DNA of 34,067 nucleotides from Actinomycetes bacterium (lineage in GTDB: Bacteria > Actinomycetota > Acidimicrobiia > Acidimicrobiales > Ilumatobacteraceae), in contig BJFW01000013.1 of the NCBI GenBank assembly GCA_014190095.1, forward strand, positions 1 through 34,067. Reading direction: 5' to 3'. The notes below the pieces were generated by a model. The model had not been told where the DNA came from and did not search any database. It saw only the letters and a list, made by a program, of their open reading frames with translations. Positions 1-34,067 of the stretch are shown one piece after another. The position numbers and the translations under genes were made by a program. Position 1 is the first letter of the stretch; every line of letters starts with the position of its first letter.

Positions 1-393
1 TCTGAAGATATTGGTGTGGCCGATTCCCAAGCATTGGTGATTGCGGTTGCGGCGGCCCAAGCTGTAGATCATGTGGGGCTACCTGAAGCGCAACTCAACC
101 TTTCACAGTGCGCCGTCTACCTGGCTCGGGCACCAAAGAGCAATAGCTCGGCTCAAGCCATTTGGAACGCTCGAGCCGACATTCGTAACGGGGTAGACGT
201 TGAAGTTCCAGCACACCTGAGAGACGCGCATTACTCGGGCGCTCAAGAGATTGGGCACGGCGTGGGGTATCAATCGCCTCATAATGCTCAATTGCACGAT
301 GAAAAGGTGGAACAGGACTATTTACCTGCGCAAACTACAGGGCGGGCTGTTCCACAGATTCCGTACTATCGGCCGTCACAAAACGACCGCTAG
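1..393 (+). CDS. rarA: Replication-associated recombination protein RarA/MgsA, C-terminal part (5' partial)
   Basis: The reading frame is open from base 1 (SEDIGVADSQAL), so the start and the AAA+ ATPase core lie outside the window. What remains is the C-terminal tetramerisation region of the RarA/MgsA family: the ASEDIG-like segment, an LPEAQLNLSQCAVYLA helix, the stretch NSSAQAIWNARADI, then VPAHLRDAHY and a terminal Y-P-Q-I-P-Y-Y-like tail. RarA is a clamp-loader-like ATPase acting at stalled replication forks and single-stranded DNA gaps. In Actinomycetota rarA commonly sits just upstream of a small membrane protein gene and alaS, exactly as here. Family assignment rests on motif recognition of the C-terminus only. 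Confidence 0.85.
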   Translation, partial: SEDIGVADSQALVIAVAAAQAVDHVGLPEAQLNLSQCAVYLARAPKSNSSAQAIWNARADIRNGVDVEVPAHLRDAHYSGAQEIGHGVGYQSPHNAQLHDEKVEQDYLPAQTTGRAVPQIPYYRPSQNDR

Positions 394-426
394 TGCAAAG
401 CCCATGTGCATTGGAGGGATATCTCG

Positions 427-672
427 ATGATGAAGCGACTGTTTTGGTTTGTGCTCGGCGCGTTCGCCGGTGTCTTTGGTGTTCGTTATGCAAAGAATAA
501 AGCGCGAGAGGCTGCAGAGCAGTTGACCCCAGGCCAGATTGCTGCTGATGTTCTTGAAGGTGCTGTGAAGCTGGCGCAACAGGGCATGGAAATTGTGCGC
601 AATTTGCGCAAGGACGAAGAAGTCATTCATTTTGAGTCCGAATCGGTAACGATTACACAAAATCAGAATTAG
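427..672 (+). CDS. Small membrane-anchored protein of unknown function (DUF6167-like)
   Basis: An 81-residue protein with a single N-terminal hydrophobic segment (about residues 4-20, LFWFVLGAFAGVFGVRY). A basic patch (AKNKARE), an amphipathic helix (about 28-60) and a polar acidic tail follow. The ORF track starts at 406, but a GGAGGG Shine-Dalgarno at 413-418 points to the ATG pair at 427/430. Size, membrane anchor and position between rarA and alaS match the small DUF6167-type proteins found there in other Actinomycetota. That resemblance is from memory of the family and is tentative. The molecular function is unknown. The topology suggests a membrane-tethered helical protein with a cytoplasmic tail. 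Confidence 0.75.
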   Translation: MMKRLFWFVLGAFAGVFGVRYAKNKAREAAEQLTPGQIAADVLEGAVKLAQQGMEIVRNLRKDEEVIHFESESVTITQNQN

Positions 673-705
673 CCAGTAGGTATTGCCGAACTAGACTGTT
701 GGCAA
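669..705 (+). promoter_or_regulatory. Predicted promoter of alaS, probably leaderless
   Basis: TTAGCC (669-674), a 17-nt spacer and TAGACT (692-697) form a plausible -35/-10 pair. The -10 box ends 8 nt before the alaS ATG at 706, so the expected transcription start is at or next to the start codon. No Shine-Dalgarno is visible in front of alaS, which agrees with a leaderless message. The -35 overlaps the end of the preceding gene. Confidence 0.5.
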
Positions 706-3336
706 ATGTCTGGTTCACGGTCTCCAATTTCTACTGCAAATGATTTGCGCGAGTCGTTCTCTGGCTACTTCGCAGACAAGGGGCATTCGCGAGTTAAATC
801 AGCCAGTCTCATTCCTCATGATCCAACCGTGTTGTTCACCGTTGCGGGAATGGTTCCGTTCAAGCCATATTTTGTAGGCGACGAGCAAGCTCCTTATAGC
901 CGCGCGGTCACTGTGCAGAAATGTGCACGTGCGGGTGGCAAGCACAACGACTTAGACGATGTTGGTCGCACCAAGCGTCACTTGGTGTTTTTCGAAATGA
1001 TGGGCAACTTTTCGTTTGGCGATTATTTCAAGAGCGATGCCATTCCATGGTCGTGGGAACTTGTTACTGAAGTGTTTGGTTTTGATGGCGACCGTCTATG
1101 GATCACCGTTCATGAAAGCGATGATGAGGCAGAAGCAATTTGGCACGAAGAGGTTGGCGTGCCGATGGATCGCATTCAGCGACTCGGCGACAAAGACAAC
1201 TTTTGGCAAATGGGCGAGACAGGGCCATGTGGACCATGTTCAGAAATTCATATCGATCGTGGACCTTCATTTGGTCCGGAAGGTGGACCACTACACGATC
1301 CGCACGGCGATCGCTTTCTTGAATTTTGGAACTTGGTGTTCATGCAGTTCAACCAAGCAAAGGATGGATCGCGAACGCCATTGCCTAAACCGTCAATCGA
1401 CACGGGTGCCGGCTTAGAGCGCATTCTTGCGTTGATGCAAGGAACGGATTCCGTTTGGGAAACCGACGTGTTGTTCCCGCTCATTGAACAGGGACAATCT
1501 CTTACCAGTCGCAAGTATGAGATTGGTAACTATGAAGACCGCGATAGCTTCAGTCTGCGCGTCCTTGCAGAGCATGCTCGCTCGGCAACCATGCTCATTA
1601 ATGACGGCGTGTTTCCGTCCAATGAAAACCGTGGGTATGTATTGCGCCGCATTATTCGTCGCGCTGTTCGTCACGCCTATTTGTTGGGCACCGAGAAACT
1701 AGTAATGCCAAGGCTTTCCGAGACAGCAATTGACATTATGTCTGCGGCATATCCAGACTTGCTGGGTAATAAAGACTTCATTCTTGGAGTAATGACGAAA
1801 GAAGAAGAGCGCTTCCGTCAAACGTTGAAGACCGGGCTCACCATTCTGGAAGATGAACTCTCCAGCGGTTCACAAGAATTAGCCGGACCATCAGCCTTTT
1901 TGCTGCATGACACGTATGGCTTTCCACTCGAGCTCACGCAAGAAATTGCTGGTGAACGAAACGTTCGCGTAGACGTTGCGGGCTTCGAACAAGAAATGGG
2001 TGCTCAACGCGATCGCGCGAAGAGTGCTCGCAAGGGCGCAAAGGTTGGTGAAGCCACCATTGAGGCATATCGCCACGTCATGGAAACTCATGGCATTACC
2101 GAATTTGTCGGCTACGAGGAAACAGCATGCGAAGCCATTGTGCTCGCAGTCATTCCTGTGCAAGATGGCGAACAAGAAGACGTCGATGTATTCCTGGATG
2201 TCACTCCGTTCTATGCCGAAAGCGGTGGTCAAGTTGGCGACGTTGGCACCATCACCACATCGACTGGTGAAATAGAAGTGCTCGACACCATGTTTGCGCT
2301 ACCTGGCCTACGCAAGCACATTGGCAAAATCGTTCGCGGGTCCGTTACCGCCGGGCAAAGCGCTCGCGTGGAAATCAATGTTGCCGACCGAGACGCAACT
2401 CGTCGTAATCACACGGCAACCCACATTCTGCACTGGGCATTGCGCGAGGTGCTTGGCGAGCACGTGAAACAGGCTGGTTCGCTTGTATCTCCAGACCGCT
2501 TGCGCTTTGACTTCAGCCACTACGCCGCAGTGAGCGCACAAGAAATTGAACGAATCGAACGACTTGCAAACGAGCAGGTGTTCGCAAACTCTGTAACGAA
2601 GAATTACGAGACATCAAAAGACGAAGCAACAGCCGCCGGGGCAATTGCATTCTTTGGCGACAAGTACGGAGACACCGTGCGTGTTCTGGAAGCAGGGAAG
2701 ACATTCGAACTGTGCGGAGGAACGCACGTCAAGGCAACAGGCGATATCGGAATCATCAAAGTCATTTCCGAGTCGTCAATCGGATCCAACTTGCGTCGTA
2801 TCGAAGCGGTTACAGGCGAGAACACCTTTAACTATTTGCTCGAGACCACACGAACCTTGACTGAAGCGGCCGAACTTCTTGGCACGCAGCCGAGCGACAT
2901 CATGTCCACGGTGCAGCGCAAACTCGATGAAGTGAAATCGCTATCGGATGAAATCAAGCAACTGCGATCTGCGCAGGCTCGCTCACGTGCGGGCGAGTTG
3001 GTTGCTCAGGCAACGAACGGGCAGGTTGTTGCACGGGTGGATGGTATTTCGCCAAACGATTTGCGCGAACTTGCACTTGCCATTCGTCAGAGCCCAACCA
3101 TCCAAGCCGTAGTACTTGGTGGAGTCACTGACACAGGTGGTGTTGCTTTGGTTGCAGCTGTTGGTAACGGACTCGACGTTGCTGCTGGTGAGCTCATTAA
3201 AGATGCTGCAAAAGCAGTAGGTGGCGGTGGCGGTGGCAAGGGCGATATCGCAACTGCTGGCGGAAAGAATCCGGCTGCATTGGATGAAGCACTCAATTTG
3301 GCACGTGCTGCCTTGGGCAGGGTGTCTGGTTCATAA
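706..3336 (+). CDS. alaS: Alanyl-tRNA synthetase
   Basis: This 876-residue protein has the normal length and architecture for AlaRS, which charges tRNA-Ala in the cytoplasm. The class II catalytic core is N-terminal, with the typical opening (YFADKGHSRVKSASLIP) and the segment MVPFKPYF. An anticodon-independent tRNA-recognition region follows. The editing domain carries the zinc-binding HxxxH (H569, H573) and CxxxH (C670, H674 in CGGTHV) motifs that hydrolyse mischarged Ser/Gly-tRNA-Ala. The C-terminal C-Ala domain ends in a glycine run (GGGGGGKGDIATAGGK) typical of the family. The start is ATG 706, with a -10-like box just upstream and no SD. ruvX begins 1 nt after its stop, so the two are cotranscribed. 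Confidence 0.98.
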   Translation: MSGSRSPISTANDLRESFSGYFADKGHSRVKSASLIPHDPTVLFTVAGMVPFKPYFVGDEQAPYSRAVTVQKCARAGGKHNDLDDVGRTKRHLVFFEMMGNFSFGDYFKSDAIPWSWELVTEVFGFDGDRLWITVHESDDEAEAIWHEEVGVPMDRIQRLGDKDNFWQMGETGPCGPCSEIHIDRGPSFGPEGGPLHDPHGDRFLEFWNLVFMQFNQAKDGSRTPLPKPSIDTGAGLERILALMQGTDSVWETDVLFPLIEQGQSLTSRKYEIGNYEDRDSFSLRVLAEHARSATMLINDGVFPSNENRGYVLRRIIRRAVRHAYLLGTEKLVMPRLSETAIDIMSAAYPDLLGNKDFILGVMTKEEERFRQTLKTGLTILEDELSSGSQELAGPSAFLLHDTYGFPLELTQEIAGERNVRVDVAGFEQEMGAQRDRAKSARKGAKVGEATIEAYRHVMETHGITEFVGYEETACEAIVLAVIPVQDGEQEDVDVFLDVTPFYAESGGQVGDVGTITTSTGEIEVLDTMFALPGLRKHIGKIVRGSVTAGQSARVEINVADRDATRRNHTATHILHWALREVLGEHVKQAGSLVSPDRLRFDFSHYAAVSAQEIERIERLANEQVFANSVTKNYETSKDEATAAGAIAFFGDKYGDTVRVLEAGKTFELCGGTHVKATGDIGIIKVISESSIGSNLRRIEAVTGENTFNYLLETTRTLTEAAELLGTQPSDIMSTVQRKLDEVKSLSDEIKQLRSAQARSRAGELVAQATNGQVVARVDGISPNDLRELALAIRQSPTIQAVVLGGVTDTGGVALVAAVGNGLDVAAGELIKDAAKAVGGGGGGKGDIATAGGKNPAALDEALNLARAALGRVSGS

Positions 3337-3337
3337 C

Positions 3338-3775
3338 GTGCGCGCACTCGGGATTGATCTCGGGAGTAAGCGAATTGGTGTCGCAACGAGCGACCGAAGT
3401 GGAACTATCGCGACACCATTGACGGTGTTGCAACGAAGCGGATCGCGTGAAGCCGACTATCGAGCAATTGCTCATTTGGTGACTGAATATGAAATTGAAT
3501 GCGTTGTTGTTGGGCTCCCATTACATATGAATGGAACTCTTGGCGATGCGGCAAAGTCTGCCATCGCTGAAGTGGAGCAGTTGACTAGCGTGTTGAATGT
3601 GCCAGTTCTCACCTTTGATGAACGTCGGACGACGGTAACTGCAGACAGCATTTTGAAGGAGCAAAACGTGAATGCACAGAATCGTCGCAAGGTGATTGAC
3701 AAGGTTGCTGCCGCAGTCATGTTGCAGTCATGGCTTGATGGCAGAAAGATGATGGAAGATCCAACACGTGATTGA
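3338..3775 (+). CDS. ruvX: YqgF/RuvX family putative pre-16S rRNA nuclease / Holliday junction resolvase
   Basis: The ORF track begins at 3221 inside alaS. The family N-terminus (V/MRALGIDLGSKRIGVA) starts at GTG 3338, one base after the alaS stop, giving 145 residues, the usual YqgF length. The RNase H-like fold is shown by the first catalytic aspartate (D7 in GIDLGSKR), VVVGLPLHMNGT in the middle, TFDERRTTVTA, and the late catalytic-aspartate region DKVAAAVMLQSWLD. In E. coli YqgF matures the 16S rRNA 5' end; the Holliday-junction role is a legacy assignment. The gene follows alaS in many bacteria. Its last 8 bases overlap the start of mltG, implying translational coupling. Confidence 0.93.
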   Translation: MRALGIDLGSKRIGVATSDRSGTIATPLTVLQRSGSREADYRAIAHLVTEYEIECVVVGLPLHMNGTLGDAAKSAIAEVEQLTSVLNVPVLTFDERRTTVTADSILKEQNVNAQNRRKVIDKVAAAVMLQSWLDGRKMMEDPTRD

Positions 3776-4967
3776 TCCACTGATCAAGTTTCGCAATACT
3801 GAGGATCAACCTGCCGAAAACTGGTACGACGATCCCTGGGATAGCCCGGATGCGTTGCATCGTTCAGATCAACTAGAAGTAGATGAATTACCGAATGATT
3901 TTCGGAGTTTGTCACGACCGATGCTCATGGTTTCCATTGCGGTCGCAGCAGTCACATTGTTAATGGGGGCTATTGGCTGGTGGTACGTGCACCAAGTCAA
4001 TCCATCTGGCAAAGGTGACCCGCAATCGTTCACTATTGTCGAGGGCGACACTATTGAATCGGTTAGTCAACGACTTGCAGATGATGGTTTCGTTTCAAGT
4101 GCGAGTGTGTTCTCCTGGTATGTGTCGCGCAAAGGTGGGGTTGAATTAATCCCCGGTTACTACACCATCGCGCCAAAAGATCACATGGGCAACATCATGG
4201 CGGTGCTGAAGACCCCGCCATCGGCCACCTATCAGAAGGTGACATTCCCGGAGGGTTACACCATTTCACAAATGGGAGCACGTCTTGCTGAAAAGACGTT
4301 GAGGTTAAACGCAGATCAATTCGTTGCAATGGCCAATGATCCATCAATTGAAACGCCGTATCGCCCCGATGGTCAAACTTCTTTAGAAGGCTTGCTGTTC
4401 CCCGACACGTATCAAATTTCAAACGATCAAAACGAGAAGCAGGTGGTGCAACAACTTGCCAAGCAAATGGTCAGGGTCGCATCTCAAGAGGGGATTGACG
4501 ATTCCCAAGCCAAAGTGGGTTTATCGCCATACAAAGTATTGATTATCGCTTCGATGATTGAGCGAGAAGCAAAGGTAGAAGCTGATCGTGCAAAGATTGC
4601 TCGGGTCATTTACAACCGTCTTGAAATCAAGATGTTGCTGCAGATAGATGCAACGTTGCTGTACAACGCACCAGCAGACGCTGATTTTGCAACGCTGAAG
4701 GCGGCTGACACCCCGTACAACACCTATCTATATAAAGGCTTGCCACCAACACCAATTGCTAATCCTGGTCGAGCGTCAATCATTGCGGCATTGAACCCTG
4801 CGCCGAACCCTGCTGGTACCGATCCGCTGTGCGCAAATGTTCCAAAGCCGTGTCGTTACTTGTACTACGTACTGTCGGATAAAGATGGCGGACATGCTTT
4901 TGCCGTAACACTTGATCAGCACGAAGCCAATGTAGAGACTGCACGGCAAGCTGGACTGTTGCCGTGA
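3768..4967 (+). CDS. mltG: Endolytic murein transglycosylase MltG (YceG-like)
   Basis: A 399-residue protein with a polar cytoplasmic N-terminus (1-50), one transmembrane helix (about 52-74, LMVSIAVAAVTLLMGAIGWWY) and a large extracytoplasmic domain. The latter begins with a LysM-like segment (FTIVEGDTIESVSQRLADDG) followed by the YceG catalytic domain. The catalytic glutamate is predicted as E265 in IASMIEREAKVE. LFPDTYQI, NPGRASIIAALNPAPNP and the terminal LYYVLSDKDGGHAFA are also family hallmarks. MltG cleaves nascent glycan strands near the membrane and helps set their length. The GTG start at 3768 overlaps ruvX by 8 nt, and the end overlaps aroE by 4 nt (GTGA). The ruvX-mltG-aroE order is common in Actinomycetota. 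Confidence 0.95.
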   Translation: MIDPLIKFRNTEDQPAENWYDDPWDSPDALHRSDQLEVDELPNDFRSLSRPMLMVSIAVAAVTLLMGAIGWWYVHQVNPSGKGDPQSFTIVEGDTIESVSQRLADDGFVSSASVFSWYVSRKGGVELIPGYYTIAPKDHMGNIMAVLKTPPSATYQKVTFPEGYTISQMGARLAEKTLRLNADQFVAMANDPSIETPYRPDGQTSLEGLLFPDTYQISNDQNEKQVVQQLAKQMVRVASQEGIDDSQAKVGLSPYKVLIIASMIEREAKVEADRAKIARVIYNRLEIKMLLQIDATLLYNAPADADFATLKAADTPYNTYLYKGLPPTPIANPGRASIIAALNPAPNPAGTDPLCANVPKPCRYLYYVLSDKDGGHAFAVTLDQHEANVETARQAGLLP

Positions 4968-5785
4968 AATTGAAAACCATTGCTGCTGTACTCGGATCAC
5001 CAGTTACGCAGAGCCTTTCGCCGGCAATTCATAACGCAGCTTTTGCACGAATGTCCAAGCCATGGCGTTATGTCGCTATTGATGTGGAAGCACAGTATTT
5101 TGAAGAAGAGGTATTCGCTGCTCGGGATGCTGGCATGCTCGGATTGAGCATCACCATGCCTCATAAAGACGCTGCGTTTGCTCTTGTGCAGAATCGTGAT
5201 GAGATTGCACAGCGCTCTGGGTCGGTGAACACCATTGTTTTTAGCGACACTGGCGCACTACGCGGAGCGAACACTGACGGTGACGGCTGTTGCGATGCGC
5301 TCGTTCGCGAGGATGCAATCATTGAAGGAAGTCGTGCAGTGGTGATAGGAGCAGGTGGTACCGCGAGAGCAGTAGTTGCTGCGCTTGGACAACGCGGAGC
5401 AGCAGATATTGCCGTTGTTAACCGCACGGAATCGCGAGCAAGCGAAGCAAGTGAGTGTGCAGATGTTGCACGTGTGGGAACTGAAAGTGATATTGCCGAT
5501 GCAACGTTGCTCATCAACACCACATCAGTCGGAATGGGAACAAACGATTCGCCTGTAAGTGCGACATTTATTCACAGTGCGCTAACAGTTCTTGACGCGG
5601 TGTATCACCCTCTAGAAACTGCATTTCTTACTCAGGCACGACAAGCAGGGGCACGCACCGTTGATGGTCTATGGATGTTGATTTGTCAGGCAATTCGACA
5701 AGAAGAACTGTGGTGTGGAATGACTCCAGACCCGCAAGTGATGCGCGACGCAGCGCTCTTTACACTTGCGCAACGTACGTCGTAA
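4964..5785 (+). CDS. aroE: Shikimate dehydrogenase (NADP+)
   Basis: A 273-residue enzyme that reduces 3-dehydroshikimate to shikimate. The substrate-binding N-terminal domain shows SLSPAIHNAAF (residues 17-27) and SITMPHKDAA with the catalytic lysine K68. The paired aspartate is D105 in GANTDGDG. The Rossmann domain has VVIGAGGTARAVVAAL followed by NRTESRA, an arginine-bearing loop consistent with NADPH preference. INTTSVGM and a C-terminal QAIRQEELW helix complete the fold. The GTG start overlaps the mltG stop (GTGA). A 42-nt gap with its own -10-like box separates it from aroC. Confidence 0.96.
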   Translation: MKLKTIAAVLGSPVTQSLSPAIHNAAFARMSKPWRYVAIDVEAQYFEEEVFAARDAGMLGLSITMPHKDAAFALVQNRDEIAQRSGSVNTIVFSDTGALRGANTDGDGCCDALVREDAIIEGSRAVVIGAGGTARAVVAALGQRGAADIAVVNRTESRASEASECADVARVGTESDIADATLLINTTSVGMGTNDSPVSATFIHSALTVLDAVYHPLETAFLTQARQAGARTVDGLWMLICQAIRQEELWCGMTPDPQVMRDAALFTLAQRTS

Positions 5786-5814
5786 TTGTCCCGATTCCTG
5801 AGGTGGGGCACGGG

Positions 5815-5827
5815 TAGCCTGTAGGGC
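5815..5827 (+). promoter_or_regulatory. Predicted -10 box of aroC, probably leaderless
   Basis: TAGCCT (5815-5820) lies 7 nt before the aroC ATG at 5828, so transcription should start at or within a base or two of the A of ATG. No convincing -35 is visible at standard spacing and there is no Shine-Dalgarno. The same TANNNT-N6-8-ATG arrangement recurs elsewhere in the window. Confidence 0.45.
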
Positions 5828-6991
5828 ATGTTGCGTTATCTCACTGCAGGTGAAAGCCACGGCCAAGCGTTGGTCGTCATTGTCGAAGGCCTTCCTGCAG
5901 GCATGAAGGTGACTGCCGAAGACATTCAAGCTGAACTTGGTCGTCGCCGTCTTGGTTACGGTCGCGGTCCCCGGCAACGTTTCGAGCAAGACGAGATTGT
6001 GCTGATTGGTGGAATTCGTCATGGTCGCACATTGGGGTCTCCAATTGCCATAGAAATCAAGAATTCTGAATGGTTTCGTAGCGATGTGTGGCACGAAGAA
6101 ATGTCTCCCGCTCCAGGAGCCACAAAGAAGCCACTGACCCAACCGCGGCCAGGTCACGCCGATCTCACTGGCATGCAGAAGTACGGGTTCACCGATGCGC
6201 GCGACGTGTTGGAACGGGCAAGTGCACGTGAAACCGCAGCACGAGTAGTTGCCGGCGCGCTTGCCAAGTTGTTATTGAAAGAGATTGGCGTCGATATTTT
6301 GTCGCACGTAACCCAGATGGGATCAGCAAAGTCTGAATCAAACGCCAGGCCAACGATTAACGATTTACCGGTTGTAGATGCGTCGCCAGTTCGTGCGTTT
6401 AACAAAGAAGCAGAACTTGCCATGATCACCGAGATTGAAGCTGCCGCCAAAGATGGTGACAGCCTCGGCGGAATTGTTGAAGTGCTTGCGTATGGTTTGC
6501 CAGTAGGGCTGGGTAGCTATGTGCATTGGGATCGTAAAATTGATGGTCTGCTTGCACAGGCAATCATGAGTATCCAAGCGGTCAAAGGTGTTGAAATCGG
6601 TGATGGTTTCGAAGTAGCGGGTCGACGGGGAAGTATGGCGCATGACGCAATTTCGTGGGACGCTGACACCAATTCGTATCGTCGCGAAACAACTCTTGCT
6701 GGTGGAACTGAAGGGGGAATGACCACGGGTGAACTTATGGTGGTTCGCGCTGCTATGAAACCACTTGCCACGTTGAATAGGCCAACACTCAAGACCATCG
6801 ACACGGTGTCAAAAGAGGAAACTGTGAGTTTCAAAGAGCGCACCGACGTTACAGCCGTGCCTGCCATGGGTGTCGTCGCCGAAACTATGGTTGCGCTTGT
6901 GTTGGCAACAGAAGCACAGCGCAAGTTCGGTGGAGACTCAGTTGCAGAATTTGTTCGCAATGCGGCGTTCTATGCTGCATCAATCCAGTGA
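5828..6991 (+). CDS. aroC: Chorismate synthase
   Basis: A 387-residue FMN-dependent enzyme converting EPSP to chorismate, the last common step of aromatic biosynthesis. Family signatures are present in order: the N-terminal YLTAGESHGQALVVIVEGLP, an arginine-rich segment (GRRRLGYGRGPRQR), GIRHGRTLGSPI, RPGHADL, RASARETAARV, and the late WDADTNSYRRETTLAGGTEG and MVVRAAMKP. Length is normal. It begins at ATG 5828 and its TGA overlaps the aroK GTG by 4 nt. It is the first gene of a tight aroC-aroK-aroB-aroQ run. Confidence 0.97.
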   Translation: MLRYLTAGESHGQALVVIVEGLPAGMKVTAEDIQAELGRRRLGYGRGPRQRFEQDEIVLIGGIRHGRTLGSPIAIEIKNSEWFRSDVWHEEMSPAPGATKKPLTQPRPGHADLTGMQKYGFTDARDVLERASARETAARVVAGALAKLLLKEIGVDILSHVTQMGSAKSESNARPTINDLPVVDASPVRAFNKEAELAMITEIEAAAKDGDSLGGIVEVLAYGLPVGLGSYVHWDRKIDGLLAQAIMSIQAVKGVEIGDGFEVAGRRGSMAHDAISWDADTNSYRRETTLAGGTEGGMTTGELMVVRAAMKPLATLNRPTLKTIDTVSKEETVSFKERTDVTAVPAMGVVAETMVALVLATEAQRKFGGDSVAEFVRNAAFYAASIQ

Positions 6992-7524
6992 ATGCACGCC
7001 ACGCAATCGTTTTGGTTGGATTAATGGGGTCAGGTAAATCCACTGTCGGAAAGCGAATTGCACAACAACTCGGCTATGAATTCGCTGATTCAGATGACCT
7101 TGTCGCAACTACTGCGGGAAAGTCAGTGCGAGACATATTCTCCCAAGATGGAGAAGCCGTGTTTCGCAAGATTGAAGGCGATGCAATTCGGTCAGTCCTT
7201 GCTGATGGAAAGTCGCCTATCGTGCTCGCAACTGGCGGTGGTGCGGTGATTTCAAGCGAGAACCGCAGGATCATTTCTGATCATGCATCGCATGTGGTGT
7301 GGCTTGATGCTTCAGTCGATGATTTAGTAGTGCGCACGAAATCGGGCGCAGCGCGACCACTACTGGATGGTGATGCAAGCAAAACGCTGCAGTCACTCAG
7401 TGATCAACGTTCGGCTTGGTATGAAGAAGTTGCAACACTGCGCATCGATACGCGTGGAAAATCCGTAACCAAAGTGTGCTCGGCAGTACTTGAGGCAATA
7501 CATGCAGGTGCGAATAATGAGTAA
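6988..7524 (+). CDS. aroK: Shikimate kinase
   Basis: A 178-residue P-loop kinase phosphorylating shikimate at the 3-hydroxyl. The Walker A motif is GLMGSGKST (residues 11-19). DSDDLV supplies the substrate-binding aspartate, FRKIEGDAI the arginine, and ATGGGAV is the shikimate-binding glycine motif; the lid arginine falls in AARPLL. The start is GTG 6988 within the aroC stop (GTGA). Its 3' end overlaps the chosen aroB start by 8 nt. Confidence 0.95.
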   Translation: MNARHAIVLVGLMGSGKSTVGKRIAQQLGYEFADSDDLVATTAGKSVRDIFSQDGEAVFRKIEGDAIRSVLADGKSPIVLATGGGAVISSENRRIISDHASHVVWLDASVDDLVVRTKSGAARPLLDGDASKTLQSLSDQRSAWYEEVATLRIDTRGKSVTKVCSAVLEAIHAGANNE

Positions 7525-8551
7525 TCAACAGGTTGTTCGTGTCGAATTGGGTGAGCGTTCCTACAACGTCGTAATCGGGTCTGGTGTGCGCACGCAAATT
7601 GCCAGCATGGTGCCAAGCGCGGCGAAACGTGCGGTCATCATTACCCAAGCAACCATTCCTTTTTCAGTAGAGGAGAGTTTGGTGGCAGCGGGGATTTCTA
7701 CCCGCACAATCAATATCGGTCTTGGAGAAGAATTCAAATCGCTTTCAACTATCGAAATGATCTTGCGCGAATGCGCACAGTTTGGACTTACGCGCAACGA
7801 TGTCATCATCGGCGTTGGTGGTGGCATGGTTACTGACATTGCCGGTTTTGCGGCGTCTGCTTGGCACCGCGGAATCGCAGTGGTTCATGTGTCTACAACT
7901 CTTGTTGGCATGGTCGATGCTGCCATTGGTGGAAAGACGGGTGTCAACCTTGCAGAAGGCAAGAACCTGGTTGGTGCCTTTTGGCAGCCACGTGGTGTGC
8001 TGTGTGATACTGACGCTCTCGCCAGTTTGAGCCCACGTGAAACACGATGCGGAAATGGCGAAATGGCCAAGTATCACTTCCTCACCGGCGACGACCTGCT
8101 CAGTCTCGATCTCAACTCGCGAATTGCGCGATGCGTGCAAATTAAAGCCGACATCGTTGGATCAGACGAGCGCGAAGGCGGTCGTCGCATGTTGCTGAAC
8201 TATGGCCACACTCTTGCGCATGCACTAGAGATCGCCACCGATTTCTCGGTCGCTCATGGCGAGGCTGTGGCTATCGGGTTGGTCTACGCAGCACTGCTTG
8301 CACGCGAACTTGGCCGAATCGACGACCAACGCGTGGTCCAGCACCGTCAAGTTGTGGAAGGTGAGTATGGCTTGTCATGTGCGTTGCCTGCAGGTGTTTC
8401 GCACGATGAACTCATTGCATTGATGCACAGCGATAAAAAGGCTCTCAGTGGATTGACGTTTGTGCTTGATGGCAGCAATGGTGTCGAGCCGGTATCGCCA
8501 GTAAGCGTGGACGCTGTTCGCTCGGCGCTTAGCCGTATGGAAGTACGCTAG
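7517..8551 (+). CDS. aroB: 3-dehydroquinate synthase
   Basis: This NAD- and metal-dependent enzyme converts DAHP to 3-dehydroquinate. The ORF track starts at a TTG at 7490, but the ATG at 7517 (MSNQQVVRVELGERSYNV) overlaps the aroK stop by 8 nt and gives a normal N-terminus and 344 residues; ATG 7502 is an alternative. NAD-binding GVGGGMVTDIAGFAA, DAAIGGKTGVNL, the GNGEMAKYHF segment, the metal-binding NYGHTLAHALE and the histidine in HGEAVAIGLVYAA are all visible, as is a C-terminal DKKA. It sits between aroK and aroQ. Confidence 0.95.
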   Translation: MSNQQVVRVELGERSYNVVIGSGVRTQIASMVPSAAKRAVIITQATIPFSVEESLVAAGISTRTINIGLGEEFKSLSTIEMILRECAQFGLTRNDVIIGVGGGMVTDIAGFAASAWHRGIAVVHVSTTLVGMVDAAIGGKTGVNLAEGKNLVGAFWQPRGVLCDTDALASLSPRETRCGNGEMAKYHFLTGDDLLSLDLNSRIARCVQIKADIVGSDEREGGRRMLLNYGHTLAHALEIATDFSVAHGEAVAIGLVYAALLARELGRIDDQRVVQHRQVVEGEYGLSCALPAGVSHDELIALMHSDKKALSGLTFVLDGSNGVEPVSPVSVDAVRSALSRMEVR

Positions 8552-8555
8552 AGCT

Positions 8556-9008
8556 ATGGCAGCAGCAACCAAGCGCGTATTGCTACTCAATGGCCCCAAC
8601 CTCAATTTGTTGGGAGAGCGTGAGCCTGCGGTGTACGGAACTGCAACTCTGGCTGACCATGTTGCAGCAGCAACCCAAGTTGCAGGCGAAGTTGGGCTCG
8701 TAGTCGACAGTTTGCAGTCAAACAGTTCGTCAGAATTGGTCAACGCCATACATTCGGCGCGCAAAACTCACGACGCAATCGTCATTAATCCTGGCGCGTT
8801 CACGCATTATGCCTGGAGTATTCATGATGCACTTGCGGCGTTTAGCGGACCGGTGATCGAAGTGCACATTTCCAATCCAAGTAGCCGCGAATCGTGGCGC
8901 CATGAAAGCGTTGTTGCTCCAGTTGCATCAGGCACCATCGCTGGGTTCGGTGGAATTGGCTATGTGCTTGCCATTCAAGCAGTAGCGCGAATACTCGCAG
9001 CAAAGTAA
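8556..9008 (+). CDS. aroQ: 3-dehydroquinate dehydratase, type II
   Basis: A 150-residue type II dehydroquinase that dehydrates 3-dehydroquinate to 3-dehydroshikimate. It opens with LLLNGPNLNLLGERE. Predicted active-site residues are R22, Y27, N78 and H84 (INPGAFTHY), E102 and H104 (EVHIS), and R111 and R115 (SSRESWRHES), all matching the family. One oddity is the usually conserved Q-S-N-H-E-G-E-L segment, which here reads QSNSSSEL (residues 54-61). The catalytic residues are intact, so the enzyme should be active. ATG 8556 is 4 nt after the aroB stop. Confidence 0.95.
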   Translation: MAAATKRVLLLNGPNLNLLGEREPAVYGTATLADHVAAATQVAGEVGLVVDSLQSNSSSELVNAIHSARKTHDAIVINPGAFTHYAWSIHDALAAFSGPVIEVHISNPSSRESWRHESVVAPVASGTIAGFGGIGYVLAIQAVARILAAK

Positions 9009-9023
9009 TTGACAGGCAGAGTT

Positions 9024-10163
9024 ATGCCGCGTCCACAATTTCTCCCACTTCGAGTTGATGGTCGACTGGAAGCTGTGGCTCAGCAGCTTGCAGACAGTTA
9101 TTCTGCCTCGGCTCTTATTGTTTCTTCAACCGTAAACATGCGCTACCTCACGGGGTTCACAGGTTCTGCTGGCGTGCTGATTTGTCGGTCAGATGATTCT
9201 GTATTGGTTACTGACGGTAGATATGTTGAGCAAGCACATGCACAGATTCGTGATTCTGGAGCAGCAGTTCGCATCGTTGAAGCACGAACTGCAGCAGCGA
9301 CTCTGGATGCGGTTGCATCTGAGCTTGCTCATGAAGCAAAAATCGGATGTGAGTCTGCAGATTTAACTGTTGAGGCGCATGATCGCTATGTTTCGGCACT
9401 TGGCAAGGAATTGATTCCCGTTAGCGGATTGGTGGAAGAACTACGCCGCTCTAAAAGCGATGCGGAAGTTGAGCGCATCGCCTTTGCTGCGCAAACCGCG
9501 GACAAAGCCCTTGCTGATACACGTGATCTCTTGGTGCGATCAATGAGCGAACTGATTACCGAGCGAGATGTGCGAGACGAGTTGGAGTATCGGATGCGTC
9601 GGTACGGGGCAGATGGCCCGAGTTACGAAACGATTGTGGCCACTGGTGCCAACGCAGCGCGGCCTCATCATCGGCCAACCGATCAACAGTTGACTGAAGG
9701 GGATTCGGTGGTGATCGATGTCGGTGGATTAGTCGATGGCTATCACTCTGATATGACCCGAACGTATTTGTTGGGCGACGTTGATCCAGTGCTTCAGACC
9801 CTGCTCGATGTTGTGACTGAAGCGCAATCGCGTGGAGTTGCGGCTGTTCGAGCAGGAGAGTTACCGAGCGAGATCGATCGCATCTGTCGAACCTTCATTA
9901 CCGAAGCAGGCTTCGGACCGGAGTTCGTACATGGCACAGGTCATGGCGTAGGCCTGAACATTCATGAGTCACCGTGGCTTCGTGCACAATCCAATGAACC
10001 ATTGCGCGACGGAGAGGTGGTGACTGTGGAGCCTGGCGTCTATCGTGTAGGTCTCGGTGGCGTGCGAATTGAGGATTTACTCCTCGTACGCGCGGCCGGA
10101 AGTTCAACTCTTACCCACACCCCGAAGGACAGCCTGTGCCTGCAATCTCGACGAATGATTTAA
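9024..10163 (+). CDS. M24B-family metallopeptidase (Xaa-Pro aminopeptidase-like)
   Basis: A creatinase-fold peptidase removing N-terminal residues ahead of proline. The ORF track uses TTG 9009, but ATG 9024 follows a purine-rich AGGCAGA and is preferred, giving 379 residues. An N-terminal creatinase-like domain ([26 protein letters not shown]) precedes the pita-bread catalytic domain. Predicted metal ligands are D232 and D243 ([13 protein letters not shown]), H307 (GTGHGVG), E336 (VEPGVY) and E350 (VRIEDL), so the site is complete. The gene lies between aroQ and efp and overlaps efp by 28 nt, a pepQ/papA-efp pairing common in bacteria. Exact substrate preference cannot be read from sequence. 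Confidence 0.92.
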
Positions 10164-10699
10164 AGAACGGAATAACCCTCAACCTGGACGGCACTTTGTA
10201 CACGGTGGTGGAGTTCCAGCACGTGAAGCCTGGTAAGGGCGGAGCCTTTGTTCGTTCGAAGTTGCGCAACTTGCGCAGCAACAACATGCTTGAAAAAACG
10301 TTCAATGCTGGTGTGAAGGTGGAGCAGGCAATCCTTGAAAAGAGCGACATGCAGTTCTTGTACAAGGATGGCGAAGAGTACGTGTTCATGGATCAGTCGT
10401 CATACGACCAGGTGAACATCAAGCCTTCCGCACTTGGCGAAGCCGCTGATTACCTCATTGAAAATGCTGTAGCGATCATTGCAACGTACGAAGGCGAAAT
10501 CGTAAGCGTTGAAATTCCTGCTTCGGTTGAATTGGAAATTGCACTCACCGAGCCTGGTATTCAGGGTGACCGTGTGTCTGGTGCTCGTAAGCCTGCAACA
10601 TTGCAAACAGGAAAAGTTATTCAGGTTCCACTGTTCGTCAACATTGGTGACCGCGTCAAAGTCGATACACGTAGCGGCGACTACATCACACGCGTTTGA
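10136..10699 (+). CDS. efp: Translation elongation factor P
   Basis: A 187-residue three-domain OB-fold protein that rescues ribosomes stalled at polyproline. The N-terminal KOW-like domain has [15 protein letters not shown] and the tip loop [10 protein letters not shown], placing a lysine at position 34, the residue modified in E. coli. [12 protein letters not shown] lies in the middle and a C-terminal signature resembling [17 protein letters not shown] ends the protein. The GTG start lies inside the 3' end of the peptidase gene, with GAAGGA (10124-10129) six bases upstream. No epmA/epmB-type modification gene is in the window, so the modification state is unknown. Confidence 0.97.
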
Positions 10700-10701
10700 C
10701 T

Positions 10702-11124
10702 ATGTCAACCGGCCGACCTTCCCGTTCGGCGGGTAACGATGCTCGGTCCGATGCGCGCGAACGTGCATTGCATCTGCTGTATGAAGCCCATGCCAAGAGT
10801 GCATCAGGTGCATCAGTAGTCGAATCTCAAGTATTGGCTGTCGACGACTTAGTGCTTGAAATAGTTGCCGGTGTCGATGGTGTTACTACTAAAGCGGACG
10901 AGATCATTGCAGAAAACGCAATTGGTTGGACGCTGGCTCGCATGCCAGTTATTGACCTCATCGTGTTGCGCATAGCGATTTTTGAATTGATGTCACGTCC
11001 AGATGTGCCAACTGCGGTGATTTTGAATGAAGCAGTTGAACTTGCTAAGACTTTCTCAACAGATGAGTCGGGGCGTTTTGTGAACGGTATTTTGTCAACA
11101 ATTGCCAAAAAGGTTCGCCTATAA
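10702..11124 (+). CDS. nusB: Transcription antitermination factor NusB
   Basis: A 140-residue all-helical RNA-binding protein that, with NusE/S10, binds boxA in rRNA operons. It contains ARERALHLLYEAHA, then GWTLARMPVIDLIVLRIAIFEL and VPTAVILNEAVELAKTFSTDESGRFVNGILS, the family core, ending near a basic KKVRL. The track begins at TTG 10696, which overlaps the efp stop, but ATG 10702 is 2 nt after that stop and is the more natural start. efp-nusB adjacency is typical. Confidence 0.95.
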   Translation: MSTGRPSRSAGNDARSDARERALHLLYEAHAKSASGASVVESQVLAVDDLVLEIVAGVDGVTTKADEIIAENAIGWTLARMPVIDLIVLRIAIFELMSRPDVPTAVILNEAVELAKTFSTDESGRFVNGILSTIAKKVRL

Positions 11125-11153
11125 AAAGAAGTGTTTCTGCATCCACCTTCGGT

Positions 11154-12533
11154 GTGTGGTGCATGGTGGTGTTGTACGCGCTGTATTTTTCTATGCGCAC
11201 TGTAGGTGTGCATAACGGTCTAGGAACTTCGGCATATGACTTTGGTTTGTATGACCAGGGAATTTGGTTGATGTCTCGTGGTCATTCTCCATATGTGACT
11301 CTGATGGGCCGCAATCTTTTCGGTGACCATTCCTCGTTCATCCTGGTTCTCTTGATTCCGTTGTATTGGATCTTTTCTTCAACGTCGATCCTGTTTGTGG
11401 TCCAGTCGATCGTCGTGGCGATCGGCGCGCTTCCGGTGTATTGGTTTTCGCGACAGAGATTACGAAGCGAGCCACTTGCAGCAGTTATGGCTGGGGTGTA
11501 CTTGCTGCACCCATCAATTGGCTGGACGAACCTAGAAAATTTCCATCCAGATGCCGCGTTAGGAACCCTTGTTGCATTTGCAATTTGGGCTGCGTACGCG
11601 GGGAAGTGGCGTTGGTACTGGGTGGCCGTTGTGCTTGCGCTCTCGGTGAAGGAAGACGTTGCCTTTGTCTTGGCACCGCTTGGGCTGTGGGTGGCATTGA
11701 AGGCTGACAGGAAACGTGGTCTTCTCACCAGCCTGGCTTCGCTTGCAACCATGGCGCTGATGTTCCTTGTAGTGATGCGCAGCTTCACGGGAGTGGCATT
11801 TAGAAACTCTTGGCGCATTCCATTTGGTGGATTTGGTGGGTTGTTGAAAACTACGTTCACCCAGCCGACCAAACTGATTGCGTATTTGTGGAGCGAAGAT
11901 CGCCCCACATACGTATGGCAGATGCTTGCACCTGTTGGATTCGTATTCCTGTACGAACCGAGTCTTGTGCTTGTCGGCTCTGTCATGCTGGCATCAAACG
12001 TTGTCAGTACGTTTTGGTATCAGCACCAAATTCAATATCACTATTCCATCATCATTGTTCCGTGCATCGTGATGGGAACAGTGTGGGCGCTTGGCAAGTT
12101 TTCTCGTCCAGCTCGGAGGTGGGCGAGTGCATGCATTGTTGTGTCGTCGCTCGTGTGCGGCTATCTCTGGTCGCCAATGCCGCTTGCACGCACCACAACT
12201 ACTTCCTGGACATCGCAAATGCCACCAGTGGTTGCCGCTCGCGAATCCATCAGTCGTGTGCCAGATGATGCGGTAGTTGCTGCGTATCACTCACTCACTG
12301 CGCACATGGCGCGGCGAGTCACCATTTACTCATTCCCAAATCCATTTACACGGAACTTGTATGGACCAGACGTCTTTGCTGGTGGCGACCGACTACCTGG
12401 CGCAGATGAAGTTGAATACGTGATCCTGCCAGTGCGGCTGGACGACGAGGCCCAAAAGGTCTGGGATGTCGAGAAAGACCGATTTCGTGTCGTGGACGAG
12501 AATGCTTGGTGGGTGGTGTACAAACGCATCTAG
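11154..12533 (+). CDS. Multi-pass membrane protein, DUF2079 family (GT-C-like)
   Basis: About 459 residues, strongly hydrophobic with roughly ten predicted transmembrane helices. It carries DUF2079 hallmarks: an early AYDFGLYDQGIW after the first helix, HSSFILVLLIPLYWIF, VYLLHPSIGW followed by ENFHPDAAL, and KEDVAFVLAPLGLW. The acidic residues in the first loop (YDFGLYD) resemble those of GT-C glycosyltransferases using lipid-linked sugars, but donor and acceptor are unknown. Start choice is difficult. GTG 11154 has no Shine-Dalgarno and begins directly inside the first helix. An upstream non-standard ATA at 11121 overlapping the nusB stop would add KRSVSASTFG. The gene is an outlier between nusB and the pyr operon. 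Confidence 0.85.
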   Translation: MWCMVVLYALYFSMRTVGVHNGLGTSAYDFGLYDQGIWLMSRGHSPYVTLMGRNLFGDHSSFILVLLIPLYWIFSSTSILFVVQSIVVAIGALPVYWFSRQRLRSEPLAAVMAGVYLLHPSIGWTNLENFHPDAALGTLVAFAIWAAYAGKWRWYWVAVVLALSVKEDVAFVLAPLGLWVALKADRKRGLLTSLASLATMALMFLVVMRSFTGVAFRNSWRIPFGGFGGLLKTTFTQPTKLIAYLWSEDRPTYVWQMLAPVGFVFLYEPSLVLVGSVMLASNVVSTFWYQHQIQYHYSIIIVPCIVMGTVWALGKFSRPARRWASACIVVSSLVCGYLWSPMPLARTTTTSWTSQMPPVVAARESISRVPDDAVVAAYHSLTAHMARRVTIYSFPNPFTRNLYGPDVFAGGDRLPGADEVEYVILPVRLDDEAQKVWDVEKDRFRVVDENAWWVVYKRI

Positions 12534-12546
12534 TTCGATGCCTGAA

Positions 12547-12581
12547 TTGCTCCTCCTCTTGTTACTGCTATGGTGTGGTCG
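12547..12581 (+). promoter_or_regulatory. Predicted promoter of the pyr operon (extended -10)
   Basis: TTGCTC (12547-12552), a 16-nt spacer, and TATGGT (12569-12574) preceded by TG at 12566-12567 form an extended -10 promoter (TGCTATGGT). The predicted transcription start is near 12581. That would place the 5' end of the transcript at the base of the PyrR-type hairpin described next. Confidence 0.5.
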
Positions 12582-12616
12582 TCGTTAATTGAGCCCCGTG
12601 AGGTTCAAACGAGAGG
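12582..12616 (+). promoter_or_regulatory. Predicted PyrR-binding hairpin overlapping the pyrR ribosome binding site
   Basis: The upper stem TGAGCC/GGTTCA (12590-12595 with 12602-12607, one G-U pair) closes the hexaloop CCGTGA (12596-12601), which fits the CNGNGA consensus I recall for PyrR-binding loops. A 3-nt bulge AAT (12587-12589) on the 5' side separates it from a lower stem TCGTT/AACGA (12582-12586 with 12608-12612). The lower stem runs into the Shine-Dalgarno GAGAGG (12611-12616) for the pyrR ATG at 12622. PyrR bound to UMP would therefore be expected to block ribosome binding, as reported for Mycobacterium smegmatis. Structure is deduced by eye; no folding was run. Confidence 0.7.
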
Positions 12617-12621
12617 AATGG

Positions 12622-13164
12622 ATGAATCAGGTAACAAATCGCGCGTCAGGTAAGGCCGTCATGTCTGGCCCCGACGTCAGTAGAGCAATCAGTCGTATTG
12701 CTCACGAAATAGTCGAACGTAATCACGGTGCTCACAATGTTGTGCTTGTTGGCTTGCAACGCGGTGGAACGTGGATTGCAGACGTACTTGCAGAGCGAAT
12801 CGCACAGATTGAACCCAATCTCGTCGTTCCGAACGGATCGCTTGACGTTTCGATGCACCGCGACGACATTGGACTGCGCCCCATTGTTCCAGGGTCAATT
12901 AGCAACATTCCGTTTGATATCAATGGCGCAGTTGTCGTATTGGTCGACGATGTGTTGTACACCGGTCGCACCGTTCGCGCGGCACTTGAGGGGTTGAACA
13001 ATTTCGGTCGACCCCAAGCTGTACAACTTGCAGTGATTGTGGATCGAGGACATCGTGAACTGCCAATCCGACCCGATTTTGTAGGCAAAAATATTCCAAC
13101 TCAAACAACCGACGAAGTTGATGTTTCTGCAGACGGAGTGATGATTACGGCGGTGGGGTCGTGA
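12622..13164 (+). CDS. pyrR: Bifunctional pyr operon regulator / uracil phosphoribosyltransferase PyrR
   Basis: The track start at TTG 12589 would place the coding region across the leader hairpin. ATG 12622 with SD GAGAGG 5 nt upstream is preferred, giving 180 residues ([13 protein letters not shown]...). [22 protein letters not shown], the PRPP-binding [14 protein letters not shown] (residues 104-117), [32 protein letters not shown] are diagnostic of PyrR. It senses UMP/UTP and PRPP and binds a hairpin in pyr mRNA. Its stop overlaps the pyrB GTG by 4 nt. It heads the operon and probably represses its own translation and that of coupled genes downstream. Confidence 0.97.
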
Positions 13165-14111
13165 AGCACTGTCGGTCAATTGAGGAACTTGGTAAAGAGG
13201 GTTTGCTCAGGTTGCTTGACAGCACCGATCAAATGGCCGAGATCAATCGTCGTCCCATACCCAAAGTCCCGGCATTGCGTGGCAAGACTGTGGTCAGTTT
13301 GTTCTTTGAGGATTCAACGCGTACCCGTTTGAGTTTTGAAACGGCGGCCAAGCGGTTGTCTGCAGAGACAATGACGTTCAGCGTTTCTACTAGCAGTGTG
13401 AACAAGGGTGAAAGCCTGCGTGACACCGTCGAAACCATTACCGACATGGGCGTGCATGCATTTGTCGTGCGCCACAAGTCCGCAGGAGTCCCATGGCAAA
13501 TTGCACAGTGGACAAATGCCTCAATCATTAATGCGGGCGATGGCGCTCATCAGCATCCAACGCAAGCACTTGTGGATTGCTACACAGTCCGTGAAGCTAT
13601 TGGTCGTCAATCCTTTGATGGGTTAAACGTCACCATCGTTGGCGACATTAAGCACAGCAGGGTTGCGCGCAGCAATATTGCTGCATTCACCATGCTTGGT
13701 GCGCGGGTCACGCTTGTTGCGCCGCCAACACTGATGCCTGCCCATACCGAGCAGTGGCCGGTTCGTGTATCGCACTCGTTGGACAAAGAGATTGCATCAA
13801 CCGATGTGTTGTACATGTTGCGCTTACAAAGCGAACGTATGGATCAAGGGCTTATTCCGAACCTGGGTGAATATGGAAACCGTTTCGGACTTACTGACGT
13901 GCGCGCGCAGAGGTTGCAATCATCAGCCGTAGTTATGCATCCCGGCCCAATGAACCGAGGTGTTGAAATGCATGTTGACCCTGCTGACCTGCCGAACTCA
14001 TTAATCCATAAGCAGGTCGCCAATGGAGTGTCTGTTCGGATGGCCGTGCTCTTTGATGTTCTTGCGCGAGGCGCTGAAGTGAATTCGTTGAAGGAAGAGG
14101 TTGTGGTATGA
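13161..14111 (+). CDS. pyrB: Aspartate carbamoyltransferase catalytic subunit
   Basis: A 316-residue catalytic chain condensing carbamoyl phosphate and aspartate. The carbamoyl-phosphate loop [12 protein letters not shown] is at about 50-61. An 80s-type loop ([14 protein letters not shown]), [27 protein letters not shown] and [13 protein letters not shown] follow in normal order. No regulatory chain (pyrI) is present. The start is GTG 13161 overlapping pyrR (GTGA), and the end overlaps pyrC (ATGA). Confidence 0.97.
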
Positions 14112-15391
14112 GCGTGATCGTTTCGGGAGCAACAGTGTTGACAGAGAGCGGCGAACAGCGTCTTGACGTACGTATCGATAATGGGGTGATCTCAGAGTTG
14201 TCCGTGTCTATTGCCTCATCTGGCGATGATGTCGTTTTGAGCGCGCAAGGATGCCACGTGTTGCCTGGGTTCGTCGATCTGCACACGCATTTGCGCGAAC
14301 CAGGCAAAGAAGATTCTGAAACTATTGAAACAGGAAGTCGCGCTGGTGCGAAGGGTGGGTACACCGCACTTGTTGCGATGCCGAATACCACTCCTGCACA
14401 GGACTCCGTTCCCATCATTGAATTCGTACGCGCGCAGGGGCGTCGAGCCGGATTAGTTGAAGTGGTTCCCAGTGGTTGCATCACCGTTGGTCGAGCGGGT
14501 GTTGCACTTGCACCGATGGCCGACTTAGCCCGCAACGGAGTGAAGATTTTCACTGATGACGGTTCAGGAGTGCAAGACCCAGCCATCATGCGTCGCGCAA
14601 TGGAGTACTCACTCGAATTGGGAATCACGCTTGCCCAACATTGTGAGGTGTCTGCGCTCACCGCTGGGGCAGTGATGAATGAATGTTCATGTTCGAGTGA
14701 AATGGGTGTTCCGGGTTGGCCAGCACTCGCTGAAGAACTCATGGTGCATCGCGATATTGAACTTGCGAAACTCACCGGTGCGAGTATTCACTTCTTGCAT
14801 CTGTCGACCGCAGGGAGTGTGCACTTGGTACGCGAAGCCAAGAAGGCAGGACTACCAATCACGGCGGAAGTCACGCCTCATCATCTTTCGCTCACGGAAG
14901 AACTTCTGAGATCTTTCGACTCCACGTTTAAGGTGAACCCGCCTCTGCGTTCGGCTGCAGACATCGAAGCCCTAAAAGAAGGTCTACTGGACGGCACAAT
15001 TGATGCCGTTGCTACTGATCATGCTCCTCATGTGAAGCGCGATAAGGAATTGCCGCTAGATCAAGCGCCACCAGGAATGCTCGGGCTTGAAACCGCACTT
15101 GGCGTTGTGCTTTCCACAGTGCCAATGTCGGCTACTCAGATAGCCACCGTGATGTCCACCAATCCGGCACGAATTGCAGGCTTGTCAGAACGTCACGGAA
15201 TGCTTGCGGCGGTCGGCAGACCTGCCAACCTGTGTGTCGTGGATCTGGATGCGCAATGGAGTGTTGACCCACAGCAGTTGGCGAGCAAGAGTACGAATAC
15301 TCCCTTTGTAGGACGCACGCTTCGGGGCAAAGTAAGACACACGATTTTTGAAGGATTTGTAGTGGTGAACGAAGGTGTGGCGCAGCGATGA
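14108..15391 (+). CDS. pyrC: Dihydroorotase
   Basis: A 427-residue amidohydrolase of the class I type cyclising carbamoyl aspartate. Zinc-binding DLHTHLREPGKE, then GAKGGYTALVAMPNT, KIFTDDGSG, HCEVSALT, HFLHLSTAGSV, EVTPHHLSLTEE and ATDHAPH provide the metal ligands and catalytic aspartate in expected order. Overlaps on both sides (ATGA at each end) imply tight translational coupling with pyrB and carA. Confidence 0.97.
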   Translation: MSVIVSGATVLTESGEQRLDVRIDNGVISELSVSIASSGDDVVLSAQGCHVLPGFVDLHTHLREPGKEDSETIETGSRAGAKGGYTALVAMPNTTPAQDSVPIIEFVRAQGRRAGLVEVVPSGCITVGRAGVALAPMADLARNGVKIFTDDGSGVQDPAIMRRAMEYSLELGITLAQHCEVSALTAGAVMNECSCSSEMGVPGWPALAEELMVHRDIELAKLTGASIHFLHLSTAGSVHLVREAKKAGLPITAEVTPHHLSLTEELLRSFDSTFKVNPPLRSAADIEALKEGLLDGTIDAVATDHAPHVKRDKELPLDQAPPGMLGLETALGVVLSTVPMSATQIATVMSTNPARIAGLSERHGMLAAVGRPANLCVVDLDAQWSVDPQQLASKSTNTPFVGRTLRGKVRHTIFEGFVVVNEGVAQR

Positions 15392-16470
15392 GCATTCGTG
15401 AGGGTCAATTGGTGCTGCGTGACGGTTCGGTGTTTGAAGGAGAGCTCATCGGTGCGGTGAGTGCTGGTGCAGTGTCAAGTGGTGAAGTGGTGTTCCACAC
15501 TGGTCTCACTGGCTACCAAGAAGTTATTTCCGATCCCTCATATGCAGGTCAGATCATTACCTTCACTACGCCACACATTGGCAATTACGGAACGACGTCA
15601 CGTGACAATGAGGCGACGAAGGTGCATGCTCGCGGAGTCATTGTTCGCGAAGAAGCCCGTCGAGAAAGTAATTGGCGAAGCGATCTCTCATTGGATTCGT
15701 ATTTGATGCAAATGGGTGTGAGTGGAATCGCAGGTATAGATACACGTCGCCTAACGCGCATTTTGCGGGACACGGGCGCAATGCCTGGCGCATTCGGTTC
15801 AGCAGATCACGCAACGCTGTTGGCAGCTGCAGGAAGCGAGGCGGGCACTGCGGGGGTGCAGTTGGTTGAACAGGTGACAACGAAGTCTGCTTATGTTGTT
15901 GGTTCTGGTCATTACAAAGTGGTTGCGTATGACTTTGGAATCAAATCAACGATTCTTCGCTGCCTCAGCGACATCGCCACGGTAACTGTGGTTCCAGCCT
16001 CAACAAGCGCAGATGAAGTGCGCGCACTGGCTCCGCATGGCGTGTTTCTCTCTAATGGACCAGGAGACCCTGAGGCAGTTGTCGGAGCTCCTGAACATAT
16101 TCGTTCGCTAGTCGATGGAGGAATGCCAGTGTTCGGCATTTGCCTAGGGCATCAGCTGCTAACACTTGCGCTCGGAGGAACCACATTCAAACTTCCATTC
16201 GGGCATCACGGTGCAAATCATCCTGTTCGTAATCTGCGCACGGGCAGTGTGGAAATCACTAGCCAAAACCACAACTTCTGTGTTGATGCAGATTCATTAA
16301 GTGGAATTGCCGACATTACGCACACCAACTTGAATGACCTCACCAATGAAGGCATGTCAGTGCGTGATGCGCGCGCATTCAGTGTGCAGTATCACCCAGA
16401 AGCAGGACCAGGGCCGCATGATTCCCGTTATCTCTTTAATGAGTTTCGCCAGCTGATGGAGGCGAAATAA
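15388..16470 (+). CDS. carA: Carbamoyl-phosphate synthase small subunit
   Basis: A 360-residue glutaminase subunit that delivers ammonia to CarB. The N-terminal half has the CarA-specific [15 protein letters not shown] and [21 protein letters not shown]. The class I amidotransferase domain carries the nucleophile C252 in FGICLGHQ and the H336/E338 pair in [15 protein letters not shown] 15388 overlaps the pyrC stop, and the carB ATG shares one base with its TAA. Confidence 0.97.
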
Positions 16471-19400
16471 TGCCACGGCGTACTGATCTGAAATCCATTT
16501 TGATTATCGGTTCTGGCCCAATCGTTATTGGTCAAGCATGCGAATTTGATTATTCAGGAACACAAGCGTGTCGCGTATTGAAGGAAGAGGGTTACCGAGT
16601 CATTTTGGCGAACTCCAATCCTGCAACCATCATGACCGACCCCGACTTTGCTGATCGCACCTACATCGAACCGCTCACACCAGAAGTTCTAGAGGCAATC
16701 ATCGATCGTGAGAAACCTGATGCTGTGTTGCCAACTCTCGGAGGTCAAACTGCGTTGAATCTGGCAATGGCGCTATTCGAAAAAGGTGTTGTTGGAGTGC
16801 CGGGCAAACCAGAACTCATTGGCGCAAACGCTGAAGCGATTGCGACAGCTGAAGATCGCGAGAAATTCAAAATTGCCATGCTTGAAATTGGACTCAAGGT
16901 TCCGCAAAGCGGAGTTGCTCGCAGCCTGGACGAAGCGGAAGTGGTGCGAAAAGAAATTGGTCTGCCACTTATCGTTCGCCCTGCATACATTCTTGGTGGA
17001 AGAGGTATGGGAATTGCGCACACGCCTGAAGAATTCCGTCTGGTAGTGGCAACTGGAATTTCTGCAAGCCCAATTGGCGAGGTACTCATTGAGAAATCAA
17101 TCGCTGGTTGGAAAGAATACGAACTTGAAGTGATGCGCGATCGCGCAGACAACTGCGTCATCATTTGCTCCATCGAAAACGTTGACCCTATGGGTGTGCA
17201 CACAGGTGACTCCATCACCGTTGCGCCTGCCATGACGCTGTCCGATGTGGAGTATCAGGAAATGCGTGACGCGGCATTTGCATGCATCCGACGTGTCGGA
17301 GTGGAAACGGGTGGATCAAATGTTCAGTTCGCAGTGAATCCAGAAAGTGGCGAACAATTTGTTATCGAGATGAACCCGCGCGTGTCTAGATCTTCGGCCT
17401 TGGCTTCAAAAGCAACAGGATTTCCAATTGCAAAGATTGCGGCAAAACTTGCTGTCGGTTACACGCTGGATGAAATATCAAATGACATCACCAAGAAAAC
17501 GCCAGCAAGTTTCGAACCAACCATTGACTACGTGGTCACCAAGATTCCTCGTTGGGCGTTTGAAAAATTCCCGGGAACGAGTGGCATCCTTGGCACACAA
17601 ATGCAGAGCGTCGGCGAGGCGATGGCCATCGGACGTACCTTCACGGAAAGCCTGCAGAAGGCATTGCGTTCGCTGGAAAACGGGCGCATGGGTCTGAACT
17701 GCGATCCCGCCGAACTGAACTATCGCTCAATGAGCGACGAGGCGGTGCTTGCCGCAACTGGTGTTCCTACGCCAGATCGACTGTTCCTAGTAGGCGAAGC
17801 CATATTTCGTGGAATCAGCCTCGAACGTATTTACGAAACATGCAAGATTGATCACTGGTTCCTCGATCAAATGTTGATGATCGTGGAGGAACGTCGTGTG
17901 CTCAGCAGCACCACGATGTCTGCACTGACTGTTCGTCAGTGGCGTCGAGCAAAGCGCCTTGGATTCTCAGATGCTCAACTTGCATTCATTTGGTCGGTTG
18001 CTGAAAACGATGTGCGATTGGCTCGCATTGCGGCAGGAGTGATTCCGACATATAAAGCTGTTGACACCTGCAGTGCCGAGTTTGCCGCGCAAACTCCGTA
18101 TCACTATTCAACATACGAAGATGAAAATGAAGTTCGGCCTTCTGCGAAACAACGTGTCATCATCTTGGGAAGTGGTCCGAACCGCATTGGTCAAGGAATT
18201 GAATTCGACTACTGCTGTGTGCACGCAAGTTTTGCGCTGCGCGATGCCGGTTTTGAAACGGTCATGATCAATTGCAATCCGGAGACTGTGTCAACTGACT
18301 ACGACACTTCAGATCGCTTGTACTTCGAACCGCTTACCCGGGAAGATGTGATGAACGTCATCCAAGCGGAAATCAATGCCTCTACAACGCCACCACGAGT
18401 AATCGTGAGTCTTGGCGGGCAGACGCCGTTGAAGTTGGCCAACTACATACCTGCCGAACTAATTGCGGGAACATCGCCTGCGTCCATCGACCTTGCAGAA
18501 GATCGCAAGAAGTGGAGTGCATTGTGCGAGGAACTGAAAATTTCGCAACCACCTGGCGGTACCGCACTCACCTTTGACGAAGCAAAAATAATTGCCTCAC
18601 GCATTGGTTATCCAGTATTGGTGCGTCCTAGTTATGTACTTGGTGGAAGAGCCATGCAAATTGTCCACGATGAAGCACACCTGCAACGTGCAATGAATGA
18701 ACTTGCCGCTGCCGGAAGTCTCGGCAGAGAGGGTGGATTGTCTGCAGAACGCCCAGTGCTGATCGATCGATTCCTAGATGACGCAACCGAAATAGATGTT
18801 GATGCAATTCGAGACGCCAGTGGGGAAGTGTTGATTGGTGGCGTTATGGAACACGTTGAAGAAGCCGGTGTGCACTCAGGTGACTCCGCTTGCGCTATCC
18901 CTCCTCCAACGCTTGAACCGTGGGTGATCGAAGCCGTTGAGTCCTATACGCGAGTGATTGCTCACGCACTTGATGTGAAAGGTCTACTCAATGTGCAATT
19001 TGCTGTTGCTGGTTCAACGGTGTATGTCATCGAGGCGAACCCACGCGCCAGCCGCACGGTTCCTTTTGTTGCCAAGGCAACAGGTGTGCCGTTGGCGAAA
19101 GTTGCCAGTCGCGTCATGTTGGGAGCGACGCTTGCCGATTTGCGTACTGAAGGATTGCTGAAACCACCGACCAACTTCGGCCACGTGTCTGTTAAGGAAG
19201 CAGTACTTCCGTTCAATCGCTTTCCAGGAGTAGACACTGCACTCGGGCCAGAAATGCGTTCAACTGGTGAAGTGATGGGTATCGACAGCACTTTTGGTCG
19301 TGCATTTATTAAGGCTGAATCAGCGGCAGGTACCACATTGCCAACATCGGGCATGGTGTTCCTGTCACTCAATGACAAAGACAAACCGAGTGGACTGGTC

Positions 19401-19763
19401 GTTGCAAAGCGTCTGCGCGAACTCGGCTTGGGTATTGCGGCAACCTCTGGAACTGCCGACTATCTCGGGCGCTTCGGATATCCGGTTGACCGAGTGGTGG
19501 GTAAGGTTTCGGAGCAGTCGCAAGGAAGCATTGCCGATGATGCAGTGAATCTCATCGAACGTGGAGAGATTGAATTTGTCATTAATACGCCGCGAGGTCG
19601 CGGTGCACACTCTGACGGTGAGGCTATTCGTAAGGCTGCCAACATCTGGCGTGTTTCATCGGTAACCACCATCAACGCAGCGCTAGCAGCAGTGCAGGGT
19701 TTGGCCGAACAAAAGTTGGAGCCGCTCACCGTCAAGTCTCTGCAGGAGTATCACGGTAGATGA
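16470..19763 (+). CDS. carB: Carbamoyl-phosphate synthase large subunit
   Basis: A 1097-residue protein of normal length made of two homologous ATP-grasp halves. The first begins [24 protein letters not shown] with [12 protein letters not shown]. The second begins [24 protein letters not shown] with [12 protein letters not shown]. Between them is an oligomerisation domain, and the C-terminal MGS-like domain ([21 protein letters not shown]) is the expected allosteric region. It makes carbamoyl phosphate for pyrimidines and arginine. It overlaps carA by 1 nt and pyrD by 4 nt. Confidence 0.98.
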
Positions 19764-20728
19764 GTAAGTCATCGGGAGTTTCGAACAGCATGACTCGCGT
19801 TGGGTCGGTTGAACTGAAATCCCCCGTGATGAATGCTTCAGGAACGGCGGGTCATGGCACAGAGTTGCATCGCTATGTCGACTTGAGTTCTCTCGGTGCT
19901 TTCGTTGTTAAATCTCTCGCACCCTTTGAGTGGGCGGGTAATGCATCACCGCGATTGTCACCAACTACTGGAGGCATGTTGAATGCAGTCGGGCTGCAAG
20001 GTCCAGGCATCGAGTACTGGATCAATCACGACTTACCGAAACTGCTCGACGTAGGCGCAAGCATTGTGGTCAGTATTTGGGGTTTTGGTGTTGACGACTA
20101 CGCGCAGGCCGCACAGATGCTTCGGCCAGTTGCACAACATCTTTCGGCTCTCGAAATCAATTTGTCGTGTCCAAATACCAAGTCTGCAACTGACAGTGCT
20201 GCGCGACACGCAATTTTTGCTCACGAGCCGCAACTTGTGGAAGAAATAGTGAAGGCGTCGCAGATTGATGGAGTTCCAGCGTGGGCAAAACTGAGCCCAA
20301 ACACGCACCTCGTGATCGAAGGTGCTCGTGCCGCCCAACGTGGCGGAGCACAGGCAGTTACGTTGATCAATACGGCGCTCGGCATGTCCATGAATCCAAC
20401 AACAGGGTTGCCATCACTTGGCAATGGTGGTGGTGGACTATCGGGTCGTTCGGTTCATCCCATTGCCGTTCGAGCTGTTTATGAAGTGGCGGCCAATGTC
20501 CCAGGTCTGCCAATCGTTGGTGCAGGTGGGGTGACTAACGGGTGGGAAGCGATCGAACTCATGCTTGCAGGGGCAAGTGCTGTGCAAGTGGGCACCGCAT
20601 CGTTCGCCGAGCCACGTGCAATGTCGCGGATTCAGCGCGAAATGAATTCGTGGGCAATGCGACACGACGTCAACGAGTGGTCAGAAATCGTAGGTCTTGC
20701 ACACCGAGGCGGGATAAGCGCGCTCTGA
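19760..20728 (+). CDS. pyrD: Dihydroorotate dehydrogenase, class 1B-like
   Basis: A 322-residue flavoprotein oxidising dihydroorotate to orotate. Features fit class 1 rather than the class 2 quinone-linked type. There is no N-terminal membrane helix. The catalytic base is a cysteine, C137 in [58 protein letters not shown] and [12 protein letters not shown] resemble the class 1B enzyme of Lactococcus, which pairs with the iron-sulfur flavoprotein PyrK. No pyrK or pyrF is visible in the window. ATG 19760 overlaps carB by 4 nt; an internal ATG at 19790 is a less likely alternative. Confidence 0.93.
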
Positions 20729-20733
20729 GACGC

Positions 20734-20745
20734 TAAAATCTTTCT
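20734..20745 (+). promoter_or_regulatory. Predicted -10 box of mihF, probably leaderless
   Basis: TAAAAT (20734-20739), close to the bacterial -10 consensus, ends 6 nt before the mihF ATG at 20746. The expected start of transcription is therefore the start codon itself. It lies just after the pyrD stop and would uncouple the mihF-gmk-rpoZ run from the pyr operon. Confidence 0.55.
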
Positions 20746-21030
20746 ATGTCGCCCGCATTATTGACCGAATTGCGGCACGAGATTGCCAGTTTGTGTCGAC
20801 AGATTGCGTCAGGGCAAAGATCCTTTGTCAGTCTCATTTCGCTCAGCGAATCAAGTCGCACTGCCGCTGAATCGTATGTGTATGTGGTGAAAGCTTTGGA
20901 AGCAGAGCCGCGCATTGGCAAAGTACGTGCGCGACGCATCATGACCGACATCGGTATCGCAGAGCGTTGCAACATCGGTTCGCTCACCGCACATCAAGTT
21001 GAACAGTTAAAGGCAGCGTTGCATTCGTGA
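20746..21030 (+). CDS. mihF: Integration host factor, actinobacterial type (MihF)
   Basis: A 94-residue basic nucleoid protein unrelated to the alpha/beta IHF of Proteobacteria. The core is a helix-two-turn-helix motif in VKALEAEPRIGKVRARRIMTDIGIAERCNIGSL, followed by an LTAHQVEQLKAAL helix. The GKVRAR segment is the DNA-contacting signature. In Actinomycetota this gene sits immediately before gmk, as here, and the 4-nt overlap (GTGA) shows coupling. It is one of the best taxonomic markers in the window. Confidence 0.93.
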   Translation: MSPALLTELRHEIASLCRQIASGQRSFVSLISLSESSRTAAESYVYVVKALEAEPRIGKVRARRIMTDIGIAERCNIGSLTAHQVEQLKAALHS

Positions 21031-21581
21031 GTAAATCGCTCATCGTCGTGGTCTCTGGTCCGGGTGGAGTGGGTAAGAGCACTATTGTCGAAGAGCTCGT
21101 GAAGCGTGATGCGCATTTGTGGCTCAGCCGTTCGTGGACAACTCGCGAACAACGACCAGGCGAAGCGCCCGATGCATACAAGTTCGTAACTCGTGAACAG
21201 TTTCAACAGCGCATTGATGCACATGGTTTTCTGGAGTGGACAGAATTCATCGGCAATTTGTATGGGACTCCAAACCCGGAAGCGCCAGAGGGACGCGACA
21301 TTGTTCTCGAAATTGAAGTTGACGGTGCGCAGCAGGTAAAACAGCAGCACCCAGAGGCACTATTGCTGTTCGTTCTTCCGCCTTCGCGCGAGGAACAAAA
21401 GGCAAGATTGCACGGCCGTGGGGACGCCGACAACAAGGTGGAGCAGCGCCTGAAGAAGGCCGAAGAGGAAGAGCCAGTGGGCAAGGCCTTGGCAGATTTT
21501 GTGCTGATCAACGATGATCTCGCCCAAACCGTGAACGACATGCTGGACATCATCGCCAAGGAGCGGGTAAATCGCGCCTAG
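21027..21581 (+). CDS. gmk: Guanylate kinase
   Basis: A 184-residue P-loop kinase converting GMP to GDP. The Walker A is SGPGGVGKSTIV. The GMP-binding part is recognisable in SRSWTTREQRPGE and FLEWTEFIGNLYGTP, and the lid region by RLHGRGDADNKVEQRLKKAEEE. VLEIEVDGAQQVKQ supplies the Walker B strand. GTG 21027 overlaps mihF by 4 nt. Confidence 0.96.
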   Translation: MSKSLIVVVSGPGGVGKSTIVEELVKRDAHLWLSRSWTTREQRPGEAPDAYKFVTREQFQQRIDAHGFLEWTEFIGNLYGTPNPEAPEGRDIVLEIEVDGAQQVKQQHPEALLLFVLPPSREEQKARLHGRGDADNKVEQRLKKAEEEEPVGKALADFVLINDDLAQTVNDMLDIIAKERVNRA

Positions 21582-21617
21582 AAGGGTAGAATTACTGCCC
21601 TAGCGAAAGGACCCCCT

Positions 21618-22037
21618 GTGGTTGCTGAAGACACCATGATGAACCCGCCACTCGAGAGCTTGATGCACCGTACGCATTCCAAGTTCAGTCTGGTCACCTT
21701 GGCTGCACGGCGTGCGCGCGAGATCAACTCATATTTCAATCAGCTTGGTGAAGGTCTTGGAACCATGGTTCCACCACAGGTCAGCTCTACCTCGCGCAAG
21801 CCATTGTCTATCAGCTTTGAAGAAATTGCTGCAGACAAGATCGTTGGCGTTGAAATGGCTGACTACGAGGCCATTGAAGCCGAGCTTGATGCCGAAATGC
21901 TTGACGTTGCAGCCGACGATGTTGTTGCTGCACTTGATGAGCTAACTGCACAAGCAGAGTCAATCGCTGTTGAAGAACCTGCATCTGACGAAGCGCAAGT
22001 AGCTGACGAAGTGCCGGCCTCAGAAGAAAACGCGTAG
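21618..22037 (+). CDS. rpoZ: DNA-directed RNA polymerase omega subunit
   Basis: A 139-residue omega subunit. The conserved core is MNPPLESLMHRTHSKFSLVTLAARRAREINSYF, matching actinobacterial RpoZ, followed by SISFEEIAADKI. After about residue 78 comes a long acidic, alanine-rich tail (EAELDAEMLDVAADD... to EEPASDEAQ) that the minimal omega lacks. It likely begins at GTG 21618 with AAAGGA 7 nt upstream; ATG 21636 is an alternative. TAGAAT at 21587-21592 is a possible -10 box giving a short leader. The gene assists polymerase assembly. Its place between gmk and coaBC is standard. Confidence 0.92.
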   Translation: MVAEDTMMNPPLESLMHRTHSKFSLVTLAARRAREINSYFNQLGEGLGTMVPPQVSSTSRKPLSISFEEIAADKIVGVEMADYEAIEAELDAEMLDVAADDVVAALDELTAQAESIAVEEPASDEAQVADEVPASEENA

Positions 22038-22041
22038 TTCA

Positions 22042-22061
22042 TTTCTCGCAAGAGCGAGAGA
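22042..22061 (+). other. Short hairpin between rpoZ and coaBC
   Basis: TTTCTCGC pairs with GCGAGAGA around an AAGA loop (8 bp including one G-U pair). No U-tract follows, so it does not look like an intrinsic terminator. It could be a processing or stabilising element. A related hairpin core recurs before metK. Confidence 0.45.
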
Positions 22062-22075
22062 ACTGAGTTCTAAAC

Positions 22076-23293
22076 ATGTCGCTTCGCGGAAAGCACATCG
22101 TATTGTGTGTTTCAGGTGGCATTGCTGCGTATAAGGCTGTCGAACTGTGTCGACTGTTGGTCGATGCTGGTGCACATGTTGCGCCGGTAATGACTGCAGA
22201 TGCCGAGCACTTCATTGGCAAAACCACGTTGTCGGCACTCGCCTCCGAGCCTGTGCACACCACATTGTGGGATGACGCGAATCCAATTCCTCATACGAGA
22301 CTCGCTCAACGTGCAGATCTCATTGTTGTTGCGCCAGCAACTGCGCGAGTCATTGGTTCATACGCCGCAGGTATTTCAAGCGACTTCCTCACGGCAACAT
22401 TGATTGCAACACGCGCACCTGTGTTGGTGTGTCCAGCAATGCACACCGAAATGTGGGAACACGCATCAGTGCAAGAAAACGTCGCCACCTTGCGTCGACG
22501 CGGCGTGCACATTCTTGAACCCGAAACGGGTCGACTTGCTGGTGGCGACGTTGGTGCAGGACGACTCGCCGAGCCACAGCGCATTTTCACCGAAGTAGAG
22601 CAGTTGCTCACCCCTGGAGATTTGTATGGTGCACACGTGGTCGTTACTGCGGGTGGAACGCGCGAGCCAATCGATGCAGTACGAGTGATTGCTAATCGAT
22701 CTACTGGCAAGCAAGGTTACGCAATTGCGAGTGAAGCAGTGGCGCGTGGTGCCAAAGTCACGCTCATTTCCACCGCTGACTTGCCAACTCCATTTGGCGT
22801 CAATCTTGTGCAAGTGGAAACCGCTCAGCAGATGATGGATGCCGTAAACGCAGAAGCGAAATCTGCAGATGTTGTGGTCATGGCTGCAGCGGTTGCCGAT
22901 GTGCGACCAGTTCGCGTTGCCGCACACAAGTTGAAGAAGGATCCGCTCACGGGTCAAATTGGCGATCTTGGTGCAATCGAGCTTGAAGCCACCCCCGACA
23001 TTTTGGCGGATCTGGGCAAGAACAAACCTGCTGGACAAGTGCTCGTGGGCTTCGCCGCGGAGACCGAAAACCTCATTGTCAATGCGCAGTCAAAACTCGA
23101 ACGCAAAGGTGCAGACCTGATCGTGGCCAATGATGTCTCCCAAGACGGAGTCGGCTTTGCGCACGCAACAAATGCAGTGACCTTGGTCGCCCGAGGGACC
23201 GAACCTGTAGAGGTGGCTTTGGCTGACAAGCGCTCTATCGCTCGTTCCGTCTTGAATGCAGTAGTTGCCATTCGGTCTGCACGCACCAACTAG
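22076..23293 (+). CDS. coaBC: Bifunctional phosphopantothenoylcysteine decarboxylase / phosphopantothenate-cysteine ligase
   Basis: A 405-residue fusion catalysing two steps of coenzyme A synthesis. The N-terminal FMN-dependent CoaC half (about 1-185) has VLCVSGGIAAYKAVEL, the PHTRLA histidine, VVAPATARVIG and CPAMHTEMW. The CoaB half (from about 186) has VVTAGGTREPIDAVRVIANRS, TGKQGYAIA, MAAAVADVRP, KLKK and VGFAAETEN. The PAMH rather than PAMN variant is one I associate with actinobacterial homologues. ATG 22076 has no strong SD. Confidence 0.96.
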   Translation: MSLRGKHIVLCVSGGIAAYKAVELCRLLVDAGAHVAPVMTADAEHFIGKTTLSALASEPVHTTLWDDANPIPHTRLAQRADLIVVAPATARVIGSYAAGISSDFLTATLIATRAPVLVCPAMHTEMWEHASVQENVATLRRRGVHILEPETGRLAGGDVGAGRLAEPQRIFTEVEQLLTPGDLYGAHVVVTAGGTREPIDAVRVIANRSTGKQGYAIASEAVARGAKVTLISTADLPTPFGVNLVQVETAQQMMDAVNAEAKSADVVVMAAAVADVRPVRVAAHKLKKDPLTGQIGDLGAIELEATPDILADLGKNKPAGQVLVGFAAETENLIVNAQSKLERKGADLIVANDVSQDGVGFAHATNAVTLVARGTEPVEVALADKRSIARSVLNAVVAIRSARTN

Positions 23294-23315
23294 TCTCTAC
23301 ACGTCATACCGACGC

Positions 23316-23329
23316 GTCGCGAGAGCGAC
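23316..23329 (+). other. GNRA-type hairpin in the metK leader
   Basis: GTCGC and GCGAC form a 5-bp stem closed by a GAGA tetraloop in the 54-nt gap before metK. I looked for a SAM riboswitch and could not fit any class that I know, so this is recorded only as a small structured element. It may influence access to the GGAG at 23339-23342. Confidence 0.4.
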
Positions 23330-23347
23330 ACAACAGATGGAGCAGTT

Positions 23348-24541
23348 GTGAGAAAATTCACCTTTACTTCGGAGAGCGTTACCGAAGGTCACCCGGACAA
23401 GATGGCAGACCAAGTTTCCGACGCGGTTCTCGATGCAATCCTGACGGAAGACCCACATGGTCGCGTCGCTTGCGAAACTCTTCTCACCACTGGCCTCTGT
23501 GTCGTCGCCGGTGAAATCACTACGTCGGCTTATGTCGATATTCCAAAGATCGCTCGCGAAGTAATCAAGGGCATTGGCTACGACAACGCGCTGTACGGCT
23601 TCGACGGAAATACCTGTGGCGTCATTGTCTCGATAGACGAGCAGAGTTCAGACATCGCTATGGGCGTTGACTCAAGCGAAGAAACACGCAGCGGTCAAAG
23701 CGGCGAAGACAAGCTCAACAGCCAAGGTGCTGGCGACCAAGGAATGATGTTCGGCTATGCATGCAATGAGACTCCAGAGCTCATGCCATTGCCAATCGAC
23801 CTTGCACATCGCATGGCTGAAAAACTTGCAGAAGTTCGCAAGTCTGGTGCAATTCCATACTTGCGTCCAGACGGTAAAACTCAGGTCACGTTCGAATATG
23901 AAAACGGAGTTCCTGTTCGCTTGACGACAGTGCTTATTTCAACTCAACATGCCGATGGAACACCACGCGACACCGTGATTCGTCCAGACCTCATTGAGCA
24001 AGTCATTCGTCCGGTGATTCCTGCACAGTTCCAGAACGACAAGTACGCAGTACACATCAACCCAACAGGAGAGTTCGTGAAGGGTGGGCCTCACGCCGAC
24101 ACGGGACTTACTGGTCGCAAGATCATCGTTGACACATATGGCGGTATGGGTCGTCACGGTGGCGGCGCATTTAGTGGAAAAGATCCTTCAAAGGTTGACC
24201 GCTCTGCTGCATACGCAGCACGCTGGGTTGCCAAGCATGTGGTTGCCGCTGGCGCAGCAACACGCTGTGAAGTGCAGGTTGCCTATGCAATTGGTATGGC
24301 ACAGCCGATCAGCATCTTGGTGGAGACGTTCGGCACAAATACCGTCGACGAAGTGGCGATAGAAGATGCCGTTCGCCAAGTATTTGACCTTCGTCCCGCT
24401 GCCATTTTGCGCGACCTTGACTTGAAGCGTCCGATCTACAACAAGACGGCTGCATATGGTCACTTCGGTCGAGCCCTTCCAGAATTCACGTGGGAGACGC
24501 TGTCGCGCTTGAAGGAATTCAAAGCAGCAGTCAAGCTCTAA
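23348..24541 (+). CDS. metK: S-adenosylmethionine synthetase
   Basis: A 397-residue enzyme making SAM from methionine and ATP. It starts at GTG 23348 with GGAG five bases upstream; the ATG at 23336 is out of frame and stops at once. [22 protein letters not shown], the [12 protein letters not shown] methionine-binding loop, [21 protein letters not shown] and the P-loop-like [19 protein letters not shown] are all present. Length is normal. It precedes priA with no gap. Confidence 0.98.
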
Positions 24542-26314
24542 ATGTCGCTCGTCGCGCGGGTTGTTCCCGACGTGACTGGTGTGGACAAGGTATTTGACTA
24601 CCTCATACCGTCTGAACTCCAGGATGTAATTGGAATTGGCGATCGCGTTCGGGTGCCTCTACATGGTCGCAACGTTCCGGGGTGGGTGACTGCAATTGGC
24701 CCGACATCTGAAGGCTTTAGCGACGTAGACGAAACAAAGTTGCGTACTGTCATCAAGCGGCTCGGATTCGGACCATCTGCCGAAATAGTGCAACTTGCTC
24801 AATGGGCGAGCCATCGATGGTGTGGTCGACTGCGCGCGTTTTTTGTGGCCGCTTCGCCCAGCACTCTTGTCACAACTCTTCCCACGCAGCGTTACCAACG
24901 AGATCAAGTGAAAGTTGCAGGGGATGCGGCGGTCTCGTTAGCGGTAAGCGAATCACAATCACTGCTTGTTCAGCGAGGCCCATTGAAGTCTCCAATTGAT
25001 GTCCTAGTTGGTACTGCGGTAATTGGTCCAACATTGGTGATAGTTCCCACGATTGTTCGTGCTCGGTTGTTCGCGGCATCGCTGAAGCGTCATGGGTTTA
25101 CGGTCGCGGTATTACCAGATGAATGGAGTTCTGCTGCAGGTGGTGTTGATGTGGTGATTGGTTCACGGACTGCAGTGTTCGCTCGGGTTCCCGATTTGCG
25201 CAGCATTGTGGTCATCGACGAACACGACGATTCATTGCGCGAGGAACGCACGCCAACTTGGCATGCGCGTGATGTAGCGATTGAACGCGCGCAGCGAGCA
25301 AGCGTCTCATGTATTTTGGTTTCGGCACTGCCAAGCGTTGCAGCGAAGATATGGGCAGTCGACAGAGTATTGAGATCAAACGAGCAAGAAGTGCAGTCTG
25401 AATGGCCGCATATTCAACTCATTGACAGAACTCTGGACGAACGTTGGTCAAACTCGTTGTTGTCCTCTGATTTCATTGCCGAACTGCGTGATCATTCACG
25501 ACGCATCGTTGTCGTTCTCAACACCAAAGGGCGTGCACGTCTGCTTGCGTGTGCTTCATGTAAATCGTTGGCTCGATGTGGCAACTGCGATGCTGCAGTT
25601 GAAATTTGTGCTGAGGGTCAATTCTCGTGCCCGCGTTGTTCTACACAACGGCCCCAAGTATGCATCAAATGCTCGTCGGCAAAGTTTTTAACGTTAAAGC
25701 CCGGTGTGAGCAAATTGCGGGAAGAGATCGCGCGGGCTGCAGGAAGAAAGGTTGCTGAAGTAGTTGAGGTAACGGGTGGAGGTGACGAAGCGGTTGCTAT
25801 TGATCAGTCAAAAATGCTGTATGTGGGAACCGAAGCAGCGTTGCATCGCGTTCACGAAGCCGACACGGTGGTATTTCTTGACATTGATCAGGAATTGGCG
25901 GCACCACGGTATCGCGCTTCGGAAATTGTTGGATCATTGCTCGTGCATGCAGCACGGTTAGTCGGTCGCAGCGATCGCGGTGGAAAGGTGATGGTGCAAA
26001 CACACAGCATCGATAGCCCGGTGCTGCAAGCAATGGCCACTCTGCGTATTGATCACTATCTGAAGTCGGTTTCCGAGATGCGTAGTTCTTTGAAACTTCC
26101 TCCATTTGGCGCACTCGCTCAATTGTCGGGTACCAACATTGATGACGCAATCAAGGATTTGCAGGGCAATGTATTTGTGCACGTATCTGCGTCAAGCGAC
26201 GGATCATATTTGGTGAAAGCTGCTGACTGGCAAGTGTTAGCAGACGCACTCGGTGAAATTGATGTTGCGAAAGGGGTCAGGATGAAAGTTCAGGTTGACC
26301 CGGCACGCGTGTAG
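24542..26314 (+). CDS. priA: Primosomal protein N' (PriA)-like, degenerate helicase
   Basis: A 590-residue protein with the PriA N-terminal 3'-DNA-binding domain (ARVVPDVTGVDKVFDYLIP, GDRVRVPLHGRNVPGWV) and the paired zinc-binding cysteines (CASCKSLARCGNC and CPRCSTQRPQVCIKC). The helicase motifs are eroded. No GxxGSGKT Walker A is visible where VQRGPLKSPIDVLVG stands, and the DEEHD box reads DEHDD. This is the known actinobacterial PriA condition, suggesting a structural replication-restart role without ATP-driven unwinding. ATG 24542 directly follows the metK stop. The last 38 bases overlap the convergent methyltransferase gene. Confidence 0.9.
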   Translation: MSLVARVVPDVTGVDKVFDYLIPSELQDVIGIGDRVRVPLHGRNVPGWVTAIGPTSEGFSDVDETKLRTVIKRLGFGPSAEIVQLAQWASHRWCGRLRAFFVAASPSTLVTTLPTQRYQRDQVKVAGDAAVSLAVSESQSLLVQRGPLKSPIDVLVGTAVIGPTLVIVPTIVRARLFAASLKRHGFTVAVLPDEWSSAAGGVDVVIGSRTAVFARVPDLRSIVVIDEHDDSLREERTPTWHARDVAIERAQRASVSCILVSALPSVAAKIWAVDRVLRSNEQEVQSEWPHIQLIDRTLDERWSNSLLSSDFIAELRDHSRRIVVVLNTKGRARLLACASCKSLARCGNCDAAVEICAEGQFSCPRCSTQRPQVCIKCSSAKFLTLKPGVSKLREEIARAAGRKVAEVVEVTGGGDEAVAIDQSKMLYVGTEAALHRVHEADTVVFLDIDQELAAPRYRASEIVGSLLVHAARLVGRSDRGGKVMVQTHSIDSPVLQAMATLRIDHYLKSVSEMRSSLKLPPFGALAQLSGTNIDDAIKDLQGNVFVHVSASSDGSYLVKAADWQVLADALGEIDVAKGVRMKVQVDPARV

Positions 26315-26921
26315 GTGTCACGCGCAATACTCGGAAACCACGTTTACTTGTCAGACGCTCCACCGAATATCCCTGTTCGGTGAGCCAGACAGCCAATGAA
26401 TCGGATCCAAGATTTCGGTTGATGACGAGCCACGCTTCACCGATGGTCGATAGTCGTGAAAGCCATGTAGTGAGCAACTTGCGAAGTTCTTGTTTACCGA
26501 TTCGAATCGGCGGGTTTGACCACAGCACGTCAAAGCGCACGTGTTCATCTACTTCATGAGGTGCGCATGTGATTACGTTTAACAATCCATTGCGCTGTGC
26601 GTTTGCAGCAGTAAGTTTTTGTGCTCGCTCATTGATATCAATGGCGTACACCGTTGCCTGTGGCGAAAATGCTGCGAGCGAAAGTGCTATCGGGCCAGCA
26701 CCGCATCCGAGATCAAGGAAGGTTCCTGTGCCTGGTGGTCGTGCGGCTGATTCAAGTAACACCATGGTTCCCTGGTCGATGCCTTTGCGCGAAAACACAC
26801 CACGGTCGGTGCCGACAGTGATGTCGCGGCCGGCCATGCGCAAAACTGCAAAATTTTGATCCTTTGAATGGGCAACAGAAGCAACCTGTGGCTGTGTGGT
26901 GAAGTACTGCTCGTCGCTCAT
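26277..26921 (-). CDS. Class I SAM-dependent methyltransferase, RsmC-like
   Basis: A 214-residue protein with the MTS domain fold. The N-terminus YFTTQPQVASVA recalls RsmC/RlmG. Motif I is FLDLGCGAGPIALSL, the acidic residue after strand 2 is in YAIDIN, and motif IV is WSNPPIRIGK. The NPP motif indicates methylation of an exocyclic amine, typically guanine N2 in rRNA (RsmC modifies 16S G1207). The precise target is inferred. It is one of only two minus-strand genes, divergent from def with a 23-nt gap, and its 3' end overlaps priA. Confidence 0.85.
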   Translation of the reverse strand: MSDEQYFTTQPQVASVAHSKDQNFAVLRMAGRDITVGTDRGVFSRKGIDQGTMVLLESAARPPGTGTFLDLGCGAGPIALSLAAFSPQATVYAIDINERAQKLTAANAQRNGLLNVITCAPHEVDEHVRFDVLWSNPPIRIGKQELRKLLTTWLSRLSTIGEAWLVINRNLGSDSLAVWLTEQGYSVERLTSKRGFRVLRVTPTRVPGQPELSS

Positions 26922-26930
26922 AAGCCTCGC

Positions 26931-26944
26931 TAGCCTTACACGTT
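26931..26944 (+). promoter_or_regulatory. Predicted -10 box of def in a compact divergent promoter region
   Basis: TAGCCT (26931-26936) sits 8 nt before the def ATG, again pointing to a leaderless transcript. The 23-nt region between the two start codons must also serve the minus-strand methyltransferase and contains the palindrome GCTAGC. No -35 of standard quality is visible for def. Confidence 0.45.
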
Positions 26945-27487
26945 ATGGCGCAGTCACCGAACAAGAAGGGTTCATCCATCCGTACCTACGGAGACCCAGT
27001 TTTGGCCGCAATGGCCGAGGAAATTACCAACATTGATGGCAAGTTGGTGAATCTTGCTGAAGACATGTTTCGTGTGATGTATCAAGCCCCAGGTCTTGGG
27101 CTTGCCGGTCCTCAAATTGGTGTGCAGAAACAAATCTTTGTCTACGACGTAGACGATGATCCGCAGGTCATCATCAACCCGAAGATCGTTGAGTCATCTG
27201 GCGAGTGGGTGTACGACGAAGGTTGTTTATCAATTCCAGGACTGTACGTCGAAATGCTTCGTCCAAAGAAAGTGCTCGTAAGCGGGTACACGCTTGAGGG
27301 TGAAGAAGTGCAAATTGAAGCTGATGAATTGCTTGCCCGTTTGTTTCAACACGAAATTGATCACTTGCAAGGTGTTTTGATGTTCGATCGCATGTTGCCC
27401 GACCAGCGTGAACTTGCCATTGTGGAATATGCAAAGGTGGGCGACAATCCAGCCAATGCCGAGCCGGTGTACCTACGACTTTCGTGA
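26945..27487 (+). CDS. def: Peptide deformylase
   Basis: A 180-residue metalloprotease that removes the N-formyl group from nascent proteins. All three family motifs are present: GLGLAGPQIGV, EGCLSIPG with metal ligand C94, and QHEIDHLQG with ligands H136/H140 and catalytic E137. The second motif-1 alanine is glycine (LAGPQ rather than LAAPQ), a variant I associate with some actinobacterial enzymes. It overlaps fmt by 4 nt (GTGA), pairing deformylation with formylation. Confidence 0.97.
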   Translation: MAQSPNKKGSSIRTYGDPVLAAMAEEITNIDGKLVNLAEDMFRVMYQAPGLGLAGPQIGVQKQIFVYDVDDDPQVIINPKIVESSGEWVYDEGCLSIPGLYVEMLRPKKVLVSGYTLEGEEVQIEADELLARLFQHEIDHLQGVLMFDRMLPDQRELAIVEYAKVGDNPANAEPVYLRLS

Positions 27488-28398
27488 CCATACTTGCGCC
27501 CCTGCCGCGCGAGCGCGCCAAGCGCATTGTGTACATCGGTACACCAGAAATTGCAGTTGCTCCGCTGCAGGCACTCGTTGCAGAAGGGTTCGTGATTGAA
27601 CTTGTTGTCACGGGTATTGACAAACGAAGGGGCAGAGGTTCGCAAACAACTGCTAACCCGGTGAAGTCGGCAGCAATTGCGCTTGGAATACCGGTCTCAC
27701 ATGACATCAATGATGTGTTGCGACTCAATCCGGATGGTCTGCTTGGAGTTGTCGTTGCATTTGGCAACATCATCTCTCAAGAAATCTTGCAACATGTGCC
27801 AATGATCAACATTCATTACTCAGCGCTTCCAAGGTGGCGAGGAGCAGCACCAGTAGAGCGTGCAATTCTTTCTGGCGACACCACAACTGCGGTGTGCATC
27901 ATTCAAGTGGCAGAGCAACTCGATGCTGGTGATGTGCTCGCATCTGCGTCTTGCGCCATTCAAGAGAATGATTCTGTTGAGACTCTACGAAATCGGCTCG
28001 GTCAGCTTGCGCTTCCGTTGCTTATTAGTATCTGCAGTAACGGTGTGACTGAGCAAATTGCACAAACCGGTGAAATAGTTGTTGCACGAAAAATTACTGC
28101 ACAGGACCTGGCCATCAATTGGTCGAGTAGTTGTGAGCAGATCTTGCGTCAGATTCGTGTGGGCAACGCGTTCACCTTCTTCGATGGAAAGCGATTCAAG
28201 ATCCACGAAGCAACAAAAACATCTGTCAGTCTTCCAAGCGGCGTGATTTCTGAACAGGATGGCAACGTATTGGTTGGTGCGCATGAGGGTTCCGTGCGCC
28301 TCGTAATAGTTCAGCCAGAAGGCAAGCCAAGAGTGTTGGCAACAGACTGGGCAAGAGGTGCGCGACTGTCGAATACAAGCTCGTTTAGTCACAGGTAA
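27484..28398 (+). CDS. fmt: Methionyl-tRNA formyltransferase
   Basis: A 304-residue enzyme formylating initiator Met-tRNA with 10-formyl-THF. The N-terminal Rossmann domain has RIVYIGTPEIAVAPLQAL and DKRRGRGSQTTANPVK. The catalytic centre lies in INIHYSALPRWRGAAPVERAI, with N, H and later D (DAGDVLA) residues as expected. The C-terminal OB-like tRNA-binding domain contains RVGNAFTFFDGKRFKIHEA. It starts at GTG 27484 within the def stop. Confidence 0.96.
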   Translation: MTILAPLPRERAKRIVYIGTPEIAVAPLQALVAEGFVIELVVTGIDKRRGRGSQTTANPVKSAAIALGIPVSHDINDVLRLNPDGLLGVVVAFGNIISQEILQHVPMINIHYSALPRWRGAAPVERAILSGDTTTAVCIIQVAEQLDAGDVLASASCAIQENDSVETLRNRLGQLALPLLISICSNGVTEQIAQTGEIVVARKITAQDLAINWSSSCEQILRQIRVGNAFTFFDGKRFKIHEATKTSVSLPSGVISEQDGNVLVGAHEGSVRLVIVQPEGKPRVLATDWARGARLSNTSSFSHR

Positions 28399-28407
28399 CC
28401 TGCGCGT
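28396..28407 (+). promoter_or_regulatory. Predicted -10 box of the cold-shock-like gene
   Basis: TAACCT (28396-28401) overlaps the fmt stop codon and ends 6 nt before ATG 28408. No Shine-Dalgarno lies between, so the message is predicted to be leaderless. Confidence 0.45.
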
Positions 28408-28641
28408 ATGAATCAACCGTCTGCGAGTTCACTTGAGGGACGACTGCTTGGCCACGTTGAACAGTTTGATTTTGATCGTGGTCTGGGAATGATCTGGTCA
28501 AATGGCCAGGAGTATCTCTTTCACTGCGCCGAAATTGTTGACGGCACTCGAGACATCAACATCGGAGCATCGGTGTCATTTGTGGTTGCCCATCGTTTTG
28601 GACTAATTGAAGCATCCGAGGTAGAGAAGCTTTCGAGTTAA
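28408..28641 (+). CDS. Small cold-shock-domain-like protein
   Basis: A 77-residue protein whose centre resembles a diverged cold-shock OB fold: GRLLGHVEQFDFDRGLGMIW, then EYLFHCAEIVDGTRDINIGASVSFVV. This parallels the canonical G-x-V-K-W-F...G-F-G-x-I, FFH, and G-x-x-V-x-F pattern. The RNP1 aromatic cluster is weakened (GLGMIW for GFGFI), so nucleic-acid binding is plausible but not certain. It lies after fmt with its own -10-like box, and its stop overlaps the convergent DUF1844-like gene by 4 nt. The resemblance to CSD is pattern recognition only. Confidence 0.75.
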   Translation: MNQPSASSLEGRLLGHVEQFDFDRGLGMIWSNGQEYLFHCAEIVDGTRDINIGASVSFVVAHRFGLIEASEVEKLSS

Positions 28642-28973
28642 CTGGGCTGAACATTTCCTTTTATCTGCACGAACGCTAAGCGGATATTGGCGAGAGCTTC
28701 TCTTAGAGTGGTGAATTCTTCGCCCAAGCGTTCACCTAAACCTTCAACTACGCACGCCACGGCATCGATTGCGAGGGCTGCTTCCACCAATCGAGGAGGA
28801 CTTGCTGAGAGGTGAATGGCTGCGAGTTCATAAAGGCCCATGACATGGTTGACCACCACAACGTTGGCTGGTGTTTGGGCAATTCGGGCTCGCGCCTCGG
28901 CTAAAGCGGTTTCAGCGTCTTGGAGTTGGTCGTCAAAATCACTAGAAAAGTGGTCAGTTGGGTTGTCAGCCAT
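28638..28973 (-). CDS. DUF1844-like helical protein
   Basis: A 111-residue, mostly alpha-helical protein. After an acidic N-terminus (DNPTDHFSSDFDDQ) come a coiled-coil-prone helix (AETALAEARARI) and a conserved-looking core, VVVVNHVMGLYELAAIHL, LVEAALAIDAVACVVEGLG and LREALANIRLAFVQI. The pattern of an Leu/Ala-rich helix, an A-I-D-A motif and a terminal L-x-x-I-R-x-x-F-V matches DUF1844 proteins, which in some Actinomycetota sit beside infC. Function is unknown. It is read away from infC and appears leaderless. Its tail overlaps the cold-shock-like gene by 4 nt. Confidence 0.75.
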   Translation of the reverse strand: MADNPTDHFSSDFDDQLQDAETALAEARARIAQTPANVVVVNHVMGLYELAAIHLSASPPRLVEAALAIDAVACVVEGLGERLGEEFTTLREALANIRLAFVQIKGNVQPS

Positions 28974-28986
28974 GCCCGCTACGCTA
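28974..28986 (-). promoter_or_regulatory. Predicted -10 box of the minus-strand DUF1844-like gene
   Basis: Read on the minus strand, TAGCGT (28986 down to 28981) is followed by 7 nt and the ATG at 28973, the same leaderless geometry seen at several plus-strand genes. It supports the gene being real and expressed. Confidence 0.45.
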
Positions 28987-29081
28987 ATAGCCCAAGTGGG
29001 GAACGAGTTTCCTCCACCTGACCACAGATTTCAGTAATTCGGTGAGTGTTGCCGAGTAGCTGTCGAGTGCGTTTGGGTCGA

Positions 29082-29168
29082 ATGCGCAAGATGCGACGTT
29101 ACGCGTTGTGGGCGCTTCGGCTCTGCCGTGCCCGACGACTTCTCAAACATGCTCACCTCCACAAATAG
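29082..29168 (+). CDS. Possible 28-codon Arg/Leu-rich upstream ORF in the infC leader
   Basis: ATG 29082 to TAG 29166-29168 encodes MRKMRRYALWALRLCRARRL plus LKHAHLHK, with seven arginines and six leucines. Its stop codon overlaps the AGGAGG Shine-Dalgarno, the arrangement used for translational coupling or leader-peptide control. No strong SD precedes it, and a chance ORF of 28 codons is quite possible. Most of it would be read through hairpins H2 and H3, so its translation would open the SD. Confidence 0.3.
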   Translation: MRKMRRYALWALRLCRARRLLKHAHLHK

Positions 29169-29201
29169 GAGGCAACGCCACTTGCATAAGAGAGTAAAGC
29201 C

Positions 29202-29828
29202 ATAGCACCGCCAACAAATGAGCCACGTTTCAACGAGCGAATTCGCGCACGCGAAGTACGTCTTGTAGATGCAGATGGTTCACAGGTTGGAATTGTGAGC
29301 ATTGCCGACGCACTCGAAAGAGCGCGTGTTGCAGAACTCGATCTCGTTGAAGTCGCTTCGCAAGCAGATCCACCCGTATGTCGCATTATGGACTACGGCA
29401 AATTCCGCTACGAAGAGTCACAGAAGTTGAAAGAGTCGCGCAAGAAGACCGTGCAGATCACAATGAAAGAGGTCAAGTTCAAACCAAAGATCGGTAAAGC
29501 CGACTTCGACACCAAGGTTCGTCATATGCAGGAGTTTCTGCGTGAGGGTCACAAAGTCAAAGTCACTTTGCAGTTCCGCGGTCGCGAAGTTGCCCACCCA
29601 GAACTTGGTACCAAAATTTTGCACGCAGTAATCGAGCAATTGGGATCAGTCGCCAAGGTGGACACACACGCACGGCTTGAAGGTCGCAACATGACCATGG
29701 TTCTCTCGCCAGAAAAGAAGGCGCCGAAAAAAGCAGACGCAAAACCAGCTCCGAAAGCCCAAGCAGCACCCGCTGCAGAAGCGAAGCCGGAACCGGTAGA
29801 ACCAGTTCAAATACCGACCGAAATTTAA
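29202..29828 (+). CDS. infC: Translation initiation factor IF-3 (start proposed at AUA)
   Basis: The track starts at GTG 29295, but the conserved IF3 N-domain continues upstream (FNERIRAREVRLVDADGSQVG), and the frame is closed by TAA at 29187. Between them there is no ATG, GTG or TTG. ATA 29202, preceded by AAGAGAG, is the best start and gives 208 residues; ATT at 29241 would cut the conserved NER. The N-domain, a lysine-rich linker and the C-domain (RHMQEFLREGHKVKVTLQFRGRE) are complete. A 35-40-residue Lys/Ala/Pro/Glu tail follows. A non-AUG start suits the known IF3 autocontrol by start-codon discrimination (AUU in E. coli). Followed by rpmI and rplT. Confidence 0.9.
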   Translation: MAPPTNEPRFNERIRAREVRLVDADGSQVGIVSIADALERARVAELDLVEVASQADPPVCRIMDYGKFRYEESQKLKESRKKTVQITMKEVKFKPKIGKADFDTKVRHMQEFLREGHKVKVTLQFRGREVAHPELGTKILHAVIEQLGSVAKVDTHARLEGRNMTMVLSPEKKAPKKADAKPAPKAQAAPAAEAKPEPVEPVQIPTEI

Positions 29829-29860
29829 GTAGAGAAGTACAGAAAGCAACAGGAGACAAC

Positions 29861-30058
29861 ATGCCAAAGATGAAGACATCAAAAACTGCAGCGAAGCGTT
29901 TCAAATTGACTGGCACGGGCAAACTTCGCCGTCAGCAATCAATGCGTCAGCACTTGTTTGAGCACAAGCCATCAACCCGTACCCGTCGTTTGGACGGAAG
30001 TGTTGATGTCCATTCCGGAGACGTGAAGCGCATCAAGCGTTGTCTTGGCTTGCGTTAA
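29861..30058 (+). CDS. rpmI: 50S ribosomal protein L35
   Basis: A 65-residue highly basic protein beginning MPKMKTSKTAAKRFKLTGTG and containing QHLFEHKPSTRTRRLDG, both characteristic of L35. AGGAGA lies about 6-8 nt before ATG 29861. It is the middle gene of the conserved infC-rpmI-rplT operon. Confidence 0.97.
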   Translation: MPKMKTSKTAAKRFKLTGTGKLRRQQSMRQHLFEHKPSTRTRRLDGSVDVHSGDVKRIKRCLGLR

Positions 30059-30078
30059 TCAATACGTGTTCGCTTAAG

Positions 30079-30100
30079 CAATTCAATTTCAATTCAATTT
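30079..30100 (+). repeat. Perfect 11-nt tandem repeat between rpmI and rplT
   Basis: CAATTCAATTT occurs twice in immediate succession (30079-30089, 30090-30100), followed by TT. The AT-rich 70-nt gap stands out from its surroundings. The sequence has no strong hairpin. It may be a single-stranded spacer or an A/U-rich translation enhancer in front of the rplT SD. Confidence 0.7.
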
Positions 30101-30128
30101 TTGTATTTACTAACGAAAGGATGTTGTC

Positions 30129-30485
30129 ATGGCACGTGTAAAGCGCGCAGTACATGCAAGGAAGAAGCACAAGGCAATTTTGGAAAAGGCGAAGGGTTAC
30201 TACGGTGACCGTTCACGCACATTCCGCTCGGCAAACGAACAGGTATTGCACTCAGGTCAGTACGCGTTCCGTGACCGTCGCGCAAAGAAAGGCGAGTTCC
30301 GCAGCTTGTGGATTCAGCGCATCAATGCTGGTTGCCGTCAGAACGATTTCAGTTACAGCCGTCTCATTGATGGCTTAAACAAAGCAGGTGTCACTGTTGA
30401 TCGTAAGATCATGGCCGACCTCGCAGTTCATGATCCAGCTGCGTTTACAAAGTTGGTAGAAACAGCCAAGGGAGCGCTCGTCTGA
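30129..30485 (+). CDS. rplT: 50S ribosomal protein L20
   Basis: A 118-residue rRNA-binding assembly protein starting [24 protein letters not shown], with [31 protein letters not shown] and a C-terminal [16 protein letters not shown] lies about 9 nt before ATG 30129. L20 represses its own operon in several bacteria by binding leader RNA, which is relevant to the structured region before infC. Its stop overlaps the proposed tsnR-like start. Confidence 0.97.
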
Positions 30486-31249
30486 GCGACGCTCGCCTCG
30501 GATTTTCACATCCACGAATTCAGAGACTGCGGCGCCTTCTTGGGCGCCGCAGTGCTCGTATTACGGACAATGCGTTTGTAATCGAAGGCCATGTACTTAT
30601 TGCAGAAGCGATTAGTGCTGGTTGGAATATTGAAGAGCAGTTCGTGGCTCCGGGTGGAATGGCTGTGCTTGGCACATCCGCTCGCACGTTTGAATTGGAA
30701 AATGGTGTGCTTGAACGCGTTGCAAGCACCACAACGCCACAGCCAGTTATTGCTATTGCTGAGCGTCGTGTATCTGAAGTAGAAGATCTTGAATCGTGTG
30801 AGTGGATCGTCATTGCCGATCAGATTTCTGATCCTGGTAATTTAGGAACTATCTTTCGTTCGGCCGAGGCCGCCGGTGCATCGGGCGTCGTGCTGACGCC
30901 TGGCACGGTTGAAGCGTTCAATTCAAAAGTGGTCCGCTCATCTGCTGGCTCGATGTTCTACATCCCAGTATTTGAAGACATCACCATTAATGAAGTGAAG
31001 AAAGCAGGTTTCTCCATAGTTGGAACCTCATCGCATGAGCAACGTGGAAGCCGCCCTTTCACCGAAGCAACCCTCACTGGCAAGATCGCCATCGTGGTTG
31101 GTAACGAAGCACACGGTTTGGATGATGCTGAATTGGTTGACCAGTGGATCACCATTCCGCATCGCGGTCGAAGTGAAAGCCTGAACGTCGCTATGGCGGC
31201 AACGGTGGTGTGTTTCGAAGTGGCTCATCAGCGCGACAAGGCAAACTAA
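30482..31249 (+). CDS. SpoU/TrmH-family rRNA 2'-O-methyltransferase (start proposed at CUG)
   Basis: The track starts at GTG 30644, inside a conserved domain. The upstream frame encodes [19 protein letters not shown], then [19 protein letters not shown], the typical SpoU substrate-binding domain. It has no ATG/GTG/TTG back to the stop at 30431. CTG 30482, overlapping the rplT TGA as CTGA, is the only reasonable start and gives 255 residues. The SPOUT domain has [37 protein letters not shown], and [14 protein letters not shown], motifs 1-3 with the knot. It probably methylates a ribose in rRNA; the site is unknown. The gene lies between rplT and pheS, as in many Actinomycetota. Confidence 0.88.
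30527..30552 (+). terminator. Strong GC-rich hairpin just after rplT, inside the methyltransferase 5' end
   Basis: CTGCGGCGCC and GGCGCCGCAG form a perfect 10-bp stem around a TTCTTG loop, 42 nt after the rplT stop. It resembles a terminator stem but lacks a U-tract and lies within coding sequence (residues for LRRLLGRRS). It may act as an attenuator between ribosomal protein genes and the methyltransferase, or as a 3'-protecting structure. I rate the structure as sure and its function as uncertain. Confidence 0.5.
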
Positions 31250-31291
31250 GCCCATTTCGAAAATCTGGAACGACTAGCGTCAATAGGCGAA

Positions 31292-32326
31292 ATGTCAACT
31301 TCAAACACTCTCGCAAGCGAAATTTCACGGGCCCAAACCGAGGCTCTGACGGCCATTGCCGGCGCTAGTGACGCCGCAGGTTTGCGATCGGTTCAAGCGG
31401 AGCTGGCAGGCAAGAAGTCAGCGCTTACTGTCCTGCGTTCACAGTTAGGCAAGATCCAAGATGCTGAGGAACGCAAATCTGCGGGTCAGGCAATAAACGC
31501 CTGTGCTCAAACGATTGAGGCGGCGATTGGTGAGCGTATGTCGCTGCTTCTTGCTAGCGAACGCGCTCAGCAAGTTGCGTCTGAAGCAATGGACTTGTCT
31601 GAATTTGTTACTGCAAAGCGGCGGGGTAGTACACACATCGTCACTCAGGCAACTCAGCGCTTGGAAGATGTGTTTATTGGTCTTGGGTTTCAAGTTGCCG
31701 AAGGTCCAGAAGTCGAAACCGACTTTTACAACTTCGAGGCATTGAACATGCCAAAAACGCACCCTGCACGCAGCGAGTTCGACACGATGTTCATCGAACC
31801 AGCATCAGCCGATCAGGAACCAAACTCAGTTCTGTTGCGTACACATACATCACCTGTGCAAATTCGCGTGATGCAATCGTGGAAGCCACCAATCTATGCA
31901 GTTATGCCTGGCAGAGTATTTCGTCGCGACACACCAGATGCAACACACATGCCGGTGTTCCACCAAATTGAAGGCATCGTGGTTGACAAAGGAATTACGT
32001 TTGCGCATTTGGCCGGAATCATCGAAGCGTTTACCAAAGCGTTCTTTGGAAATGAATTCACCAGCAGGCTTCGTCCTTCGTTCTTTCCCTTTACTGAACC
32101 AAGTGCGGAGTTTGATATTCGTCGTGCGAACGGTGCATGGATCGAACTCGGCGGTTGCGGAATGATGCACCCGAATGTATTACGTGCTGGCGGAATCGAT
32201 CCCGACGAGTACACCGGATTTGCGTTTGGCTTCGGTATCGATCGCATGGCGAAAGAACGTCACAACGTCGAAGACATTCGCGAGATGTACACCAATGACC
32301 TGCGTTTCCTGAGGCAGTTCTCATGA
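31292..32326 (+). CDS. pheS: Phenylalanyl-tRNA synthetase alpha subunit
   Basis: A 344-residue class II catalytic subunit. An N-terminal coiled-coil region (1-100) precedes GLGFQVAEGPEVETDFYNFEA, motif 2 in GRVFRRDTPDATHMPVFHQIEG and motif 3 in FGFGIDRMAKERHNVEDIRE. ATG 31292 follows AGGCGA and a TAGCGT 11 nt upstream. Its stop overlaps pheT by 4 nt (ATGA), as expected for the alpha2beta2 enzyme's subunits. Confidence 0.97.
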   Translation: MSTSNTLASEISRAQTEALTAIAGASDAAGLRSVQAELAGKKSALTVLRSQLGKIQDAEERKSAGQAINACAQTIEAAIGERMSLLLASERAQQVASEAMDLSEFVTAKRRGSTHIVTQATQRLEDVFIGLGFQVAEGPEVETDFYNFEALNMPKTHPARSEFDTMFIEPASADQEPNSVLLRTHTSPVQIRVMQSWKPPIYAVMPGRVFRRDTPDATHMPVFHQIEGIVVDKGITFAHLAGIIEAFTKAFFGNEFTSRLRPSFFPFTEPSAEFDIRRANGAWIELGGCGMMHPNVLRAGGIDPDEYTGFAFGFGIDRMAKERHNVEDIREMYTNDLRFLRQFS

Positions 32327-34067
32327 AAATTTTGCATTCATGGCTGAAAGAATTCGCTGACTTCGGTAACGACGTCGATGTCATCGCCGATCGAATTACC
32401 GAACTTGGTCTTGCTGTCGAATCCGTAGATCGCGTCGGCACCCCGGTGAAGGGCGTGGTGACAGCAAAGGTGCTTCGTCTTGAGAAGCACCCTGACGCGG
32501 CAAAAGTTACACGTGTATACGTCGACGCGGGCGATGGGGTTGAGCGACACGTGTGGTGTGGCGCAACCAACATGCAGGCAGGCGACATCGTTCCGTTAGC
32601 AACGCTTGGTACCAATATGCCCGACGGTCGCGTCATCACGCAACGCGGAATTTTGGGAATTGATAGCGAAGGCATGCTGTGCTCAGGCACCGAAATCGGG
32701 TTGAGCTCAGACGGTAGTGGTTTGCTTATTCTTCCTCAAGGCACTGCGCTTGGGCTCGATGTATATGAAGCACTCGGCGTCGACTCAGACGTTGTGTTTG
32801 ATCTGGATGTCACCAGAAACCGACCCGATTGCACCGGCTACTTAGGCGTTGCTCGCGATTTGGCAGCAGGCATGGGTAAACAACTCGTGCTTCCAAAGGT
32901 CGATCAATCGGCCACTGGACAATCGCTCAGCGTTCCGGTGGATATAGACGCACCAGAACGTTGCAGCCGTTTTACCGTCCAGGTCATGTCGGGTATTTCC
33001 ATTACCCAATCACCTGATTGGATTGCTCGTCGTCTTGCACGTGCAGGAATGCGGTCAATCAACAACGTTGTCGACGTTTCAAACCTGGTCAATCTTGAAT
33101 TGAATCAACCGAATCACGCTTACGACTTTGATTCAGTGAAAGACGGTTTCATTGTGCGCCTGGCTCGCGAAGGCGAGCAGTTCACCACATTGGACGCGGT
33201 GGAGCGCACGCTTTCTGAGGGCGACCTGCTCATTTGTAATACGCAAGACAAGCCTGTGGGTATCGCAGGAATTATGGGTGGTCTCGATTCTGAAGTAACC
33301 GAATCAACTGCATCAATTGCTGTTGAAATCGCATACTTCGATCCAGATGCGGTACGTGCAACATCAACCCGACTTGCTTTGCGTACTGAGGCTTCGCTTC
33401 GCTTCGAACGTGGCGTAGATCCCTTTGGCGCAGAGTTCGCCTTAGCGCGCTTTGCTGAACTGTTGCGCATGACGTGTCCAAACCTCGTTGTTCATTCGGG
33501 TGCTACCGATGCTCGAACCGATTCATTGCCTAAGCAGGTGAGAACCACTGAAGTGCGACTGAACACCATTAAGCAAGTGCTCGGCATCGATATCACGGCA
33601 AAAGCCCTCGAGGATTTGCTTGCTCCGATCGGGTTTACCATTACCAAATCTGCAACTGATGGATCAGTTGTTGTTGGCATTCCATCGTGGCGTAATGATT
33701 GCAATAGCGAAATTGACATTGTTGAAGAAGTAGCGCGCCATTATGGATACGACAATTTAGGAAAAATCGTTCCAACGTCTCCCGTACATGGTCGTCTCTC
33801 CGATGTTCAGCGCCGCCGTCGAATCTTGCGCGAGATCGTCGTGTCACTTGGTGCTAGCGAAGCCATGCCCAATCCGTTTCTCGCGCCAGGCGATCTTGCA
33901 AAAGTTGGTCTCAGTGAAGACAATGCGTTAAAGCTTGCAAATCCACTTGTCGCTGAAGAGAGCGTGTTGCGTACTTCATTGGTACCCGGCATGTTGAAAT
34001 CCATTGCGTACAACCAGTCACATCGCATTCGCGATATCTCGCTGTTCGAAATTGGTCATGTGTATCC
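32323..34067 (+). CDS. pheT: Phenylalanyl-tRNA synthetase beta subunit (3' partial)
   Basis: The frame is open from ATG 32323 to the window edge, so it is missing from the ORF track. The first 581 codons are present. It opens MKILHSWLKEFADF and has the EMAP-like tRNA-binding domain (GVVTAKVLRLEKHPDAAKV, WCGATNMQAGDIVPLA). The B3/B4 editing region follows (RNRPDCTGYLGVARDLAA, INNVVDVSNLVNLELNQPNHAYD), then the B5 domain (VPSWRNDC-like GIPSWRNDCNSEIDIVEEVARHYGYDN). The remaining catalytic-like domain and anticodon-binding domain lie beyond the window. Confidence 0.97.
   Translation, partial: MKILHSWLKEFADFGNDVDVIADRITELGLAVESVDRVGTPVKGVVTAKVLRLEKHPDAAKVTRVYVDAGDGVERHVWCGATNMQAGDIVPLATLGTNMPDGRVITQRGILGIDSEGMLCSGTEIGLSSDGSGLLILPQGTALGLDVYEALGVDSDVVFDLDVTRNRPDCTGYLGVARDLAAGMGKQLVLPKVDQSATGQSLSVPVDIDAPERCSRFTVQVMSGISITQSPDWIARRLARAGMRSINNVVDVSNLVNLELNQPNHAYDFDSVKDGFIVRLAREGEQFTTLDAVERTLSEGDLLICNTQDKPVGIAGIMGGLDSEVTESTASIAVEIAYFDPDAVRATSTRLALRTEASLRFERGVDPFGAEFALARFAELLRMTCPNLVVHSGATDARTDSLPKQVRTTEVRLNTIKQVLGIDITAKALEDLLAPIGFTITKSATDGSVVVGIPSWRNDCNSEIDIVEEVARHYGYDNLGKIVPTSPVHGRLSDVQRRRRILREIVVSLGASEAMPNPFLAPGDLAKVGLSEDNALKLANPLVAEESVLRTSLVPGMLKSIAYNQSHRIRDISLFEIGHVY

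Follow-up and report, generated by a model that had tools for sequence, protein, structure and literature searches.

How is an infC-rpmI-rplT operon controlled when its first gene begins at AUA behind a leader of 241 nt? The question is raised by a 34,067-nucleotide stretch of DNA (the window), part of a 1.77-Mb draft genome (G000), whose closest infC relatives in public genomes belong to the Ilumatobacteraceae and other Acidimicrobiia. An earlier sequence-only reading had proposed a multi-hairpin leader RNA at this place. Its observation holds in part: there is indeed a leader, though the parts that matter most in it are not the ones named. The whole analysis is comparative, and most of the genomes used are drafts. 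On balance we favor a combined explanation drawn from sequence comparison, in which an L20-sensing leader would be joined to initiation at AUA that is coupled to a mini-ORF and open to repression by IF3. The genes of the operon are as follows.

29202 to 29828, forward strand: infC (IF3), with an AUA start and Pfam matches IF3_N and IF3_C.
29861 to 30058, forward strand: rpmI (bL35), Pfam PF01632.
30129 to 30485, forward strand: rplT (bL20), encoding the presumed ligand of the leader, Pfam PF00453.

All 89 loci with a length of 3.3 kb or more contain both rpmI and rplT, and rplT comes after infC in every locus checked. The leader is bounded by infC and by a divergent ORF (start 28973, minus strand). 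The IF3 reading frame opens behind TAA 29187-29189, and ATA 29202 is the sole start-like in-frame codon ahead of the conserved IF3 N-terminus. Placing the start at the earliest in-frame GTG (29295) would cost 31 codons, conserved ones among them. ATA stands at the infC start, as ATAG or ATAA, in 135 of 135 loci of the window's family, which thus has the AUN start of IF3-autoregulated infC genes throughout. Farther relatives begin infC at ATC or ATA with a Shine-Dalgarno sequence (SD) at normal distance. Non-canonical infC starts occur in other bacteria (PMC5472188, PMC13009471), and an AUA start of infC has been detected in Staphylococcus aureus by ribosome profiling (PMC13009471).

The best SD of the region, AGGAGG, had been described as hidden in a stem in front of the operon. 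It ends 29 nt before the only usable start, ATA 29202, and so probably serves a mini-ORF, overlooked in the sequence-only reading, rather than acting as an ordinary infC SD.

29167 to 29172, forward strand: AGGAGG, conserved SD of the mini-ORF (SD1), 9 nt ahead of TTG.
29182 to 29205, forward strand: mini-ORF TTG CAT AAG AGA GTA AAG CCA TAG, seven codons and a stop, supported by its conserved start place and by control frames.

The UAG of the mini-ORF overlaps the infC AUA in ATAG 29202-29205, the stop/start overlap of termination-reinitiation. The codon that stands 20 bases ahead of ATA is TTG in 75, GTG in 1 and ATT in 7 of the 84 distinct sequences from the family; ATG, GTG or TTG is found at this place in 76 of the 84, compared with 0 to 4 at neighboring offsets. 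When an SD is also required, 76 of 92 family sequences have the mini-ORF, as against 4 in each control frame, counts that come from related sequences and do not represent independent events. Mini-ORFs of 6 to 14 codons starting at ATG, GTG or TTG are also present in 38 of 66 other Acidimicrobiales sequences, and none was found in the class outgroups sampled. In six sequences (L112, L170, L172, L179, L183 and L184) one-base changes disrupt the TTG frame, and an in-frame ATT is found there, likewise 7 codons from the stop; were it used, it would add another IF3-sensitive start codon. For the peptide encoded by the mini-ORF, the synonymous share resembles that of other frames and gives no clear sign of selection. 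The conserved trait is a short frame whose start follows a good SD and whose stop falls on the start codon of infC.

It is unlikely, but still the best of the alternatives, that the leader binds L20 and the mini-ORF is untranslated. The XTG..TAG block would then be an extended infC ribosome-binding region with two SDs and a good start context, and ATAG would simply follow from the usual Ala at codon 2 (ATA GCN). This would accommodate the lack of synonymous bias in the peptide, the occurrence of ATAGC without a mini-ORF in L234, L261, L217 and L219, and the fact that infC's own SD (AGGAGTGA) lies inside the mini-ORF in most relatives. It fits poorly with the way the frame is maintained: TTG, GTG and ATG starts interchange and lengths differ between families, the stop is kept as TAA in two sequences where codon 2 has changed (ATAAGC; L114, L116), and a 12-nt insertion in the L026 lineage leaves the frame intact. 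In the window's genus, moreover, the outer AGGAGG and the frame are kept although the inner SD is degraded (AAGAGAG), so that coupling would matter more there. We think it quite probable that the mini-ORF is translated, and likely that it is coupled to the AUA.

According to the coupled reading, AGGAGG-UUG would be where ribosomes enter; after seven codons they would terminate at UAG and then begin again at the overlapping AUA. The geometry is the -1 overlap of known stop-start coupling (PMC6728339) and of short ORFs proposed to deliver ribosomes to a downstream gene (PMC12548453), with ATAG for ATGA; unlike those systems, the upstream frame is a mini-ORF of 7 codons and the re-initiation codon is AUA. 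The re-initiation step could close an IF3 feedback loop because IF3 represses AUN start codons (PMC5472188) and, in Escherichia coli, re-initiation drops when IF3 is in excess, most of all where an SD is missing (PMC2268962). As in the IF3-autoregulated infC genes of E. coli (ATT) and Streptomyces (ATC) (PMC5472188), the start is an AUN codon, here AUA; what sets it apart is the overlap with the stop of a mini-ORF that has an SD to itself. We regard IF3 feedback on infC as probable from these features. The ATAG-overlap mini-ORF is a natural test of IF3 action on re-initiation and on AUN starts and, together with the AUA start, offers one more route to misannotation of the infC start.

What lies upstream of the mini-ORF? 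Alignment of infC upstream regions revealed a conserved 5' block. The parts of this region are as follows.

28980 to 28985, forward strand: TACGCT, probable -10 promoter element; a TAnnnT element is found hereabouts in 81 of 89 family leaders.
28990 to 29084, forward strand: whole covariance-model match of the L20-leader-like putative sensor RNA (model R2, 41.8 bits, E 2e-7).
28994 to 28996, forward strand: AAG, which includes the conserved AA dimer and is separated from P1 by one base, the same place as in the RF00558 consensus.
28998 to 29015, forward strand: P1 hairpin, GGGGAA/TTCC-T-CC with one bulged T, with covarying pairs.
29016 to 29021, forward strand: P2 5' strand ACCTGA, pairing with 29073-29078, located in the sequence.
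29023 to 29025, forward strand: P3 5' strand CAC, pairing with 29067-29069; P3 covaries in non-family sequences.
29067 to 29079, forward strand: GTG (P3 3' strand), CGT, TTGGGT (P2 3' strand) and C, located in the sequence.

The layout is thus AAG, one base, P1, and then P2, with two near-invariant C-G pairs, around P3. The transcript would tentatively start near 28992, just 5' of AAG, as placed from TACGCT; the -10 assignment is itself tentative because a consensus scan gave no sigma-70 -35/-10 pair. The first hairpin of the sequence-only reading is P1, and the start it gave for the leader, 28990, coincides with that of the covariance-model match.

A covariance model built from 15 compact members with the window's sequence left out (R1) scores the window at 26.2 bits (E 0.001) and recovered 88 distinct members of its family. 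The refined model, R2, used 90 sequences, the window's own (L001) among them; its sole match in the window and in its genome is 28990-29084, and it detected the same element in other Acidimicrobiia. In the family set (88 distinct leaders), 97.4% of cells are paired and 7 of 13 pairs are changed on both sides, values reached by 0 of 500 shuffles. The non-family set, 57 distinct leaders outside model building, gives 96.9% paired cells and 8 double-changed pairs, again with 0 of 500 shuffles as high. These alignments were fitted to the model, which favors the model's structure, but an artifact is unlikely because slid controls reach 34-65% paired cells and exchanges are plainly visible in P2 (ACCCGG/CCGGGU, ACCCAG/CUGGGU, ACCUGG/CCAGGU, ACCCGA/UCGGGU and UCCCGG/UCGGGA), where 4 pairs are changed on both sides among the 88 family sequences. 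Covariation across relatives had been named beforehand as a test that could refute the leader, and the leader passed it.

Folding energies are less telling. The 241-nt leader as a whole is not unusually stable when compared with shuffles (z -0.9); its conserved 5' part is more so, the folding energy of the window core being better than that of shuffles (z -2.3). Energy-only folding of this core recovers P1 and pairs the P2/P3 region differently, and hence the support for P2 and P3 is covariation. We also considered a switch in which the 3' strand of P2/P3 would pair instead with sequence farther downstream, and rejected it because such pairings were not in excess.

Every positive genome has exactly one match, which lies ahead of infC wherever the place of infC was listed. 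At least 68 of 246 class genomes pass R2 at E 0.01, a lower bound given the strict filters, since 59 of 85 non-family leader loci pass at E 0.1. The sole out-of-class match in the genome scan (L303, 29.8 bits) is regarded as a false positive because the P3 and GUGCG part is missing and there is no infC among the ORFs of its stretch. Against Firmicutes, proteobacterial and other infC loci, R2 gave no good match and a weak one in L100 (14.4 bits, E 0.25, ahead of infC).

The architecture of the element is that of a known class. With E allowed up to 5, the window still has no match to any Rfam family, RF00558, the L20 leader, included, and RF00558 at its gathering threshold has no match in seven related loci. 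Two acidimicrobial leaders (L241, L266) score 26 bits with RF00558, under the 58.7 cut-off; one actinobacterial infC leader (L305) is above threshold and others give weak full-length matches. In Bacillaceae loci, RF00558 consists of AAG, one base, a hairpin, C, and gCC..GGc around an inner stem, followed by a terminator. In the present motif, AAG, U and P1 are followed by ACCyrr..yyrGGU enclosing P3; like the Firmicutes leader (B. subtilis, PMC6097659), the motif has AAG, base, P1, two C-G pairs and inner stem in the same order upstream of infC-rpmI-rplT. It differs in its longer P2 (6 bp), in its inner loop of C / CGU and in falling below RF00558 detection; the window's family further differs in the absence of the terminator and the addition of the mini-ORF. 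Published L20 leaders have in common an AA dimer and two consecutive G-C pairs (PMC7247131), and both are present in the window. A deltaproteobacterial L20 leader candidate is alike by description, with an AA dimer and two G-C pairs split by a helix, but has another scaffold and comes from another lineage (PMC7247131).

A search for the core pattern AAG-N-P1-N(0-1)-ACC..GGU found it in 22 of 25 family leaders (2 of these 22 matches sit elsewhere than the model's match), 29 of 40 other Acidimicrobiia, 18 of 30 further class members, 26 of 36 other Actinobacteriota and 7 of 8 Firmicutes infC leaders; shuffles lead one to expect 0.03-1.4 per group. L20-leader-like cores are seen in the infC leaders of the other Actinobacteriota L305, L306, L308-L310, L312, L314, L318, L319, L326, L331 and L333, several of them followed by clear terminators, with L305 alone above the RF00558 threshold. 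The Rfam family appears to be much too narrow. To look for mimicry of the L20 site in 23S rRNA, the element was compared with H40-H41 of the family's 23S genes, and AAGTGG alone was in common; 23S was sought in the MAGs of the window's genus and none was found.

We propose that the window element is a divergent relative of the L20 leader. The sequence-only reading had recognized no known leader class, which is right for Rfam's model and wrong for the architecture. Its suggestion of an undescribed actinobacterial leader RNA agrees with the strong covariation, the single match per genome beside infC where checked and the missing Rfam match in the window; in the open-access literature we found neither an actinobacterial L20 leader nor an infC mini-ORF described.

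In B. subtilis, L20 represses the infC operon through such a leader (PMC6097659). By analogy the infC-rpmI-rplT mRNA would begin with the leader relative, and L20 in excess of 23S rRNA would bind its AAG-P1-P2/P3 element and lower expression of the operon. L20 is, on this likeness, likely to be the ligand. It is distinctly improbable that the 5' element binds IF3 itself or bL35 and that its likeness to the L20 leader is convergence. IF3 is indeed the first product of the operon and the window lies under the RF00558 threshold, but parts, order and spacing are the same as in RF00558, intermediates in other Actinobacteriota score with it, and rplT comes behind infC in all loci checked. With L20 as the leader's presumed ligand, a role for both L20 and IF3 is plausible, and the AUA start, together with the coupled mini-ORF, strengthens the case for IF3. 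A bolder version, for which we stop a little short of even confidence, makes the mini-ORF and AUA a dedicated IF3 sensor, with infC expressed mainly by re-initiation at a non-canonical codon, which would make the step sensitive to IF3 in two ways, atop an L20-sensing leader that would occur across the Actinobacteriota and so be much more widely distributed than the Firmicutes element first described, so that both ligands are read.

The step after the sensor would be an intrinsic terminator in many other Acidimicrobiia. L20 binding stabilizes a terminator in B. subtilis (PMC6097659), and a terminator-like hairpin lies between motif and infC in 21 of 58 non-family Acidimicrobiia (5.6 expected), often in GCGGACGUCGGCUUUCCGACGUCCGC form with a T-rich tail. 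The second hairpin of the sequence-only reading is present in the window at the corresponding place.

29110 to 29133, forward strand: hairpin without a T tract, at the terminator place of other Acidimicrobiia, not beyond chance across the family.

Within the window's family a hairpin resembling the Rho-independent terminator of RF00558 leaders is found in 5 of 89 leaders, with 3.3 expected. We also considered the downstream hairpin as a relic terminator and rejected this, its strength in the family being no greater than chance. As terminators are common outside the family and at chance level within, the family seems to have kept the sensor while its attenuator disappeared or gave way to something else; a Rho-dependent or translational output is possible. 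Between motif and SD1, leaders L027, L105, L108, L123, L156 and L158 have a hairpin with conserved interior CGCATnGACTTCGCGTC, whose flanks vary but stay complementary (GGTGCTC/GAGCACC, TCGGCTC/GAGCCGA, TCTGCTC/GAGCAGA). It occurs in several genera and is absent from the window's genus.

Could the output instead be masking of the SD? The sequence-only reading had the CCTCC:GGAGG stem hide the SD, with a second CCTCCAC in its first hairpin competing as a swap partner. Both copies and the stem are present in the window, and the stem is part of the predicted local fold.

29156 to 29172, forward strand: CCTCC..GGAGG hairpin over the SD (29156-29160 with 29168-29172), a species-level feature found in 8 of 112 distinct family leaders.

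We consider this device very unlikely. The stem is confined to few species, predicted SD accessibility is barely below that of the shuffled-upstream control (0.27 vs 0.30), and the masked SD is not that of infC. The second CCTCCAC does exist, at 29011-29017, but it belongs to P1/P2, and most relatives have CCCCC for its CCTCC, which leaves the swap unsupported. Least credible of all is that IF3 is made by a -1 frameshift out of the mini-ORF rather than by re-initiation. The UUG frame does have a good SD and an ordinary start codon ahead of it, and at the stop the two frames are offset by -1, but a slippery heptamer is absent: TCA or CCA stands at codon 7, and codon 6 is variable. In relatives that lack a mini-ORF, infC is started directly, at ATC or ATA behind its own SD.

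If the L20-sensing leader with mini-ORF-coupled initiation is correct, a single mRNA leader would read both an initiation factor and a ribosomal protein. The L20-interacting RNA of B. subtilis has been described as narrowly distributed to Firmicutes (PMC6097659); should the L20-leader core before infC hold across Actinobacteriota, it would be an old and common feedback element. It could also explain why some infC 5' UTRs are long and strongly expressed, as is the 326-nt one of Mycobacterium tuberculosis (PMC3207917).

Two small proteins are encoded next to the leader. The 77-aa protein at 28408-28641 (forward strand) has a sub-threshold match to the cold-shock domain (PF00313, E 2e-4, under the curated cut-off). 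The divergent 111-aa ORF at 28638-28973 (minus strand) is without a Pfam match, and a similar start region is seen upstream of infC in close relatives, so that the infC promoter region seems to be shared with a conserved gene of unknown function.
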